Below, piece after piece: positions 1 to 64,000 of a DNA stretch of 64,000 nucleotides. The position numbers and the translations under genes are program-made. The stretch covers positions 3,104,501-3,168,500 of the forward strand of contig NZ_CANMXB010000001.1 in the NCBI RefSeq assembly GCF_947501785.1. The letters run 5' to 3'. Numbering within the stretch: position 1 is the stretch's first letter; each line of letters opens with the position of its first letter. The DNA is from an uncultured Litoreibacter sp. (lineage in GTDB: Bacteria > Pseudomonadota > Alphaproteobacteria > Rhodobacterales > Rhodobacteraceae). The notes beneath the pieces are model-generated. The model did not search any database, was not told where the DNA came from, and saw nothing but the letters and a program-made list of their open reading frames with translations.

Positions 1-107
1 TTGGGGTCGGATACGAACCGGTCCGCGTAGGGATTGGTTTTGTCCGGCCAACGGGTGGGTTCCTGGCGGGAAGCGGTCATCAGGGCGTCTGCGATAATTG
101 AAAGCAT
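1..107 (-). CDS. Partial hypothetical protein (N-terminus only)
   Basis: Reading leftward from an ATG at 107, an open frame runs off the window edge after about 35 residues. The visible start is MLSIIADALMTASRQEP. A good ribosome site (AAGGAG) sits 6-7 bases ahead of the ATG. I do not recognise the family. It is divergent from the LysR gene that starts 106 bases away, an arrangement in which the LysR protein often controls the neighbour. Only the start is visible, so function cannot be judged. Confidence 0.4.
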   Translation of the reverse strand, partial: MLSIIADALMTASRQEPTRWPDKTNPYADRFVSDP

Positions 108-213
108 GGCTTTCTCCTTCATTGCGTCTGTTCTTGATTATTTATGAAGCAATGGGCTTATATATCCGAGTCAGGAAGATTTCGAATATGTAAGTGGAGC
201 TAACAGTACGGCA

Positions 214-1092
214 ATGGAATGGCGGGACATCCCTTCTTTATCTGCGTTGCGCGCCTTTGAGGCGATGGCGCGGCTGGGCGGATTTTCTTCTGCGGCGCGG
301 GAACTGAACGTGACCCACGCCGCCATTGCCCAACACGTGCGCGGGTTGGAGGCCGACCTGGGCCAGACACTGGTGATACGCGAAGGCCGTGGCATGGGGT
401 TGACCGAGGCGGGACGCATACTGGCGGCGGCCCTGCAGGACGGATTTGCCGAGATCGCCAACGGCGTCGCCGCCACGCGGGAGCTGGGGGCCGACCGGCC
501 CCTGCAGATCGCCATGACCCCGAGCTTTGCGGAGAACTGGATCATGCCGCGCATTGGCGCGTTTTGGGCGGACCACCCTGAGATCAAACTGGCGCTGGTG
601 CCCGGCTACCCGCTGGTGGATATGAAGCGCGACGGGTTTGATTTGGCAATTCGCTACGGTCGCGGCGGCTGGGACGGGGTGGACGCGGAATATCTGGTCA
701 GCGCAGGCAACGTGGTTGTGGGCACGCCCGAACTTGCGGCGCGGGTCCCCAAAGGCGACATAGCCGCGCTGCAAAAGCAGGTCTGGCTGCAAGAGCCGGG
801 GCGGCAGGAACCCCAGCTTTGGGCCGCCGAGCAGGGGCTGGACTTCTCGAAAATGGACGTCAGAGACTTCAACATGAACACGATGGTCCTGGCGGCGACG
901 CGGGCGGGCTACGGGTTCTCGCTGCAGGGGCGGGCATTGGTCTCGTCGGACCTGAAAGAGGGCAGGCTGGTCAGTGTTTTCGAGCAGGGCCAGTCCACCT
1001 TAGCCTACTACATGCTGACGCGGCGCGGCACGGTGACGGGCAAGCTGAAAGTGTTTGTCGACTGGTTACGGGCCAATGCGTCCGACACTTAG
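214..1092 (+). CDS. LysR-family transcriptional regulator (GcvA-like)
   Basis: A 292-residue protein of normal LysR length. Residues about 8-65 form the winged helix-turn-helix (FSSAARELNVTHAAIAQHVR is the recognition part). This is followed by a linker and a periplasmic-binding-type effector domain from about residue 90. Such proteins bind DNA as tetramers and switch a nearby, often divergent, gene when a small ligand binds. Here the divergent partner is the partial gene at 1-107, with only about 100 bases between the starts, so a shared control region is likely. The ligand cannot be read from sequence. The ATG at 214 is used although no strong ribosome site precedes it. Confidence 0.9.
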   Translation: MEWRDIPSLSALRAFEAMARLGGFSSAARELNVTHAAIAQHVRGLEADLGQTLVIREGRGMGLTEAGRILAAALQDGFAEIANGVAATRELGADRPLQIAMTPSFAENWIMPRIGAFWADHPEIKLALVPGYPLVDMKRDGFDLAIRYGRGGWDGVDAEYLVSAGNVVVGTPELAARVPKGDIAALQKQVWLQEPGRQEPQLWAAEQGLDFSKMDVRDFNMNTMVLAATRAGYGFSLQGRALVSSDLKEGRLVSVFEQGQSTLAYYMLTRRGTVTGKLKVFVDWLRANASDT

Positions 1093-1177
1093 CCGAGCGC
1101 GTTTGGCGGCTGTCGAATTTGCATATTTTTAGCAGAAAGAAGCCAGGCGTCGTTCTCTTGCGCCGGGCGCGTAAACC

Positions 1178-1666
1178 TTAATGAGACGGGTCGAGTTTTA
1201 GGCGTTTTGTGATGCGGTTCACCGGGGTGCCGTCTTTCAGGGGAACAGCGCGGTCCACCAAATGGTCCCGGAAGCCCATCTTTTCGTAATAGGCCAGCCC
1301 GCCCGTATTGTCGGCGCGTATCTTGGCGTAGAGCTCGGAGTAGCCCGCTGCCAGACTTGCGGCCCTGGTGATGTCAAAGAGGGCGGTTCCGACGCCGCGT
1401 TGGGTGGTGGTGGGATCGGCAAAAGTGGCGATGCCGCCAATATGGTCATTGGGCGGATCCAGCGCGTCCATCCATTGCATGCCCTGAATGCCATCCACGT
1501 TCTCGGCGACATGCAGGAAAGTTTTGCTGTTGCCCGTGAAGAAACGGTCCAGATATCCCGCGTCCAGCGGGTCTTGATATGCGGTGGTGCCGCCGATCTC
1601 GATGATCTGGTTCAGGATGTCGATGAGGCGGGGCACATCGGCAGGGGTCGCGGGTCGAATGATCAT
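1178..1666 (-). CDS. GNAT-family N-acetyltransferase
   Basis: A 162-residue single-domain protein. The start MIIRPATPADVP is typical of GNAT enzymes. The acetyl-CoA pyrophosphate loop is seen as TQRGVGTALF at about residues 88-97, and the tail YYEKMGFRDH is the usual closing beta-alpha unit. These enzymes move an acetyl group from acetyl-CoA to an amine. The overall look is closest to the phosphinothricin-acetyltransferase-like branch, but the acceptor is unknown. Its ATG overlaps the stop of the HD-hydrolase gene by 4 bases (ATGA), so the two are translated together. Confidence 0.85.
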   Translation of the reverse strand: MIIRPATPADVPRLIDILNQIIEIGGTTAYQDPLDAGYLDRFFTGNSKTFLHVAENVDGIQGMQWMDALDPPNDHIGGIATFADPTTTQRGVGTALFDITRAASLAAGYSELYAKIRADNTGGLAYYEKMGFRDHLVDRAVPLKDGTPVNRITKRLKLDPSH

Positions 1667-2247
1667 GGCATCAGCTCGTTGAAGCGGGCGATGAAGTCGG
1701 CTTTTACCTCCATCGGCGGGCGCGGTTTCAGCGTTGTGGGCAGCCGTAGGTCGGTGGCGGGCGCGCCGAAGAACTTGTTGCTTTCCTCGATGGAGAAGCC
1801 TGCGATCTGGGTGGCCTCCAGCCAGGCGGAGATTTTGTCGGCCTTCTTGATCTGCTTCTTGATCTGCGCGGGGATTGTTGCGGGCAGCCCAAAGCGGATA
1901 TGGATGGCCGCCGTCAGCCGGTCGTCGAGCTCCGCATAGCCGGGGCCGACGGCGGCTTTTACCGGCGAGATCATGTCACCGATCACATATTCCGGCGCAT
2001 CGTGAAGCAGCGCGGCCAGCTGCCATTTGGCGGGTTGCGAGGGGTTCATCGCGGTGAACAGACGTTCCACCAAAACGGAGTGTTCTGCGACGGAATAGGG
2101 GAACTCACCGAAGGTTTGCCCGTTCCAGCGCGCAACGAAGGACAGCCCGTGGGCGATGTCGTCAATCTCGATATCCATAGGGGTTGGGTCCAGCAGGTCC
2201 AGCCTGCGGCCCGACAGCATCCTTTGCCATGCACGTGGTTGTTTCAT
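1663..2247 (-). CDS. HD-domain phosphohydrolase (YfbR-like)
   Basis: The protein has the histidine-aspartate metal site of HD hydrolases. EHSVLVERLF gives the first His, LLHDAPEYVIGDM gives the HD pair and following acidic residues, and a later Asp lies in ELDDRLTAAIH. The closest family in layout is YfbR-type 5'-deoxynucleotidase, which removes phosphate from nucleoside monophosphates. The start at 2247 (MKQPRAW) is chosen over an upstream in-frame ATG at 2289 because GGGAG lies 8 bases ahead of it. It overlaps the acetyltransferase gene by 4 bases downstream. It is divergent from ahcY. Confidence 0.8.
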   Translation of the reverse strand: MKQPRAWQRMLSGRRLDLLDPTPMDIEIDDIAHGLSFVARWNGQTFGEFPYSVAEHSVLVERLFTAMNPSQPAKWQLAALLHDAPEYVIGDMISPVKAAVGPGYAELDDRLTAAIHIRFGLPATIPAQIKKQIKKADKISAWLEATQIAGFSIEESNKFFGAPATDLRLPTTLKPRPPMEVKADFIARFNELMP

Positions 2248-2354
2248 CTGCGCGTCTCCCTGCGTCACGTTTTCTTCCATGGGGATCACGCATTGTCGAG
2301 AGGGCTATGGAGTGCTATCTGCCCCTCAAATTATGAATCTTAGGAGCAGGTCTC

Positions 2355-3743
2355 ATGGCCAATGACTACGTTGTAAAAGACATCAACCTTGCGGAATTTG
2401 GCCGCAAGGAGCTGGATATCGCTGAAACCGAAATGCCGGGGCTGATGTCTCTGCGCGAGGAATATGGCGAGAGCAAGCCTTTGACGGGCGCCCGCATCGT
2501 GGGTTCGCTGCACATGACCATCCAGACGGCCGTGCTGATTGAGACGCTTGTTGAGCTGGGTGCCGATGTGCGCTGGGCGTCGTGCAACATCTTCTCCACC
2601 CAAGATCACGCGGCTGCGGCGATTGCGGCGGGCGGCACGCCTGTGTTTGCGATCAAAGGCCAGTCCCTGGAAGAGCATTGGGACTACCTGGACAAGTCGT
2701 TCATGTTCGAAGAGGGCCCGAACCTGATTTTGGACGATGGCGGCGACGCGACATTGTACATCCTGCTGGGTGCGCGCGCCGAAGCGGGCGAAGACGTGAT
2801 TCCCGTGCCGGGGTCAGAGGAAGAAGTGGCGATCAAGGCGCAGATCAAGAAGCGCATGGAAGCCAGCCCCGGTTGGTTCACCAAGATGCGGGACCAGATT
2901 GTTGGCGTCTCTGAGGAGACCACCACCGGCGTTCACCGCCTGTATGATCTGTTCAAGAACGGCCAGCTGCCATTCCCTGCGATCAACGTGAACGATTCGG
3001 TCACCAAATCGAAATTCGACAACAAATACGGCTGTAAGGAATCGCTGGTCGACGGCATCCGCCGTGCGACCGACACGATGATGGCCGGTAAAGTGGCTGT
3101 CGTCATGGGGTATGGCGATGTGGGCAAAGGCTCGGCAGCGTCGCTGGCGGGTGCGGGTGCACGCGTCAAAGTCACCGAAGTTGACCCGATCTGCGCGTTG
3201 CAGGCGGCGATGGACGGCTTTGAGGTTGTGCTGCTGGAAGACGTTGTCTCCACGGCTGACGTGTTCATCACCACCACCGGCAACAAGGACGTGATCCGCA
3301 TCGAGCATATGCGCGAGATGAAGGACATGGCGATTGTGGGCAACATTGGCCACTTCGACAACGAGATCCAGGTTGCCGCGCTGAAGAACCACAAATGGAC
3401 CAACATCAAAGAGCAGGTGGACATGATCGAGATGCCGAACGGGCACCGTCTGATCCTGCTGTCCGAGGGCCGTTTGCTGAACCTTGGCAACGCCACGGGC
3501 CACCCCTCGTTTGTGATGTCGGCATCGTTCACCAACCAGGTTCTGGCGCAGATCGAGCTGTGGACCAACGGCGAGGCCTACAAGAACGAGGTCTACATCC
3601 TGCCAAAGCATCTGGACGAGAAAGTGGCGCGTTTGCACCTGGCCCGCATCGGCGTGAAGCTGTCGAAGCTGGACAAAGAGCAGGCGGACTATATTGGCGT
3701 GGCGCAAGACGGCCCGTTCAAGCCAGAGCATTACCGCTACTAA
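2355..3743 (+). CDS. ahcY: Adenosylhomocysteinase
   Basis: A 462-residue cytosolic enzyme that hydrolyses S-adenosylhomocysteine to adenosine and homocysteine, clearing the product of methylation reactions. Visible family marks are the NAD-binding loop [10 protein letters not shown], the substrate-domain stretch [16 protein letters not shown], the histidines in HFDNE, and the conserved C-terminal KPEHYRY. Length matches bacterial AhcY. AGGAG precedes the ATG by 9 bases. I looked for SAH or SAM/SAH riboswitch signatures in the 65-base leader and saw none. The exported protein gene at 3754 follows closely. Confidence 0.97.
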
Positions 3744-3753
3744 CGGCGTGGGC

Positions 3754-4224
3754 GTGAAGCGTCTCACTTCATTCATCATTGTGTCGGGGCTGCTTGCGGC
3801 CCCGGCATTCGCTGCCCCGAAAATCACGGAGCAGACCAAGACCTACCCCGTCAGCGCGACCACCGCGACCGGCCTGAAGGCGGAGATGGAGCGGCGCGGG
3901 CCGAAAGGCTTCTGGGCCTATACCAGCTGGAACATCCGCTGGACCGCCGGATGCGCGGTCCGTGTGAAAGTGGTCTACACGCTGCCCAAACACAAAAACC
4001 CGTCCGCCATGAGCCCCGCCGTGCGCAAGGCGTTCGATGCGATGTTGGCCGCCCTTGTGGACCACGAGAAGCAACATGGCGCCAACGGCATCAACGCCGC
4101 GCGCGAGATTGACCGCGCGGGTTGCAATGGCGGGCAGCGCATCATCCGCAAATACAACAAGGCGGACCGCGATCTTGACCGGCGCACCAACCATGGGGCC
4201 AAGACCGGCGTGATTCTGCGGTGA
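3754..4224 (+). CDS. Exported DUF922-type Zn protease-like protein
   Basis: Starts at a GTG (3754; 3748 is an alternative) 10 bases after the ahcY stop, without a clear ribosome site. A signal peptide (VKRLTSFIIVSGLLAAPAFA) suggests export to the periplasm. The body has a DUF922-like pattern and an HEKQH sequence, matching the HExxH zinc-protease motif, within LVDHEKQHGANGI. Peptidase activity is inferred from the motif and is not established for this family in general. The stop overlaps the start of the extensin-like gene by 4 bases, so the two exported proteins are probably made together and may both act on the cell envelope. Confidence 0.75.
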   Translation: MKRLTSFIIVSGLLAAPAFAAPKITEQTKTYPVSATTATGLKAEMERRGPKGFWAYTSWNIRWTAGCAVRVKVVYTLPKHKNPSAMSPAVRKAFDAMLAALVDHEKQHGANGINAAREIDRAGCNGGQRIIRKYNKADRDLDRRTNHGAKTGVILR

Positions 4225-4928
4225 GGGCGTTTCTGCGACTGGCGGTCGCGGTCGCGGGGCTTTGCCTTATCGGGGGGCTGGGCTTCCTGGCCCTGACCCA
4301 CCCCAGCACCCCGGTACCGCGCGAATGGAACCCAACCAAGCGCCTTTACCTGTCCGACCCTGTGACCTTGATGACGCCGTGGAAGCTGGACGCGGCCACC
4401 TCGGAGGCCGCGCTTTGCAAGGAGGTACTGGCCGAGGGGCGGGTGACGTTTCGCGACATGGCTGACCGGGAGATCTCGGAACTGTGTCACATCCGCGGAC
4501 GTGTGACGTTGGAGGCCGTGGGGGCCGCGCGCTTGAAACCGGTGGAGACAACCTGCGCTGTGGCCCTGCGCACCGCCATGTGGGAACGCCACGGGTTGCA
4601 ACCGGCGGCACAAGCACATCTGGGCACGACCATCACCGGGATCGGGCATTTCTCCAGCTACAACTGCCGCCAAATCCGCAGCACGGGCGGCACTGGCGGC
4701 AGAATGAGCCTGCATGCCACGGCGGAGGCCATTGACGTGTTTGGCTTTACGCTGGCGGATGGCCGCCAACTGGTGATGAAGCGCGACTGGGACCGGGAAA
4801 ACGCGTTTTTCAAAGCGGCGCGGGACAGCGCATGTACCTGGTTCAAGACAACTTTGGGCCCCGATTACAACGCGCTCCATGCCGACCATTTTCATCTGCA
4901 GTCGCGCGGTTGGGGCACCTGCCGGTAA
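4221..4928 (+). CDS. Extensin-like family exported protein
   Basis: A 235-residue protein starting at a GTG that overlaps the preceding stop (GTGA). Residues 5-25 form a membrane or signal segment. The C-terminal half has the extensin-like domain of proteobacteria: SLHATAEAIDVFGF carries a His and an Asp, and NALHADHFHLQ carries the second His set. This layout resembles the metal site of D,D-/L,D-peptidases that act on peptidoglycan. Several paired cysteines (for example CRQ, CTW and the C-terminal GTCR) suggest disulphides in the periplasm. A cell-wall role is likely but inferred. Confidence 0.8.
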   Translation: MRAFLRLAVAVAGLCLIGGLGFLALTHPSTPVPREWNPTKRLYLSDPVTLMTPWKLDAATSEAALCKEVLAEGRVTFRDMADREISELCHIRGRVTLEAVGAARLKPVETTCAVALRTAMWERHGLQPAAQAHLGTTITGIGHFSSYNCRQIRSTGGTGGRMSLHATAEAIDVFGFTLADGRQLVMKRDWDRENAFFKAARDSACTWFKTTLGPDYNALHADHFHLQSRGWGTCR

Positions 4929-5073
4929 CCTGCCACCTTTTACGGGGAAATCGCGGCGAATTTTTCCTTTGTTTTGGCTTTCTTACCCTTTACCGTCTGG
5001 CCCAAGGCCAAACTGACAGGCCGAATGGCTCCCGATCTTGGGGGCGGGACAACACTTGGTGGGAGATGCTCCA

Positions 5074-5415
5074 ATGGGCAAGAGAGACGACCTGATCGCG
5101 CAATATGCGGACGACCTGAAGAACAAATGTGGCATGACGCCAGACATGGACCTGTTGACGAAAGTCACCATCGGTTGCGGTCCGGCGATTTACAACGCGG
5201 ACGCGTCCACTGTCGCGGGCAGCCAGGAGGAAGAGCTGGAAACCGTGAAAAACAACTTCCTGATCAAGAAGCTGGGCCTGTCTGACAGCCCCGCATTGAT
5301 GGACGCGATCAACGCGGTTCTAACCACATACGGCCAATCCGAGCGCAACAAATACCGCGCGGTTGTCTATTACATGCTGACCAAGCATTTCGGCAAAGAG
5401 TCCGTTTACGGCTAA
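5074..5415 (+). CDS. DUF2853 family protein
   Basis: A 113-residue, all-helical, soluble protein of the DUF2853 family, marked by an early KRDDLIAQYADDL helix and the C-terminal RNKYRAVVYYMLTKHFGKE. Function is not known. The ATG at 5074 is preferred over an in-frame start at 5038 because GGGAG lies just upstream. It stands alone, and a strong factor-independent terminator follows about 25 bases after the stop. Confidence 0.8.
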   Translation: MGKRDDLIAQYADDLKNKCGMTPDMDLLTKVTIGCGPAIYNADASTVAGSQEEELETVKNNFLIKKLGLSDSPALMDAINAVLTTYGQSERNKYRAVVYYMLTKHFGKESVYG

Positions 5416-5440
5416 GGATATCGGACAATTCGATGTCTTG

Positions 5441-5467
5441 CGCCCGCCTGCTCAGGCGGGCGTTTTT
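5441..5467 (+). terminator. Factor-independent terminator
   Basis: Perfect 9-base stem CGCCCGCCT / AGGCGGGCG with a 4-base loop, followed by five T residues on the + strand. It lies 26 bases after the DUF2853 stop codon. Confidence 0.9.
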
Positions 5468-5737
5468 CATTGTCGGTCGAGTTTGAATAGAATTGCGCGG
5501 GCAATTCCTTTGCCAGCAGGCGGCGCGCACGGTAGGGTTTCTCAAATCCTGCCAGTACGGCCGGACCCGATATTTCTATGACTGACACGTGTGGTGCGAA
5601 ACCGAAGACGCGTGGGGTGGAAAGGGGTTCAGCCGGGGGGCTGGGCCCCTTCGTTCAGTCAGACTCCCGATCCGCGCGCCGCTCTGCGAAATTGTGCGCC
5701 TTTGGCGCGCGTGATGGTTTTGCGTTCGCCACGCAGG

Positions 5738-5803
5738 CTTGGGGGCTCTGCCCCATCGTCGCTGACGCTCCTCCCCCCGGGATATTTCCCGAACATGGAA
5801 AGG
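5738..5803. repeat. GC-rich hairpin-bearing intergenic element in a gene-free stretch
   Basis: The stretch 5468-5807 has no convincing gene. Within it lies a hairpin (GGGGGCTCTGCCCC) followed by CTCCTCCCCCCGGGATATTTC just before the end of the EVE gene. A second short G/C inverted run (GGGGGCTGGGCCCC) sits near 5636. From memory, similar GGGGCTCTGCCCC...CCCGGGATATTT stretches are frequent between genes in Rhodobacteraceae. That recollection is not checked here. Confidence 0.35.
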
Positions 5804-5807
5804 AAAA

Positions 5808-6221
5808 TCACACGCCACCCATGGCGCAGATGATGTCCCACTCCGCCTTGGTGACCGGCTGCACGGACAGGCGTGAGTTTTTCACCAGCACCATATCGGC
5901 GAGGCGCGGATCAGCTTTGACCTGGTCGAGATGGACCGGCGATTTGAGAGGCCCCAGCGCCTTGATGTCTACGCAGTCCCAGCGGTCATCCTCGGTTGTG
6001 CTGTCTTGATGCGCCTCGGCGATAACTTCGACCGTGCCGACAATTTCGCGGTCCTTTTGGGAGTGGTAGAAAAAGCCCTGATCGCCAAGCTTCATCTCCC
6101 GCATGAAGTTGCGCGCCTGATAGTTGCGCACGCCGTCCCATTCTTCGCCCGCCTCGCCCTTGGCGACCTGCTGGTCCCATGACCAGGTCGACGTTTCCGA
6201 TTTGAACAGCCAATAGGCCAT
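5808..6221 (-). CDS. EVE domain-containing protein
   Basis: A 137-residue single-domain protein starting MAYWLFKSETSTWSW, the usual opening of EVE (PUA-like) proteins related to human THYN1. The EVE fold binds modified bases in DNA or RNA. The core NYQARNFMREMKLGDQGFFYHS fits the family. It is the last gene of the tsaD-gpsA-EVE run, with only 2 bases between its start and the gpsA stop. TsaD modifies tRNA, so a link to modified nucleotides is possible but is only inferred from position. Confidence 0.85.
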   Translation of the reverse strand: MAYWLFKSETSTWSWDQQVAKGEAGEEWDGVRNYQARNFMREMKLGDQGFFYHSQKDREIVGTVEVIAEAHQDSTTEDDRWDCVDIKALGPLKSPVHLDQVKADPRLADMVLVKNSRLSVQPVTKAEWDIICAMGGV

Positions 6222-6223
6222 GA

Positions 6224-7168
6224 TCAGTCCTCCTGTTCCGATTTGAGCGGACGCGACAGCAGCGCGTCCAGCGCCTGGGGCATCGTGATCTGACCCGACA
6301 CGAGGCCCGCGACGACCTTTGTGACGGGCATGTCCACCCCGTGTTTGGCCGCGAGCTTCAGCGTCGCCTGCGCCGTTGCGCGGCCTTCAACGGTTTTGCC
6401 TTCGGGCGGCGTCGTGCCCGCCCCGAGCGCAAAGCCGAAACTGTAGTTGCGCGACTGCGGCGAGGTGCAGGTCAGCGCCAGGTCGCCGAAACCTGCAAGG
6501 CCCTGCAAGGTTTCGGGGGACGCCCCAAGTTTGAGCGCCAGCCGGTTGGTTTCGGCCATCCCGCGCGTCATCAACGCGGCGCGTGCGCTTTCGCCAAGCC
6601 CCGCGCCCATGCAAATGCCGCAGGCAATCGCGATAACATTTTTGAGCGCCCCGCCAAGTTCGGCCCCCGTAGGGTCGTCAGAGAGATAAAGCCGCAATGT
6701 GTCGGAAGACAGCGCCTGCTGCAGCGCCGCGCCCATCTCCGGGTCGGCGCAGGCCAGCGTCAGCGCCGTCGGCTTGCCCTGCGAGATATCGGTGGCGAAA
6801 CTGGGGCCGGTGAGGATGGCCGATGGGCAATCCAGCGCGCCGGCCAGCACATCGGTCGGACCGCGCGCGGTGTCGAGCTCGATGCCCTTGCAGCAGGCGA
6901 TCGCCGCCTTGGGGGTGCCGACCAGCCCCTCGAGATATCCTGACAGCGCCTGCATTGGTATCGCCAGCAGCAAGATGTCGTCCGGCCCGATGCGGGGGGC
7001 CGGGTCCAGTGCGATATGGTCGGGCAGCTCAACGTCCGGCAGCCGGGGGCTGCGGCGGGTGGCAATCATGGCGCCCATGTTGCGTGCGGTCAGCGTCAGG
7101 GGGCGTTCAATGGCCAAGGCCAAAGCGGTGCCAAAGGCCCCGGCACCTGCAACGATAATCCTGCTCAT
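6224..7168 (-). CDS. gpsA: Glycerol-3-phosphate dehydrogenase [NAD(P)+]
   Basis: A 314-residue cytosolic enzyme that reduces dihydroxyacetone phosphate to sn-glycerol-3-phosphate, the backbone of phospholipids. It shows the N-terminal dinucleotide loop [10 protein letters not shown], the central ILTGPSFA segment, the catalytic lysine in [14 protein letters not shown], and the late RNYSFG element. The start at 7168 (MSRIIVAG) has AAGGGG upstream and overlaps the tsaD stop by 4 bases. A much longer upstream open frame is a read-through of tsaD sequence and was not used. Confidence 0.95.
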
Positions 7169-8259
7169 GCTTTCGCCCCTTTCTTGCCCGATCCAAGCAT
7201 CGCGGGCGCGGTGTCGTCCAGCGGCCATCTGGGTCGCGCGGCCAGTGACATGTCGTCGACCAAACCCAGACGGAGGCGCTCGATGCCTGCCCAGGCGATC
7301 ATGGCGGCGTTGTCTGTGCACAAAGCCATTGGCGGCGCGATGAACCTTGCCCCCGCCTCATTGGCCACCTGCTCCAACGCGGCGCGGATGGTTTTGTTGG
7401 CCGCGACGCCGCCGGCAACCGCTATGGCGGGGGCATGCGAGTGCTGCAACGCGCGCCGGGTCTTCTTGGCCAGCACATCGCATACGGCGGCCTGAAAGCT
7501 GGCGGCCAGATCGCTTTGGTCCTGCCGGTAAAGCCCGCCATGTTCTGCGACCAGCGCATCGCGTGCCCGCAACGTGGCTGTTTTCAGGCCTGAGAAAGAC
7601 ATGTTGCAGCCGTCTCGGTCCAGCAGGGGGCGGGGCAGATTGAAGCGCTTGGGGTCGCCCTGCAGGGCGGATGTTTCGATGTTGGGGCCGCCCGGCTGCG
7701 GCAGCCCGATCAGCTTGGCGACCTTGTCGAAGGCTTCGCCGGGGGCGTCGTCGATCGTGCCCCCAAGCCGGGTGAATTTGGTGGCCGACTGCGCCAGCAG
7801 GAACTGGCAATGCCCGCCGGACACCAGCAGCAACAGGTAGGGAAACTCCAGCCCGTCTGTCAGGCGCGGCGTCAACGCGTGACCTGCCAGGTGGTTGACC
7901 CCGATCAGCGGTTTGTCCGCGCCAGCCGCGAGCCCCTTTGCGCACATTACCCCCGACATGACCCCACCGATCAGGCCGGGGCCAGCGGTGACGGCAATCG
8001 CGTCGACCTCAGGCAGGGCCACACCGGCCTTGGTCAGCGCGGCCTCGACCATATGGTCCAACTTTTCGGCATGCGCGCGGGCCGCAATCTCGGGCACGAC
8101 GCCGCCGAAATTGGCGTGCAGGTCGGTCTGCCCAAACACTTCGGAAGACAGGATTTGCGCGGGTTGCCCGTCGCGCGCCCGCACCACGGCGGCGGCGGTG
8201 TCGTCACAGCTGCTTTCGATGCCAAGGAGAGTGAGCGTGCGGGGCAATGTGGCGTCCAT
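7165..8259 (-). CDS. tsaD: tRNA N6-adenosine threonylcarbamoyltransferase
   Basis: TsaD transfers the threonylcarbamoyl group to A37 of tRNAs that read ANN codons, in a complex with TsaB and TsaE. Family marks in order are [14 protein letters not shown] at the N-terminus, the iron-binding HLAGH ([13 protein letters not shown]), [35 protein letters not shown] and [11 protein letters not shown]. The 364-residue length is normal. The start at 8259 (MDATLPRTL) places the first motif at about residue 12, as in other TsaD proteins. It is divergent from hemD and heads an operon with gpsA and the EVE gene. Confidence 0.95.
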
Positions 8260-8325
8260 TATTGTGTACGGCTTATGGGCGAGGTAACACTGCCCCATGC
8301 CCCTTACAATGCCCACCCGTTTCTG

Positions 8326-9003
8326 ATGCGCGTCCTTTTGACCAGGCCTCTGGCCCAGTCGGAGGGCTTCGCCGCGCAGATCAGGGCCCGTTACGGGGAG
8401 GGCGTGCAGACGGCCATTTGCCCTTTGGTCGAGATCGTCTTTTTGCCGGTCGAGGTGGATTTTAGCGGGTTTGACGCCGTGGTGTTCACCTCCCAAAACG
8501 GGGTGGCGGCGTATCACAGGTTGGGCGGGCCAGCCCGCTTATCGGCCTACTGTGTCGGGGACCGGACCGCGCAGGCCGCCAGGGGGCTTGGGATGGAGGC
8601 CTTTTCGGCCGACGGGGACGTGCGCGCATTGAACGCGCTGGTGGCGAAGAAGGCGAATGGCGCGAAGCTGGCGCATCTGAGCGGCCGCGACGTCGCGGGC
8701 AAAATTGACGGAAATATCACCCGAATTGAGGCCTATTATCAGGCGCCAGTGGAGCCCAGCCCAGCGTTGCAGGCCCTGTTGGCACATGACGACACCCTGA
8801 TTGTGCCGTTGTTTTCGGCGCAAGGCGCGCGCCGGTTTGGTGCGGCCATCGGGCAAGGCACGCGCGCCGGTTTGCACGCCATTTGCATGAGCAAAGCCGT
8901 CGCGGACCAGCTTGACCCTGCGCAATTCAAGGAAATCCGCCACGACGGGCCGCCTACCGCAAAGGGCATGTTGGACAAAATGTCCGACTTCTTCCCCCCC
9001 TGA
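8326..9003 (+). CDS. hemD: Uroporphyrinogen-III synthase
   Basis: HemD closes and flips the D ring of hydroxymethylbilane to give uroporphyrinogen III on the way to haem, sirohaem and B12. The 225-residue protein starts [16 protein letters not shown], the standard opening. It has the VVFTSQNGV segment, the AYCVGDRTA turn and a late [11 protein letters not shown] region. Sequence conservation in HemD is always weak, so the call also leans on its neighbours, a Mic60-like gene and hemY. An in-frame ATG at 8275 would add 17 residues that do not fit the fold. Confidence 0.9.
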
Positions 9004-9084
9004 TCAGCTTGAGGCCAGCCAAAATTCCGGGCTATGTTCAACAGCGGCTTGAATTTCGCGACTCGCCCGCCCGTCATTTAGAGG

Positions 9085-10338
9085 ATGTCTGCTTTGGCCA
9101 AATCACCCAAGTCCCCGCCGCGAAAGAAGCGCACTCCGGCGAAACCGAAGCCCAAAACCACGCCCAAGCTGACGGACGCCGTGATCGAGGCCAAAGTTGT
9201 GGACGAGGTGGTGGCGACGGAAGCCGTGGATGCGGCGCAAGACAGCCCGGTGGCAGAACAGGCCAAGGATGCGACGTCGCGGGACAAGGCTCCGGAAGCC
9301 GAGGATGCCCCCGCCGACACGCCCGCGGACGCCGATACTGCCCCGCGTGACGCAGCAACCGACGCGCCTTCGCCCTATATGGCGCAAGAGGGCCGGTCGA
9401 GCGGGCTGGTCCCCACAGTTCTGGGTGGTGTCATCGCCGGGGCCATCGGGTTCGGCGCAGCGCTGCTGATTTTCCCGGAGGGGTGGCGCGAAAAGGATGA
9501 CACGCTGGTGACCAGCCTTCAGGCAAGCCTTGCCGAGCAGCAGGAAAGCCTGTCCGGCCTGACTGACCAGATTGGCGACCTGAGCGGGCGCTTCGAGGTT
9601 GACATAAGCGCCCTGCGCGACGATCTGGCCGAGAAGGCAACCGCCGTTGGGGCCCTGGGTGAGCGGCTGGAGAACCTCACAAAAGGCGACGGCAGTGTGG
9701 CCCTGCCCGAAGACGTGCAGCTGCTGCTGAACGCGCAGAAGGAACAGATTTCCGCGCTGACGGCTGATGTTGCCGAAATGGCTGCGGCGGCGAAAGAACG
9801 GATTGCAGCGGCGACCCAACAACAGGAAACCGCAGAACAGGCGGAGGCACGCGTCAAGGCGCGGGGTGCATTGCAGGTGATCCGGCTGGCGCTGGTCAGC
9901 GGGGAGCCTTTTGCCGACGCACTGGTTGATGTTGCACCGGCCACCGATGTGCCCGCCGGGCTGCAAGCCGTGGCGGCTGACGGCGCGCCGACCGCGGCAG
10001 AGCTTCAAGCGCAATACCCCGTTGCAGCGCGGGCTGCTTTGGCAAAGGCCATCCGCGAAGATGCGGGCGATGACACATCAAGCCGCCTGAAGCTGTTCCT
10101 GCAAGATCAGCTGGGCGCACGGTCCCTCACCCCACAGGAAGGCGATGACGCGGATGCGGTGTTGTCCCGCGCCGAGGCGGCGGTAAAGGCCGACGACCTG
10201 GCAACGGCCCTGCAGGAAATTGACGCGCTGTCAGATGTGGCGAAGGCGGAATTTGCCGACTGGCAGGCGGATGCCAAACTGAGAATGGACGCGGTAAGCG
10301 GATTTGAAGCGGTCTCTGACGCGCTGAACGGGAATTAG
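9085..10338 (+). CDS. Mic60/mitofilin-like inner-membrane protein (COG4223)
   Basis: A 417-residue protein. A Lys/Pro-rich cytosolic start is followed by an acidic Ala-rich stretch, one membrane segment at about residues 112-130 (VLGGVIAGAIGFGAALLIF), a long coiled coil at about 140-270, and a C-terminal helical domain. This is the layout of alphaproteobacterial Mic60 relatives, which shape the inner membrane and touch the outer membrane. The place between hemD and hemY is where this gene is known to sit in the class. AGAGG precedes the ATG. The tail after the coiled coil would be periplasmic. Confidence 0.8.
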   Translation: MSALAKSPKSPPRKKRTPAKPKPKTTPKLTDAVIEAKVVDEVVATEAVDAAQDSPVAEQAKDATSRDKAPEAEDAPADTPADADTAPRDAATDAPSPYMAQEGRSSGLVPTVLGGVIAGAIGFGAALLIFPEGWREKDDTLVTSLQASLAEQQESLSGLTDQIGDLSGRFEVDISALRDDLAEKATAVGALGERLENLTKGDGSVALPEDVQLLLNAQKEQISALTADVAEMAAAAKERIAAATQQQETAEQAEARVKARGALQVIRLALVSGEPFADALVDVAPATDVPAGLQAVAADGAPTAAELQAQYPVAARAALAKAIREDAGDDTSSRLKLFLQDQLGARSLTPQEGDDADAVLSRAEAAVKADDLATALQEIDALSDVAKAEFADWQADAKLRMDAVSGFEAVSDALNGN

Positions 10339-10348
10339 GATAGACGTT

Positions 10349-11833
10349 ATGGTATGGTCACTGGTCAAAATTCTGATTTTCGTTGCGGCAATCATCGGGC
10401 TGACGCTTGGGGTGTCCTCACTGCTGGAGACCAGCGGGCAGGTGCGGGTCGAGGTTGCGGAGCGGGAATTTACCCTGACGCCGTTGGTCACATTGGTGGG
10501 CCTCGCCCTGATGCTGTTCGCCTTCTGGGTCGTGCTGAAGCTGCTGAACCTGCTGGTCGCGGTGTTCCGCTTCCTCAACGGCGATGAAACCGCCATTTCG
10601 CGCTATTTTGACCGCTCGCGGGAACGCAAAGGGTTTGAGGCACTGGCGGATGGCCTGATGGCGCTAGCCTCCGGCGAAAGCCGCGCGGCCATGGCGAAGG
10701 CCGCGAAGGCGGAAAAATACCTCAAACGCCCTGAGTTGACCAACCTGATCACCGCGCAAGCCGCCGAGCAATCCGGCGACACCCGCAAGGCGCAGGAAGT
10801 TTACAAACGCCTGCTGACGGATGAGCGGACGCGGTTCGTTGGCGTGCGCGGGATTATGAAACAGAAATTGGCTGAGGGCGACACCGGCACCGCCCTGAAG
10901 CTGGCGGAAAAGGCCTTCGCGCTGAAGCCCAAGCACGAAGAAACGCAGGACGTTCTGCTGAAATTGCAGGCCGGTTCCGAGGATTGGTCCGGCGCGCGCA
11001 AGACGCTGAACGCCAAGCTGAAACACGGCTCCCTGCCGCGTGACGTGCACAAACGCCGCGACGCGGTGCTGGCGCTGTCGGAGGCCAAGGATATCATCGA
11101 AGACGGCAACACCATCGAGGCGCGCGAAACCGCCATCGAGGCCAACCGCCTGTCGCCTGACCTGATCCCCGCCGCCATAATGGCCGCACGAACCTACATA
11201 GAGCAGGGCAAGAAACGCTACGCTGGCCGGGTGCTGAAAAAGGCATGGGACGCGCAGCCCCACCCTGAGCTGGCCGCGTGCTACGCCGAGATCGAACCTG
11301 ACGAAACCCCGCAAGCCCGGATCAAGCGCTTCAATGGGTTGACCAAAAGCTCGGCGACCCATGCTGAAAGCAAGATGCTGCAGGCCGAGCTGAACATCGC
11401 CGCAGAAGACTTCCCCGAAGCGCGCCGCTCCTTGGGCGATCTGGTTGACACCCAACCCAACGCCCGGACATTGACCATCATGGCCGCGATTGAGCGCGGT
11501 GAAGGGGCTGACGACGCCGTGGTGCGCGGCTGGCTGGCCAAAGCGCTCAGCGCCCCGCGCGGCCCGCAATGGGTTTGCGAAAACTGCCAACAGGTGCATG
11601 GCAGCTGGGAACCGGTATGCAACAACTGCCAAAGCTTCGACACGCTCAGCTGGAAAGAGCCTCCGCAGGCCGAGGTGGTCCCAACGTCTGGCGCAGAGAT
11701 GCTGCCCCTGATCGTGGGCGCACTGGAAGACAAGTCCGAGGACGAGCCCGAGGCCGTCGAAGAGCACGTGGTCGAGGTCATCTCGACCGATGTGGTTGAG
11801 CCAGAGGACGCGCCCTCTGACGACAAGAAATAG
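10349..11833 (+). CDS. hemY: HemY-type inner-membrane TPR protein
   Basis: A 494-residue protein with two N-terminal membrane segments (about residues 4-24 and 46-66), which is the HemY_N layout. Helical TPR-like repeats run from about residue 90 to 400. A C-terminal CENCQQVHGSW...CNNCQSFDTLSW is a four-cysteine zinc ribbon seen in the alphaproteobacterial form. It is linked to haem synthesis by genome position rather than by a defined reaction. It starts 10 bases after the Mic60-like stop, so hemD, the Mic60-like gene and hemY probably share an operon. An acidic tail ends the protein. Confidence 0.85.
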   Translation: MVWSLVKILIFVAAIIGLTLGVSSLLETSGQVRVEVAEREFTLTPLVTLVGLALMLFAFWVVLKLLNLLVAVFRFLNGDETAISRYFDRSRERKGFEALADGLMALASGESRAAMAKAAKAEKYLKRPELTNLITAQAAEQSGDTRKAQEVYKRLLTDERTRFVGVRGIMKQKLAEGDTGTALKLAEKAFALKPKHEETQDVLLKLQAGSEDWSGARKTLNAKLKHGSLPRDVHKRRDAVLALSEAKDIIEDGNTIEARETAIEANRLSPDLIPAAIMAARTYIEQGKKRYAGRVLKKAWDAQPHPELAACYAEIEPDETPQARIKRFNGLTKSSATHAESKMLQAELNIAAEDFPEARRSLGDLVDTQPNARTLTIMAAIERGEGADDAVVRGWLAKALSAPRGPQWVCENCQQVHGSWEPVCNNCQSFDTLSWKEPPQAEVVPTSGAEMLPLIVGALEDKSEDEPEAVEEHVVEVISTDVVEPEDAPSDDKK

Positions 11834-11887
11834 GTCGCCCAAAGCGGCTTGAATTCGGTTGGGTGAGCGTTTAAATCGCCCAGCACC

Positions 11888-11963
11888 GCCTCAATAGCTC
11901 AGCTGGTAGAGCAGGTCCTTCGTAAGGACAAGGTCGGGGGTTCGAGTCCCTCTTGAGGCACCA
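11888..11963 (+). tRNA. tRNA-Thr (anticodon CGT)
   Basis: A full cloverleaf. The acceptor arms GCCTCAA and TTGAGGC pair fully, the D-arm is GCTC/GAGC, the anticodon loop TTCGTAA gives anticodon CGT (codon ACG), and the T-loop is TTCGAGT. The 3' CCA is encoded. One mismatch (G27-A43) is seen at the top of the anticodon stem. The last 16 bases are duplicated at 61385-61400, so this gene is the island's insertion site and stays intact after insertion. Confidence 0.95.
11948..11963 (+). repeat. Left attachment repeat (att) in the tRNA-Thr 3' end
   Basis: CCCTCTTGAGGCACCA is identical to 61385-61400. The flanks differ on both sides (T before and AAAA after here, G before and CTTC after there), so the repeat is exactly 16 bases. 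It is the 3' end of the T-arm and acceptor stem, the usual target of P4-type integrases. Confidence 0.9.
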
Positions 11964-12314
11964 AAAACTAACATAAAATATATATAAAACAGTAACCTAG
12001 AAAGTTTGTGGAAATTGTAACCACCTATTTACCCACCCAGATGCGAGTGATGTTTGTGCAGATGCCGAGTTCGCGACGGCAATCGCCTGCAATCCGACGG
12101 CTTCGAATGCACCCAGTCGCCGATGTCGCGCCGCTCAAGTATGTCTCAAATGAGCAGAAAACGGAATTTGCAAAGTTTCGAGAGCGGCCCATTCCGGACT
12201 TTCGCCCCACCTTCAAGATGCTGCGGTCGCAGCCCGCATTGCCGCCATTCGCTGCACCCGCAAAGCCACATGAAGGTCGGGCTCACACATTGCGGGACTT
12301 CGCTGCCTTTCTCG
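11964..12314. other. Gene-free stretch after the left att
   Basis: No convincing gene is seen. The part 12180-12310 has alternating GCAGCCCGCATTGCCGCCATT-type words found in other island gaps, and looks like a decayed copy of that dispersed repeat family. Open frames through it have the low-complexity composition of non-coding DNA. Confidence 0.4.
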
Positions 12315-12611
12315 CTATTCGTAGACAACGCCCGGTTCCAAAACTTCAAAGCCTATAATTTCGAATTCATACATGCCGCTCTGGTCGGATTTTTCGGCTC
12401 GGGCAATCAGCTTGCCTTCCTCACTCCGAAAAACCGCATGGGCTGTGTGAATCGCTCGATAACAATGGCTTCCGTCCGGATAGATGTATTTCAACAATGG
12501 ATTGGTCTCCTGGAAAACCGGCTGTGCCGGAAGTTGCGTTGAATTGAAACTCGCATATTCACAGACCAACAATGTACTTTTTTCTGCTGTCGGTTCTCTG
12601 CGTTGCAACAT
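12315..12611 (-). CDS. Hypothetical protein
   Basis: A 98-residue open frame with balanced amino-acid use, for example YEFEIIGFEVLEPG near the end and GSHCYRAIHTAHAVFRSEEG in the middle. It looks like a small soluble beta-rich protein. I do not recognise it. There is no clear ribosome site at the ATG (12611), and no domain or neighbour gives a hint of function. It may also be the remnant of a longer gene. Confidence 0.35.
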   Translation of the reverse strand: MLQRREPTAEKSTLLVCEYASFNSTQLPAQPVFQETNPLLKYIYPDGSHCYRAIHTAHAVFRSEEGKLIARAEKSDQSGMYEFEIIGFEVLEPGVVYE

Positions 12612-12846
12612 TCAACAGAATGGGCTCTACGCGGCCACTAGATCGAACGCAGCATCTTGCCTGTTAGGTTCCGCCGCCACTGGTAAAGTCGGCCCAAACC
12701 CGAGATTGACCCACCGTACGCCATGCTGCGCTTGCAGCCCGCTTAACGGTCATTCGCCGCGATAGCGAAAGTTCGAAGTGGGTGAATGGTAATGGAACGA
12801 GACAATACCGTCGTTCGAAAGCAACCAGTTCGCATGCAGTTTTGCG
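12612..12846. repeat. Decayed intergenic repeat copy
   Basis: No gene is seen. Words such as GCAGCATCTTGCC, ATGCTGCGCTTGCAGCCCGC and GGTCATTCGCCGC match, loosely, other gaps of the island (12180-12300, 13740-13880, 18350-18510). It is read as a degenerate member of a dispersed family. Confidence 0.35.
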
Positions 12847-13515
12847 TCAGGTCGTTTGCTCGACCAAGTCATCCAACATTTGCTCAGCTTCCTCAAAGCT
12901 TTTCGCCGATGCATCAACACCCAATAGCCTAATGGGATGTTCGTCGACAGCTACAAGCGAACCCGACACGAGTATTCTTACGTCCGGTCGGCTGACCCTG
13001 ACGCTCCGCACCAAATTGTAGAGTTGGTGCATTGAATTCTTCGAACCAATTGACAACCCTAAGATGGTTGCTGGCGAGTGCTCAATTTCAGATAGCAATT
13101 TGGCATGGCTCAAGTGAGTTATCAAACGTATCTGCCAGCCCTTCGACCTTTGAATATTGGCAGCCATACGCAACCCTGCAGTGTGCTCATCTCCCGGGAC
13201 GGTAGCAAAAAAAGCTTGGCGTTTCGGCAGTCCGTCGATAGTTGGCTTCGGACATGCGTACTCTTTTACTATCTGTTCCAGTCGAACCATAGCTACGTGC
13301 ACCTCTAGGAAGGTCACACGGTCTTCGTTCCAAAAGTCATCAAATCGTTCGGCAACGGGTTTCAGCACGTCAAAATACAAATTGTGTATCGAAAGGCCTT
13401 GAGACATGAGCCTAGCGGCGGCAGAAGAGCCGCCACGGACGCCACCAGTGCAGAGCGTTTGGCACAATCCATCCCTGTCATCATCTGAAATATGAAAATT
13501 CTTACCTGACCGCAT
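12847..13515 (-). CDS. Stand-alone cobalamin-binding protein, PpaA/AerR-like
   Basis: A 222-residue protein. The helical first half (FDVLKPVAERFDDFWNEDRV then FLEVHVAMVRLEQIV) is the capping bundle seen in PpaA/AerR and in the SCHIC domain of AppA. The second half is a B12-binding Rossmann fold with the cobalt-ligand signature D-x-H-x-x-G (GDEHTAG), then LGLSIGS and a late VSGSLVA. In anoxygenic phototrophs such proteins sense light or redox state and change the activity of the repressor PpsR/CrtJ. No photosynthesis genes are visible here, so the target is unknown. A strong ribosome site (GGGAGG) precedes the ATG. Confidence 0.75.
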   Translation of the reverse strand: MRSGKNFHISDDDRDGLCQTLCTGGVRGGSSAAARLMSQGLSIHNLYFDVLKPVAERFDDFWNEDRVTFLEVHVAMVRLEQIVKEYACPKPTIDGLPKRQAFFATVPGDEHTAGLRMAANIQRSKGWQIRLITHLSHAKLLSEIEHSPATILGLSIGSKNSMHQLYNLVRSVRVSRPDVRILVSGSLVAVDEHPIRLLGVDASAKSFEEAEQMLDDLVEQTT

Positions 13516-13907
13516 CTACCTCCCGCCTTCGCCGTTTGACGTAGTGACGAGGCATCAGGATGTAAAGCTTGAGGTGAGGGAACGCTGGTGTAGAACAAAC
13601 CAGCCTCTCAATTCACGGAAAGGCTGGTGATCCTCCCTTGGCTGAAGCTTGCAAAATTGCGGCTCTGGATGTTTGGAACCGCATGCCAATGGATCGCTCA
13701 ACCTAAAATAACCAGTCGACGTCTAGCTCGGCCCATTGCAGACCAACGCCCGACCATCAGGATGCTGCATCAGCAGCCCGCAAAGCTGGCATTCGTAACG
13801 CGTGAGAAATTGAATGCTGCTCTAACCCACGGTCCGCCGGTCGAAGCCGACCTTCGCAGCATCTGCTTTAAGGTCTGGAAATGGCGCATTGCGTTCATTG
13901 GTTGGCG
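13516..13907. other. Gene-free stretch: promoter of the B12 gene plus decayed repeat
   Basis: The first 100 bases should hold the promoter of the leftward B12-domain gene. The part 13735-13880 has GATGCTGCATCAGCAGCCCGC and GCAGCATCTGCTTTAAGG, words shared with other island gaps. No gene is seen. Confidence 0.4.
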
Positions 13908-15107
13908 TCACGCGGTATCTGACAGCCCCGCGTTTGATTTCAACAGAAACTGCGACCAAATTGGCCCGCAGGCCGCGCCTATTTCGCGTGCTTTCCGACC
14001 CATTTCCCCGGCTTCAATCTTTGGTGGGATGAGACCTCGGGTATCTTGGTTGGAAATGTAGCGGCGGGTTCGTTCAACCAATGTTCGTTTCACATCCAGA
14101 GGTAGACCGCCGTCGATTAAGATCGCCTCAAAATCGATAACCGCGCAGGTCGACAGGGCGGCTTTGGCAAGTTCTTGAGCGGTTTGCCTGATCCAAGGTT
14201 CAACGTAGCGTTCGTACGAGCTCCAGTCGTCATTGCTCCAAAGGCCGCTTGGGTCCAAGCCAACTTCGGCAAGACGCGCTTCTAAAAGATGAATGGAAGC
14301 GATGTCGATCAACTGTCTGCTTTCGCCATTTGGCCCGACACTTCGAAGTGATCCGAGAGCACCTGCGTTACCTTGATGGCCTTCGAAAACCGAGTGGTTC
14401 AGGACGATACCGCCACCCACGAAGGCCGCCACAAAGAAATATGCATAGTCTCTAAATTCTTTGCCGCGTCCGTAGACGTGTTCTGCACGACATGCAGCGG
14501 TGGCGTCATTGACCACATGTACTGGGAGGTCAGAGAACTCGGCAATTTCGTCTTGGAAGCCAATGTCTTTCCAGAGCGCAAATTCTTCGGCAGTGGCCCC
14601 AACCATTTCATGCCAATTCCAAAGTTCAAACGGAGCGGCGACACCGATACCGCAAATCCGATCTTGCAGCTTCTCTGGTAAAACATCCGTCAACTCAGTG
14701 ATGCCAGAACGCAAAAAGCTGAACAATTCATCCGGCAACGGGTAGTCAAAACTGGTCGTAGCCTCAGCGCGTACTGACCCGACGAAATCCATCAAGACAA
14801 TTTTTGCGTTGCGTCTTCCGATGTTAATTCCAAACGAAAAAACACCATCAGCGGCAAGTAACATTGGCACAGACGGCTTGCCAACTTTGCCCTTAACTGG
14901 CGTGCCTTTTTCAAGCAATCCATCTTTTTCTAGCTTCCTGAGAATAACCGAGACCGTTTGTGGAGACAGGCCTGCAATCCGAGCGAGATCGCTACCGGGC
15001 ACCGGGCCATTTCGCTGTAGCATGGAAAGGAGTAGTCGTTCGTTATGGTTGCGTAAACCGCTTTGATTTACGCCGCCACTTAAAGTTCTGATCTTTGACC
15101 CGTCCAT
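13908..15107 (-). CDS. frcR: ROK-family transcriptional regulator, FrcR-like
   Basis: About 399 residues. An N-terminal winged helix (GLSPQTVSVILRKLEKDGLL, about residues 50-70) is followed by a ROK sugar-kinase-type domain with FGINIG, the GIGVAAPFE turn, and GGGIVLNHSVFEGHQGNAGALG. The zinc-binding CxCGxxGC stretch of many ROK proteins is absent at the expected place. It is divergent from a fructose-type ABC transporter, so it most likely represses that operon until sugar binds. The start at 15107 (MDGSKIRTL) is preferred because AAGG lies 9 bases upstream, although an ATG at 15128 is in frame. The call as FrcR rests on its neighbours. Confidence 0.8.
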   Translation of the reverse strand: MDGSKIRTLSGGVNQSGLRNHNERLLLSMLQRNGPVPGSDLARIAGLSPQTVSVILRKLEKDGLLEKGTPVKGKVGKPSVPMLLAADGVFSFGINIGRRNAKIVLMDFVGSVRAEATTSFDYPLPDELFSFLRSGITELTDVLPEKLQDRICGIGVAAPFELWNWHEMVGATAEEFALWKDIGFQDEIAEFSDLPVHVVNDATAACRAEHVYGRGKEFRDYAYFFVAAFVGGGIVLNHSVFEGHQGNAGALGSLRSVGPNGESRQLIDIASIHLLEARLAEVGLDPSGLWSNDDWSSYERYVEPWIRQTAQELAKAALSTCAVIDFEAILIDGGLPLDVKRTLVERTRRYISNQDTRGLIPPKIEAGEMGRKAREIGAACGPIWSQFLLKSNAGLSDTA

Positions 15108-15158
15108 ATAAATAGGCCTTATACGCATTAATCTGCAGGTATAAAGCTACATTCCATA

Positions 15159-15185
15159 ATTAATAAATCAAGTTTATTTATTAAT
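15159..15185. promoter_or_regulatory. AT-rich palindrome, likely ROK operator, beside a -35 box
   Basis: ATTAATAAA (15159-15167) and TTTATTAAT (15177-15185) form a 9-base inverted repeat in the frcR-frcB divergent region. TTGACA at 15185-15190 touches its right end and may be the -35 box for frcB. The -10 element is weak. A repressor bound here would block both directions, but this is inferred. Confidence 0.5.
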
Positions 15186-15280
15186 TGACAGTATTGAAAG
15201 AATCAGTTTTCCTAAGGTCAGTTCCGTCACTTGCGCGGAAGTTCGCTCCGTTTATTCGGATCAACGTCTGGGAGGACAAC

Positions 15281-16300
15281 ATGAAGAAATTACTCGCCAC
15301 ATCCGCTGTTGCATTGACTGCCTTGTCCGGCGCAGCTTTTGCTGATGGCCATGCAGTAACAGCCTGCTTGATTACAAAAACTGACACCAACCCCTTCTTC
15401 GTAAAGATGAAAGAGGGGGCAGAAGCCAAAGCCGCAGAGCTTGGCATGACACTTAAATCCTTCGCCGGTAAAGTTGACGGCGACCACGAAACACAGGTGG
15501 CGGCGATTGAGACCTGCATCGCTGATGGTGCAAAGGGCATCTTGTTGACCGCATCCGACACCTCCTCCATCGTGTCTTCTGTTCAACAAGCCCGCGACGC
15601 CGGTTTGGTCGTCATTGCTCTCGATACACCGCTGTCTCCGATTGATGCCGCAGACATGACATTCGCTACAGACAACTTCCTTGCCGGCGAATTGATCGGC
15701 AAGTGGGCCGCTGCAAAATTGGGTGATGATGCCGCGAACGCAAAAATCGCAATGCTTGATCTGGCCGTATCCCAACCGACCGTTGGCGTTTTGCGCGACC
15801 AAGGCTTTTTGCAAGGCTTCGGAATCGAACTGGGCGACCCGAACAAGTGGGGCGACGAAGATGACCCACGGATTGTCGGCAATGACGTAACCGCCGGTAA
15901 TGAAGAAGGCGGTCGTAAGGCGATGGAAAACCTTCTGGCGAAAGACCCAGAGATCAACGTTGTCTACACCATCAACGAGCCAGCCGCTGCCGGTGCGTAT
16001 GAAGCTTTGAAATCCATCGGCCGCGAGAATGACGTTCTCATCGTTTCCGTTGATGGTGGTTGCCCCGGTGTTGAGAACATCAAAGACGGCGTGATCGGTG
16101 CAACGTCGCAGCAATACCCATTATTGATGGCATCCAAAGGTGTTGAGGCAATTGCGGCTTGGGCGAAAGACGGAACCAAGCCAGCAAACACGCCGGGCAA
16201 GGATTTCTTTGACACGGGCGTTGCGTTGGTCACTGACGAACCTGCGGATGGCGTTGACAGCATTGATACCACTGAGGGCACAAACCTCTGCTGGGGCTAA
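15281..16300 (+). CDS. frcB: Fructose-type ABC transporter, periplasmic binding protein
   Basis: A 339-residue periplasmic protein with a clear signal peptide ([21 protein letters not shown]). The mature start [21 protein letters not shown] and the middle [26 protein letters not shown] and VSVDGGCPG closely match what I recall of Sinorhizobium FrcB, which binds fructose, ribose and mannose. GGGAGG lies 7 bases before the ATG at 15281. A longer in-frame start at 15185 would add 32 residues ahead of the signal peptide and is rejected. A stem-loop follows the gene, so binding protein is probably made in excess over the permease. Confidence 0.9.
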
Positions 16301-16335
16301 TGACGATCCGGCAAGAACTGACATAAGCTAACAAG

Positions 16336-16361
16336 AAGGGGCGGCATTGCTCGCCCCTTTT
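16336..16361 (+). terminator. Stem-loop between frcB and frcC
   Basis: AAGGGGCG / CGCCCCTT with an 8-base loop and a short T run. It lies 20 bases before frcC inside the operon. It would act as a partial terminator or 3' stabiliser, raising frcB mRNA over frcCA. Confidence 0.7.
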
Positions 16362-16380
16362 ACTTAAGCGGAGGGGCACC

Positions 16381-17421
16381 ATGTCAAACGTGAACACAAC
16401 AGAAGACGGCATCGCAAAGTTTGACTCTCCACACCGCGGTGTTGTTGGGACAATCCAGCATTGGCTGCATATAAACCCAGCCTTGGTCCCTCTGATCGTA
16501 CTGGTCGCATCGATTGTGGTTTTCGGCCTTTTGTTGGGGTCAAAGTTCTTCTCCCCGTTCGCACTGACACTCATACTGCAACAAGTTCAGATCGTGGGCA
16601 TCGTTGCAGCTGCTCAATCGCTTGTGATCCTAACGGCTGGCATCGACCTAAGTGTTGGGGCCATTGCGGTCATCTCATCCGTGGTGATGGGACAATTTAC
16701 ATTTCGGTATGGCTTGCCCGTTGAAGTTGCAGTCGCTTGTGGTTTGATCGTGGGAACGGCCGTCGGATACCTCAACGGATGGCTCATCGCAGTCATGAAG
16801 CTGCCCCCGTTTATCGTCACGCTTGGCATGTGGCAGATCGTTTTGGCCGCGAACTTCTTGTACTCTGCCAACGAGACAATCCGCAGCCAAGACATCGCAA
16901 AAAACGCAGCCCTTTTGCAGCTCCTCGGGGCGAAATTCAAAATCGGCGGAGCGGTGTTTACAGTCGGCGTTCTATTCATGGTCATATTGGTCATCATGCT
17001 GGCCTATATCCTCCGTCACACCGCATGGGGTCGTCACGTCTACGCGGTTGGGGACGATCCAGAAGCAGCAGAACTATCTGGGGTCAACGTTAAAGGCACA
17101 TTGATCTCAGTCTATGCAGTGGCAGGTTTGATCTGTGGATTTGCAGGCTGGGCGTTGATCGGTCGCATCGGATCGGTATCACCGACATCAGGCCAGCTTC
17201 TCAACATCGAAAGCATTACGGCTGTGGTAATCGGGGGCATATCGTTATTCGGTGGACGCGGATCGATCCTTGGTACCTTCTTCGGTGCGCTCATTGTCGG
17301 CGTCTTCACCCTTGGCCTGCGTCTAATGGGTGCCGACGCCCAATGGACGTATCTCTTGATCGGCGTCCTCATCATCGCCGCCGTCGCCGTTGATCAATGG
17401 ATTAGAAAGGTATCAGCCTAA
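16381..17421 (+). CDS. frcC: Fructose-type ABC transporter permease
   Basis: A 346-residue inner-membrane protein of the RbsC/XylH type with about nine membrane segments. It has the family-typical AAAQSLVILTAGIDLSVGAI near residue 80, the cytoplasmic ATPase-contact region AVGDDPEAAELSGVNV, and GGISLFGGRGSILGTFFGAL later. It forms the channel for the sugar delivered by FrcB. GGAGGGG lies just upstream of the ATG. Its TAA stop overlaps the frcA ATG by one base. Confidence 0.92.
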   Translation: MSNVNTTEDGIAKFDSPHRGVVGTIQHWLHINPALVPLIVLVASIVVFGLLLGSKFFSPFALTLILQQVQIVGIVAAAQSLVILTAGIDLSVGAIAVISSVVMGQFTFRYGLPVEVAVACGLIVGTAVGYLNGWLIAVMKLPPFIVTLGMWQIVLAANFLYSANETIRSQDIAKNAALLQLLGAKFKIGGAVFTVGVLFMVILVIMLAYILRHTAWGRHVYAVGDDPEAAELSGVNVKGTLISVYAVAGLICGFAGWALIGRIGSVSPTSGQLLNIESITAVVIGGISLFGGRGSILGTFFGALIVGVFTLGLRLMGADAQWTYLLIGVLIIAAVAVDQWIRKVSA

Positions 17422-18197
17422 TGGAACCCATTCTCAAAGGTCGTGGCCTCGTTAAACGCTACGGTAAAGTTACAGCACTTGATCATTGCGATTTCGATCT
17501 AATGCCGGGCGAAATTTTAGCCGTAATTGGCGACAACGGTGCCGGAAAATCATCGCTGATCAAGGCAGTCTCCGGTGCCGTTATCCCAGATGAAGGCGAA
17601 GTGTTTTTGGAAGGTGAACGGATCAATTTCAAATCCCCCATCCAAGCGCGTGAGGCGGGAATCGAAACGGTTTACCAAACGCTTGCCATGTCGCCGGCGC
17701 TGTCGATTGCAGACAACATGTTCATGGGGCGCGAAATCCGCAAACAGGGTTTTATGGGAACCGTAATGCGTCAACTTGATCGCGCCAAAATGGAGAAGAT
17801 GGCCCGTGATAAGCTCACCGAGCTTGGCCTGATGACAATCCAAAACATCAACCAAGCGGTTGAAACACTATCAGGAGGCCAACGCCAAGGCGTCGCCGTT
17901 GCGCGCGCTGCAGCCTTTGGGTCTAAAGTGATTATCCTTGATGAGCCCACAGCGGCTTTGGGTGTTAAGGAATCCCGAAAAGTTCTGGAGTTGATCCAAG
18001 ATGTCAAATCGCGCGGCATCCCGATCATTCTAATCAGCCACAACATGCCTCACGTTTTCGAGGTGGCCGACCGTATCCACATTCACCGCTTGGGCAAACG
18101 GTTGTGCGTGATCAATCCAAAAGACTACACAATGTCCGACGCAGTAGCCTTCATGACTGGAGCGAAAGACGCACCAAGAGAAGGGTTGGCCGCCTAG
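17421..18197 (+). CDS. frcA: Fructose-type ABC transporter ATPase
   Basis: A 258-residue single-domain ATPase, in contrast to the double-domain RbsA type, which agrees with FrcA. Walker A is GDNGAGKSSLIKA, the signature is LSGGQRQGVAVARA, Walker B is VIILDEPTAAL, and the switch His lies in LISHNM. It drives uptake with FrcB and FrcC. No frcK-type kinase follows; the next 394 bases hold no gene. The incoming sugar would have to be phosphorylated by an enzyme coded elsewhere. Confidence 0.92.
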   Translation: MEPILKGRGLVKRYGKVTALDHCDFDLMPGEILAVIGDNGAGKSSLIKAVSGAVIPDEGEVFLEGERINFKSPIQAREAGIETVYQTLAMSPALSIADNMFMGREIRKQGFMGTVMRQLDRAKMEKMARDKLTELGLMTIQNINQAVETLSGGQRQGVAVARAAAFGSKVIILDEPTAALGVKESRKVLELIQDVKSRGIPIILISHNMPHVFEVADRIHIHRLGKRLCVINPKDYTMSDAVAFMTGAKDAPREGLAA

Positions 18198-18591
18198 GCC
18201 GACTGCCGTGCCTGGCTCTGTTTCGTTGAGCAACTGATCCAATAGTTCGCATCTTGATTGATGTTAGTTTCAACTAGGACGTAAGTGCGAACGGCCTAAA
18301 AATCGAATGACGCCTTTCACAAAGCCCGGTCATTAGTGGTTAACTCAGCATCAGTCGGTCTAGGTTCTCTGCCGCCATCGGAGCAATCGCAGCATCTGTT
18401 CGGCAATGGAGGCTCGAACCGATACGGACGGCCCTAGGCTGCCTTTACCCGGTCAGATAGATGCTGCGGTGCAGGCCGTCAAACCAGCCATTCGGTCACT
18501 TCGTTTCTTCCTATGATTGGTAGACGAAGGGTTCTTGGCCTTGGCGTTAGACAGGAGTTAGATCTAGAGCGATGTTTGTCGGCATGAAGAA
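18198..18591. other. Gene-free stretch with a decayed repeat
   Basis: No gene is seen after frcA. The part 18350-18510 has GCAGCATCTGTTCGGCAATGG and GATAGATGCTGCGGTGCAGG, which are close to words in other island gaps (44483-44504, 53112-53130, 56322-56340). The last 60 bases should hold the promoter of the next gene. Confidence 0.4.
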
Positions 18592-19050
18592 ATGCAACAG
18601 AAAGCCAGCTCAAGAATGAGCCTCGGAACCATTCAGATTGAGAACAGCCTTTCGGATCACGATGTCGACTTTCAGTGTGTTCCCGCGAGCGAGAGCGAAC
18701 GCCTTAGGAAACAGTGGTTAAACTGCTATGCAGCGAGAGTGAAAAAAGAGACTGGTGCTTGGATTCACAATCGCTTTCGGTGGCATGGCTTTAGCTATGG
18801 ACTTCAAGCCGCTGTTGCAGGGTTGGATGCGACTATTGCCTATCAAGCCTTATGGCCGGCGCCCTATTTTGTTTTCGAAGAGGAGAACACTTGGGCGTAT
18901 GCTTGCACCTCTGACAGGTACCCCGACCTTACTTCTCTGCAAGCCGACATATATGTTGCGCACCATAACATGAACTGGACGATGGTCTTTACGCATGAAC
19001 AACCAGAAATCGGACCGTATCTTGCCATGAAATCAAAGAATGTTAGCTGA
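18592..19050 (+). CDS. DUF4275-like protein
   Basis: A 152-residue soluble protein. The spacing of LRKQWLNCYAARV, FRWHGFSY, a weak middle, then DIYVAHHNMNWTMVFTHE and GPYLA matches my recollection of DUF4275, an uncharacterised family. Both ATG at 18592 (preceded by GAAGAA) and at 18616 are possible starts. It stands alone between two repeat-bearing gaps, so position gives no hint of role. No catalytic motif is evident. Confidence 0.6.
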   Translation: MQQKASSRMSLGTIQIENSLSDHDVDFQCVPASESERLRKQWLNCYAARVKKETGAWIHNRFRWHGFSYGLQAAVAGLDATIAYQALWPAPYFVFEEENTWAYACTSDRYPDLTSLQADIYVAHHNMNWTMVFTHEQPEIGPYLAMKSKNVS

Positions 19051-19370
19051 CGGCCCAAAACAGACATTTGCATTAGGCCACTAAGGTTGGCATTGCGGGG
19101 CAAGCCTGTCGTTCAATTTCTACAGCTGATTGACCGCTTTGGGCGGAAAGCAGACTTTCGCTGCACTGACCACTTTAGCGCTCCAAAAGTTGAGAAGCAG
19201 ACATTCGAAAGCTATTCCATCACCACACAGGTTTTTCCGAACTGGGGGAGAACAGCAGCGAAAATTGGTGCAATCGTCGCGGACATTGAAAGCAAACCGT
19301 CAGCGTTGAACCGTATCAGTCAATGAGTGGGTTAGTCACGAAGCCCTATACCTAGTGGCAATGATTTAGC
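19051..19370. other. Gene-free stretch with a decayed repeat
   Basis: Contains GACGGCCCAAAACAGACATT and GGTTGGCATTGCGGGGCAAG close to 19049-19110, again of the dispersed island family. A 79-residue open frame here (19087-19326) overlaps the repeat and has no ribosome site, so it is not called. Confidence 0.4.
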
Positions 19371-19814
19371 CTATTCGCGACTCTTCGCACTCTTGGCGAG
19401 GGCTTCAAATAATTGTCGATAGTCTGATGGCGTTGCGCGCTCGATTGCGCCTGCTGAGACCTCGGATGGGCTCCAGATCACCGATTTTGCGGGATCATGA
19501 AGCATGGACCATTCTTCAAACAAACGGTTGGAAATCGGTTCTGACAAAAGTGTCTTTACATTGAGGTGCCGGTCGTCGCGCCTTATTCGTGTAAGGGTTG
19601 CCCGCACTTTTGCGGGAGGGCCTTCGAGCAGTTGGAGATAGACATCGTGTCGGCAGACAAGCGCTCCGGTCACGTCGTCTCGCATGTTGCATTTGCGCGC
19701 ATCTAGAAGGATGCCGCTGAGTGTTGGGTTGTCATATCCGAATGGCTGAGAGGCGTAGATGATCTGTATAAGGTCTGTGATGAGCGTCACTCCCGGTAAG
19801 GCCAAAAGATGCAA
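19371..19814 (-). CDS. BLUF-domain blue-light sensor
   Basis: A short BLUF protein (FAD-binding photoreceptor) with no attached output domain. Key residues are visible: the photoactive Tyr in IIYAS, the Asn in ARKCNMRDDVTG, the Gln in VYLQLLEGP, and the Trp near the end of the domain in WSMLHD. After the domain comes a C-terminal tail of about 40 residues. Blue light rearranges the hydrogen bonds round the flavin, and stand-alone forms act by touching a partner protein. The start is uncertain: the frame opens at a TTG (19814) and a GTG at 19790 gives a more typical N-terminus. The partner is not obvious; the B12 protein at 12847 is one candidate. Confidence 0.85.
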   Translation of the reverse strand: MHLLALPGVTLITDLIQIIYASQPFGYDNPTLSGILLDARKCNMRDDVTGALVCRHDVYLQLLEGPPAKVRATLTRIRRDDRHLNVKTLLSEPISNRLFEEWSMLHDPAKSVIWSPSEVSAGAIERATPSDYRQLFEALAKSAKSRE

Positions 19815-20129
19815 TACGCGGACCGAAGATCGATGCGCGCAACCGTTGGTCTTGCGACCCTATTCGTTAAGACACCCAGAGTCTTGACCAATCGGGCTGA
19901 AGTCATCATTGCGCTGGGCCTGCTGGGGGCATGGCCCGTGCGGCCCTTCCGATGAATGGTTTTAGTTTATAGTTGTAAATAGCGGCGCTTGTGTCTAGGT
20001 GATCTGTATACGGGAATGCTGTTTTCTGCTGTTCAGGCGTAGTGCCGATCAAAGCGAATTGCTTCCACCATCATTAAATATTGAGCTGTCACGCCCCTTG
20101 ATTGGGCCTGATGTTTGGGAAGGTTGCCG
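19815..20129. other. Gene-free divergent region
   Basis: Between the leftward BLUF gene and the rightward small-protein cluster. No gene is seen. It should hold both promoters. The AT-rich part near 19960-19985 is a likely place, but no clear -35/-10 pair stands out. Confidence 0.4.
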
Positions 20130-20441
20130 ATGTCCTCGCGCACGACCACGTCACATGTGACGTTCCTGCATCCGTTCGTGATGGGCGGGTATCCGGACGA
20201 GCTTCCGGCAGGGACCTATGAGGTCACCGTCGAAGACGAAATCCTGCAAAGCCTCAGTTTTTCTGCCTACCGCAGAACCGCCACGCACCTCTTGATCAGG
20301 AGGACGAAAGGGATCGCGCGTACAGAGATGCGTCCCATTGATCACCGCGACTTAGAGTTGGCCCTGGCACAAGACCAGGCATGTTCAAAAAATCCGAAAA
20401 ACAGTGAGGCGGCGCTTTCTCCGCCAAAGGAACCAAAATGA
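20130..20441 (+). CDS. Small hypothetical protein, first gene of the DUF1611/racemase cluster
   Basis: About 103 residues. The N-terminal part HVTFLHPFVMGGYPDELPAG followed by TYEVTVEDEILQSLSFSAYRR looks like a compact beta domain of a kind I have seen in rhizobial hypothetical proteins. The second half is charged and probably disordered. ATG at 20130 is chosen because GGGAAGG lies 6 bases upstream; the longer frame would start at a TTG (20115). The stop overlaps the next start by 4 bases (ATGA), so it is translationally coupled. Function is unknown. Confidence 0.7.
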   Translation: MSSRTTTSHVTFLHPFVMGGYPDELPAGTYEVTVEDEILQSLSFSAYRRTATHLLIRRTKGIARTEMRPIDHRDLELALAQDQACSKNPKNSEAALSPPKEPK

Positions 20442-20788
20442 CTTTTCCAGAGTGGACGAAACCCGGCATCTACGGCGCATTGGTCGGTGCAATTGCAATC
20501 TCAATCCTCGGCTTCACATGGGGCGGTTGGACGACTGGCAGCAGTGCTGAGAAGATGGCTAAGGACTTTGCCAAAGATGAAGTGACACTCGCCATGGTGC
20601 CCTTGTGTCTGAAGAATGCAGCCGCAGATACAGATCGTGTCACCAAGCTGGCGACCATTCAGGCCGCCAAAGGGTTCAATCGCAGTAAGGCAGTGATGGA
20701 TGCTGGCTGGGCGGCGCTGCCCGGCACGGAAAAACCAAATCGTGATCTGGCAGAGGCTTGTGTCAAAGAATTGGAATTAGATGCTTGA
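20438..20788 (+). CDS. Small single-pass membrane protein
   Basis: A 116-residue protein with one membrane segment at about residues 10-30 (GIYGALVGAIAISILGFTWG) and a helical domain outside. Two cysteines (MVPLCLKNAA and LAEACVKEL) could form a disulphide, which would place the domain in the periplasm. I do not know the family. It overlaps the gene before by 4 bases and the gene after by 8 bases, so all three small genes form a tight operon. Confidence 0.7.
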   Translation: MTFPEWTKPGIYGALVGAIAISILGFTWGGWTTGSSAEKMAKDFAKDEVTLAMVPLCLKNAAADTDRVTKLATIQAAKGFNRSKAVMDAGWAALPGTEKPNRDLAEACVKELELDA

Positions 20789-21623
20789 TCGGTACGCAAT
20801 ATCACCGCGTCACCGAACCAAGCAGGTAAGCGCGGCATTGTCTCCGCTGAGTTTGCTTAGGGCTATGATGCTATTTACAGCTATGGCAATTGCCATCCTG
20901 CAGATATCGCTGCCCGTTTCAGCGCAGTCAGTGCCTGTCGCGATGCCGGAAAATGCCCATGCCAAGAGCTATGGTGATGGTTGGGAATGCGACATCGGAT
21001 TCCGCAACGATGATGAGACGTGCCTGCCAATTGTTGTTCCGCAGAACGCCTATCAAACCAACCGAATTTATGGCGCCGGGTGGGAGTGCATGCACGGCTT
21101 CAAGAGCGACGGGAATACTGCCTGCGCCGAAGTCATCGTTCCCGAAGGCGGCTACCTTGATCCATCAGGACAACGTTGGCTTTGCCTGCGCGGCTTTCAA
21201 AAGGTTGGTAAGGGATGCCTCGAAATTGTTTTGCCGAAGAATGCTTACTTGGCGAAAGGACTCTATGGGTCCGAATGGGCGTGCAAACGGGGCTACGAAG
21301 CCATTGGCGAAGGATGCTCAGCGATAGTCGTCCCCGAAAATGCCTATCTTAACGTCTCCAAATATGGCCAGCCTTGGTCCTGTGAACGTGGTTTTATTGA
21401 AGAAGCACGCCAATGTGTTGCGGTTGCCGTTCCAGTGAATGCCTATTTCGATGACGCGCCATATGGCGATGGTTGGAAGTGTGACCGAGGCTACGCTGCC
21501 AAAGATGGCCGTTGCGAAGCGATTGACCTGCCGGAAAATGCGCATCTCGACAGAACAGGTAATCGTTGGGAGTGCCATAGGAATTACCAGAAATATAAGA
21601 AGAGCTGTGTCCTCAGTAACTGA
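20781..21623 (+). CDS. Exported protein with seven W-x-C...C repeats
   Basis: A 280-residue protein with a signal-like hydrophobic stretch at about 29-48 (MMLFTAMAIAILQISLPVSA). The rest is seven tandem repeats of about 31-34 residues with the pattern P-x-N-A-Y/H, then G-x-x-W-x-C-x-x-G-F/Y, then C after 6-8 residues. Each repeat has exactly two cysteines, 14 in all, so one disulphide per repeat is likely and implies a periplasmic or secreted location. The start may be internal, since 28 residues precede the hydrophobic part. I cannot name the family. The repeats suggest a binding or scaffold protein rather than an enzyme. Confidence 0.75.
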   Translation: MLDRYAISPRHRTKQVSAALSPLSLLRAMMLFTAMAIAILQISLPVSAQSVPVAMPENAHAKSYGDGWECDIGFRNDDETCLPIVVPQNAYQTNRIYGAGWECMHGFKSDGNTACAEVIVPEGGYLDPSGQRWLCLRGFQKVGKGCLEIVLPKNAYLAKGLYGSEWACKRGYEAIGEGCSAIVVPENAYLNVSKYGQPWSCERGFIEEARQCVAVAVPVNAYFDDAPYGDGWKCDRGYAAKDGRCEAIDLPENAHLDRTGNRWECHRNYQKYKKSCVLSN

Positions 21624-21712
21624 TTGGACCGAATGCCGACTGCAAAGCCGAGCTTACGGATACCTGCACTCGCGGCGCTTTGTCTGGGACATATCAACCA
21701 TAAGGATCGAAC

Positions 21713-22903
21713 ATGGAAACCAAATTTGAGGCAATCAATGCTCTTCAAAATAATGCTGTCAGATCCAAGAAGCCGACGTCGGTCCAACACAAGACACACG
21801 GCGACGCTATTGAAGGTCACACGCCAACAGCAATCGTTTATTGCCAAGGTAACTTTGCGAAAATTGACGGTAAGACAGCGAACGGATTGGTTCGACATTC
21901 GCAAGCCTACCGGATCGTTTCTGTCATCGACAGTTCGCATGATGGAAAAAACAGCGGTCTTGTCCTAGACAATATCGCCAATCAAATCCCTATCTTTGGC
22001 AACCTGACAAATGCTGTGGCCAACGAACCGACCATTCCAGACGTGTTTATCTATGGAATGGCACCCTCCAGCGGGAAATTGTCACCCAAAGACCGGGGCG
22101 TTGTTTTGGATGCGATTTCCCTCGGTATGAATATTGTCAGCGGCTTGCACGAATACCTAAGTGACGATCCTGAGATCGCCGCATTTGCCCAGTCAAAAGC
22201 GGTCACAATTCGCGACATTCGCAAACCAAAAGCCAGCAAGGATATGCGCCTGTTTGACGGCAGCATTGCGGGTGTCACAGCTCTGCGCGTTGCTGTTCTG
22301 GGCACCGATTGCGCAATCGGCAAACGGACCACAGCGACAATTCTGGCGCGTGCGCTCAATGCCAGAGGCATAAAGACCGTGCTTGTCGGGACCGGCCAAA
22401 CCGGCCTCATGCAAGGCGCGAAATACGGCGTAGCAATGGATGCGGTCCCGCCACAGTTCTGTTGTGGAGAGCTTGAGGGCGCAATCGTCGCAGCATCCGA
22501 AGCAGAAGCACCAGATGTCATCCTTATTGAAGGTCAGGGCGCGCTCAGCCATCCGGCCTTTTGTACCTCCGCCTTTATCTTGCGGGGCAGTCAACCGGAT
22601 GCCGTTATCCTTCAACATGCCCCAAAACGCGTGCATCGTTGCGATTTTCCAAACATGAAAATGCCCGATCCTGCGGATGAAATTGCGCTGATCGAGGCAT
22701 TCGCAGACACAAAAGTTATTGGTGTTACGATCAACCATGAAGGGATGACCGAAGCGGAAATAACATCATCCATCACGGCTCACTCTGATCGGTTAGGCGT
22801 GCCTGTGACCGATGCTTTGACGCGGCCCATCTCTCATCTGCTGAACATTCTGGTGTCGGCATATCCGGGTTTGCGGCAGGGATCGACCTTGGCGGTGATA
22901 TGA
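21713..22903 (+). CDS. DUF1611 (DgcN-type) P-loop enzyme
   Basis: A 396-residue protein. The N-terminal part (to about 185) is a Rossmann-like domain with IYGMAPSSGKL, and the C-terminal part carries a P-loop-like GTDCAIGKRTTA at residues 197-208, then LVGTGQTGLM and VILIEGQGALSHPAF. This is the DUF1611 family. Its member DgcN has been described as an N-acyltransferase that works with a dipeptide epimerase in D-glutamate metabolism. Here the partner is instead an alanine-racemase-fold enzyme overlapping by 4 bases. AAGGA lies 7 bases before the ATG. A role on an amino acid or small peptide is inferred. Confidence 0.8.
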   Translation: METKFEAINALQNNAVRSKKPTSVQHKTHGDAIEGHTPTAIVYCQGNFAKIDGKTANGLVRHSQAYRIVSVIDSSHDGKNSGLVLDNIANQIPIFGNLTNAVANEPTIPDVFIYGMAPSSGKLSPKDRGVVLDAISLGMNIVSGLHEYLSDDPEIAAFAQSKAVTIRDIRKPKASKDMRLFDGSIAGVTALRVAVLGTDCAIGKRTTATILARALNARGIKTVLVGTGQTGLMQGAKYGVAMDAVPPQFCCGELEGAIVAASEAEAPDVILIEGQGALSHPAFCTSAFILRGSQPDAVILQHAPKRVHRCDFPNMKMPDPADEIALIEAFADTKVIGVTINHEGMTEAEITSSITAHSDRLGVPVTDALTRPISHLLNILVSAYPGLRQGSTLAVI

Positions 22904-24021
22904 CAACGCCGCGCGTCGAAGTTGATCTGAGCAAAATTCGTCATAACGTGGAGTGTTTGGTGAGACGGCTTTCGCTGCGCGGGATCAGTGTGACTGGCGT
23001 CACCAAGGCCGTACGCGGCAATCCAAGCATTGCTCGCGCAATGTTAGAAGGGGGCGCAACTGACCTTGCTGATGCGCGCGTCAGCAATGTCGAGAGATTG
23101 CGGAAAGCGGGGGCCCGTTGCGTGGTCTCATTGATCCGTACGCCGATGTTGAGCCAAGTTGATCAGGTCGTTAGGTCTTGTGACATCAGCTACAATTCCG
23201 AGGTCGAAGTTATTGAGCAGCTCGCAGTTGCCTCGTGCCGGGCAAAGACCATTCAGAAGATCGTGCTCATGGTGGAAATGGGTGACTTGCGGGAAGGTCT
23301 TATGCCGGAAGACCTAGGTGCAGTTGCGCAAAAAGTTGTTGAGATGCACGGTGTAGAACTAAAGGGTATAGCCGCAAACTTTGCTTGCCTTAGTGGGGTC
23401 AGCCCCGATGTAGCAACAATGCAAAACTTCTCAGACCTATCCACCGAGACTGAAGCTGTGTGCGGGCCATTTATGGAGATCGTATCAGGCGGCAACTCAT
23501 CGAATTTGCAATGGGCGCTTGGGCCCTGGTCAACAGGTCGCGTCAATAATCTACGCTTGGGCGAGGCCATCCTGTTGGGCAGGGACCCGATCTCTGGTGA
23601 TCAGATCGGTGGTCTATTTACAGATGCGTTTACGCTGGTGAGTGAGGTGATTGAGACGAAAGTGAAGACGGCGCATTCCCCCGTTGCTTTGGTCGACCCG
23701 ACGTCTAGACTTCCACGGTTGAGACCAATTTGCGATCCGATTATTCGCTCAATCATCTCAATCGGAAGACAAGACACCGATATTGATGGCCTGACATTCC
23801 CGCCGGGAATGACCTGCACCGGAGCGACCAGCGATCATACGGTCGTTAGAAGCACTCTGACACCGCTACGCCTCGGGAACGAGGTTAGGCTTCAGATGAA
23901 CTACAGCGCGCTGACGCGGATCATGTCCGCGCCTGATACGACCACAGTTTTCGTCGGCGACGGAAATCGCACCCGCGTCGGCTCAATCAAAAGAAGCGGC
24001 CCTTCGTTGCAGTTGGTTTAG
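22900..24021 (+). CDS. PLP-dependent amino-acid racemase (ornithine/alanine racemase fold)
   Basis: A 373-residue protein with the type III fold. VEVDLSKIRHNVECLV starts the TIM barrel and the likely pyridoxal-phosphate lysine is K36 in GVTKAVRGNP. VLMVEMGDLREGLMP is the glycine/acid pattern of the ornithine racemase/YhfX branch, and VSGGNSSNLQWAL fits the phosphate loop. Such enzymes swap L- and D-forms of an amino acid. The substrate is unknown. The ATGA overlap with the DUF1611 gene means both are made together, so the D-amino acid probably feeds, or comes from, the DUF1611 step. Confidence 0.8.
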   Translation: MTTPRVEVDLSKIRHNVECLVRRLSLRGISVTGVTKAVRGNPSIARAMLEGGATDLADARVSNVERLRKAGARCVVSLIRTPMLSQVDQVVRSCDISYNSEVEVIEQLAVASCRAKTIQKIVLMVEMGDLREGLMPEDLGAVAQKVVEMHGVELKGIAANFACLSGVSPDVATMQNFSDLSTETEAVCGPFMEIVSGGNSSNLQWALGPWSTGRVNNLRLGEAILLGRDPISGDQIGGLFTDAFTLVSEVIETKVKTAHSPVALVDPTSRLPRLRPICDPIIRSIISIGRQDTDIDGLTFPPGMTCTGATSDHTVVRSTLTPLRLGNEVRLQMNYSALTRIMSAPDTTTVFVGDGNRTRVGSIKRSGPSLQLV

Positions 24022-24071
24022 CGATACCCGTTCTCGATTTTGATCATCGACACATCATCAAGGACTCGGAC

Positions 24072-24353
24072 ATGACAGAACAATCGGAAAGCGCAGATAA
24101 AGTGCATTATATCTGCCAGACTTATGTTGAAAAGAACGAAGGCAATGGCACGCAAGCTGGCCTCAAGATTGGCAAACAACTGCAATACACGACCGAAGCA
24201 GACGCGCAAAACCGGGCAGAGCGGGAGTTTGAGCGGGACGATTGTGTCGGTGCTGATGCTTACATGGTGGTTGAGGATTCAGGATCAGGTGAAGTGAGCG
24301 CGCCGACTTTTATTGCAAGACTGGGAATAGTCCCAGAAGCTGACGACTTTTAG
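24072..24353 (+). CDS. Small hypothetical protein at the end of the racemase cluster
   Basis: A 93-residue acidic soluble protein. The part HYICQTYVEKNEG then GLKIGKQLQYTTEADAQNRAE looks like a small beta-beta-alpha domain, and GADAYMVVEDSGSGEV follows. AAGGA precedes the ATG by 8 bases, the same ribosome site style as the DUF1611 gene. Function is unknown. It is the last gene before a convergent oxygenase. Confidence 0.65.
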   Translation: MTEQSESADKVHYICQTYVEKNEGNGTQAGLKIGKQLQYTTEADAQNRAEREFERDDCVGADAYMVVEDSGSGEVSAPTFIARLGIVPEADDF

Positions 24354-24393
24354 TCTGGGCGCTTTACCGAAACACCGGACCATGCGCCCAGAC
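24353..24393. terminator. Convergent 10-base stem between the racemase cluster and the oxygenase gene
   Basis: GTCTGGGCGC (24353-24362) pairs with GCGCCCAGAC (24384-24393) over a 21-base loop. It starts at the last base of the stop of the rightward gene and covers the last codons of the leftward one. There is no T run, so it may act as a Rho-type barrier or mRNA 3' stabiliser. A second hairpin (CTGGGA/TCCCAG) lies just before it. Confidence 0.35.
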
Positions 24394-24927
24394 GGTCAAC
24401 GAATGGCGGAGCCCATGTGTGACGGGAGTTACCTGATGCAGCGCGAAGCTTGGAAAGATGCACACAGAGCCCTGCGCGCGATTGGCTGTTACGATATGCG
24501 CACTTGGCATAACCTCCAACTTACCGCCCTGATAGGCGTCGGGTTTGCTCAACTGTAGAACAAGTGTCAGCTTGCGTTGTCTGGCGAGATGTCCGTCACC
24601 GATATCAGAATGCCACGAGAAGTGACCGGCCTTGGCCGCATCATATCGAGCGACCTGCGGGCTTTCTGCGAATTCTCGTAGGTCGAAGTCAAATTGATCA
24701 CGATTGCAGTCGCGCACAAGCGTGATGAGACGGTCCATCACCCACTCCATTCCATCGAGCTTATCCATCCACACCACCTCCGCATTGCGCAGGTTGTGAT
24801 CCTTATTCCGACCGATCAGCAGCGCGTCATCGACTTGCTCCGCCTCTACTGCTGCGACAATACGTTCGCATTCCAAAACTGAAAATGAAGCAGGAATCGC
24901 ATGGACGATCGTCATTTTGACTACCAT
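24364..24927 (-). CDS. PKHD-type 2-oxoglutarate/Fe(II) oxygenase
   Basis: A 187-residue prolyl-hydroxylase-like dioxygenase. Iron ligands are H106 and D108 (FSWHSDIG) and H164 (ALHQVTPV). R174 in LRHSLTVW would hold 2-oxoglutarate. The start MVVKMTIVHAIP has no clear ribosome site, and 24915 is an alternative ATG. These enzymes hydroxylate protein or free amino-acid side chains. It is convergent with the racemase cluster, so a shared pathway is possible but not shown. Confidence 0.85.
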   Translation of the reverse strand: MVVKMTIVHAIPASFSVLECERIVAAVEAEQVDDALLIGRNKDHNLRNAEVVWMDKLDGMEWVMDRLITLVRDCNRDQFDFDLREFAESPQVARYDAAKAGHFSWHSDIGDGHLARQRKLTLVLQLSKPDAYQGGKLEVMPSAHIVTANRAQGSVCIFPSFALHQVTPVTHGLRHSLTVWAHGPVFR

Positions 24928-25269
24928 TTCAGTTTGTTAGTAAGGGCCTATAGTATCGCGACGGATTCGTCGTCGCTATTGCCGTTAGTCTCGGTCAACA
25001 GCTTTCGTAGACTTAGTAACACAGTCTGCATTACCTGTTTGGGTTATCTAACTGCGATCACTAGGAGGTTATCATTGCGCACGACCGTTACGAAGGTTGG
25101 TTCCGCAATAAAACCAGACTAGCAAGCGCGTCTGCCCGCGCCATGGTCGCCCATGGTAGTTCGGTGTCGCTGGAGATTGACCAATGTCTGCTATGGCAAC
25201 GCCGCAGCGCAGCCTAACAAGATCATTGAATGCCAGCTACGGGCCGCCAGTGAAGACGGCCCGGTAGGC
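24928..25269. other. Gene-free stretch
   Basis: Between the oxygenase and the short recombinase. Open frames here have no ribosome site and odd composition. A short inverted word, CCATGGTCGCCCATGG, sits near 25140. Nothing else is seen. Confidence 0.35.
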
Positions 25270-25902
25270 TCAGATTTCAATGGCCTCCGCAATGGCTAGC
25301 GCATCTTCAAGCTCGACGCCTAGGTATCGCACCGTGCTGTCCATCTTCGTGTGGCCGAGCAAAAGTTGAACGGCGCGCAGGTTGCCGGTCTTCTTGTAGA
25401 TCTGGGTCACCTTCGTTCGCCTCATCGAATGCGTGCCGTATGCGCTCGCTTCTAAACCGATGGATATGACCCAATCGCGGACGATCCGTGCATACTGGCG
25501 TGTCGAGATATGCAGGCGCTCGTGGAAGCGGCCAGGCCATAGATATTCGGAGCCGACCATGAGCTCGTCCTCCATCCACTTCTCGACCGAGGCCCGGGTG
25601 CCTTCGGAAATTTCAAAGCGCACAGGTTTCTTCGTCTTGCTTTGCAACACCGATGCACGTTCTTTGACCTGGCCAGATGCCATGACGTCGACGACCTTCA
25701 TCTTGACCAAATCGCAACCGCGCAACTTGCTGTCGATCGCCATGTTGAAGAGAGCGAGATCGCGATGGTTTTCTGCCAATTCAAGGCGGACACGGATCGC
25801 CCAGACATGCTTGGGTTTTAGAGGTCGTTTCTGACCGACGATGCGACCTTTGTTCCATGCAGGGCGAAGTGCGCGAATGGCTGGTAGGTTTGGTGTTTCC
25901 AT
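25270..25902 (-). CDS. Short tyrosine recombinase lacking an N-terminal DNA-binding domain
   Basis: A 210-residue protein with the catalytic domain of phage integrases. The first Arg is in DSKLRGCDLVKM, the H-x-x-R box is HSMRRTKVTQ, the next box is LLGHTKMDSTVRYLG, and its Tyr is the likely nucleophile. The usual core-binding (SAM-like) N-terminal domain is missing; only about 30 residues precede the catalytic fold. GGAGG lies 8 bases before the ATG at 25902. It sits in the middle of the island, so it may mark an older insertion or cassette. Small recombinases of this kind are common on alphaproteobacterial plasmids and islands. Confidence 0.8.
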   Translation of the reverse strand: METPNLPAIRALRPAWNKGRIVGQKRPLKPKHVWAIRVRLELAENHRDLALFNMAIDSKLRGCDLVKMKVVDVMASGQVKERASVLQSKTKKPVRFEISEGTRASVEKWMEDELMVGSEYLWPGRFHERLHISTRQYARIVRDWVISIGLEASAYGTHSMRRTKVTQIYKKTGNLRAVQLLLGHTKMDSTVRYLGVELEDALAIAEAIEI

Positions 25903-26029
25903 GACTGATCCTCCGATCCGCCATGCCCTCCCGAAACGACAACCCTTTGTTGACACGGAAGAATAACATAGAACACCAATTCCCGTCTTGGCGCCTAGAT
26001 GACCAGTCAGAAAGATGAGCCGCTTTGGT

Positions 26030-26815
26030 TCAAACCATCAGCCAAAGCATCACGACCGCCATTCCCACCATCATCAAGTTTTCGGTAAGGCTCACAAACC
26101 CAAGCGGCACGTTTGAATTTCCTCCGACACATGCGCATTTGAGTTCACGTTTGTCGATGTAGACGGCCTTGACGACGCTGACGGCTCCAATGCCCGCAAC
26201 GAAAAGTGCCGCGGGAGCTGACACCCAAGTCAGGATCATGCCGGTCATGAGAATTCCCGCGCCTGTTTCGACGAACGGGTAGATATAGGCGTAAGGCACC
26301 CATTTCCGCGCGAGAAGGTCGTAGTTGAGGAACATCGTGGAGAAGCCCTCGACATCCCGCAGTTTCTGCATGCCGAGAAGGATCATTGAGACTGAGATGA
26401 ACCAGCCGAGTGTCTGCCACGTGATGGTGCCGAGGAAACCAATGGATAGCGCAATAGCGGTGAGAGCAGCGACGGCAAAGAGATAGAGCACTGGTCGATA
26501 GGTGGTTGCCTTTGGGTCCCAGCCGGTCAGTTTTTCGCGCAGGTCGGTGTAGCCGCCAACGCGTTCGCCTTCGATCCATGCTTGGGGCGTCGTCTTGACG
26601 TCATACTCAGTTTTGAAGGCGTCAACTTCGGCGCGTGTTCGGAAAAGTCTGTCATCGACATCATATCCCTGACGTTCGAGAAGCCAGCGCGCCTTTTGCC
26701 CGGATGGGCACAGATGATCAGGCAGCGCCATCCGGTAAAGCACAGCCGTTTTGCCCAACGCCACTTCGGCCGGGTTTGTATCAATGTGGGCAACGTCGCG
26801 CGTGTCCTTGGGCAT
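26030..26815 (-). CDS. Glutaredoxin-MauE fusion membrane protein
   Basis: A 261-residue protein. Residues 20-90 form a glutaredoxin-like domain (VLYRMALPDHLCPSGQKARW, then TTPQAWIEGERVGGYTDL). The rest has about five membrane segments of the DoxX/MauE type, with a Cys pair (LKCACVGG) in a loop near the end. It probably moves electrons or thiol equivalents at the inner membrane. The active site keeps one Cys (CPSG) rather than CPYC. It is divergent from csoR over a shared operator, so it is probably induced by copper. Confidence 0.75.
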   Translation of the reverse strand: MPKDTRDVAHIDTNPAEVALGKTAVLYRMALPDHLCPSGQKARWLLERQGYDVDDRLFRTRAEVDAFKTEYDVKTTPQAWIEGERVGGYTDLREKLTGWDPKATTYRPVLYLFAVAALTAIALSIGFLGTITWQTLGWFISVSMILLGMQKLRDVEGFSTMFLNYDLLARKWVPYAYIYPFVETGAGILMTGMILTWVSAPAALFVAGIGAVSVVKAVYIDKRELKCACVGGNSNVPLGFVSLTENLMMVGMAVVMLWLMV

Positions 26816-26878
26816 TGGCTTTTCTTTTTCGGTACGCTTGTTTTGAGGGCTGTGCTTGCTTGGGCTCTATATTAACCT

Positions 26879-26899
26879 ATATACCCCCTTAGGGTATAT
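26879..26899. promoter_or_regulatory. CsoR-type operator
   Basis: Perfect palindrome ATATACCC - N5 (CCTTA) - GGGTATAT in the 152-base region between the divergent glutaredoxin-MauE and csoR genes. It matches the known CsoR site style (TACCCC...GGGTA). A second, weaker site is at 29809-29825. Confidence 0.75.
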
Positions 26900-26967
26900 A
26901 TTCAATAGTTTGAGCTTGATGCCATACTCACTCGACTTTTTGTCTGCCACCATGCGAAAAGAGAGTC

Positions 26968-27240
26968 ATGCACGAAAATCGCGAAGCTACTTTAAAACGC
27001 CTCAAACGCCTGGAGGGTCAGGTCCGAGGGATTGCCCGGATGGTCGAAGAGGACCGCTATTGCGTCGATGTCCTGACGCAGATTGCGGCGGTGCGAGCCG
27101 CTCTCAAAGGCGTCGAGAAGCTCGTTATCGACAACCACGCGTCGCATTGTATCGAGGATGCACTTGCATCAGGTGATCGGGAGGATCAGCGGGCGAAATT
27201 TACAGAACTCCTTGAACTGCTCGACAAGGCGCGCGGCTAA
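26968..27240 (+). CDS. csoR: CsoR-family copper-sensing repressor
   Basis: A 90-residue all-helical repressor. The Cu(I) ligands C32, H57 and C61 (RYCVDVL and DNHASHC) are spaced 25 and 4 apart, exactly as in Mycobacterium CsoR (36, 61, 65). CsoR lets go of DNA when Cu(I) binds. It probably controls itself and the divergent glutaredoxin-MauE gene through the palindrome at 26879. The copCD genes that converge on it may be reached through the second site at 29809. Family members can also sense Ni/Co or formaldehyde, but this ligand set and the neighbours favour copper. Confidence 0.9.
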   Translation: MHENREATLKRLKRLEGQVRGIARMVEEDRYCVDVLTQIAAVRAALKGVEKLVIDNHASHCIEDALASGDREDQRAKFTELLELLDKARG

Positions 27241-27244
27241 GTCG

Positions 27245-28123
27245 TCAAAGATTGACGGGTGGCGTTGTTACACTGGTGATGGTTGCAGTTGCCAGAAGGA
27301 TTAGAACAACGGCCAGTATTTCCGTTGAAATAGAACGCCGCAGGGCATGGGCTGCACCGGGTTTCTCAGCACGCAAGGCAGGGACCAGCCTCACCTTATT
27401 CCAAGCCGCAAAGCCCAGAAGGACTGCAACAATCGCGACTTTGGCCAGAAGTGCTAAGCCGTAGGCCGTTCCAAATAATGCAGTGGTAGAGCCTGAAAGC
27501 AGCCAAGCGAGCGATGTGCCTGCGAGGATTAGAGCCGCCACTCCGCCAGCGGCGAGATTACCAAAATAGTGCAACAGATCAGCACCGGCTGGAGCAAGTG
27601 CTGCCTGCCGCAAAGGTATGAGAGCGCCAACCCAGAAAGCAGCGGCTAGAAGATGCAAAACCAGCAGGACTGTCAGAGCTACTCTGGGCTCCCCAAGAGC
27701 GTGCCCCACTTGCGCAAAGGATATCGCCACCGCAAGGCTGCCTGCCAGAGCGATCCATTGTCCAATTCGGGGCACTAGAATTGCAACTATCGCGAGTTCG
27801 CCTATCCCGCGCCAGATTGCTGCGGTCCCAAGCGGACTTTCCCAAACGAAGCCAAGCATCATTGGGTCGGCCGCGCCCTCGAAGCCCATGCCGGAAATCC
27901 GTGCCGCACGAATGCCGAACCGGACAGCCAGCACGGCGAGACCGACAAGTGCGGCACCTACTGCAAGCCGCCTCGCAAGTCGCAGGACCGATACCTCAGC
28001 TCGCTGAGAAAAAACGACCGAAAACAGCACACCCCCCATCGTAAGGAGTGCCGCGCCATAACCAATCGCCTTGGCCAAGATTGCCAAAACGACAAGACCG
28101 TCGATCGGTGCGAGTCCGGTCAC
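27245..28123 (-). CDS. copD: CopD-type copper transport membrane protein
   Basis: A 292-residue inner-membrane protein with eight or more membrane segments and the CopD/PcoD domain (GHALGEPR, HLLAAAFWVGALIPL). It probably takes copper from CopC across or within the membrane. Its start overlaps the copC stop by 4 bases. The gene is convergent with csoR, leaving 4 bases between stops. Confidence 0.85.
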   Translation of the reverse strand: MTGLAPIDGLVVLAILAKAIGYGAALLTMGGVLFSVVFSQRAEVSVLRLARRLAVGAALVGLAVLAVRFGIRAARISGMGFEGAADPMMLGFVWESPLGTAAIWRGIGELAIVAILVPRIGQWIALAGSLAVAISFAQVGHALGEPRVALTVLLVLHLLAAAFWVGALIPLRQAALAPAGADLLHYFGNLAAGGVAALILAGTSLAWLLSGSTTALFGTAYGLALLAKVAIVAVLLGFAAWNKVRLVPALRAEKPGAAHALRRSISTEILAVVLILLATATITSVTTPPVNL

Positions 28124-28464
28124 TCAGTGACCGTGAAGGAGAAGCTGCCCTGCATCGGATGGCCGTCCGACGCCATTCCGCGCCAGTCGAAGCGATAGCT
28201 TCCAGGCGCAAGTTCTTCCAATGGCAAAGCCCGGAACTCCGTAGAGGGGTCCATACCTGTCTCGCGTTCGATTTCGACATCGCCATCTGGAGAGGTAAGC
28301 GTGACTGAAATGATGCGCATCGGATCATCGAACCGCATGGAAAGCTCTGGCACTTCCGTCACTGTCGCGCCGTCGGCGGGTGTTGTGGCCTCAGACTTCG
28401 AATGGGCAAAGGCAAGAGCGGGAGCAACGACAACGGCCAAGCCGAGAAGAGTTTGTTTGATCAT
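28120..28464 (-). CDS. copC: CopC-type periplasmic copper-binding protein
   Basis: A 114-residue exported protein. Signal cleavage after AFA would leave His as residue 1 (HSKSEA), the classic Cu(II) ligand, and the late GMASDGHPMQG gives the Asp-x-His pair of the same site. The Met-rich Cu(I) loop of longer CopC proteins is absent, so this is the one-site form. It hands copper to, or shields it from, CopD, with which it is coupled. Confidence 0.88.
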   Translation of the reverse strand: MIKQTLLGLAVVVAPALAFAHSKSEATTPADGATVTEVPELSMRFDDPMRIISVTLTSPDGDVEIERETGMDPSTEFRALPLEELAPGSYRFDWRGMASDGHPMQGSFSFTVTE

Positions 28465-28476
28465 TTGAGTTTTCCT

Positions 28477-28941
28477 CTATTCGGACCGGGCGTTCAGTTC
28501 GTCGTGATGCTGACGAAGGTCATCAGGCCAAGTTGACTTGATGAAAGACAGCACCGCAATGATTTCTTCATCGGTGAGCACACCCTCATAGACAGGCATG
28601 CCGGATGGTGGCGCGTTCTCCATCAGACCGGCAAGCCCATATTTGGTCAGGGTAAAAAGCGTTTCATCATCATGGTGCCACGTGTGGCCTGTTGCATCAT
28701 GCGGCGGTGCTGGCAGCAATCCATCTTCTCCACGTATCCGCCAGTTTGGCTGCCCCTCTAGCCGCGCACCATGGCAAGCGGCACATTGGTCTGCGTAGAT
28801 GCCTTGGCCCACGGCGATCACTTCGGCGTCGTCAGGCGTCAAAATACCAACCGTTTGGGAAGGTTGCGCCAGAACAAATGCGGCTGCAAAACCGGCGAGC
28901 GTGAGCCCGCCGGTTAGCAAAACGGCTTTCCGACCTACCAT
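28477..28941 (-). CDS. Membrane-anchored class I cytochrome c
   Basis: A 154-residue protein. An N-terminal membrane or signal segment (residues 5-26) is followed by the haem site C53-A-A-C-H57 and the distal Met in SGMPVYEGVL. It looks like the small cytochromes found in copper-resistance operons, where they may pass electrons from Cu(I) or a multicopper oxidase. The ATG overlaps the stop of the DUF411 gene by one base. Confidence 0.85.
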   Translation of the reverse strand: MVGRKAVLLTGGLTLAGFAAAFVLAQPSQTVGILTPDDAEVIAVGQGIYADQCAACHGARLEGQPNWRIRGEDGLLPAPPHDATGHTWHHDDETLFTLTKYGLAGLMENAPPSGMPVYEGVLTDEEIIAVLSFIKSTWPDDLRQHHDELNARSE

Positions 28942-29408
28942 CAGGTGTCGAACGGGTGCGCCGTGCCGGCACGGTAGTACATTGTGCCGGTGCCAGCCTC
29001 TCCACCAAATGCAATGACGTCGAAACGCGCGGACGGATCATCTCCCATGCCAGGAGAGCCCATCGGCATGCCGGGAACAGCAAGCCCAGTGATGTCCGGG
29101 CGATCCTTCAAGACGGCTTCCAATGCTTCGAACGGCACATGCCCTTCGAAGACATATCCATCCGCTTCAATGGTGTGACAGGAGGCGAGCTCAAGCGGTA
29201 TTCCGCGTTCTGACTTCTGCGCCTCTGGGTCGGTCAGTTCCTCGACGGTGACGGTGTAACCGCGCGTGCGGGCTAGGTCAGCCCAGGCGTGACAGCACCC
29301 GCAGCCGGGCGAAGCGAGAACACGCATAGATGTGCCAGCACTTGCAGGCAGGCCAGCCATGACAAGAACTGTTGCAGATAGGGTGGTGAAGTGACGACGT
29401 GTGATCAT
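28941..29408 (-). CDS. DUF411 metal-binding exported protein
   Basis: A 155-residue protein with a Tat-like start (MITRRHFTTL, single pair of Arg) and signal. The mature domain has the thiol site SPGCGCCHAW, a later CHT, and a Met/Gly-rich loop (PGMPMGSPGMGDD) suited to Cu(I). DUF411 proteins travel with copper or silver resistance genes and are thought to bind metal. It is part of the leftward copC-copD-cytochrome unit. Confidence 0.85.
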   Translation of the reverse strand: MITRRHFTTLSATVLVMAGLPASAGTSMRVLASPGCGCCHAWADLARTRGYTVTVEELTDPEAQKSERGIPLELASCHTIEADGYVFEGHVPFEALEAVLKDRPDITGLAVPGMPMGSPGMGDDPSARFDVIAFGGEAGTGTMYYRAGTAHPFDT

Positions 29409-29466
29409 GTCTGTCGGTCCTTTGATTTGAAAGTTGAATGGACTGCGGGCTAGCGCCCGTCGCCGT

Positions 29467-29802
29467 TCAGACTTTCGGAGGACCGGTGGGGACAGCCAGC
29501 GTTAGGTTTGCAAAGTCGAAATCAGCGTACAGAACACTCACAACCGATCTGCTCGCGGGATTGTTCTGCAAAATAGCAGAGGTGGCCGCGAGATCGCCAA
29601 AACAGGGCATTGACCCCATGCCGCTGGTCGCGTCGCAGCAGTCGGCGAGCGCCTCCTCTGCATCGGCCAAAGGATCGCTTTCTGACATTTGGGCGTGGTG
29701 GTCCGCGTGATCCGATCCATGGTTCAGGCCATGCATCACAGACGCGGTGGAGGCACCGGCGAATGCAACAACAAGAATGAACGACAGAACAAAGCGAAAC
29801 AT
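29467..29802 (-). CDS. Small exported His-rich protein of the copper module
   Basis: A 111-residue protein with signal peptide MFRFVLSFILVVAFAGASTA. A His/Asp-rich patch (HGLNHGSDHADHHAQ) and a CC pair plus a single Cys further on point to metal binding in the periplasm. I do not know the family. ATG at 29802 is used; the frame itself opens at a TTG two codons earlier. The CsoR-like site at 29809-29825 lies directly upstream, so it is probably copper-induced. Confidence 0.65.
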   Translation of the reverse strand: MFRFVLSFILVVAFAGASTASVMHGLNHGSDHADHHAQMSESDPLADAEEALADCCDATSGMGSMPCFGDLAATSAILQNNPASRSVVSVLYADFDFANLTLAVPTGPPKV

Positions 29803-29808
29803 GTTCAA

Positions 29809-29825
29809 TACCTACCGGGGGTATA
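29809..29825 (-). promoter_or_regulatory. Second CsoR-like operator
   Basis: On the minus strand this reads TATACCCCCGGTAGGTA, close to the 26879 site (TATACCCCC...GGTATA) but less symmetric. It lies 7 bases before the start of the His-rich protein gene, with TTGTCA about 14 bases further up as a possible -35 box. Confidence 0.55.
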
Positions 29826-29866
29826 GGGCTTTGACAAGTCACGAGGATTTGTCGCCGTAATCGCGC

Positions 29867-30463
29867 CTAATCGCATCCGTTATGGCTACGCCACATCTGC
29901 GGGTCATGCCCCTCAGGAACAGAGGCACAGGGATCATCTGAATAGCCGCGCAAGACCGAGTACTGGCTGACTTGGGCGTCTGTCAGCAATGGCAAGGCCA
30001 ACAAATGTGCATTCAAATGAACAAGGCGGAGAGCTGCCAGTGCTTGACCTGCTTCGGCCACCAATCGTTCAAGCGCCTCAGCATCCGGTGCGCCTTTTTG
30101 AAAAGCTTCGTCCAGCGCTCGTTCTGCCGCAACGAACCGCTCCCCAGCCGTTATGGCGTCTGCCTGCATCTGCGCACGGATCGCCTCAATGTCGCGGCGC
30201 TGCTGTTGAGTCAGACCGATTTCATCGGCCAGCTCGAGAAGGTGAGTTGGCCCTGGAACACCATTAAGTTCGGCGGCACGCGCAAGCCCCCATCCGCCGC
30301 CACGCGCGATTTCTTCCAGGTCTTGTTCCGAAAGAGACTTGATCAAGCGAGTTTGTTCACCTGCGTAGGCGGAAGGCGATGTGCTATGGTTTTCATCGTG
30401 TGTTTGGGCAAAGACTGCGGTGGGGATGAGAACCATCAACATTGCGACGTGTTTTGTTTCCAT
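29867..30463 (-). CDS. Spy/CpxP-like periplasmic metal-stress protein
   Basis: About 198 residues with signal peptide METKHVAMLMVLIPTAVFAQ, starting at 30463 with AAGGA 8 bases upstream. The helical core has the LTxxQ pattern (EIGLTQQQRRDIEAIRAQMQ), which marks Spy/CpxP chaperone relatives and the heavy-metal protein CnrX/ZraP group. A long Ala/Glu coiled segment follows. It probably binds misfolded proteins or metal in the periplasm under copper stress. Confidence 0.7.
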   Translation of the reverse strand: METKHVAMLMVLIPTAVFAQTHDENHSTSPSAYAGEQTRLIKSLSEQDLEEIARGGGWGLARAAELNGVPGPTHLLELADEIGLTQQQRRDIEAIRAQMQADAITAGERFVAAERALDEAFQKGAPDAEALERLVAEAGQALAALRLVHLNAHLLALPLLTDAQVSQYSVLRGYSDDPCASVPEGHDPQMWRSHNGCD

Positions 30464-30540
30464 GAGTGAAGTCCTTGATTGATCCGGGATTGGCCCGAAG
30501 TTGTTGCACAATCTGCGCCTCCAAGGGCATGATAGAAATC

Positions 30541-31089
30541 ATGTCGGATCATTGGCTCAACTGTTTTGATGGCGCGCCAGAACGCACGCTGGACGAAGGC
30601 GAAACGCTTTTTCGTCGGGACGATGAAGTTGAATGGGCCTTCTTGGTCCGTGAAGGGCAGATTTCCCTTAGGCGTGCGCTGCAAGACGGCGGGCTCTTGA
30701 CCCTGCACACGGCCGAGGCAACAGAACTAGTTGCCGAAGCATCCCTCTTTGCGGATCGCTATCATTGCGATGCTGTCACCGAAATGCCGACAAAGGTCTC
30801 TCTGATTTCAAAGACCGAGTTGAAGGCGAGCCTTGAGAACTCTGCCACATCAAAGCGACTTTCGGTCAAAGCCTTTGAACGTACCGCGAGAGAGCTGCAG
30901 AACCTCCGGACCCGCATTGAGATCATGCGTTTGCGGAAGGTGGCAGATCGCCTTGATGCCTATCTCGAGCTTTACGGTCCGCCGGAATTAGGCGGGTGGG
31001 TGCGTGTCGCTGATTGGATCGGAGTGTCGCCTCCAGCGCTCTATCGAGAGCTAGCGGAACGGCGGACGAACAAACCTGATCTCTTTTGA
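30541..31089 (+). CDS. Crp/Fnr-family transcriptional regulator
   Basis: About 182 residues. An N-terminal cyclic-nucleotide-type beta roll (GETLFRRDDEVEWAFLVREG then ISLRRALQDGG) is followed by a dimer helix and a C-terminal helix-turn-helix (RVADWIGVSPPALYRELAERR). No cluster of cysteines is present, so it is not an iron-sulphur Fnr. It is divergent from the Spy-like gene and may control the copper module. The start could also be the ATG at 30529. Confidence 0.8.
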   Translation: MSDHWLNCFDGAPERTLDEGETLFRRDDEVEWAFLVREGQISLRRALQDGGLLTLHTAEATELVAEASLFADRYHCDAVTEMPTKVSLISKTELKASLENSATSKRLSVKAFERTARELQNLRTRIEIMRLRKVADRLDAYLELYGPPELGGWVRVADWIGVSPPALYRELAERRTNKPDLF

Positions 31090-31358
31090 TTGACTAGCTG
31101 GAAGCTGGAAATTTCTAGTGTCCGCTTTCGGGAAGCCGCACCGCAGCATCGGTTGCTACGACGAGAGTCTGGTCTGGGCCGTCCTCGCTGACCGAAACCA
31201 TGTGTCAAGCTGAAATACTGCATCAGTTCGAGCGTTGGCCGTGAACCCGGACTACCGATGCTGCAAAATGCATGAATGACCGGTATGGGCCTTCCTTGAC
31301 GCAGATCAATGCTGCGATTTGGAAGTTGCATGATATGATGAGATATGCGCGACGGGGG
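31090..31358. repeat. Decayed intergenic repeat copy
   Basis: Holds CCGCAGCATCGGTTGCTACG and GGACTACCGATGCTGCAAAATG, words related to the other island gaps. No gene is seen. Confidence 0.35.
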
Positions 31359-31985
31359 CTATTGTTCTCGACTAGGAAAGCTATCCAGCACAACACTTGC
31401 GGCGTCTACAAAACCAGATCCAGACGGCCTATTCAATTCTTCTTGGCTTAACCTCTTGGACGCCTGAGCGTGCCAAACGGGCGTTCTTCGTTTCAAGTCG
31501 AAGACGTCGATTGATAGTGTGCCTTGTGCGAATTCGTCGATCTCTGTGCGTGTTTGACGCAAGATCGGGGACCTGAGGGGCGGTCTGTATCCCACCCCAT
31601 AATACGGTTGTCCCCAATCCCAATCAGAGTAGGTGTCCCTGAAAAGGTCAGGATACTCACGCACCAGAATTTTGTCACGCGCACCCATTGTGTAGGAGAC
31701 AACGAAATCAGCATTCGATCGGTTTGACGTGAAGCGATACCCTTTACCTTTAAAAACAGCCTGAATAGCGCCAGTCATCCGCCGCTCGGCTAGAGGGGAA
31801 ATTGGGTATTCGCCGCTATTGACCAGTGGCGAATTCGAGGACCAAGCGAATGTTTTGTAGCCCGAGAAATCTTGATTGGTGTCATAATCGGTGAAGACCT
31901 CGGGTTCGATATCGCATGCTGAGAGTATCAGGAAAGGCAGGATCAGCAGCGTCCTTAGGATGTAGAATCTCACATGCGTGCTCAC
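31359..31985 (-). CDS. DUF4136 lipoprotein
   Basis: About 208 residues. A signal ending in the lipobox LSAC at about residue 24 is followed by the DUF4136 pattern: FTDYDTNQDFSGYKTFAW near the start, then FKGKGYRF, ADFVVSYTMGARDK, and a late GTLSIDVFDLKRRTPVWHAQAS. It is anchored in the outer or inner membrane. No function is known for the family. The start is a GTG at 31985 with GGAG 9 bases upstream, since no ATG lies near the signal. Confidence 0.75.
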   Translation of the reverse strand: MSTHVRFYILRTLLILPFLILSACDIEPEVFTDYDTNQDFSGYKTFAWSSNSPLVNSGEYPISPLAERRMTGAIQAVFKGKGYRFTSNRSNADFVVSYTMGARDKILVREYPDLFRDTYSDWDWGQPYYGVGYRPPLRSPILRQTRTEIDEFAQGTLSIDVFDLKRRTPVWHAQASKRLSQEELNRPSGSGFVDAASVVLDSFPSREQ

Positions 31986-32031
31986 GTACTTTGCTCCAGA
32001 AATTAGATTGCTCTCTGACGGGCGTGGGGGG

Positions 32032-34677
32032 TTAGCCAGGCTTGGCATATTTGTCTAAGAATTCTAGGATGAGCTCTTGTTCATCGGGTGTCGCACCGGC
32101 GTTCACGAACATGCTCTCGGTGATCCCGCGCCATTGCTTTTTGGTATGAGCGGCAGGGTCTTGTGGGACATGGCACAACGTACATTTTTCGTAAAAGATC
32201 TTCTCGCCCGGATCCATTTCGGCGGTAAAGGTCTCTTGTAGGCTACCTGCCCGTTCCAGACCAAACGAGCCGATATCCATCTGCACTTTTTCTGCGAGAA
32301 TGACGGGAGGGTCATAAGCCATGTTGGGGCCGTCTACTTCGGTCGCTATGCGCATCTTTGCGAGGCAGGTATTGGCTGTTGTCGCTTGGCTCAAGCCGCT
32401 GGACCGTCTGCTAGAGGTCAAAACATTGATCGCGCCAGAATTGCAGCGACCTTTGCTGTCGAACGATATCCAAGCTCCCTCGTAAAGTGATACGACCCCA
32501 GGCATGATTTTGTCTGAAACACGAGCGCCGACAATGACCGCACCACGATCATTGTACAACTCGACCAGATCCCCATCCTGGATGTCGCGTTCAAATGCAT
32601 CGTCTTCGTTGATCAGCAGGAATTCGCGATCCTGTACGTTAAGTTCTTCACGAAGATCAGACTGTGCAAATTGGGAGTGGATACGGTTGTAGGGATGCGG
32701 GCTCACCACATGCACATCGTCAGGTTCCGCCGTGCCGAGATATTCGTCCGGTTCAATCCAAGTGGGCATTGGCGGGCAGTCAGACAGGTTCATCTCAGCG
32801 ATGGTTTTGCTGTATATCTCTACTTTGCCTGAAGGTGTCGCGAGCGGATTGGCTTCAGGGTCTTCGCGGAAGGCACCATGCCGAACCCACTCAAACTCTT
32901 CTTGGGGCTGTGGAACACGAGCGACGCCGGTTTCCCAAAACTCTTCAAAATCCATGTGCTCGGAGGCGGTGGATTTCTCATAGGAGGCTTCAATGATTTC
33001 ACTGCGCTCTAAGCCGCCAGTAAACTGTTCCTCGATATCGAACATCTCGGCCAGTCGGCGGAAAATCTCGAAGTCATCCAGACTTTCACCGACCGGTTTG
33101 ATGATCTGGCGCATCGCGTACACTTTATCTTTCGAATATGTCCCGCCCGAGCTGATTTCGTCACGTTCCACAGTCGACGTGGCGGGAAGAACAATGTCAG
33201 AAAACCGCGCGGATGCTGTCCACCAAGGATCTTGGCACACCACCGTTTTCACCTTTTGCATGGCGCGAAGCAGCTCGTTCGTGTCTTGCTGATGCGATCC
33301 AAAGTTGTTGCCCGCATTGTAAATCATATGGACATCTGGAAATTTGAACGTGCCGCCATTCCGGGTAAATTCCTTGCCGGGGTTCAAAAGCATCTCGTTG
33401 AGGCGTGACGCTGGGCAAATTCCGACGACGCGGTTTCGACCTTGTGGTAATCCACCAGGTGCGCGCGCTTGTGCGAATAGCGCGCCGCCTTGGCCCCAGT
33501 GCCAGGAGAACCCCACACCGCCCCCGGGCAGACCTATTTGACCGGTCATCGCGGCAAAGGCAGTGATCGCCCAGTAAGGCATCTCACCATGTTGAGCGCG
33601 CTGGATTGCCCATGAGCCAGCGAACTGAGTGCGCGTGCGAGCGCAACGGTCAGCGAGCGCTCGGATTTGTTGCTCTCCAATCCCTGTGATCTTCGAGGCC
33701 CATCTGGGCGTTTTTGGTTGCCCGTCGGTTTTGCCTTCGAGGTAGTCGATGAATTTCTCGTAGCCTACTGTGTAATTCTTGAGGAACTCTTCGTCATAGG
33801 TTCCTTTTCGGTACACATGATTACACATCGAAAGAAACAGCGCAGTGTCCGTATTCGGAATGATCTTGAGCCATTGCGCACGGAGCCATTCGTCTGTCGT
33901 TGTGCGCTGTGGGTTGATCGAGATGAATTTGACGCCCGCTTCTTTTATGATCTCCCAACGCGGGAACATTGAGTGGTCAGTCGTCCCGCCTTCGGCACGC
34001 CCGTTCTTGTGGGGATCAGTTCCGATCAGTACGAACGTCTCTGTATGTTTGAGGACCTGCCACCAAGCGGTTTGTCGCGAGTAGACCTCCATGTCGCCAA
34101 GGACGTAAGGCATAATCACTTGTCCTGCCCCGCCAGAGAAGTCCCCAACCGTTACAGATGCGCCGCCGATGAGGTTGAAGAACCGGCCCTGCAAAACGTT
34201 TGGTGTTAACACCCCGCCATGTGCCCAGCCGCCATAAGAGGTGGAGAAAATCCCTTCGTTGCCATGCTCGTCAATCGTATCGAGAATCGCTTTGCCGACC
34301 AGCCCCAGTGCAGTGTCCCAATCCACCCTGACGAATTCGTCCCTGGCACGCAGCTCTGGTTTAACGTCGCTTGAACCGCTTTGCATGGCTTCCAGATAGG
34401 ATCTACGCACATGCGGGTACATCACACGGGTCTTGTGATACGTTCGGCTCACGATACCCTCCGAGATCATCTTCGTGGGCCTCGGATCGAATTCAGTACG
34501 CGGGATCGCCTTGGTGAGCTCACCATTTTCAACCATTCCCCAGAACGCACCGGCTTGCCCGGCATGCGGAACGAATGAGACGTTTCGACCGGTTTGCGCC
34601 AAGATCTGGGTGGGAAGTAAACTAGATACAGCCAATGCCGAAGAAGACATAAGAAAATTTCTACGAGACATCTGCAT
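32032..34677 (-). CDS. torA: TMAO/DMSO reductase-type molybdoenzyme with fused C-terminal haem c domain
   Basis: An 881-residue periplasmic enzyme. A twin-arginine signal (SRRNFLMSSSALAVSSLLP) is followed by the bis-MGD fold with TSYGGWAHGGVLTPNVLQGR and the Mo-ligand serine in GDFSGGAGQVIMP, the TorA/BisC/DorA pattern. After the usual C-terminus at about residue 780, a further 100 residues carry one haem site CTLCHVPQDP and KKQWRGITESMF, which resemble the mono-haem end of TorC. It probably reduces TMAO or DMSO, with the fused haem feeding electrons. No torC, torD or quinol partner is nearby, so electron donor and chaperone must come from elsewhere. AGGAG lies upstream. Confidence 0.85.
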   Translation of the reverse strand: MQMSRRNFLMSSSALAVSSLLPTQILAQTGRNVSFVPHAGQAGAFWGMVENGELTKAIPRTEFDPRPTKMISEGIVSRTYHKTRVMYPHVRRSYLEAMQSGSSDVKPELRARDEFVRVDWDTALGLVGKAILDTIDEHGNEGIFSTSYGGWAHGGVLTPNVLQGRFFNLIGGASVTVGDFSGGAGQVIMPYVLGDMEVYSRQTAWWQVLKHTETFVLIGTDPHKNGRAEGGTTDHSMFPRWEIIKEAGVKFISINPQRTTTDEWLRAQWLKIIPNTDTALFLSMCNHVYRKGTYDEEFLKNYTVGYEKFIDYLEGKTDGQPKTPRWASKITGIGEQQIRALADRCARTRTQFAGSWAIQRAQHGEMPYWAITAFAAMTGQIGLPGGGVGFSWHWGQGGALFAQARAPGGLPQGRNRVVGICPASRLNEMLLNPGKEFTRNGGTFKFPDVHMIYNAGNNFGSHQQDTNELLRAMQKVKTVVCQDPWWTASARFSDIVLPATSTVERDEISSGGTYSKDKVYAMRQIIKPVGESLDDFEIFRRLAEMFDIEEQFTGGLERSEIIEASYEKSTASEHMDFEEFWETGVARVPQPQEEFEWVRHGAFREDPEANPLATPSGKVEIYSKTIAEMNLSDCPPMPTWIEPDEYLGTAEPDDVHVVSPHPYNRIHSQFAQSDLREELNVQDREFLLINEDDAFERDIQDGDLVELYNDRGAVIVGARVSDKIMPGVVSLYEGAWISFDSKGRCNSGAINVLTSSRRSSGLSQATTANTCLAKMRIATEVDGPNMAYDPPVILAEKVQMDIGSFGLERAGSLQETFTAEMDPGEKIFYEKCTLCHVPQDPAAHTKKQWRGITESMFVNAGATPDEQELILEFLDKYAKPG

Positions 34678-34723
34678 TTGGTTATCTCCTATTTATTACG
34701 GCAAGCGTTTCAGAAGGATCGTG

Positions 34724-35689
34724 TCAATTACCTGAAGGTTTTTCTAATCTTGCTTCTTGGCTGGTCACGCCTTCGACGTACGGCGAAATGGTTGTGCCTC
34801 GTTTACCTTCGACTATTTCTCCAAGGTCTCGGAGGGCACCTATGGCCGCCGAATTACCTGTCTCCCGCGCGAATTGGCAGGCGGCCGCGACCTTTGGGGC
34901 TATTGTGTCGTCATCAAACTCGTAGGCTTCCAACTCGTCCGGTGATCCATTTCGGATTTTGCGTTGGTTAGGCCCTCCCCAGTCGAGGTAAACGGCGTCG
35001 GTATTTGTCGCTAAAACAAAGAGGTCAGCTTCGAGCTCGCGCGCTAGAAACTCACTGGCCATATCCTTGTCTACGATTGTGTTGTGATCCGGGTCGAGCT
35101 TCCCATTTGCGGAGGCTGCGTCGAAGACACCGCCGATAGCGCAGAACACCACAGTGCCTTTTTCGATCAGCCAACGTATCGGTTTAATCTGATAGACCTT
35201 GGTTGGTGCAGGAGCTGGAATGACGCGACGCCACCCTCCTTTCGATCTTTGAATTTGCCATCCGCGACCTTCGGCAAGCCTTTCGGCTTCTTTTTTACTG
35301 TAAGTTGGACCAATCAGTCTTTGTTTCGTAACAAAGCTGGCGTGACTTCCATCTATTTCCATTGTTGTAAGCAGGACAGCTAATGGCGTGTCATCCTCAA
35401 GGTTTGCCTCTACGCCTCGACCTAGTAAGTAACCTGCAAGTTCTGAAGTTTTGTCGACGTCTGAATGAACCTCTGCGCCGCCATCGAAAATGGTTGGCGC
35501 GCTCCCGGACAAGCCGATTTGCCCCAGTTCCGAAGGGGCGAGATTGAAAATCACAACCAGCTCATGTTCGCCCACAAGATCAACCAAAGCATCCGCCGCA
35601 GGACGGACAAGCCTTTCAAGTGCGGAGCGACCAAGCAACGCTGGCTCTTCAGAGATCGCCTTTCCTCCAAGGGCTACGACAATTCTCAT
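34724..35689 (-). CDS. Carbamate kinase-like protein with altered motifs
   Basis: A 321-residue amino-acid-kinase-fold protein aligned by eye with ArcC over its whole length: RIVVALGGKAI at the start, IGPTYSKKEAERL, the RRVIPAPAPTKV turn, TIVDKDMASEFLA with catalytic Lys-Asp, and TNTDAVYLDWG for nucleotide binding. The substrate loop GNGPQVG is replaced by FNLAPSELG, and the Gly-rich GGGG(I/V)P by AIGGVFDA. Carbamoyl phosphate chemistry is therefore doubtful. GGGAG lies 5 bases before the ATG at 35689. It follows the molybdoenzyme gene on the other side of no other arginine-pathway gene; arcA and arcB are absent. Confidence 0.75.
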   Translation of the reverse strand: MRIVVALGGKAISEEPALLGRSALERLVRPAADALVDLVGEHELVVIFNLAPSELGQIGLSGSAPTIFDGGAEVHSDVDKTSELAGYLLGRGVEANLEDDTPLAVLLTTMEIDGSHASFVTKQRLIGPTYSKKEAERLAEGRGWQIQRSKGGWRRVIPAPAPTKVYQIKPIRWLIEKGTVVFCAIGGVFDAASANGKLDPDHNTIVDKDMASEFLARELEADLFVLATNTDAVYLDWGGPNQRKIRNGSPDELEAYEFDDDTIAPKVAAACQFARETGNSAAIGALRDLGEIVEGKRGTTISPYVEGVTSQEARLEKPSGN

Positions 35690-35884
35690 GTCAGCTCCCA
35701 AACTTTGAATGCTGGTAGATTTGGCTCTACGTTCTTCTGCTAGGTATCTCAGCGCACCTAATGTCGATTTCGCATTTAGGCGAAGATCGGCACAGCAGAT
35801 GTGTTAAGAGGTTGGAACGCTTTGGGTTTGGAGAGGTATCGGCTAGTTATCTTGCCGATACCTCTCCGGTCTTCAGGGAGGGCC

Positions 35885-36169
35885 TTAGTTTGCCAAACCA
35901 CGGCGCTGGAAGGTCGCAAGGATCTGGCTTTTCTTCGCAGCATCGCCCATGTCAGATGCCAAAGTGAGGTGGATGTTGATCAGGTCGCCCACAGTGAGCA
36001 ACGCGATCTTGTCTTCAGGCACACCATAGGACGAGAGAAATTCGGCGGTGTCTTTTTGAACGCCGACGAGTTGATCGATTGCACCTGCAGACCGTTCGGA
36101 CGCTGTTTGGGCGAACGTTGGGCCCGCTAGCATTGCCGCAGTTGCAGCGATAGTAAGAAGTTTCTTCAT
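35885..36169 (-). CDS. Small exported hypothetical protein
   Basis: A 94-residue protein with signal peptide MKKLLTIAATAAMLAGPTFA, cleaved before QTASERS. The mature 75 residues are helical (GAIDQLVGVQKDTAEFLSS, then IALLTVGDLINIHLTLAS). GGAG lies 7 bases before the ATG at 36169. I do not recognise it. Part of it reads like a response-type small periplasmic protein, but no function can be given. Confidence 0.7.
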   Translation of the reverse strand: MKKLLTIAATAAMLAGPTFAQTASERSAGAIDQLVGVQKDTAEFLSSYGVPEDKIALLTVGDLINIHLTLASDMGDAAKKSQILATFQRRGLAN

Positions 36170-36483
36170 CAGTTTTCTCCATTGTTTGGACATGGACAGA
36201 ACTGCATTTACTGCTATTGCGGAATAGGTTGTTAACCGTGATTCACCCCAAATCCTAAACGGGTAAAATGTCACCTATTGCCTAAATCTTGGGCGCTTTA
36301 AGTCTATTAATAACTTTAAATTTCAATAGTTTAAGTCTAGATGTAATTCTTCAACGTCGTCACTGATCCGATTTGGTCGTGCGGTCAGGCTCGCAATCGG
36401 GGCTGCCGAGAGGTTGATCTGTGTCCTTTGACGTATACCGTTACCTCAATAAATTTTTATTCAAAACTATTCGGAGAGCATCA
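36170..36483. other. Gene-free divergent promoter region
   Basis: AT-rich around 36300-36345 (TTAATAACTTTAAATTTC), likely holding promoters of the small exported protein and the TPR regulator. No gene is seen. Confidence 0.45.
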
Positions 36484-38097
36484 ATGACCGAGAATGCAGA
36501 ACTCGTCCGCGCTCAACTTGACCGGATCGTAGCGAGTAAGACCTTTCGTCAAGCAAAAAGACTATGTGCATTGTTAGAATTCGCTGTTGAAGAAACGTTG
36601 CAGGGCCGTGCCAATCTCATAACCGCTCCGACGGTCGCCCTAGAGATCTTCAGTAATGGTCGTGACATTGACGAACGCAGCGAGGGATTGGTGCGCGTTC
36701 AGGCGCGTCAACTGCGCATGAAGCTAAGCAGCTATTATGAAGGTGAAGGACGAAACGATCCTCTTCGGATAAGCATGCCACAGGGTGGATATGCCGCCAG
36801 TTTTCAGAAGCCAAATTCGATCCAAGTTGACAAGCCGACCAGCGACATTGTGGACTGTATCGAGATTGGGATCGCACCATTTACGTACCACGGTGATGAT
36901 CCTCACGAGCTGGAACTCATCGCAACCATTCAAGGATACGTTGCAACCTCACTGTCGCGGTTTGCCAATGTCAGGGTCATCCGCCTGGATCAAGCTGAGC
37001 TGTTTTCAGCGACGAGCTCTGCGCCAAGAGTTCCGGAGTTGATCCTAACAGGCCACTTTGTACGTGAAAAAGCAGGTGCAATCTTGACTGTTGATTTGGT
37101 CAGCAAGAAGACACAGGGCATTGTTTGGTCATTCAGATCGCGGCAAGAACGCAGTCATAGCTCTTGCGATGAATGGAGGCGCAAGTCCGCGTCTCAAATT
37201 GCTGTCAACATCGGATCACAGTCTGGCGTCGTTGCAACGCATCTGCTCGATATCTGGGCTCAGGAAAATGCAGCCGTCGACCCAGTGACAATATTGTCAA
37301 TGGAGCTCGCGCGCTACCGTGTCAGACCAACCACCGAAGAACATTTACGCCTGCGCGAGGCATTCGAAAAAATCATTCAGAATGGTTCAGCCAAACCAAT
37401 CGCTTGGTCCGCGCTTGCCTACCTATACGTGGAAGAGCATCGTTTCTTTCTGAACCCGAAAACGGATAACACATCCGCTTTGAAACGCGCGATGACCACC
37501 GTTCAGGTTGCAATAGGCAGGGAACCATCACTGGCCGAGCATTGGGCAGTGCTTTCGATGGTCTATTTTGAGCTGAGGGAGTTAGAGCGCGCGGAATCTG
37601 CTGCTCGCAAGGCCTTGGAGCGCAATCCAGATAACACGGACGCGATGATCGTATTGAGCCACTACCTATGGAACAGTGGAGAAACCAAGGAAGGCTTGGC
37701 ACTCACTGAAACAGCCCTGAGCTTACAAGAGAATCCGCCTAGTTGGTATAATTTTGCCCGAGTGCATGATCTGATCTTGAACGGCGACTACGAGGCCGCA
37801 AACCACGAGAATGCAAAGATTGAAATGCACAATTGGTTTTGGTGTTTGGTTCTTGATGCGACAATTCAGGGCCACCTCGGGAGAGAGCCTGCATTCCGGG
37901 CTGCTTGGTCAAAGCTGGAAGAGACCGCACAATGGTTCATTGAACTCCTAAAATCAGATAGGCCCGGTTGGGTGTTCCCAGAGGGTTTTGTAGAGAACAT
38001 TCTTGCTGGTATCGAGAAAGGGAAGCAACTTTCCAACAAGCCCTCAGCGACTATTACGGATGTGCGGGAGCATCGCGCGAAAGCTAGGCTGAAATGA
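36484..38097 (+). CDS. TPR protein with adenylate-cyclase-type N-terminal DNA-binding-like domain
   Basis: A 537-residue cytosolic protein. Residues 8-103 match a domain common at the front of proteobacterial TPR or cyclase proteins: RQAKRLCALLEFAVEETLQG, then VALEIFSNG, RVQARQLRMKLSSYY and PLRISMPQGGYAASF. A beta-rich segment (about 120-270) resembles the TolB-N/CadC-like part, and TPR helices run from about 300 (LAEHWAVLSMVYFELRELERAE, KALERNPDN). It probably senses and regulates, but its target is unknown. ATG at 36484 has GGAG 7 bases upstream; a GTG at 36421 is in frame but less likely. Confidence 0.65.
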   Translation: MTENAELVRAQLDRIVASKTFRQAKRLCALLEFAVEETLQGRANLITAPTVALEIFSNGRDIDERSEGLVRVQARQLRMKLSSYYEGEGRNDPLRISMPQGGYAASFQKPNSIQVDKPTSDIVDCIEIGIAPFTYHGDDPHELELIATIQGYVATSLSRFANVRVIRLDQAELFSATSSAPRVPELILTGHFVREKAGAILTVDLVSKKTQGIVWSFRSRQERSHSSCDEWRRKSASQIAVNIGSQSGVVATHLLDIWAQENAAVDPVTILSMELARYRVRPTTEEHLRLREAFEKIIQNGSAKPIAWSALAYLYVEEHRFFLNPKTDNTSALKRAMTTVQVAIGREPSLAEHWAVLSMVYFELRELERAESAARKALERNPDNTDAMIVLSHYLWNSGETKEGLALTETALSLQENPPSWYNFARVHDLILNGDYEAANHENAKIEMHNWFWCLVLDATIQGHLGREPAFRAAWSKLEETAQWFIELLKSDRPGWVFPEGFVENILAGIEKGKQLSNKPSATITDVREHRAKARLK

Positions 38098-38159
38098 GCA
38101 GTTCGAAAGCAAGCCGCCGTCTTGGTGCATATTCGCTTTTGAGGTTCAGCGAGAGTTGG

Positions 38160-38600
38160 TCAGTTCTCGCCTACTGTTCCGCTCGGCAGAATGCGACCAA
38201 TCAGTCCGACAAGGAATGCCGTACTGAGTCCAAAGGTCAGCAGGCCGGCCACAGCAGAAAATGCGGCGAATATACGGATACCTTCATCAAGCACGATGTC
38301 TCCATATCCAAGCGTCGTGTAGGTCACGAGCGAAAAATACACGGCGGTTTCGATATCCATCAGAGCCCCACTTTGCAAAAACCATGCCGCCCAAAGCCAT
38401 ATCTGAAGCGTGTGAGCGAACACGATCAGACCAAATCCTACAAGTGTTAGGGTTGGAATAAACAGAATGGATGTACGCAGCTTTGAACGGCTGCCCACGT
38501 TTACTAGCAAGGGGATACCAAATGCCAATACGCTCACATGAACGAGGGCACAGCCGCCAAGAAGAAGCGTTCCGTACGAAAGTTGCTCAAAAAGACCCAT
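38160..38600 (-). CDS. Two-helix potassium channel
   Basis: A 146-residue inner-membrane protein with the ion-channel filter TTLGYGD at about residues 93-99 (from MGLFEQLS), flanked by pore and outer helices, plus two N-terminal membrane segments. No cytosolic RCK domain is present. It would let K+ move down its gradient. GGGAG lies upstream of the ATG at 38600. It is divergent from the RND adaptor gene, so it may help balance charge during efflux, but that is inferred from position only. Confidence 0.8.
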   Translation of the reverse strand: MGLFEQLSYGTLLLGGCALVHVSVLAFGIPLLVNVGSRSKLRTSILFIPTLTLVGFGLIVFAHTLQIWLWAAWFLQSGALMDIETAVYFSLVTYTTLGYGDIVLDEGIRIFAAFSAVAGLLTFGLSTAFLVGLIGRILPSGTVGEN

Positions 38601-38674
38601 GCTATTCTCCCGCGTATACGTGGCCCCATCGGGCTGCAATGATAACCAAATTAGTTAGAGCCATAGGGGGCAAC

Positions 38675-39916
38675 ATGAAACGATTCGTCTTTTTGTTAGT
38701 GGCAGCGATCATTTCACTCATGCCTCCGGCAACGTCATTCGCTCAGCAGGAGGTAACCCGCCCAGCCAAAGTCGCGCAGGTCCAATCTAGCGAAACGGTG
38801 TTCGAGCGACGCTACCCGGCAATTGTCCGTCCATCGCTGGAAGCAGTGTTGTCCTTTCGTGTCTCGGGCCGCGTCATCGAGTTGCCCATCCGAGCATCTG
38901 AGGATGTTAAAGATGGTGACATCATAGCAAAACTTGATCCACGAGACTTCGAACGACAGATCACACAATTGGAGACCCAAAAAGACCAGGCACTCGCTCA
39001 GCTGGCCGCTTTGCGTTCCGGGGCCCGATCTGAAGAAGTTTCAGCACTAGAAGCCGGGATCGACGCGGTTGAGGCACAGGTAGACCAGGCGCGGGAACAA
39101 GCGACCCGTAGCCGGGAGTTGTTTCAGAAAGACCTTGTTGCCTCTGCCAAGTTAGAAGCAGACGAAACTGCGCTGCGTGTCGCCGAAGCCGAGTTGCGCG
39201 CCAAACTTGAAGAGCTGACAATTGCCCGCTCAGGAGGCCGGCAGGAAGAGATTGATGCAGCCGAAGCTGCGCTGAGGGGCTTGGAGACACAAATTAAAGT
39301 TGCACAAGACAACCTTGAAGACGCGACGCTTCGCGCGCCATTCGATGGGATCATCGCGCGCCGTGACATTGAAAACTTCACCAATATCCAAGCGGGGCAA
39401 GATGTCGTGTTGTTGCAAAAGCTCTCGACCGTCGATTTGGTCTTCGACGTTCCCGGCCCCGACGTAATCCGATTTGCACGAGCCAATCCGACTACTGAAG
39501 TCGAACTTGCGGGTCTACCTGGAAAGGTATTCGACGCGCAGCTTGTCGAATTTTCCACCCAAGCAGACGCTGCAACCCAAACCTATCGGGGACGCGTAAG
39601 GATTTCTGTTCCGGAAGAGGCTCCGATTTTGCCCGGCATGGTTGGCCACATCATCGTTTCCACATCCAATGGTGCATCTGCCAGCCTCTCAGTTCCACTA
39701 AGCGCAGTTGGAGCGAGTGCCAATGGATCGTCCTTTGTCTGGATCGTGGATAGTTCAAATGTCGCCAAGAAAAGCAATGTCACCTTGGGGGATGTAATTG
39801 GCGATCACGTCATTGTCACGGATGGGGTAAGTGATGGGGATACGGTCGTATCAGCTGGTGTGACGCAAATCCGAGACGGGATGGTCATCCGACCAATCAC
39901 AAAGGTCGGGGGATAA
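38675..39916 (+). CDS. RND efflux periplasmic adaptor (HlyD/AcrA type)
   Basis: A 413-residue protein with signal peptide MKRFVFLLVAAIISLMPPATSFA. The first lipoyl half has RVIELPIRASEDVKDGDIIAKLDP, a long coiled-coil hairpin covers about residues 95-210 (VDQAREQATRSRELFQKDL), the second lipoyl half is TLRAPFDGIIARRDIENFTNIQAG, and a beta-barrel domain follows. It links the inner-membrane pump to an outer-membrane channel. Only 4 bases separate it from the pump gene. No outer-membrane channel is coded nearby. Confidence 0.92.
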   Translation: MKRFVFLLVAAIISLMPPATSFAQQEVTRPAKVAQVQSSETVFERRYPAIVRPSLEAVLSFRVSGRVIELPIRASEDVKDGDIIAKLDPRDFERQITQLETQKDQALAQLAALRSGARSEEVSALEAGIDAVEAQVDQAREQATRSRELFQKDLVASAKLEADETALRVAEAELRAKLEELTIARSGGRQEEIDAAEAALRGLETQIKVAQDNLEDATLRAPFDGIIARRDIENFTNIQAGQDVVLLQKLSTVDLVFDVPGPDVIRFARANPTTEVELAGLPGKVFDAQLVEFSTQADAATQTYRGRVRISVPEEAPILPGMVGHIIVSTSNGASASLSVPLSAVGASANGSSFVWIVDSSNVAKKSNVTLGDVIGDHVIVTDGVSDGDTVVSAGVTQIRDGMVIRPITKVGG

Positions 39917-39920
39917 CATC

Positions 39921-42900
39921 ATGGACCTCGCACGATTTGCGATCGAAAAGCGCCTAATATCGGCGCTTGCAACGATCCTCATTCTGGCTGCGGGCTATTT
40001 CGCCTATACGAGTTTACCACGTTTTGAAGACCCAGAATTCATCATCCGGCAGGCGCAGATCATCACGCCCTATCCCGGCGCTAGCTCAGAGGAAGTTGCC
40101 ACTGAGGTGACGGATGTCATCGAGAATGGCTTGCAGCAATTGCAGGGCATCAAGGAGATCCGGTCGTTGTCCTCGCCGGGGCTCAGCGAAGTGTCGGTCG
40201 AGTTCACAATAGCCTCGGCCAAGGACTATCCCGACCTCTACCAACGCTTTGCCCAGATGCGCGCCAAGATCGGCGATGTCCAGTCCAGCCTGCCGCCCAA
40301 CGCGCTGGGAAGCCAAGTCTACGATGATTTCGGCGATGTCTATGCGCTCTATTTTGGCGTCACAGGAGATGGCTATTCGATCTCTGAGCTCTACGAATAT
40401 GCGAAGCAGGTCCAGCGTGAACTGGTGCTGGTGGATGGTGTCTCGAAAGTCACCCTGAGCGGTGTCCAAAGCGAGGTTATCTACGTTGAATATTCTTCTG
40501 CGCGGCTGATCGAGCTTGGGTTGTCTCCTTCACAAATCGGCAGCGTTCTGGAAGGTCAAAACCTCGTCACTCCCGGCGGCTCCGTGCTGGGTGGATCCAC
40601 GCGGATCGAGGTACGTCCAGAGGGGGCATTCGGTTCTCTTGAGGCGATCGAGAACCTTGTGATTTCAAACCCGCAGACCGGCGTGTCCTTCCGCCTCTCC
40701 GACATCGCAACCGTCGCGCGCGGCTTGCAGGAACCAGCGCGCACGCTTCTTCGCGTGGATGGTAATCCCGCCATCGGTATTGGGATTTCCAACGTGCTGG
40801 GCGGCAATGTCGTCAACATGGGCGGTGCGGTGCACGAGCGGTTGAACGAGTTGATATCGGAGCGCCCAATCGGCATCAACGTGGAAACGATTTCAGATCA
40901 GTCGGTAAGCGTCAAAGCTTCCGTCGATGACTTCGTGATGAACGTATTGCTGGCTTTGGCGATCGTTGTGGGCACCTTGCTAATCTTCATGGGGCTCAGG
41001 TCCGGCATCCTAATGGGCGGCATTCTGATGGTCACCATCGCTGGCACCCTGTTCGGCATGTATCTCTACGGGTTAGATATGCAGCGGATTTCGCTCGGTG
41101 CGTTGATCATCGCCTTGGGAATGCTGGTCGACAACGCCATCGTGGTGGTCGAAGGCACTTTGGTGCGCGTTCAGAAAGGTGAAAACCCCGCTGCGGCTTC
41201 AATTGCTGTCGTGAACCAAACCAAATGGCCGCTGCTTGGCGGTACGATTGTGGGCTTCCTTGCGTTCTCCCCCATCGGGTTTTCGCCCGATGCCACGGGC
41301 GAGTACGCGGGTAGCCTGTTCTTCACGATCACCATCGCCTTGTTGTTCTCATGGCTGGTCGCGATCTGGCTGACGCCGTATTTCTGTACGCTGCTGCTCA
41401 AGCCCGGCAAGGTAGAGGACAAGCAAGAAAATATCGTCCTGCGTGGCTATCGCCGCCTTCTTGGCGGGGCCATCCGCCTGAAATATCTGACCGTCCTGTT
41501 GGTGTTGGCGTTGTTCGCCTCTGCGATTGTCGGCTTCTCGATGGTGCCTGCGGGCTTCTTCCCATCCTCCACCCGTGATCAGTTTGTGGTCGACTACTTC
41601 CTTCCGGCCGGGACCGACATCACGAAGACCGAGCAAGACTTGATGGAGATCGCCGAGCATGTGCGCGGTCTTGAAGGCGTGATAGGGACCAACACGGTGG
41701 TCGGCGGTGGTCATACCCGCTTCATGCTAATTTACGAGGCCGAAAGCGGTAATCCAAGCTACGGTCAAATTCTGGTCGATGTTGAAGACTACACCCAGAT
41801 CGCGGCTCTTCAGGGACCGATCCTGAGCCATATCGAGGAAAGCTACCCATCCTCCCGATCCAAAGTCTGGAAGTTCGTTCTAGGACCAGGTGGCGGCTCA
41901 AAGATCGAGGCGCGCTTCTTTGGCAACAACCCGCAAGTGTTGCGGCAATTGTCAGAGCAAGCTGAAGAAATTATGGCCAACGCTGGTGCGATTGCGATCA
42001 AGAATGACTGGCGCGAACAGAAGAAGGTTATCCGCCCTATCATCAACACCGAGAATGCGCGCAGGCTTGGTTTGACCCAAGGCGAGATTTCGAACGCATT
42101 CTACTCGCACCTAAATGGCACCAATATAGGCATTTTTCGCGAAGGCAACGAGCTGCGCGACATCATCATGCGACCACTTGCTGGCGAGCGTGGCGACGTG
42201 TCCTCCTTGCAGCAAATCCAAGTCTTCAGTCAGGCCGCTGGCCGCTATATACCAATCGCACAGGTCGTTGACGACTTCGCCTTGGTGTTCGAGTCCGGCA
42301 ATCTGCGCCGCATCGACCGCGCCCTTGCGATCACGGCTCAGGCGGACAATGCGCCGGACGTGCTGTCGGGTGATCTGTTCGAGGCAGTGCGTGCGCCCAT
42401 CGAGGCGATTGAGCTGCCACCGGGCTACAGCTTCGAGTGGAAAGGTGAGTATGGCAATTCTGCCGAGGCCAATGCCGGTCTCGCCGCCACCATGCCGCTT
42501 GGTTTCGGTGCGATGATCATCGTGGTGATCCTGCTCTTCAACGCTGTGCGCCAGCCGCTGATCATCTGGCTCACCGTGCCGCTTGCCCTGATCGGCGTCG
42601 TCTGGGGGCTTGTCATCTCGCAAACCGCACTGGAGTTCATGGCGATCCTCGGCATCCTCTCGCTGACCGGCATGCTGATCAAAAACGCCATCGTTCTGAT
42701 CGATGAGACAGACACGCAGATCACGGATGGCAAGGCGCGGATGCAAGCCGTCGTAGATGCAGCCGTGAGCCGCGTCAGGCCCGTTTCCTTGGGCGTTCTG
42801 ACGACGGTGCTAGGGGTGATTCCGCTGCTTTGGGATCCGTTCTTTAAATCCCTTGCCGTGGTGATCATCTGCGGCCTCAGCTTTGCGACCATCCTGACGC

Positions 42901-42959
42901 TCATTATCGTGCCGACGCTTTACGTCCTGTTCTTCAAAGTCAAAGCGTCAGAGACTTAG
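39921..42959 (+). CDS. RND family multidrug efflux permease (AcrB type)
   Basis: A 1012-residue inner-membrane antiporter. It shows the early FEDPEFIIRQAQIITPYPGAS and EVTDVIENGLQQLQGIKEIRS, the proton-relay box IALGMLVDNAIVVVEG in the fourth membrane helix, and the mirrored second half (ILSLTGMLIKNAIVLIDE). It pumps hydrophobic compounds with the adaptor just upstream. The substrate cannot be told. By eye this gene and the next are richer in G/C than the cargo upstream, which suggests a separate origin. Confidence 0.95.
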   Translation: MDLARFAIEKRLISALATILILAAGYFAYTSLPRFEDPEFIIRQAQIITPYPGASSEEVATEVTDVIENGLQQLQGIKEIRSLSSPGLSEVSVEFTIASAKDYPDLYQRFAQMRAKIGDVQSSLPPNALGSQVYDDFGDVYALYFGVTGDGYSISELYEYAKQVQRELVLVDGVSKVTLSGVQSEVIYVEYSSARLIELGLSPSQIGSVLEGQNLVTPGGSVLGGSTRIEVRPEGAFGSLEAIENLVISNPQTGVSFRLSDIATVARGLQEPARTLLRVDGNPAIGIGISNVLGGNVVNMGGAVHERLNELISERPIGINVETISDQSVSVKASVDDFVMNVLLALAIVVGTLLIFMGLRSGILMGGILMVTIAGTLFGMYLYGLDMQRISLGALIIALGMLVDNAIVVVEGTLVRVQKGENPAAASIAVVNQTKWPLLGGTIVGFLAFSPIGFSPDATGEYAGSLFFTITIALLFSWLVAIWLTPYFCTLLLKPGKVEDKQENIVLRGYRRLLGGAIRLKYLTVLLVLALFASAIVGFSMVPAGFFPSSTRDQFVVDYFLPAGTDITKTEQDLMEIAEHVRGLEGVIGTNTVVGGGHTRFMLIYEAESGNPSYGQILVDVEDYTQIAALQGPILSHIEESYPSSRSKVWKFVLGPGGGSKIEARFFGNNPQVLRQLSEQAEEIMANAGAIAIKNDWREQKKVIRPIINTENARRLGLTQGEISNAFYSHLNGTNIGIFREGNELRDIIMRPLAGERGDVSSLQQIQVFSQAAGRYIPIAQVVDDFALVFESGNLRRIDRALAITAQADNAPDVLSGDLFEAVRAPIEAIELPPGYSFEWKGEYGNSAEANAGLAATMPLGFGAMIIVVILLFNAVRQPLIIWLTVPLALIGVVWGLVISQTALEFMAILGILSLTGMLIKNAIVLIDETDTQITDGKARMQAVVDAAVSRVRPVSLGVLTTVLGVIPLLWDPFFKSLAVVIICGLSFATILTLIIVPTLYVLFFKVKASET

Positions 42960-42968
42960 GCTGCCAAA

Positions 42969-44177
42969 ATGGAAACCATCGAAGTCCCTGCCTTCATCGC
43001 AGTCACGCTTGGCTTCATTGTCTTCTTCCTTGGGTCCCTCCTGACGCACAAAGTAACCTTTCTGGGCGACTACAACATCCCGGAGCCAGTCTCCGGCGGG
43101 CTGGCCGTTGCCATTCTTGTCTGGGTTATCTCTTCGACCGCCGGCCTCCAGATCGAGTTCGATCTTGCGGTCAGAGACTATCTTCTGGTGGTCTTTTTCG
43201 CGACCATCGGTCTGAATGCACGCCTGTCAGATCTGTTTCGAGGTGGCAAACTGCTGCTGATATTGCTGGGACTGACGCTGACCTTCATGGGCGCGCAAAA
43301 CCTTGTCGGGTTGGTTGGCGCATTGTTCTTCGATCTGCCCGCGCCCGTGTCAGTCCTAATGGGCTCCGCCTCGCTGATCGGAGGGCATGGCACGGCAATT
43401 GCGTGGGGTCCTCAGATCGAGCAGGCAACCGGGTTTGAGGCCGCAGCAGAGCTTGGGATTGCCTCTGCCACGCTTGGCTTGATCCTAGCCGCCCTGATTG
43501 GCGGGCCCATCGCGAAGCGCCTGATCACTCGCCATGATCTGAAAAGCGTGCCGGGCGATGATCCAATTGTCGGCCTGGAATTCGTGGACGCTGCCGGTGC
43601 GGATGGCGGCATCGATCATATCAGCCTGATGCGCGGTATGTTGGCGGCCCATGTGGCGATCCTGCTGGGCTACATCGCCCATCTCGCGGTCTCGGAGACC
43701 GGGCTGAAGCTGCCGCTTTTTGTCCCGTGCCTTTTAGTCGGGATCGTGATGTCCAACACTGTTCCTTATGTGCTTCCGAACATGGTTTGGCCCGCGCGAA
43801 CCAAGAGCCTTGCGGTGATCTCAGACTACTGCCTGTCGGTCTTTCTTGCCATGTCGCTGATGAGCATGCAGCTTGCCTCGATGGCCGATCTTGGTGGTCC
43901 CATTCTCGTGGTGCTGTTACTTCAGGTGGTCATGACCGTGGCATTCATCCTGATTGTGGTCTTCCGTTTCATCGGAAGCAACTATCAGGCAGCAGTCCTG
44001 AGCGCGGGCTTCGCAGGCTTTGCTTTGGGAGCAACTCCGACAGCCATCGCCAACATGTCGTCCGTCACCAAACGTTATGGCGCTGCACCCATGGCTTTCA
44101 TCATGTTACCGCTTGTTTCTGCTTTCTTTGTCGACCTAGCGAATGCGATGGTCATCCAGCTCTTCGTGAGGCTGTAG
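42969..44177 (+). CDS. gltS: Sodium/glutamate symporter
   Basis: A 402-residue inner-membrane protein with about ten membrane segments and the GltS fold: LLTHKVTFLGDYNIPEPVSGG, FFATIGLNARLSDL, MGSASLIGGHGTAIAWGP, and a repeat-half match FAGFALGATPTAIANMSSVT. It normally brings in glutamate with Na+. It starts 9 bases after the RND permease, so it is in the same operon, an unusual pairing. A role in releasing a glutamate-like product together with the pump is only a guess. Confidence 0.9.
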   Translation: METIEVPAFIAVTLGFIVFFLGSLLTHKVTFLGDYNIPEPVSGGLAVAILVWVISSTAGLQIEFDLAVRDYLLVVFFATIGLNARLSDLFRGGKLLLILLGLTLTFMGAQNLVGLVGALFFDLPAPVSVLMGSASLIGGHGTAIAWGPQIEQATGFEAAAELGIASATLGLILAALIGGPIAKRLITRHDLKSVPGDDPIVGLEFVDAAGADGGIDHISLMRGMLAAHVAILLGYIAHLAVSETGLKLPLFVPCLLVGIVMSNTVPYVLPNMVWPARTKSLAVISDYCLSVFLAMSLMSMQLASMADLGGPILVVLLLQVVMTVAFILIVVFRFIGSNYQAAVLSAGFAGFALGATPTAIANMSSVTKRYGAAPMAFIMLPLVSAFFVDLANAMVIQLFVRL

Positions 44178-44744
44178 TACTTTCCCTTTTTGGTTGGTCT
44201 GAGACTCCTTGATTGCCACTAGTCATAAGTTCAATCATTACTTTGGGAGAGCCTATTCTGATGGCCGCTACATACTCAATCAAGACTGAGAATGGCGACG
44301 ATCAGTGTCCGATCCCGCCGTGGATAGGCGTGCCTGTAGTACCTAAGCTGAAGTTATGCATTCCGCACAAGGTACATTTTGCCGCAGCCAAAAAGCACGC
44401 AAAGCAGCCACTCAGAAGCAAAATCCTAACGGCAGATAAGTCCCGCAGTGCGTGAGTTCGACTATCCCGCAATTTTGCAGGTGCAGCAAATGTCGGCAAT
44501 GCGGGCACGGCCTCAGCATCATGACCACGAGCCTAAAGGCCGCTATGAGCCGAAAGTGGCGGATGCTGCTGGTCGTACCAATGTCGGGTTCGGTATTGCC
44601 GAATAAGAGCCTTCCAAAGGAATTGCGCTTGGCCGCAAGGAACTGGCCGTATCAACCTGATGAAGTTCGCGTCTCAAAGACAGCGCACAACAGTTAGAAA
44701 CGCGTGCATGTGTGTGCGTTTCTTCGCACTAAAATCCGACACAC
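44178..44744. other. Gene-free stretch with a clear dispersed-repeat copy
   Basis: Between gltS and the M81 peptidase. GCAGCAAATGTCGGCAATGC at 44483-44502 is one of the clearer copies of the island repeat. Two short open frames (80 and 81 codons) run across the repeat and are not called. Confidence 0.45.
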
Positions 44745-46217
44745 TCAATTAAGAGGAAACGTTGGTTTAGGCACGTTCTTGTACCCGAGAGAGGCATAGT
44801 CCAGCGTGCATAACGCTCCGCTGTCGCATATGATGATCCTCCCGGCTAACCTAGTAAACGCGGCGCGAAAGTGCTGCATTGACTTCAATATGACGGTCGA
44901 TTTGGCAGCGGGATCGATCCCGAAGGTTTCGAACTGCTTTAGGTCAAGCATCTGGTGGGCGATGCTGACGATCAATATGTCGATGCCCTCGACCCCCAGA
45001 ACAATCGTCGCGCCGAAGCTGCGCTCCAAGCCGCCCAATATAGGGCCGCTGCCCACAACGCGACCGTCGCCCGACCATTTAATAACGCCCGTGACCTGAA
45101 GAGGGCCGCCGCCGAGTTCGGGAGCTGTGCCGCCGCCAATTTTAAGTGTGACGACGGAGCCGACTTCATGATCGGACAGTGTTGCAACCGCCACCGGGTC
45201 GACCAGTGGGCCGAAACAGGCATTTTGCACGCCAACCTCCAAAACTGCTTGCAACAGATTTGTGGCATCTCCATAGGCACCGGAGCCAGGGTTGTCAGAG
45301 TAATCTGCGATGATAAGGGGACCCGCATCACCGTTCCATTTCTTCGCCGCTGCGGCGGTCTCCCAAACGGTGAGGTAAGTATTTAGGACTTCATTACGTT
45401 GCTCCCAGATGTCGTCTGCCAATGTCTCGGAAATCCGGGTATACGCCTGCGATGCCCCGTCACAAGTGACAAGCACGGTCGGACCAACCTCCCAAATATC
45501 CGCGCATGGAAATGCGCCATTGATGCTGATGGCGTAAACGCCTTTGCGAGTCTCGTAGGCGCGCGCCATTGCGTGACGGGCAATCATGGGCCCTAGGTCG
45601 GTTCGGCCTCCATTGGCTTCTTCCAGCATCGGCCTGTGGGAGCGTAAGGTTTGGGGATGAATTTCCCCGGTCATGGTCCGCTGCAGCAGCTCAGCAGCGC
45701 GGCGTCCTGTCGCGCGAATATCGACATGTGGGTAGGTCGTGAAGGAGACCAAAATTTGGGCAAGATCGCACATCGCAGTGGTCACATTGGCATGCGGGTC
45801 CAAGGTGACGGCAATGGGGATATCAGGCCCAATGACGGCACGCAGATTTCTGAGTATCTCGCCTTCGCCATCATCACAAAAATCAGTGACCATCGCGCCG
45901 TGAAGCATCAGGAACACGCCGTTCCAAGGGCCATCAGAGGCGGCCTCCATCAAGGGCGCTGTTACTGTGTCGAAGGCTTCGCGGGTAACCACCCCTCCAG
46001 GGCCGGCTGCGGCACTGATGACATGGTTGATGTCCCAGCCATGGTCGCGACCTGTATCCAAAAGCCCGGCAAGCTCGGTGTTCTTGTCACCGCGCGCCAG
46101 AATGGCCTGCTTACCATCCAGCAGATACCGATCTTGGAATTGCTGAAGCGTTGTCGGGTGAATGTTGAACGTGTTGGTTTCATGCGCAATTTCAGCGCTG
46201 AGAACTCGCAAACTCAT
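44745..46217 (-). CDS. M81 family metallopeptidase (MlrC-like)
   Basis: A 490-residue enzyme of the microcystinase MlrC family. The metal-binding start is AEIAHETNTFN, then FLMLHGAMVTDF, ITLDPHANVT-type (VTLDPHANVTTAM), and PHVDIRATGRRAAELL. The late ADYSDNPGSGAYGD is also conserved. M81 enzymes cut small linear peptides; their native substrates are mostly unknown. The gene is divergent from a peptide ABC transporter, which suggests that the transporter brings in the substrate. Confidence 0.9.
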   Translation of the reverse strand: MSLRVLSAEIAHETNTFNIHPTTLQQFQDRYLLDGKQAILARGDKNTELAGLLDTGRDHGWDINHVISAAAGPGGVVTREAFDTVTAPLMEAASDGPWNGVFLMLHGAMVTDFCDDGEGEILRNLRAVIGPDIPIAVTLDPHANVTTAMCDLAQILVSFTTYPHVDIRATGRRAAELLQRTMTGEIHPQTLRSHRPMLEEANGGRTDLGPMIARHAMARAYETRKGVYAISINGAFPCADIWEVGPTVLVTCDGASQAYTRISETLADDIWEQRNEVLNTYLTVWETAAAAKKWNGDAGPLIIADYSDNPGSGAYGDATNLLQAVLEVGVQNACFGPLVDPVAVATLSDHEVGSVVTLKIGGGTAPELGGGPLQVTGVIKWSGDGRVVGSGPILGGLERSFGATIVLGVEGIDILIVSIAHQMLDLKQFETFGIDPAAKSTVILKSMQHFRAAFTRLAGRIIICDSGALCTLDYASLGYKNVPKPTFPLN

Positions 46218-46698
46218 TATGTCGGTCCTTTTGGTATGCTACCGGATAACAGAAGGGCGCGGGTTCTGTTGAATTTTGTTTTGCTGGGTTATCTGTTGCT
46301 GGCGTAGCGGCTCCGAAGAGTAAAAAATTGACTTCTTGCTCCTAATGGCACTTACTCGTGCGATCTGCTGGGAAATCCAATGTCCAAGTCATTGTGCGCG
46401 AGCCTTGCCAAGTCATGGCAAGCACCAGTCATGCATGCGCGCTATGGGTATTTGTTTTGCCAGTCGAGGCCGACAAAAAACACCCTGTAGCTTGACTGAG
46501 CGATCGCACGCTCCGTCATGATCGCTAGCGGCAAGTCGGCATAAACAACGAGTGCATTCCAGATCAGGAATGTCACACCCTTCCTGCGACATCATGTGAC
46601 CCACGTTAACTGGGCTATTCCGTCTGGAAGCACGCATCAGCACGACCTCCAAAGATCACAACACGGGTGAACCGTGAACATAAAATTGGGAGATTTTA
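46218..46698. other. Gene-free divergent region
   Basis: Between the M81 gene and the transporter. No gene is seen. It should hold both promoters. A few short palindromic words are visible (for example GTGAACCGTGAAC near 46666), but no binding site can be named. Confidence 0.45.
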
Positions 46699-48738
46699 AT
46701 GAAGCAAATACTCTTATCTGGTGTAATATTGACGGCCAGCGCAGGGGCTGCATTGGCCGCATGCCCAGCGGCCACCGTGTCTGACCCAATGGGCGTTGCG
46801 GCGGGGACCTTCCCCCAGCAATACGAATTGACGGAATTTCAAATGCTGGCGGATTGCACGCTGGAGATGTCGGAAAACCCCGATATCTCGGCAATGAACG
46901 GCCGCATTCGGGGCAACCCGGATATGCCGGCTTTGGCGGACCGATTGCCCGCAGAACCACTGGTCGTAGCGCCTTATGATATGATTGGCAGCTATGGCGG
47001 TACGTTCAATGCGCTGTCCAATGCAACCGAGTCCGGCACCTCCGAATTTATGTCCGTGCGCCATGTTAATTTGGTGCGTTACGCCGATGACCTGACAACG
47101 ATTGTGCCAAATGTCGCCAAGAGCTGGTCTTGGAATGACGATTTCACTCAGCTGACATTTGTCTTGCGTGAAGGCCATAAATGGTCTGATGGTGCGCCGT
47201 TTGGAGCGGAAGACGTTGAGTTTTGGTATGAGAACCTGGCGCTCGACGCCAACGTGATTGAAAGCCCGAAGGACTATGTCTTGGCGGGTGGTGAAGCGAT
47301 GACCGTCGACGTGATTGACCCGCTGACGGTGCGGTTCAACATGCCGTCGCCAAAGCCCGGTTTTTTGGCGCATTTTGCCAACCATTATGCGCAGGGCTTT
47401 CAGCCCAAGCACTTCCTGGGGCAATATCACCCTGACGTAAATTCAGAGGCTGACGCTTTGGCCAAGTCGTTAGGGTTTGAGGGGGGATATGACCTGATCA
47501 AAGCCTATTACGGCAGCTCTGACTGGATGGACACGCCTACGCCGATGTTGGCTCATCCTGACAAGGTTGCAAACCTACCGCTGGATGCCGCGCCCACCTT
47601 GGAAAGCCACATCGTGATTTCCGAAACGACCGAGGGGCGTCGCTTCGTTGCCAATCCTTATTTCTACATGGTGGACACGGTCGGCAACCAGCTTCCCTAC
47701 ATAAATGAGATGGACGAGATCTTTGTTGGCGAAAGCGAAGTGCGGTTGCTGAAACTGGTCAATGGCGAAGTTGACTATAAAGCGCAGGCATTGCAGATGG
47801 ACTACGTCCCGCTGCTGATGGAAAATCAGGACAATGGCGGCTTTGCCGTTGACCTAAAGCCTGATATCACGATGCCGACTTTTGCTTTCAACGTGACATC
47901 AGAGGATCTGGAAAAACGCAAGGTCTTCGGCGACCTGAAATTCCGCCAAGCTATGTCTGTCGCCATGAACCGAGACGAGATCAACGAGGTCGTGATGTTC
48001 GGTCTTGGCACGCCGCAGCAATATATAGGATTTTCGCCCACGCCAGACTTTGTGACGTCGGAATGGGAGCAGCATTTTGCGCAGCACGACCCAGAGATGG
48101 CCAAAACCTTGCTGGACGAAATCGGCGTTGTGGACGCGGATGGCGACGGCATGCGCGAATTGCCAAATGGCGATCCGCTGATCTTGAACCTGCAAGTGGC
48201 GACCCAAGGGATATCCATCAAGATTGTCGAGCTGGTCGGCCAAAGCTGGCGCGACGTGGGTGTCAACAACACGGTCAAGGAAGTCACGACGGACGAGTAT
48301 CGCTCTTTGCAATCCTCGAACCAGCTTGATGTCACCATGTACGAGAAAAGCGTCCCGCTGGCTGTCGTTCTTGGGAATGGCGAAATCTTCATTCCGCCAT
48401 ATGACAATTACTTCAACATGCGCACTGCAATGTTGTGGGGCGAGTATGTTGATTCCGACGGTGCAGCAGGTGTCGAGCCTCCGGCCTTTGCCAAGGAAAT
48501 GATGGAGGACGTCAAAGCATTTCAGGCAACACCTGTCGGCACGCCTGAATCAGACGCGCTGGGCCTGAAGCTGGTTGCGAACATGACCGGCAATTTGCTG
48601 TTCATTGGCACCGTGAAGGAACAAAAGCCAATCTACCGCGCGACAGCGTTGAAGAACTTCACCGAGTTCAAGACAGCCTCCTACGCCTACTACCGGTCCT
48701 ACCCCTACCGGCCGTCACAGTGGTTTCTTGACGAATAA
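46699..48738 (+). CDS. Peptide/opine-type ABC transporter, periplasmic binding protein
   Basis: A 679-residue SBP_bac_5 protein with signal peptide MKQILLSGVILTASAGAALAAC; a Cys at the cleavage point could make it a lipoprotein. The family pattern WSDGAPFGAEDVEFWYENLA and LRFRQAMSVAMNRDEIN-type (LKFRQAMSVAMNR) is clear. It is longer than OppA or DppA (about 540), as in the branch found beside M81 genes. GGGAG lies 7 bases before the ATG. First of five genes. Confidence 0.92.
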   Translation: MKQILLSGVILTASAGAALAACPAATVSDPMGVAAGTFPQQYELTEFQMLADCTLEMSENPDISAMNGRIRGNPDMPALADRLPAEPLVVAPYDMIGSYGGTFNALSNATESGTSEFMSVRHVNLVRYADDLTTIVPNVAKSWSWNDDFTQLTFVLREGHKWSDGAPFGAEDVEFWYENLALDANVIESPKDYVLAGGEAMTVDVIDPLTVRFNMPSPKPGFLAHFANHYAQGFQPKHFLGQYHPDVNSEADALAKSLGFEGGYDLIKAYYGSSDWMDTPTPMLAHPDKVANLPLDAAPTLESHIVISETTEGRRFVANPYFYMVDTVGNQLPYINEMDEIFVGESEVRLLKLVNGEVDYKAQALQMDYVPLLMENQDNGGFAVDLKPDITMPTFAFNVTSEDLEKRKVFGDLKFRQAMSVAMNRDEINEVVMFGLGTPQQYIGFSPTPDFVTSEWEQHFAQHDPEMAKTLLDEIGVVDADGDGMRELPNGDPLILNLQVATQGISIKIVELVGQSWRDVGVNNTVKEVTTDEYRSLQSSNQLDVTMYEKSVPLAVVLGNGEIFIPPYDNYFNMRTAMLWGEYVDSDGAAGVEPPAFAKEMMEDVKAFQATPVGTPESDALGLKLVANMTGNLLFIGTVKEQKPIYRATALKNFTEFKTASYAYYRSYPYRPSQWFLDE

Positions 48739-48824
48739 GACCGCCAACTGACGAACGCGACAACGTTGCGGGCCCGGCATTTGGGCCCGCAGCAGCCGGA
48801 ACTTGCTGCGGGGCACCATAATCA

Positions 48825-49829
48825 ATGGTCCAGTTTATTCGATTTGCGGCGGTCCGCGCTGTATTGGCCTTTTTCACACTCTGTCTTGTGTCCTTCATTG
48901 TGTTCTCACTTATGGAGCTCGTTCCGGGCGACTGCGCAGAGCGCTACCTGGCCTTCAAGAACTCGCAAGGGGCCTCAATCTCCATTGCCGATATTGAAGC
49001 GGAACGAGTCCGTCTTGGGCTGGACAGGCCCTATCTGCAACGCTGGACGAGCTGGATCTTCAATGCATTCCAAGGCGAGTTCGGCGACAGTTGCATTCTG
49101 CGTCTCAACATCAATCAACTGCTCGGTCAAAAGGTCTGGCTGAGCATCGGCATTTGCCTCGGGTCGCTGCTGCTGGCTTATCTCATTGCCATTCCGGTCG
49201 GCATCATTGCCGCGACTTCGCGCAACCCGTTTTTGAATAACGGCCTGCGGATCGTCAGCTACCTTGGGCTGGCGCTGCCAAACTTCCTGCTGGCGCTGAT
49301 GATCATGCTGTTTTCGACGGTCATGTTCGGTGATAGTTTGACTGGGTTGTTTTCGGCTGAACACCGCGATGCGCCTTGGAACTGGGACAAGATCAAAGAC
49401 TTCCTTGGCCATGTCTGGCTACCGGTGTTCATCCTCGGCTGGTCCGCTACAGCCTTTGCCATCCAGACGGTGCGTGCGTTGATGTCGGACGAAATCAGCA
49501 AGCTTTATGTCACCGCCGCCTTAGCACGCGGGGTGTCTGGGCGCAGGTTGTTGATGCGATACCCGGCCCGTCACGCACTCAGCCCGATCATCAACTCGCT
49601 CGGCTTCGATTTGAACCGCATCTTCAACGAGCTGCCAATTGTGGCGCTGATACTGACGCTGACTGAAGCCGGCTCGCTGCTGATCGAGGCCTTGGCTAGA
49701 TCCAACGATCAACAGCTCGCAGGTGCCATCATCTTCTTTCTGACCGGAAGCATAGTCGCCATTAACTTTATCACCGATATCGCGCTCGCCATTGTAGACC
49801 CGCGCGTTCGGCGTAGCATTTTGGGATAA
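48825..49829 (+). CDS. Peptide-type ABC transporter permease 1 (DppB type)
   Basis: A 334-residue inner-membrane protein with six membrane segments. LDRPYLQRWTSWI is the typical periplasmic part, and the ATPase-contact loop is LYVTAALARGVSGRRLLMRY. It forms half of the channel. The next permease starts 5 bases after it. Confidence 0.92.
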   Translation: MVQFIRFAAVRAVLAFFTLCLVSFIVFSLMELVPGDCAERYLAFKNSQGASISIADIEAERVRLGLDRPYLQRWTSWIFNAFQGEFGDSCILRLNINQLLGQKVWLSIGICLGSLLLAYLIAIPVGIIAATSRNPFLNNGLRIVSYLGLALPNFLLALMIMLFSTVMFGDSLTGLFSAEHRDAPWNWDKIKDFLGHVWLPVFILGWSATAFAIQTVRALMSDEISKLYVTAALARGVSGRRLLMRYPARHALSPIINSLGFDLNRIFNELPIVALILTLTEAGSLLIEALARSNDQQLAGAIIFFLTGSIVAINFITDIALAIVDPRVRRSILG

Positions 49830-49834
49830 ATCAC

Positions 49835-50971
49835 ATGTCTAAGCCCAATATCTACACCACTGATCAAAGCGCCAAAGACGCCTATTTCACCGCCTCACAG
49901 GGACAGTTGATCTGGACTAGATTCAAAAAACAAAAGGCGGCCATGGTGGGCACTTGGGTGTTGGTTATCTTGATTTTGTCGGGCCTCTTCGCGCCGTTCC
50001 TGACGCCTTACGACCCAACCATCGCGGGCCGTGACAAGGACTACCTGAACGGCGCACCGACCGTTCCACAATTCTGTGACGACAACGGCTGCTCCCTGCG
50101 GCCATTCATTTATGGGGTGGAACGGGAACGCTCTGCCGCCACGAATTTCCGCTGGGTCACCAAGATCAACTTGGATGAACGGCTCTATGTGCAGTTTTTT
50201 GTCGAAGGATCCGAGTACAAATATCTGGGCCTGACCTTCGACACGCATCTGTTCGGTTTGGAAGAAGGCTTCATTCACCTGTTCGGTACGGATTCCACTG
50301 GCAAGGACATCTTCTCGCGCACGTTTCATGCCATCAACACGTCGCTGGCCGTGGGCACCATTGGCGTGTTCATCGCCTTTGTGCTGGCGCTGATCATTGG
50401 GGGCATATCGGGCTATTATGGGGGATGGGTGGATTCCGTTATTCAGATGGTGACCGATGCGGTGCGTACCATTCCAGCAATCCCTCTGTTCATGGCGCTC
50501 GCTGCCTTCATTCCAGACACTTGGAGCGCAGAAGAGAGGTTCTTCTTCATCTCAATAATCCTCGGTTTCATCGGCTGGCCGACGCTGGCGCGTCGCGTCC
50601 GGACGCATCTTCTGACCGAGAGAAACCAAGAATATGTGCTGGCCGCCCAGCTGTGTGGCGCATCCTCAGGCCATGTTATCCGCAAGCATTTGCTGCCTAG
50701 CTTCACCAGCTACATCATCGTCGATCTGGTGATTTCCTTTCCCTACATGGTGCTGTCGGAAACCGCGCTCAGCTTCATCGGCCTAGGTTTGAAAGATCCG
50801 GTCAATTCGCTGGGTGTCATGCTGCAAAACGTCACCAGCGCTGACGTGCTGCTGAATTATCAATGGTATTTCATACCAGTGATTTTTTTCATCGTCTTGG
50901 TCATGGCCTTTGTCTTTGTTGGCGACGGTTTGCGCGACGCCGCTGACCCTTACGGAGACTCCAAAAAATGA
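49835..50971 (+). CDS. Peptide-type ABC transporter permease 2 (DppC type)
   Basis: A 378-residue inner-membrane protein. It has the N-terminal OppC_N segment (WTRFKKQKAAMVGTWVLVIL), a longer than usual periplasmic stretch (residues 55-145), HLFGTDSTGKDIFSRTFHA and the contact loop YVLAAQLCGASSGHVIRKHL. It forms the second half of the channel and overlaps the first ATPase gene by 4 bases. Confidence 0.92.
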   Translation: MSKPNIYTTDQSAKDAYFTASQGQLIWTRFKKQKAAMVGTWVLVILILSGLFAPFLTPYDPTIAGRDKDYLNGAPTVPQFCDDNGCSLRPFIYGVERERSAATNFRWVTKINLDERLYVQFFVEGSEYKYLGLTFDTHLFGLEEGFIHLFGTDSTGKDIFSRTFHAINTSLAVGTIGVFIAFVLALIIGGISGYYGGWVDSVIQMVTDAVRTIPAIPLFMALAAFIPDTWSAEERFFFISIILGFIGWPTLARRVRTHLLTERNQEYVLAAQLCGASSGHVIRKHLLPSFTSYIIVDLVISFPYMVLSETALSFIGLGLKDPVNSLGVMLQNVTSADVLLNYQWYFIPVIFFIVLVMAFVFVGDGLRDAADPYGDSKK

Positions 50972-51969
50972 GCCGCCTGATTGACGTCGAAAACCTGACC
51001 TTACAATTCGACACCGACGAGGGCCGTATCACCGCCGTCGACGATGTCACCTTCAGCCTTGAGGCGGGGGAGGTCATGGGATTGGTCGGTGAAAGCGGAT
51101 CTGGCAAATCGGTGACGGCCAAATCTCTCATGAAGCTGAACCCGCGCAATGCCATTTACGGCCCAGACACAAAGATCACACTGCATCTGGATGATGGCCC
51201 TGTCGATGTGATGTCCCTGCAAAACGACCGCGATATGAAGATCGTACGCGGCGGGGCTATCTCTCTGATCTTTCAGGAGCCCATGGCCAGTTTTGCGCCT
51301 GCGATCACAATTGGCGACCAGATGGTCGAGCAATTGTTGATCCACACTGGCTACTCCAAACCGCAGGCCAAAGAGGTCTCAATCGAGATGCTGGATCGCG
51401 TCGGCATTTCCGATCCTTTGACCCGTTTTGGCCAGTATGCCTTTGAGCTGTCCGGTGGGATGCGGCAACGCGCCATGATCGCAATGGCCCTGTCAACGAA
51501 ACCTAAGTTGCTCATCGCTGATGAACCGACCACGGCGCTGGATGTGACCATTCAGGCCCAGGTGATCGACCTGATGAAAGACCTCGTGTCCGAATTTGGT
51601 ATGGGCATTATCTTCATCACGCATGACCTCGGAGTGGTTGCGCAGACTGCCGATAAGGTTGCCGTAATGTATCTGGGTCGTTTGGTGGAACAGGGCTCAG
51701 TGCGCGATGTGATCCGCCGCCCGGCGCATCCGTACACGCGCGGGCTGTTGGCAGCCCTGCCAACCCTTGATGATATCGACGCGCCTTTAACGCCGATCCC
51801 CGGCGACATCCCGTCGCCTTTGGAACGCCCGCCCGGATGCGTCTACAATACGCGTTGCCAGGAGGTTTTCGGACCGCGCTGTGCAGAAGAGATTCCGGAA
51901 TTTTCAAACGTTGACGGCGATCACGCGGCGGCATGCCACCTTTATGACCCCACTGAGAGCTCGACATGA
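50968..51969 (+). CDS. Peptide-type ABC transporter ATPase 1 (DppD type)
   Basis: A 333-residue ATPase. Walker A is GESGSGKSVTAKS, the signature is LSGGMRQRAMIAMAL, and Walker B is LLIADEPTTALD. The C-terminal oligopeptide extension has PPGCVYNTRCQEVFGPRC, which is cysteine-rich and may hold an iron-sulphur cluster as in DppD. It overlaps the next gene by 4 bases. Confidence 0.92.
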   Translation: MSRLIDVENLTLQFDTDEGRITAVDDVTFSLEAGEVMGLVGESGSGKSVTAKSLMKLNPRNAIYGPDTKITLHLDDGPVDVMSLQNDRDMKIVRGGAISLIFQEPMASFAPAITIGDQMVEQLLIHTGYSKPQAKEVSIEMLDRVGISDPLTRFGQYAFELSGGMRQRAMIAMALSTKPKLLIADEPTTALDVTIQAQVIDLMKDLVSEFGMGIIFITHDLGVVAQTADKVAVMYLGRLVEQGSVRDVIRRPAHPYTRGLLAALPTLDDIDAPLTPIPGDIPSPLERPPGCVYNTRCQEVFGPRCAEEIPEFSNVDGDHAAACHLYDPTESST

Positions 51970-52952
51970 CCCTGACGCCTTTAATCGCAACCCGGAACCT
52001 GTCTGTTCACTACCATTTGCGCGGCGGTATTGTAGGTCCTGCGCCCTTCGTGCGTGCAGTTGAGGATGTCAGCATCGAGATCGCACCGGGCAGTTTCTTT
52101 GGCCTAGTGGGGGAATCCGGATCGGGCAAGACAACGCTTGGCCGCGCCATGCTACGTGCCGCACCGATCAGCACAGGTGATGTGTTGTTTGACGATGGGG
52201 AAGTGGATTATTCTCTGAAGAACCTTGGAAAGAAAGAATTGAAGGATTACCGCAAACGCGCGCAGCTGATCTTTCAGGACCCTTACGCCGCACTCAGCCC
52301 GCGCATGACTGTGCGCGATATTATTGCTGAGCCGCTGGAGGTCATGGGGCTGGCACAATCCCGCGAGGAAATTGATGCCCGCGTGCGAGAAATCGCGACT
52401 AAATGCCGGTTGAATGTCGAGCATCTGCGCCGGTTCCCCCATGCCTTTTCCGGAGGCCAGCGACAACGCATTTCAATTGCACGGGCCTTAGTGTCAGGTC
52501 CTAAATTTATTGTAGCAGACGAAAGCGTGGCGGCATTGGACGTCTCCATTCAGGCGGATGTGCTGAACTTGCTGAAATCCATCCAGGAAGATATGGGACT
52601 GACTTTTCTATTCATCAGTCACGATCTAAGCGTGGTGGCCCATGTGTGCGACCATGTGGCTGTGATGTATCTTGGCCGCCTCGTCGAAACTGCGCCCACT
52701 CGCGCCCTGTTTTCTGGTCCGTTGCATCCCTATACGAAGGCGTTGCTGTCGGCGATCCCATCGCTGGACCCCGACGACCGTGGCAAGGCGCAAAAGCTGG
52801 AAGGCGAAATACCGTCTCCGACCAACCCACCGCCAGGATGCAAATTCCAAACTCGCTGCCCGGTGGCAATCGACCGTTGCCGGATTGAAGAGCCACAGCT
52901 TGAAAGCGCCGGCGTTGGGCATAAAGTGGCATGCCATCTCTGGCACGAATAA
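51966..52952 (+). CDS. Peptide-type ABC transporter ATPase 2 (DppF type)
   Basis: A 328-residue ATPase. Walker A is GESGSGKTTLGRA, the signature is FSGGQRQRISIARAL, and the Walker B region is FIVADESVAALD, with Ser-Val in place of the more common Pro-Val/Thr. The C-terminal PPGCKFQTRCPVAIDRC matches the oligopeptide type. It closes the operon; a gap with a repeat copy follows. Confidence 0.92.
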   Translation: MTLTPLIATRNLSVHYHLRGGIVGPAPFVRAVEDVSIEIAPGSFFGLVGESGSGKTTLGRAMLRAAPISTGDVLFDDGEVDYSLKNLGKKELKDYRKRAQLIFQDPYAALSPRMTVRDIIAEPLEVMGLAQSREEIDARVREIATKCRLNVEHLRRFPHAFSGGQRQRISIARALVSGPKFIVADESVAALDVSIQADVLNLLKSIQEDMGLTFLFISHDLSVVAHVCDHVAVMYLGRLVETAPTRALFSGPLHPYTKALLSAIPSLDPDDRGKAQKLEGEIPSPTNPPPGCKFQTRCPVAIDRCRIEEPQLESAGVGHKVACHLWHE

Positions 52953-53285
52953 CTGTATCCAGTTGCCAAATGATGCCAGCCGAGAGCGCTGAGGGATCGA
53001 ACGACACCAATACCCAAAAAGAAAAATCGGGAACGGACATTGGGGTGATCGCAGCAATAACTCCGAAATGCCGCGCAAACTGTGATTAACCTGGACCGTA
53101 GTTCCATGCCTGCAGCGAATGTCCGCATTGCGAGCTCCTACCGCAAAATCTCAGGTAGGTGATGAACGGCAGCTAAGGGCCGTCCCCAACACTGCGAATT
53201 CGGACCATCTATGAGATATTGCGTTGCTTCGGATGGCGGTGAGCCCCAAAGCTGCAATTGACGCGTCTGGCTTCAATGGCCACTT
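52953..53285. other. Gene-free stretch with a clear dispersed-repeat copy
   Basis: GCAGCGAATGTCCGCATTGC at 53112-53131, then a small stem CCTACC/GGTAGG and GGGCCGTCCCCAACACTGCG. This is one of the best-preserved copies of the island family. No gene is seen. Confidence 0.5.
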
Positions 53286-54170
53286 TCAAGTCGCGCCTAA
53301 AGTCCAGTTCAGATTGATCAGCCAATCTTTAGCTGCTGTGATTGACAGTCTTGAGGTTTGGTCAACATGCGACAACATCCATACTTCTCTGGTTGGATAT
53401 CTCGCGCTTCCGCTAAATTCGACTTCTCGAACTCGCGGATCGGCTGATGCAATTGCCCTTGGCAGAAGTGTCTTGCCAATTCCTTCCGCGACGGCCCGCA
53501 TACCTGTCTCAGCGTCCGCAATTCTTAGATTGGCCCGTCTTTCGGAGGACTTCACGGCGTTTTCAAGCCAACGCGCCTGTGGCAAGTCCAAGTGCGCCTC
53601 GTCATAGGTAATCCATCTCAAAGCCGCATCTTGGTCTGATGACGTCGAACTTGGAGCGTATGCCGCAAATGATAACTTGCCGAGCCTTTGGGCTTTTGTT
53701 CTCAAGCCTCCTCCGGATGGACGTGCAAAGCGCACGGCGAGATCTGCTTCTCGTTTAAACAGATCCAGATTGCCCGAGCTGGGAACGAGTTCAACGGAGA
53801 GGTTTGGATGCAACCGTTCCAAAGTGGCGAGGTTGGGAACGAGGAATCTGTTAACGATAATTGGCACCGAACTGATCCGAACACTTCCTGTAACGCGCTG
53901 TGCGCTCTCGCCAGACACTGTGCTTATCGCGAGGTTCCCTGCCTCTACAGCTTCAGCGTAAGGCAAGATTTTCAACGCTGCGTCCGTTGGTTCGTAGCGT
54001 CCACTTGCACTGCGCACGAATAACGCGGTTTTTATTGACGCCTCCAACCCTCTGACCCTGCGGGCCACCGTTGTTTCGCTGACACCCAGCGTGCGGCCTG
54101 CCTGCGTTAACTTACCTTCGCGGTGAAGCGCCAAGAGATACTTGAGATCGTTCCAATCGTGACCCTGCAT
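53286..54170 (-). CDS. LysR-family transcriptional regulator
   Basis: About 294 residues from MQGHDWNDLKYLLALHREG, with the recognition helix in LTQAGRTLGVSETTVARRV and the effector domain after residue 90. It is divergent from a YciI/NIPSNAP pair starting 90 bases away, which it probably controls. No strong ribosome site precedes the ATG at 54170; longer in-frame starts add residues that do not fit the family. Confidence 0.88.
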   Translation of the reverse strand: MQGHDWNDLKYLLALHREGKLTQAGRTLGVSETTVARRVRGLEASIKTALFVRSASGRYEPTDAALKILPYAEAVEAGNLAISTVSGESAQRVTGSVRISSVPIIVNRFLVPNLATLERLHPNLSVELVPSSGNLDLFKREADLAVRFARPSGGGLRTKAQRLGKLSFAAYAPSSTSSDQDAALRWITYDEAHLDLPQARWLENAVKSSERRANLRIADAETGMRAVAEGIGKTLLPRAIASADPRVREVEFSGSARYPTREVWMLSHVDQTSRLSITAAKDWLINLNWTLGAT

Positions 54171-54260
54171 TCTTGCAGAGTAAAGCGTCAAATTTACGAG
54201 GACAATCTTCAGTGTTGACGTGCCAATTATGGTCTCAGGAGACTTAACGGAGGCCAGAAT

Positions 54261-54566
54261 ATGAAGTTCATCATCCTGTTCGAAGATGCGGCAGATGCCG
54301 ACCCAGACATCCGCACAACCTTTATGACCAAACACCTCGATTTCCTTGAGAAATACTCGGACCGAATAAGTGCCGCCGGACCGTTGTTGGACACTGCAGG
54401 ACTTGGACGCGATGGGTTGTGGATCGTAGACGCTGGGTCAGAGGATGAGGTGGATCGACTGGTGCGCGAAGATCCATTTTGGCCGACTGGCCTCAGGAAA
54501 TCGTATTCGATCATCAAGTGGCGACAGGTCTATTTGGACGGTGCGCGGTTGATCAGTCCGGGCTAA
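54261..54566 (+). CDS. YciI family protein
   Basis: A 101-residue protein with the ferredoxin-like YciI fold: MKFIILFEDAADAD, then HLDFLEKYSDRISAAGPLLD with the conserved His and Gly, and SEDEVDRLVREDPFW. Family members act as small hydrolases or dehydratases, often in aromatic breakdown, but most are uncharacterised. GGAGG lies upstream of the ATG. The first gene under the divergent LysR regulator. Confidence 0.85.
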   Translation: MKFIILFEDAADADPDIRTTFMTKHLDFLEKYSDRISAAGPLLDTAGLGRDGLWIVDAGSEDEVDRLVREDPFWPTGLRKSYSIIKWRQVYLDGARLISPG

Positions 54567-54658
54567 AGAACCCTGTCTCATAGGGGGAGGAAACACTGGC
54601 GCGGAGTGACGATCAGGAAACAACGACATGGATGAAACTGAACGGAGATAGCACAGGA

Positions 54659-54994
54659 ATGATCACATGTTTTATTCAATACGAACTCACACCAGGAAAC
54701 CTGGCCGAATTTGAAGCTTACGGAAAATCCTGGATTGCTCTGGTCGAGAGGTTTGGCGGAACTCATCACGGCTACCTTCTGCCCCATGAGGGGCCAAGTG
54801 ATCTTGCGACTGCATCCTTTTCATTCGAAAGCTTGGCGGAGTACGAACGTTACCGGGAAAAGATCAAAACGGATGATTGTTGCCAAGCCGTCTTTGAATT
54901 CGCTCGTGAGACAGGCTGCATCAAACGCTATGTCCGGTACTTCATGCGCCCGGTTTTTGACGGCGATGCCAACGCCGCGCTGGATTTTGGTTAG
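54659..54994 (+). CDS. NIPSNAP family protein
   Basis: A 111-residue protein whose start MITCFIQYELTPGNLAEFEAY and later GGTHHGYLLPHEG, SFESLAEYERYR are standard for NIPSNAP (dimeric alpha-beta barrel). Its role in bacteria is unknown. ATG at 54659 is chosen by family match; an in-frame ATG at 54632 would add nine residues. It probably shares a transcript with the YciI gene. Confidence 0.85.
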   Translation: MITCFIQYELTPGNLAEFEAYGKSWIALVERFGGTHHGYLLPHEGPSDLATASFSFESLAEYERYREKIKTDDCCQAVFEFARETGCIKRYVRYFMRPVFDGDANAALDFG

Positions 54995-55262
54995 GCTCGC
55001 CTTTGCGTCGGCGATCTAAGAGTTGGTGTTGTACGCCGTCAGCGAGTTCTGAAGACCCCTTACTTTGCGCTTGTAGCGAACGGCGGCTTTGCAGGCTGCG
55101 ACTGCGGAAACATGAATTTCACTCGAAGGTCCGGATTGGGCCGCTATGCGAAGCTGGGGCAGGTCAAAAGTTCCAAGATGCTGCACTGCCTCCGAGGTCC
55201 GCAGTGAGCCCAATCTACTGGATGCTGCATACCGAACGAATGGTCGCTTTTCACTGCAGCCT

Positions 55263-56201
55263 TTACCCATCTTTGCCAGACTTGAGGTGCTTCGCGACCG
55301 GATGCAACATCATTGGTGAGAAATAGATCGGAAACTGAGCAACGGCGAAATACAGCCATGTCAGGTTTGGTACGAGCCCGCCTGTTCCGGCCAGCATCAG
55401 TCCCATGTTTCTTTGTGAAGTGAGCATCGCGATAGCAAATGCACGGTCAGGGCCAAATGCTCGAAAGACGAAATAGGTTACTGCGACCAGCAAAGCGAAC
55501 ACAACGAATGCGAGCGCGACGAGCCTTAGCATCAGGCCCGGACGCTCCAGGAACTCCACGCCAATCTCGCCCATTACGGCAGAGACAAAAACAAACAGAA
55601 CGATAATGTTTACTCCGTCGATTTCGTCTCTGCGGGACGCGATGCGCTCCTTCCCCATCACGCGTCGAAGGAGAAGACCGGCAATGGCTGAGCCTGCAAG
55701 TATTGCAAAAAGCTTCAGACCGAGATCGAGCGGAGAAAGGGACAAATCCGAGGACAAAAAAGACGCAAAGAACGGTGCCGAAATGGGTGTAAGCGCCGTC
55801 GATAGGACGAGGGTGACAAGTACGAGCGTCGCATCGAGGCCCATCAGCGCGGCAAAGGCAGGAGCCGCCATCATCGGCGACGCCACAGCTTGCAACATCA
55901 GTCCCTGAAAAAGGGCGGGGCTCGCGTCGGGCGTACCAGTGGCAAGGGTGCCCGCTACAAAGAGTAGAGGGACTGCGAACGTCGTCCAGAGGGTGGCCAA
56001 GACCACAAGGCGGGGGCGGGTGAGATATGCCCTGACCGCAGAGATATCGATCCGCAGGAAGGCGATACAGAGCAGGCCGACAACCGCCTCGGTCACGTAT
56101 GGTTTGAGTAACGCCCCGAGCGGCGGAATCAATATTCCAATCAGCACCAGAGCCGCGATCGCGCGGGTTCGTTGCTGTCCGATCCATGCGAGGGCCTTCA
56201 T
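55263..56201 (-). CDS. Bile acid:sodium symporter-like transporter
   Basis: A 312-residue inner-membrane protein with about nine or ten membrane segments and the BASS fold (GLMLQAVASPMMAAPAFAALMG; AMLTSQRNMGLMLAGTGG). Bacterial members carry organic anions with Na+; bile acid itself is unlikely in this setting. Substrate unknown. It lies between the NIPSNAP gene and the phage-like module. Confidence 0.8.
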   Translation of the reverse strand: MKALAWIGQQRTRAIAALVLIGILIPPLGALLKPYVTEAVVGLLCIAFLRIDISAVRAYLTRPRLVVLATLWTTFAVPLLFVAGTLATGTPDASPALFQGLMLQAVASPMMAAPAFAALMGLDATLVLVTLVLSTALTPISAPFFASFLSSDLSLSPLDLGLKLFAILAGSAIAGLLLRRVMGKERIASRRDEIDGVNIIVLFVFVSAVMGEIGVEFLERPGLMLRLVALAFVVFALLVAVTYFVFRAFGPDRAFAIAMLTSQRNMGLMLAGTGGLVPNLTWLYFAVAQFPIYFSPMMLHPVAKHLKSGKDG

Positions 56202-56391
56202 ACGCTACTCCAGCAATCTGTTCCGCAGCTCAGTAGTATCACTCAATAAGCTTTGTTCCCTGCAACGTTACACGCCGCACCGATTTCCTCAAAGCTGCCA
56301 TTGAATTCAGCTTTGTGAATAGCAGCAATGTCCGCACTGCCGCCAAAGAGTGCCTAGAACGAACGTCCGCTTAGAGGCTGATAGCGGTCTG

Positions 56392-56600
56392 TCAATACTC
56401 AAACCCGTCCTGCTCAATCAGTTCCGGCCTATCATCATCTCGACCGAACGGGGCGACACGACGCGGTAAGAATTTGTCTGACCATTCTCGCCCGCTTTCT
56501 GCAATCACTCTTTCATCGAGGTCGGTATGACGCAGACAACCGATGAGAGATACTAACCACTTCGTATTGCTTCTTTCAGAGTGCCCGCAATTTGCTTGGC
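56392..56600 (-). pseudogene. Open frame with no start codon, possible gene remnant
   Basis: On the minus strand, ending at a TGA at 56392-56394, a frame reads KWLVSLIGCLRHTDLDERVI and goes on with acidic, protein-like composition to DGFEY. No ATG, GTG or TTG stands at a sensible place, and the frame runs into the 3' end of the 66-codon gene in the -1 register. It may be a frameshifted tail of that gene or a decayed neighbour. The rest of 56202-56391 has the repeat word GCAGCAATGTCCGCACTGC (56322-56340) and no gene. Confidence 0.25.
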
Positions 56601-56753
56601 CAGCTCTCTTTCCGGCCCGCTCTTACTAAGCTGTCCTGCTGAGAGAACTGCTGCCATTGCCCTTGCAAGTTCGCGAGTTGTTGGCTCTTGGCGCGTCGCA
56701 CTTGGGTTCTGCCGGTCTTCCAGTTTGATCAACCTTCTTTTTAGCATGGTCAA
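56553..56753 (-). CDS. Small phage-type hypothetical protein
   Basis: A 66-residue helical protein that begins MTMLKRRLIKLEDRQNPS, a start seen in many short phage and island proteins that form coiled coils. It overlaps the gene upstream by 4 bases (ATGA). Function unknown. Confidence 0.55.
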   Translation of the reverse strand: MTMLKRRLIKLEDRQNPSATRQEPTTRELARAMAAVLSAGQLSKSGPERELAKQIAGTLKEAIRSG

Positions 56754-57025
56754 AGACCCTTCAAGTTTTCACCAAAACTTGCCACGGAATGAATGATAGT
56801 CGGTCGAATCCCATACTCACCGATCCAAGATTCGGTGCACCGATGCTCAAAATCTTTACGGCTTTCGTCCGCTTTCTGGCGAATCTCAATACCACTTTCA
56901 AATTGCACGTGCGCCCACGGGACGTCACAAGCGGACGGGCCACCATGCAAGTTTTCATGGACAATCATCATGGTGCCTTTGTTTCCTCCGTTTTCCAGTT
57001 TCTCAACTCTCTTTTGAATTGTCAT
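56750..57025 (-). CDS. Small phage-type hypothetical protein
   Basis: A 91-residue protein. The start MTIQKRVEKLENGGNKG resembles that of the 66-residue neighbour, and the middle MMIVHENLHGGPSACDV then ADESRKDFEHRCTESW looks like a small alpha-beta domain. It overlaps DUF5681 upstream and the 66-codon gene downstream by 4 bases each, so all three are translated as one chain. Confidence 0.6.
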   Translation of the reverse strand: MTIQKRVEKLENGGNKGTMMIVHENLHGGPSACDVPWAHVQFESGIEIRQKADESRKDFEHRCTESWIGEYGIRPTIIHSVASFGENLKGL

Positions 57026-57480
57026 GCTGACTTCATCTCCAAATTTGATACTCGTTTTTCCAGTTCGGTTAACTCAAGGGTTCGGCGAAACTGATCAATC
57101 AGCGCCATTACGGAGGATGCTTCGTGTGGGGTTAACGTGCCGTTGGAGACTGCGGCCAGCACTGCCCTCGCCCCACCCGCAGCTTCGTCAGCCGTATCGA
57201 TAGTCGGCAGATCAAATTGAACCGGTTGATCCTTGGGGGGCGGTGCGATCCGTTCCATGCACAGCCTCAAAGCGGTACTATCTCCTTCGAGCGCTCTGGA
57301 GATTGCAGCCTGCGTCAACTCCTCAGCTTGACCATTTAGTAGCCCCAGAACGGCAACGGTGGCCTTGTTCCGCGCTCCCTTTGGACGACCGGGATTGCCT
57401 TTTGCAAAGTTACCGGTTTCGTCAGTGTATGGCGTTTTTGAAGCGTTATTACGCTTAATTTCTGGTACATCTTTACGCAT
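57022..57480 (-). CDS. DUF5681 protein
   Basis: A 152-residue protein. The early GNFAKGNPGRPKGARNKA is the mark of DUF5681, a family found beside phage terminase and island genes. The rest is helical and ends in a short coiled coil (LELTELEKRVSNLE). It may bind DNA through its basic start, but no role is proven. No terminase was seen next to it. Confidence 0.8.
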   Translation of the reverse strand: MRKDVPEIKRNNASKTPYTDETGNFAKGNPGRPKGARNKATVAVLGLLNGQAEELTQAAISRALEGDSTALRLCMERIAPPPKDQPVQFDLPTIDTADEAAGGARAVLAAVSNGTLTPHEASSVMALIDQFRRTLELTELEKRVSNLEMKSA

Positions 57481-57595
57481 TGGGACCTCGCTTTATGACG
57501 GCATTATTTGCTTCCGCTTTGGAATGCGCTGTTGCGATTGCGCAATTCAATTCTTCCAATGTGGTGTCGGAGAAGTGTTCAGAAAGCCGCGCCAA
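57473..57595 (-). CDS. Possible 40-residue protein before DUF5681
   Basis: From a TTG at 57595 a frame gives ARLSEHFSDTTLEELNCAIA and a basic end, stopping 8 bases inside the DUF5681 start. Composition is protein-like (one amphipathic helix), but the start codon is weak and there is no clear ribosome site, so coupling from the 34-residue gene upstream would be needed. Confidence 0.3.
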   Translation of the reverse strand: MARLSEHFSDTTLEELNCAIATAHSKAEANNAVIKRGPNA

Positions 57596-57683
57596 GAACA
57601 GACCCCGCAGGTTCTTCAGGGCTAACTAGTGTTTTGAAGTCAGCAGGCCCGTCAATGATCCGTGGTTCGTCATATGGTCCCAT
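57579..57683 (-). CDS. Possible 34-residue protein
   Basis: ATG at 57683 with AAGGAA 8 bases upstream. The product starts MGPYDEPRIIDGPADFKTL and ends in VLGAAF. The strong ribosome site and the overlap with the next small frame support it, but it is very short and its role is unknown. The stretch 57684-57799 upstream has no clear gene. Confidence 0.4.
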   Translation of the reverse strand: MGPYDEPRIIDGPADFKTLVSPEEPAGSVLGAAF

Positions 57684-57799
57684 TGGTCAGTTCCTTGGTT
57701 ATCGTGATGCGGCGCGAGCAGAAATGCCAGATATGTGAGCCCGATTGGGATGATCTGGTCGTGGTGTGTGAGGACGTAGAGGATCAACAAACTGCTCCT

Positions 57800-58663
57800 T
57801 CACCCACCTGCAGCGCTTCTGGATTCCATCGCCAATTTGCTCCGTTTGATCATTGAGCTACGCGTCAATCCATCTCCACCAATTCTATGCAACTCCACCG
57901 GCTGCTCAGAAGGTGCCTCGTCTGAACGATGCGATGAATTCGAGAATTGCGCCGTCTTTTTTTCGTCTCCGTCTTTTTTTTGTGTCGTGTAGGTGTCGTC
58001 TCGTCTCGTGTCGTATGGCGGCAGGGTGTCTACAGGGTGGGGGCAGGGTGGCGCCTCGAGAGAAGAAAGTGCATCATCACAAAGTGGAAAAAGAGAACAA
58101 ATCTCGGCCCTTACGGCCTTGCCAGATTCCAGAACCTCGGTTGCCAGCGTGTTCATGAAGGTGTTTCCGTAGTCTTGGTAGGTTTGGCGGAGAAATGGCT
58201 GAAAACACTCCCGCAATTTTGGCCAGTCAGGGCTGTCTTGCTTCCAACCCTGGGCACGTCGAATGGACCCAACAACGAACTCGGAAACTGATCTGCAGTA
58301 CATGTCCAGATTTACGCTGTCGGACATGTAGTAGTCGCCAACAAGACTGATCATTCGCGACGCATTCTCGGGGCAGTTTTTCTTATGAAACCACGCCACA
58401 ATGCGAACCACTTGTTCATCAGGGTCGAACTCGATCAAACCGACGGTTTCGAGCTCATCGATGTAGCTTTCAAGTTCCGAAACCGAGAGAGACGCGTCAT
58501 CTGCCCAGACAGCTAGCGGGTATCTAAACATGCCGGTGTAATTGCCAAGGGGAGAGAGGTGGGCGCATATGTACGCCCACCGTGCCTTGTGTGATTGAAG
58601 CTTCCTAAGCTTCTTGGAAGAAGGCAGCGTGCAACCAATTTGCGCATACGAACGGCTGGCCAT
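57800..58663 (-). CDS. Replication-like protein of the island (DnaT/phage O style)
   Basis: A 287-residue protein. The first 110 residues form a winged-helix-like domain (SHKARWAYICAHLSPLGNYTG, then SVSELESYIDELETVGLIEF), the kind that opens phage and satellite replication proteins. The last 80 residues are Ser/Asp-rich and probably disordered. A replication role is inferred from this layout and from its place between AlpA and DUF5681; no helicase or primase motif is visible. Confidence 0.5.
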   Translation of the reverse strand: MASRSYAQIGCTLPSSKKLRKLQSHKARWAYICAHLSPLGNYTGMFRYPLAVWADDASLSVSELESYIDELETVGLIEFDPDEQVVRIVAWFHKKNCPENASRMISLVGDYYMSDSVNLDMYCRSVSEFVVGSIRRAQGWKQDSPDWPKLRECFQPFLRQTYQDYGNTFMNTLATEVLESGKAVRAEICSLFPLCDDALSSLEAPPCPHPVDTLPPYDTRRDDTYTTQKKDGDEKKTAQFSNSSHRSDEAPSEQPVELHRIGGDGLTRSSMIKRSKLAMESRSAAGG

Positions 58664-58781
58664 CAGATCACTTCCCCGTAATGCAGCCGGGCGATCAGCG
58701 CGGCAAGAGTTGGGGCAAGGCTATGGGTCCAACGGATACGACGTTCCTGCAACTGGCGCGGGGTTTGTGTGCGGGTCTGCA

Positions 58782-59186
58782 TTACGATGCCCCTCCGTTG
58801 ATTGGGGTCACTGCACCCTTCAGAAAATATACCCCGAATTTAGCGCGATCAGTTGCGGCATCGTTGTTATACATTTTCGTTTCGATACCGATACCGATAC
58901 CGATACCGATACCGATACCGATACCGATACCGATACCGATACCGATACCGTACTCGTTCTTGAGGATCGATACCTTGTCGGACAGGCGGACAGGGCTAGC
59001 GCAGAGAACCGGCTGCGCGATCAAAGCATCGAGGACCATCCGGCCATTTTTGCGAACCTTGATCGTGTGTGGGTCGCTGTCCTGTGGCGTAACGAGGTAC
59101 GCCTGCCATTCCTTAGCACTTGTCAGGTCGCGCCATGCCTCTATACGAAGCATGTTCTCTGGAGACCTGTTGGGGATTGGGTTCAT
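58782..59186 (-). CDS. Hypothetical island protein with an internal (Gly-Ile)n run
   Basis: A 134-residue protein. Residues 1-78 (for example LTSAKEWQAYLVTPQDSDPH and KVRKNGRMVLDALIAQPV) look like a folded domain of a phage-type hypothetical family. Then comes a run of 22 residues alternating Gly and Ile, coded by 11 copies of a 6-base unit, followed by ETKMYNND and a short C-terminal part. The Gly-Ile run looks inserted between two parts of an older domain. Two + strand frames through the same repeat are judged to be shadows. Confidence 0.55.
   Translation of the reverse strand: MNPIPNRSPENMLRIEAWRDLTSAKEWQAYLVTPQDSDPHTIKVRKNGRMVLDALIAQPVLCASPVRLSDKVSILKNEYGIGIGIGIGIGIGIGIGIGIGIETKMYNNDAATDRAKFGVYFLKGAVTPINGGAS
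58884..58949. repeat. Hexanucleotide microsatellite (GATACC)11
   Basis: Eleven perfect copies of GATACC, 66 bases in all, with no mismatch. As the unit is six bases, gain or loss of copies keeps the reading frame of the gene on the minus strand and only changes the length of its Gly-Ile run. Confidence 0.95.
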
Positions 59187-59291
59187 CGTGGTATCTTCCG
59201 ATATTGAGGTGCCGGACCGAACGCGTTAGTCTGCTTTTGCTCAATACAGATATCGCCCCTGCTCGATCCTGAGATTGAGTGGGGGTTTTTC

Positions 59292-59468
59292 TTAGGTGGC
59301 TTGCCGGATGGCGTTGAATGCCTCGTCAATTTCGGAGTCTACCCAGTAGAGGCGACCGCCGAACTTGACCGGCTTGGGAAGAAGTCCACCTTCGATATCA
59401 CGAAGTATCGATGAGCGGGACCGTCCAGCGAGCTTGTCAGAAAGTTGGTTGAGGTTGAGGTACTTCAT
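59292..59468 (-). CDS. AlpA-family helix-turn-helix protein
   Basis: A 58-residue protein from ATG at 59468, with AAGGTGG 6 bases upstream. MKYLNLNQLSDKLAGRSRSS is the helix-turn-helix start and LLPKPVKFGGRLYWVDSEID is the typical wing. AlpA-type proteins switch on the integrase and act as excision factors in P4-like satellites. It is coded between the Gly-Ile protein and the integrase pair, the usual place. Confidence 0.88.
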   Translation of the reverse strand: MKYLNLNQLSDKLAGRSRSSILRDIEGGLLPKPVKFGGRLYWVDSEIDEAFNAIRQAT

Positions 59469-59553
59469 ATGTGACCACCTTGTTTATTCGGTGGTCAACT
59501 CATGCCTTAGGATGCGGCCAAAATCATTTGATCAAAACCGCATCTAATTAAAT

Positions 59554-60048
59554 TCAACTGCTCGGCTCTTTCCAAGCGTCATGCTTGTGCCAATCGCCAG
59601 GCAGACCCAACTCCCTCTTTCCTCTAGAAACTGATGTTTCCAGGCTCTCAATTGTGGTGGAATTTGGAAATAGCCTGTGGAACCGCACTGAAGATTCGCG
59701 TGTTTCTTCTCTGTCCAAAAGTCTTGGCTCTCTACCAAAATATTGGGCAAGCAAAATAGCTGTCTTGACGTTAGCATTCTCACCTAACATCAGCATAACC
59801 GGCGCAATTGCCCAGGCGCGTTCTGCGTTAATACCGTGTAATTTTCTTGATTTTGGACGCCCAACAGGCCGCTTCTTTCCAGACCATTTGATGCCGATTA
59901 TTGCACCCTTGAGCATCGCTTCAGATAATGCAGACAAATAATCTCCACGAGAGAGGACTAGTTTTTCTTCAGCCCTGTCCCTTGTTGTCATTGGGTTCGG
60001 GTCATTTCCCAAGCTGAGCTTTCTAGGCACCAAATCGTCTGGCATCAC
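59554..60048 (-). CDS. Hypothetical island protein next to the integrase
   Basis: A 164-residue protein, helical, with a basic middle (GIKWSGKKRPVGRPKSRKL, an AT-hook-like GRP) that could touch DNA. Then AWAIAPVMLMLGENANVKTA follows. The start overlaps the integrase stop by 4 bases, so it is coupled to it. It may assist integration or excision, but I do not recognise the family. Confidence 0.6.
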   Translation of the reverse strand: MMPDDLVPRKLSLGNDPNPMTTRDRAEEKLVLSRGDYLSALSEAMLKGAIIGIKWSGKKRPVGRPKSRKLHGINAERAWAIAPVMLMLGENANVKTAILLAQYFGREPRLLDREETRESSVRFHRLFPNSTTIESLETSVSRGKRELGLPGDWHKHDAWKEPSS

Positions 60049-61229
60049 GATAATAGCCGTACAATGTCGTCAGACTTCCTGTTCAGAAGATTTGCCCATC
60101 TCTCCATTAACCCAGCCCGCTTCTCCAAATAGTCTGTCCGCTTATAAGCGCGCTCGACACCGGACCCGACAGAATGGCCCAAGCACATCTCTGCGACCTC
60201 CCAAGGGGCATCGGTTGCCTCCGCGCACCATGTTCTGAGACTGGAGCGAAACCCATGCGGCCGCGCTTCAATTTCTTTGCGCTCCATGTACCGGCTCATG
60301 GTTGCATCTGAAATGACTCCTCTCCTTTGGTTTGGAAACAAGAACCCATCGCGCTCAAATTTTGACGCCATTTCGATCACCGCTAACGCCTCGGTTGAAA
60401 GTGGCACCCTGAATTCAGTTGTTGCGTCTTTCCGTCCCTTCATCATCTCAGCCGGGACAGTCCAAACGTTACTTTCAATCTGATCCAACCGCGCAAACCG
60501 AATTGGCTTTGAACGCAGCCCCGTCAAGATAAGCAACCTAAGAGCTAACTCTGTTATGCTGTCGTCAAGAGACTGATAAAACGCGGGCACCTCCTGCCAT
60601 GGCATTGAGGGAACGTTTTTCGCAATGTGCCTCTGCTTGCCCAAAAGCGCCTTTGCCTTCTCAGTCGCCTGCAAGTCCACTTCAAGACCGAGCGCTGCGG
60701 CATGTCGAAGACAGATGCTTAAGCGGTTCATGGCCTTGCGTGCTGTGTCAGCCTTCTCATGCCAGATGGGTGCAAGGGTATCGCGGATGTCGCGCTGGTC
60801 GATTTCAGAAACAGGCACTTTACCGAGTCTCGGCAAGACATGTAGCTCCAACGGGGTGAACCAACGGCCAGCAGTACCATCATCTTTCAACTCTGCCTTG
60901 CGGCTTTCGAACGCGTCCTCCGCGATGTCTTTGAGAACGTGCAGCCTGCTGAGGGCTTCGCGGCGCTTCCTTTCACGGTCCTTGATCGGATCAATGCCTG
61001 CTCTGGCGAGTGCCTTGCCTCTGTCCGCATTCCCCCTGGCTTCTTTCAGGCTCACGTCGGGATATCGACCAAGACCCATCTCGCGGCGCTTACCATGGAC
61101 TACAACGCGAAGGAACCATTGCGCGCCACCATCAGCGCGCCTGTGAAACCAAAGTCCGCCACCATCGCCGTGTTTTCCTTCCGGCAGGCCCTTTAACCCG
61201 GCAGCGGAAAGCTTGTTCAATTCCCTCAA
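60045..61229 (-). CDS. int: P4-type tyrosine integrase
   Basis: A 394-residue integrase. Residues 1-90 form the DUF4102 arm-binding domain (LPEGKHGDGGGLWFHRRADG, then MGLGRYPDVSLKEARGNAD), and the core-binding domain follows. The catalytic domain has the first Arg in LTGLRSKPIRFARL, the H-x-x-R box HGFRSSLRTW, LGHSVGSGVERAYKRTDY and the Tyr near the end. It recombines the att repeats at the tRNA-Thr gene. It lies just inside the right att and reads away from it, as usual for this family. Confidence 0.92.
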   Translation of the reverse strand: MRELNKLSAAGLKGLPEGKHGDGGGLWFHRRADGGAQWFLRVVVHGKRREMGLGRYPDVSLKEARGNADRGKALARAGIDPIKDRERKRREALSRLHVLKDIAEDAFESRKAELKDDGTAGRWFTPLELHVLPRLGKVPVSEIDQRDIRDTLAPIWHEKADTARKAMNRLSICLRHAAALGLEVDLQATEKAKALLGKQRHIAKNVPSMPWQEVPAFYQSLDDSITELALRLLILTGLRSKPIRFARLDQIESNVWTVPAEMMKGRKDATTEFRVPLSTEALAVIEMASKFERDGFLFPNQRRGVISDATMSRYMERKEIEARPHGFRSSLRTWCAEATDAPWEVAEMCLGHSVGSGVERAYKRTDYLEKRAGLMERWANLLNRKSDDIVRLLS

Positions 61230-61384
61230 GTTCTGTCCACCCTATGATCCACCCTCAATATATGGATTACTCTGAGACAGAATGAAACAGTGTGAAGCAG
61301 AGAAATTACTGTTTTTAGTAGGTTTTCAGGTTTTCTTCGAAACGAATGAAACTAGATGGAGTAGCTTGAAACAGCAGTTCACGG

Positions 61385-61400
61385 CCCTCTTGAGGCACCA
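61385..61400 (+). repeat. Right attachment repeat (att)
   Basis: CCCTCTTGAGGCACCA, identical to the tRNA-Thr 3' end at 11948-11963 and in the same direction. The bases after it (CTTCTTCCC) would have followed the tRNA gene before the island entered. Confidence 0.9.
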
Positions 61401-61616
61401 CTTCTTCCCAAGTCTCACAGCAATTGTACAAACGGCAAGGCAAGCCGTTCTATCGGCATGTCTGCGCATGTTGCGGCGTGGCCCGCGTGGTTGTTACCAA
61501 AGGCCGTGGAACGCCTGGGCCCGCCGCCGCAAAAAGGGAGCAAGTTCAACACCATGGTGTTGTGCGGCGTCCTGGGGCAAGGTGTTGGGGCGAGCCACCC
61601 AAAACGTGAGATAGCT

Positions 61617-63227
61617 ATGACCAAAACAGCCATTTTCAAACTCAGCGCACTGCCGGATCGCAAACCCGAATATGCAATCGTTGGCGAGGTTGATCTGGTG
61701 GTGGTCCGGTTCGACGATGAGGTGTCGGTGTTCTACGGCCGCTGCTTGCACCGGGGCGCGCTGATGTCGGACGGGCATGTGCGCGGCAATGACCTGATCT
61801 GCGGGGTGCATAACTGGGATTACCGGCTGGATTCAGGCGTGTCCGCCTATGCCAATGACGAGAAGCTGCCGAAGTTCAAATCCTGGATCGAGGGCGACGA
61901 CATATGCGTCGACGCCGACGAAATCAACGCGTGGGGCTACGCCAACCCGCAGCCCTATAACCGTGACGCCTATTTGGGGCTTTATGCCGACCCGAGCCAC
62001 GGGATCGCCGAAGAACCCTATAACGGGATGATCCAGAACTACGCCAGGAACGGGCTGACCAAGACGGGGCATCATGGCATCGTGGATTCCATGGGCGTAC
62101 CGCGCGGCAAGCTGCCCGATTGGGACGATATCCAGCTGCTGACGGCGCAGCTGGCCAAGCCGCCGCTTCTCGATGATGATCCGGTCGGCACCGAGGTGGT
62201 GATCGGCCCCAACGCGCAAAAGCCGCTGCGGCTGGAGATACCGCTTTTTGTGTCGGACATGAGCTTCGGCGCGCTGTCGGAAACCGCCAAGCTGGCCCTT
62301 GCCATGGGTGCTGAGATGGCCGGCACCGGCATCTGTTCCGGCGAGGGCGGCATGCTACCCGAAGAGCAGGCCGCCAACTCGCGTTACTTCTACGAACTCG
62401 CCTCCGCACGGTTCGGGTTCGATTGGGACAAGCTGGACCGGGTGCAGGCTTTCCATTTCAAAGGCGGGCAGGGGGCCAAGACCGGCACAGGCGGGCATCT
62501 GCCCGGCAACAAGGTCAAAGGCAAGATCGCCGAGGTGCGCGGGCTGGACGAGGGCGCTGACGCCATCTCCCCTTCCCGATTCCCGGAATGGACCGAGGTT
62601 AGCCAGATCAAGGAATTCGCCGACGAGGTGCGCAACCGCACCGGGGGTATTCCTATTGGCTACAAGTTGAGCGCCCAGCATATTGAGGCGGACATAGACG
62701 CGGCTTTGGCGGTCGGGGTGGATTACATCATTCTCGACGGTCGCGGCGGCGGCACGGGGGCCGCGCCGATTATCTTCCGCGACAACATCTCGGTTCCGAC
62801 CATCCCGGCCTTGGCCCGCGCGCGGCGGCACCTCGACATACTCGGGCGCGGCGATATCAGCCTCGTGATCACCGGCGGGCTGCGCAAACCGGCGGATTTC
62901 ATCAAGGCCATGGCGCTGGGGGCGGATGCAATTGCGGTGTCCAACTCGGCGATGCAGGCCATTGGCTGCCTGGCCATGCGCGCCTGTCACACGAACAACT
63001 GCCCCGTGGGCATCGCCACCCAAAAGCCGGAACTGGTCAGCCGGCTGATCGCTGACAAGTCGGCGCAGCAGCTGGCCAATTTCTTCTCCGCCTCGACCGA
63101 GCTGATGCAGGTCATGGCGCGCGCCTGCGGGCATGACCATCTGTCGAAATTCAATCATGCCGACTTAACCACTTGGAAACGGGACATGGCCGATATCTCA
63201 GGGGTGTCCTTCGGAGGCGTCGCATGA
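61617..63227 (+). CDS. Rieske-fused FMN-binding glutamate-synthase-type protein
   Basis: A 536-residue protein. Residues 8-100 form a Rieske [2Fe-2S] domain with ligands in GRCLHRGALM and LICGVHNWDY. Residues from about 150 are the FMN-binding GltB-type barrel: PLFVSDMSFGALSETAKLAL, GICSGEGGMLPEEQ, KGGQGAKTGTGGHLPG, and RACHTNNCPVGIATQ, whose Cys triad could hold a [3Fe-4S] cluster. The amidotransferase part of true glutamate synthase is missing, so the reaction is unknown. ATG at 61617 is used; a longer frame to 61458 lies before the Rieske part. It is followed by two overlapping membrane-protein genes. Confidence 0.88.
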   Translation: MTKTAIFKLSALPDRKPEYAIVGEVDLVVVRFDDEVSVFYGRCLHRGALMSDGHVRGNDLICGVHNWDYRLDSGVSAYANDEKLPKFKSWIEGDDICVDADEINAWGYANPQPYNRDAYLGLYADPSHGIAEEPYNGMIQNYARNGLTKTGHHGIVDSMGVPRGKLPDWDDIQLLTAQLAKPPLLDDDPVGTEVVIGPNAQKPLRLEIPLFVSDMSFGALSETAKLALAMGAEMAGTGICSGEGGMLPEEQAANSRYFYELASARFGFDWDKLDRVQAFHFKGGQGAKTGTGGHLPGNKVKGKIAEVRGLDEGADAISPSRFPEWTEVSQIKEFADEVRNRTGGIPIGYKLSAQHIEADIDAALAVGVDYIILDGRGGGTGAAPIIFRDNISVPTIPALARARRHLDILGRGDISLVITGGLRKPADFIKAMALGADAIAVSNSAMQAIGCLAMRACHTNNCPVGIATQKPELVSRLIADKSAQQLANFFSASTELMQVMARACGHDHLSKFNHADLTTWKRDMADISGVSFGGVA

Positions 63228-63592
63228 ATGAGGCAGAGCTGATCCTGATGGTCGTCAAGATCTGGGGCGGCATCGGCGCGCTGGTCGCCGTTGCGTTTCT
63301 GACTTTCGGCATGGACCGGCTCGATGAGGACGCCCAAGGGGCCTACGTCTTCCGCCCGCTGATTGTGCCGGGCGTGCTGCTGATCTGGCCGCTGGTGCTG
63401 TGGCGCTGGTACATTCTGGCCGACGGCAAGGATGAGTGGTCCAAACGCTACCGCCCGCGAAGGCGCGCGCACCACATGGTGGCGCTGATCATGCCCATTG
63501 CGATTGTTTTGGTCATCGCCGCAGGGCTGGCCGTGCGCCAGACATGGCCAACGGACGTGGCCCCCGTTCAACTGTCGGAGCCCGCGCAATGA
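63224..63592 (+). CDS. Small three-helix membrane protein
   Basis: A 122-residue protein with three membrane segments (about 8-28, 42-60 and 84-104) and a basic loop (KRYRPRRRAHHMV). The ATG overlaps the Rieske-GltB stop, and its stop overlaps the next start, by 4 bases each. I do not know the family; it may anchor the other two proteins. Confidence 0.7.
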   Translation: MNEAELILMVVKIWGGIGALVAVAFLTFGMDRLDEDAQGAYVFRPLIVPGVLLIWPLVLWRWYILADGKDEWSKRYRPRRRAHHMVALIMPIAIVLVIAAGLAVRQTWPTDVAPVQLSEPAQ

Positions 63593-64000
63593 GCGTCAAA
63601 TACATCCCCGTCCAGTGGAACCGCAACAAATGGATCTACGACTTCGTCATGCTGGCGGGGGTGGTGGCGTTCCTTTGGCTGTTCCTCTTCGTCAGCCCGG
63701 AACTCCTGAGCCACGAATTCCCGATCAACCCGCAGGTCCACAACGCCCGCGCCTTCGGGGCCTGCGCCTTCGTCATGCTGACGGTGATCCTGTGCATCGG
63801 CCCACTGGCGCGCATCGACCGCCGCTTCCTGCCGCTGCTCTACAACCGCCGCCATTTCGGGGTGATGACCACCTTCGTGGCGATCACCCATGCGGGCTAC
63901 ATCCTGAACTGGTACTTCGCCTTCTCCAGCTCCGACAAATACGAGGCGCTGCTTTTTGCCAATACCAGCTTCTTCCAGCTCGCGGGCTTCCCGTTCGAGG
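63589..64000 (+). CDS. Ferric-reductase-like membrane protein (partial)
   Basis: The first 137 residues are visible and run off the window. Membrane helices at about 18-36, 55-72 and 90-110, with a His on a helix in TTFVAITHAGYIL, fit a ferric-reductase/cytochrome b-like part that binds haem between helices. It would pass electrons across the membrane, possibly to or from the Rieske-GltB protein with which it is co-transcribed. Confidence 0.65.
   Translation, partial: MSVKYIPVQWNRNKWIYDFVMLAGVVAFLWLFLFVSPELLSHEFPINPQVHNARAFGACAFVMLTVILCIGPLARIDRRFLPLLYNRRHFGVMTTFVAITHAGYILNWYFAFSSSDKYEALLFANTSFFQLAGFPFE

Follow-up and report, generated by a model that had tools for sequence, protein, structure and literature searches.

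We propose, tentatively and with a little less than even confidence, that a two-enzyme D-amino-acid module, made up of a DUF1611 protein and a predicted amino-acid racemase, forms together with small envelope partners an exchangeable cassette of mobile stress and proteostasis islands. The window, by which we mean the whole 64,000-nucleotide stretch of DNA analysed here, holds a stripped version of this cassette without chaperones. Newly found here is that the cassette occurs in chaperone islands and is exchanged there for HflK-HflC. The proposal builds on four observations: the strict pairing of the two enzymes, the gene order, the scaffold exchange with HflK-HflC, and the repeated chaperone neighbourhood. 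The location of the racemase/DUF1611 cassette beside chaperone and protein-repair genes points to what may be an undescribed stress-related pathway.

The six open reading frames of the unit all lie on the forward strand: g1 (20130-20441, 103 aa), g2 (20438-20788, 116 aa), a Cys-repeat protein of the CYS-A class (20781-21623, 280 aa), the DUF1611 protein (21713-22903, 396 aa; Pfam DUF1611_C and DUF1611_N), the predicted racemase, an Orr-like PLP fold-III enzyme (22900-24021, 373 aa; Pfam Ala_racemase_N), and g6 (24072-24353, 93 aa); g1, g2, the Cys-repeat protein and g6 fall below every Pfam family cut-off. Overlaps join g1 and g2 (4 nt), g2 and the Cys gene (8 nt), and DUF1611 and the racemase (4 nt), while gaps of 89 nt and 50 nt separate the Cys gene from DUF1611 and the racemase from g6. 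Against the close relative L003, dN/dS is 0.056 for g1, 0.109 for g2, 0.204 for the Cys gene, 0.129 for DUF1611, 0.152 for the racemase and 0.085 for g6, indicating purifying selection on each. With values of 0.06-0.20 and a gene order that is repeated in dozens of genomes, the cluster is not a product of chance, and the earlier note was right to treat the six co-directional genes as a real, conserved unit. Its statement that they share similar AAGGA ribosome sites has to be narrowed: by eye, AAGG(A)-type sites are clear for g1, g2, DUF1611 and g6, but the site of the Cys gene is weak and that of the racemase is not separable owing to the overlap. None of the six proteins matched any PADLOC anti-phage family at E up to 0.01, and we accordingly reject an anti-phage defence role. 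Outside the unit, Pfam assigns three genes on the reverse strand: two companion genes, a BLUF blue-light sensor (19371-19814) and a 2OG-Fe(II) oxygenase (24364-24927), both near the cluster at the same six of the loci clustered (the window, L003, L049, L051, L061 and L062), and a tyrosine recombinase (25270-25956, Phage_integrase), possibly a mobility gene, near the cluster at five of these six, L049 being the exception.

In a survey of 394 Rhodobacteraceae genomes, racemase orthologs are patchily distributed (42 genomes), and DUF1611 is adjacent in 42/42. The co-occurrence of the six families that the earlier note proposed as a check is borne out there, with the order kept in relatives and the Cys gene beside the pair at 35 of the 42 loci (the window and 34 of the 41 relatives); 7 of the 42 have no intact Cys gene, one of them retaining a relic. 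Outside the family, racemases that are at least 40% identical adjoin DUF1611 in all 17 loci read; g2 is present at 2 of these, and g1, the Cys gene and g6 at none. Racemases of 30-38% identity mostly occur without DUF1611. Since the outside loci keep DUF1611 but lack the Cys gene, the core consists of two genes and not six. The idea that the six genes form one pathway thus holds insofar as the unit is conserved in Rhodobacteraceae, but not beyond: loci with only the DUF1611-racemase pair rule out an obligate six-gene pathway, and the absence of g1, the Cys gene and g6 outside the family, together with the 7 family loci without an intact Cys gene, makes a single six-gene pathway unlikely. This partly fulfils what the earlier note had named as refuting its reading, the two enzymes occurring apart from the small genes, and the data are better described by a core of two enzymes to which envelope partners are added.

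Among the 41 Rhodobacteraceae relatives carrying the racemase, g1 orthologs are found in 22 and g2 in 36, and at 29 loci the racemase and g6 are separated by one more small gene, the seventh, g5b, which is absent from the window cluster. Judged by eye, g1 is kin to a second, longer island protein of the f6/f11 type, and g2 has a single N-terminal hydrophobic segment followed by a soluble part with two Cys; g2 also lies directly upstream of DUF1611 at L138 and L144, outside Rhodobacteraceae. Of 34 genomes with g6 in the survey, 26 also have a racemase ortholog (Fisher 6.6e-23), and in one further g6 genome, G141, the racemase has decayed. The Cys-repeat protein had been described as a secreted-type protein of seven repeats, and we do find seven repeats with two Cys each, downstream of a hydrophobic helix at residues 22-42 that is predicted to be an export signal or membrane anchor. 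Its AlphaFold2 model (pLDDT 82.4, pTM 0.48) has its best Foldseek matches, weak ones, among EGF-repeat proteins (NELL2, Pfs25; TM 0.08-0.33); the EGF-domain Pfam cut-offs (PF12946 and others) are missed at 13-13.7 bits at best against 26-27, and a profile search of PDB sequences gave a single match (E=0.025). The protein may be a secreted binder, as the earlier note suggested. The Cys-A subfamily is found only with this racemase, in 35 of 37 cases with a complete one (Fisher 1.2e-40; 394 Rhodobacteraceae genomes). We dismiss a lanthipeptide or other RiPP cluster in which the Cys protein would be the substrate, as a LanM-type neighbour occurs at L064 only and the pair is also found where the Cys gene is missing.

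Plasmid or island scaffolds that include GroEL/GroES and Crp/Fnr genes carry the cassette, and sister islands have an HflK-HflC cassette instead. When L148 (Phaeobacter porticola pP97_c) is compared with L150 (Roseovarius indicus pRIdsm_03), GroEL is 91%, GroES 83%, Crp 93%, g1 81% and Tgl1 82% identical, but g2 reaches only 55% and the Cys protein 48%; one scaffold has DUF1611-racemase-g5b-g6 and the other HflK-HflC. The HflKC form of the scaffold is also present at L104, L110, L111 and L112. The two cassettes do not occupy the same slot: HflK-HflC precede the Cys gene, while DUF1611 and the racemase come after it. Near the pair, GroEL is found at 5 and HflK at 4 of 64 loci (9 in all vs 0.8 expected), and outside Rhodobacteraceae one or the other is found at 5 of 17 (vs 0.2 expected), with loci treated as independent and kinship ignored, L048 and L056 for instance being from the same clade. 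A Vibrio europaeus plasmid has two Hsp20 genes, GroEL and GroES near the pair, a V. parahaemolyticus plasmid has NhaA, HflC and HflK, and chaperone/HflKC neighbours also occur in two other alphaproteobacterial families (L138, L139). At L168, the HflK near the pair is 76% identical to a Ruegeria plasmid copy, and the second L168 copy 31%.

The DUF1611 protein passes the cut-offs of both superfamily domains (DUF1611_C, PF07755, E=2.5e-70, 236.4 bits vs 25; DUF1611_N, PF17396, E=3e-25, 88.8 bits vs 22.6). It has a Rossmann-like N domain and a P-loop C domain, its PDB relatives are 2g0t, 7xrj and 2obn, and G197, T198, D199, G203 and K204 are invariant in the alignment. Identity with DgcN (NF041892) is rejected at 171.4 bits vs a cut-off of 480; the same genome encodes a separate, true DgcN elsewhere (553.7 bits, above 480), followed by an MR_MLE-fold gene (locus L084). 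DgcN-DgcA is a D-glutamate pathway that converts D-glutamate into the usable L form, and the cluster pair could likewise salvage D-amino acids scavenged from peptidoglycan or peptides as L forms, with the island as a cargo carrier only. We consider this doubtful. The kinship of the DUF1611 protein to DgcN (171 bits) would suit such a role, as would N-formylglutamate amidohydrolase genes near L141 and close to the DgcN gene of the window genome, and some distant pairs do adjoin peptide or transport genes (M81 peptidase at L006 and L143, M19 dipeptidase at L009, TRAP transporter at L007 and L067), which also counts against our own proposal; however, a racemase alone would be enough to turn D into L forms, no transporter or peptidase is repeated with the Rhodobacteraceae cassette at clustered loci, and the neighbours repeated outside the family are the chaperone/HflKC genes at the 5 of 17 loci given above.

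It is rather improbable, in our view, that the pair is ordinary accessory cargo, an unrelated metabolic pair hitchhiking on plasmids, and that its chaperone neighbourhood reflects shared islands and not function. The spread is indeed patchy (42/394 genomes), the pair is located on plasmids in several hosts, and at 55 of the 64 loci, window included, no GroEL or HflK lies within the flank read, so that the stress link may belong to the islands rather than to the module. Against this, the association with HflKC/GroEL arose in unrelated scaffolds (L138, L139, L147, L152 and L168), and g2 and the Cys protein diverge with the cassette and not with the scaffold.

The predicted racemase matches Pfam Ala_racemase_N (E=1.3e-22), and its nearest curated family is the ornithine racemase racem_Orr (NF040742) at 258.2 bits, in line with the earlier note, which took the enzyme for an ornithine/alanine-type racemase; a plain alanine racemase (TIGR00492) is rejected at 30.9 bits vs a cut-off of 168. 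The Orr cut-off of 480 is not reached by the window protein or by its relatives (267-426 bits). Lys36, the PLP-binding lysine, is invariant in 28 aligned proteins, as is the Asp-His pair D312 and H313. In the structure model (pLDDT 85.9), the fold appears as near to D-threo-3-hydroxyaspartate dehydratase and D-threonine aldolase, the top Foldseek matches (TM 0.68-0.74), as to alanine racemases (TM 0.67-0.74), a further point against our proposal. The enzyme could then be a lyase, an aldolase or dehydratase acting on D-beta-hydroxy amino acids, and the invariant D312-H313 pair would be in line with this; moreover, inspection by eye shows no clear conserved equivalent of the Tyr265 that alanine racemases carry. 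We nonetheless find a lyase quite improbable, as the sequence model ranks ornithine racemase far ahead of the BhcC aldolase (14 bits) and alanine racemases match the fold at similar TM. The amino acid handled would most likely be a basic one, of the ornithine, lysine or arginine type, judging from Orr as nearest curated family, from the arginase-like domain of a sister enzyme at L170 (74 bits, below a cut-off of 228), and from the agmatinase and D-amino acid dehydrogenase genes beside another sister enzyme at L151.

A D-amino-acid route would be plausible for the DUF1611-racemase pair. In a module of exchangeable stress islands, the PLP enzyme would bring an amino acid to equilibrium between its L and D isomers, and the DUF1611 enzyme would modify the D isomer at its amino group and so pull the equilibrium, either by acyl transfer, in analogy with DgcN, or by another ATP-dependent step, given the P-loop. 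Under stress, the product might then protect the cell or the cell envelope, with g2 and the Cys-repeat protein acting at or outside the membrane. We further speculate, as a long shot, that the pair yields a metabolically inert, D-configured, N-modified basic amino acid (e.g. N-acyl D-ornithine or D-lysine), which would act as a chemical chaperone or as a solute that protects the cell, and that the islands swap this chemical-protection cassette against an HflK-HflC quality-control cassette in one scaffold, each with matched g2 and Cys-repeat proteins. The exchange of the racemase pair against HflK-HflC is seen within one island scaffold, and a branch of DUF1611 enzymes and Orr-like racemases that had not been characterised is linked to the mobile stress islands that marine bacteria carry. 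The two enzymes and their product are directly assayable; should the product prove protective, transferable stress tolerance would include D-amino-acid chemistry alongside chaperones and proteases.

Four known systems invite comparison. DgcN-DgcA shares with the cluster the DUF1611 fold and an overlapping partner gene that alters stereochemistry; DgcN is an N-acetyltransferase according to its NCBIfam description, and its partner is an enolase-type epimerase (MR_MLE), whereas here, as the earlier note had recognised, a racemase-like PLP fold-III enzyme (Ala_racemase_N) adjoins. Ornithine racemases, treated in PMC12838360 and PMC8142540, are matched by the window racemase over the full length (258 bits) with the PLP lysine kept, but at 11 of the 12 Bacillota loci read the relatives have no DUF1611 next door. 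The Cys-repeat model has a weak fold likeness to EGF arrays; unlike EGF-type repeat proteins, it would have one disulfide pair per repeat. We found no Roseobacter plasmid stress island with GroEL/HflK/transglutaminase in open-licence PMC literature, a weak absence. Among known stress islands a parallel is tLST, likewise a mobile island in which genes for proteostasis, the envelope and ion antiport stand together and housekeeping genes have xenologous copies. The tLST core is dna-hsp20-clpG, and the available excerpts of PMC8290217 name no racemase, GroEL or HflK; in the incomplete plasmid gene tables no gene of this core is annotated around L148, L150 and L153, and around L152 two Hsp20 genes and no clpG are annotated. 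The island described here brings together GroEL/GroES, Crp/Fnr and transglutaminase-like genes with the cassette.

The six-ORF cluster occupies 20130-24353 on the forward strand of the window by ORF reading, and runs g1, g2, the seven-repeat Cys protein (Cys), DUF1611, racemase and g6. The earlier note had placed a DUF1611 and a racemase-fold gene here, and Pfam bore out both, identifying DUF1611 and an alanine-racemase fold; g1, g2, Cys and g6 reached no family in Pfam, NCBIfam or PADLOC. The six proteins are 85-98% identical to their counterparts in the close relative L003 (contig titled uncultured Litoreibacter), with dN/dS of 0.056-0.204 between the two across the six genes, and the small genes are thus real. 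A DUF4275 protein (18592-19050) lies upstream, and the cluster is flanked by a BLUF sensor (19371-19814), a 2OG-Fe(II) oxygenase (24364-24927) and a tyrosine recombinase (25270-25956); sensor and oxygenase adjoin the cluster in six loci, five of them also with the recombinase, in varying gene order. Queries for GroEL, GroES, Crp, HflK, HflC, NhaA, Hsp20, desaturase and transglutaminase gave zero matches in window 10001-40000.

Within Rhodobacteraceae, the racemase was matched in 55 of 394 genomes (E up to 1e-3), 42 of which, the window counted, hold orthologs (E 1e-96 or better), the other matches being fragments or distant relatives. DUF1611 lies directly upstream of the racemase in 41/41 fetched loci, which comprise every ortholog except that of the window; g2 is found in 36 of these, Cys in 34 plus one relic, g5b (a small gene between racemase and g6 that the window lacks) in 29, g6 in 25 and g1 in 22, where several absences reflect a contig end or a short flank (L044, L063) and g1 has diverged so far that it can escape detection. 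The racemase is split over two frames in L079, Cys has an internal stop in L068, and L081 and L082 carry a racemase of 37% identity without DUF1611. The g6 gene occurs in 34 of the 394 genomes (26 with a racemase ortholog, seven without, and G141 with remnants), an association with Fisher P 6.6e-23, kinship ignored.

The pairing extends beyond the family. An alphaproteobacterial survey matched the racemase in 10 of 289 genomes (E up to 1e-30), eight of them outside Rhodobacteraceae; a contig end truncates one of these loci, and each of the seven complete ones has DUF1611 immediately upstream of the racemase. A phylum survey matched 11 of 349 genomes (E up to 1e-60), and of the seven loci outside Rhodobacteraceae three have DUF1611 (L166-L168) and four do not (L169-L172). 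In Bacillota, 35 of 149 genomes matched, with DUF1611 in one of 12 loci read, that of the starting Thalassobacillus. In the loci read, DUF1611 is present above approximately 40% identity to the window racemase and absent at 30-38%. Co-occurrence of all six families, which the earlier note had proposed to look for, holds for the pair (41/41, and 17 loci outside the family with a racemase at least 40% identical) and fails outside the family for Cys, g1 and g6, none of which was found in those 17 loci; g2 lies upstream of DUF1611 in L138 (54%) and L144 (41%). Other neighbours were also observed. Three Vibrio plasmids (L146, L147, L152) carry a GspS-beta-like pilotin lipoprotein gene after the racemase (Pfam T2SSS_2 in L147), another kind of envelope partner; in two other proteobacteria the pair is immediately followed by a sensor-kinase-like ORF (L166:4237-5811, L167:6921-8051), the two looking alike by eye; and in L064 only, a LanM-type lanthipeptide synthetase (DUF4135 + LANC_like; 3529-6375, +) and a possible precursor ORF (2316-2804, +) adjoin the pair on the opposite strand.

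The window racemase scores 258 bits as ornithine racemase versus 31 as alanine racemase, and Lys36, D312, H313 and Y335 are invariant in 28 proteins. A sister protein in L170 (8096-9922, 608 aa) is a natural fusion of an Orr-like (ornithine-racemase-like) racemase to an arginase-like C-terminal part, beside a DAO-family gene; it occurs in two related genomes (L170, L171), the domain scan having covered L170. In Shinella, a racemase relative stands alongside agmatinase, guanidino-acid decarboxylase and D-amino acid dehydrogenase genes. Together, these neighbours hint at basic amino acids as the predicted substrate. A lone PLP racemase yields a 1:1 mixture, and a second enzyme consuming the D form would drive the reaction. 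We suggest that the racemase may equilibrate the L and D forms of an amino acid and that DUF1611 would modify the D form, and the racemase would need DUF1611 because such consumption drives the equilibrium. D-amino-acid salvage has some support as a rival function of the pair, in that M81, M19, TRAP and FGase genes lie near it in distant loci. Another rival is a lyase reaction by the PLP enzyme; the nearest Foldseek matches of the racemase model (pLDDT 85.9) are D-threo-3-hydroxyaspartate dehydratase and D-threonine aldolase, and alanine racemases match it similarly well.

The Cys family falls into two score classes. Class A, the window type, exceeds 440 bits in 36 genomes and gives a two-part match in G231. 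The racemase ortholog is complete in 35 of these 37 genomes, decayed in G141 and truncated by a contig end in G293 (Fisher P 1.2e-40, kinship ignored). Class B (324-359 bits) occupies 36 places in 32 genomes. Class B-like relatives (40-46% identity) also occur on plasmids of Rhizobium, Ensifer, Sinorhizobium and Methylocystis; in L149, the one annotated locus read among them, the annotation shows none of the island genes seen in Rhodobacteraceae. On plasmid pP97_c of Phaeobacter porticola (L148, identical in sequence to L048) the genes run GroEL, GroES, one small gene, Crp/Fnr, three more small genes, g1, g2, Cys, DUF1611, racemase, g5b, g6, transglutaminase-like (Tgl1), small genes, transglutaminase-like (Tgl2). 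Plasmid pRIdsm_03 of Roseovarius indicus (L150) shares this scaffold but has neither DUF1611 nor racemase; there HflK, HflC and one small gene separate g2 from a Cys gene of class B. By tblastn, scaffold genes of the two are 66-93% identical (GroEL 91%, Crp 93%, g1 81%, Tgl1 82%, Tgl2 66%), versus 55% for g2 and 48% for Cys, which argues that the latter two travel with the cassette; they may act at the membrane or outside. The HflKC form recurs in four further loci (L104, L110, L111, L112), in L110 alongside the pair, 3.6-5 kb from Crp. In a 20-locus sample (19 of the 36 class B places plus G141; names from Pfam, GroEL via sequence and the L150 annotation), g1/g2-family and transglutaminase-like genes were each found in 17, Crp in 13, GroEL in seven, and HflK and HflC in six each.

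Within the flank read, GroEL lies near the pair in five of 64 DUF1611-racemase loci (L048, L056, L138, L139, L152) and HflK in four (L054, L147, L153, L168), versus 0.36 and 0.43 expected from copy numbers in cluster-bearing genomes (26 GroEL matches in 20 genomes, eight HflK matches in five). Either is thus near in nine versus 0.80 expected (P 1e-7), and outside Rhodobacteraceae in 5/17 versus 0.21 (P 1.6e-6); both P values treat as independent loci that are interdependent, with flanks from under 1 to 10 kb and at least three of the 64 found because plasmids form a separate collection. The HflK near the pair in L168 is 76% identical to a Ruegeria plasmid copy, the other L168 HflK 31%. That the pair is mere cargo of islands is a further rival; GroEL and HflK are both absent from the flank read in 55 of the 64 loci. 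A tree of 46 concatenated proteins joins the window to L003 (support 1.00) and then L043 (0.95), places L053, from the window's genus, in another clade, and distributes island-gene-bearing loci over two clades, a sequence-based pattern that fits repeated transfer.

The gene order, the pairing, the exchange of cassettes and the stress-gene neighbourhood are all observed. The cassette is real and recurrent, a DUF1611 gene paired with an Orr-like racemase in a mobile island of stress type, and the cell may benefit from it under stress; as far as our searches show, it is undescribed in the open-licence literature searched. Its DUF1611 protein carries a P-loop-like G-T-D-x3-x-G-K pattern (G197, T198, D199, G203 and K204 invariant) and presumably resembles BioD, with a low score of 17 bits against the BioD model; its closest solved relative is 2g0t. 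The second DUF1611 gene of the window genome is by score a true DgcN, the known DUF1611 enzyme of the D-glutamate pathway; after it come an MR_MLE gene and an aminotransferase.
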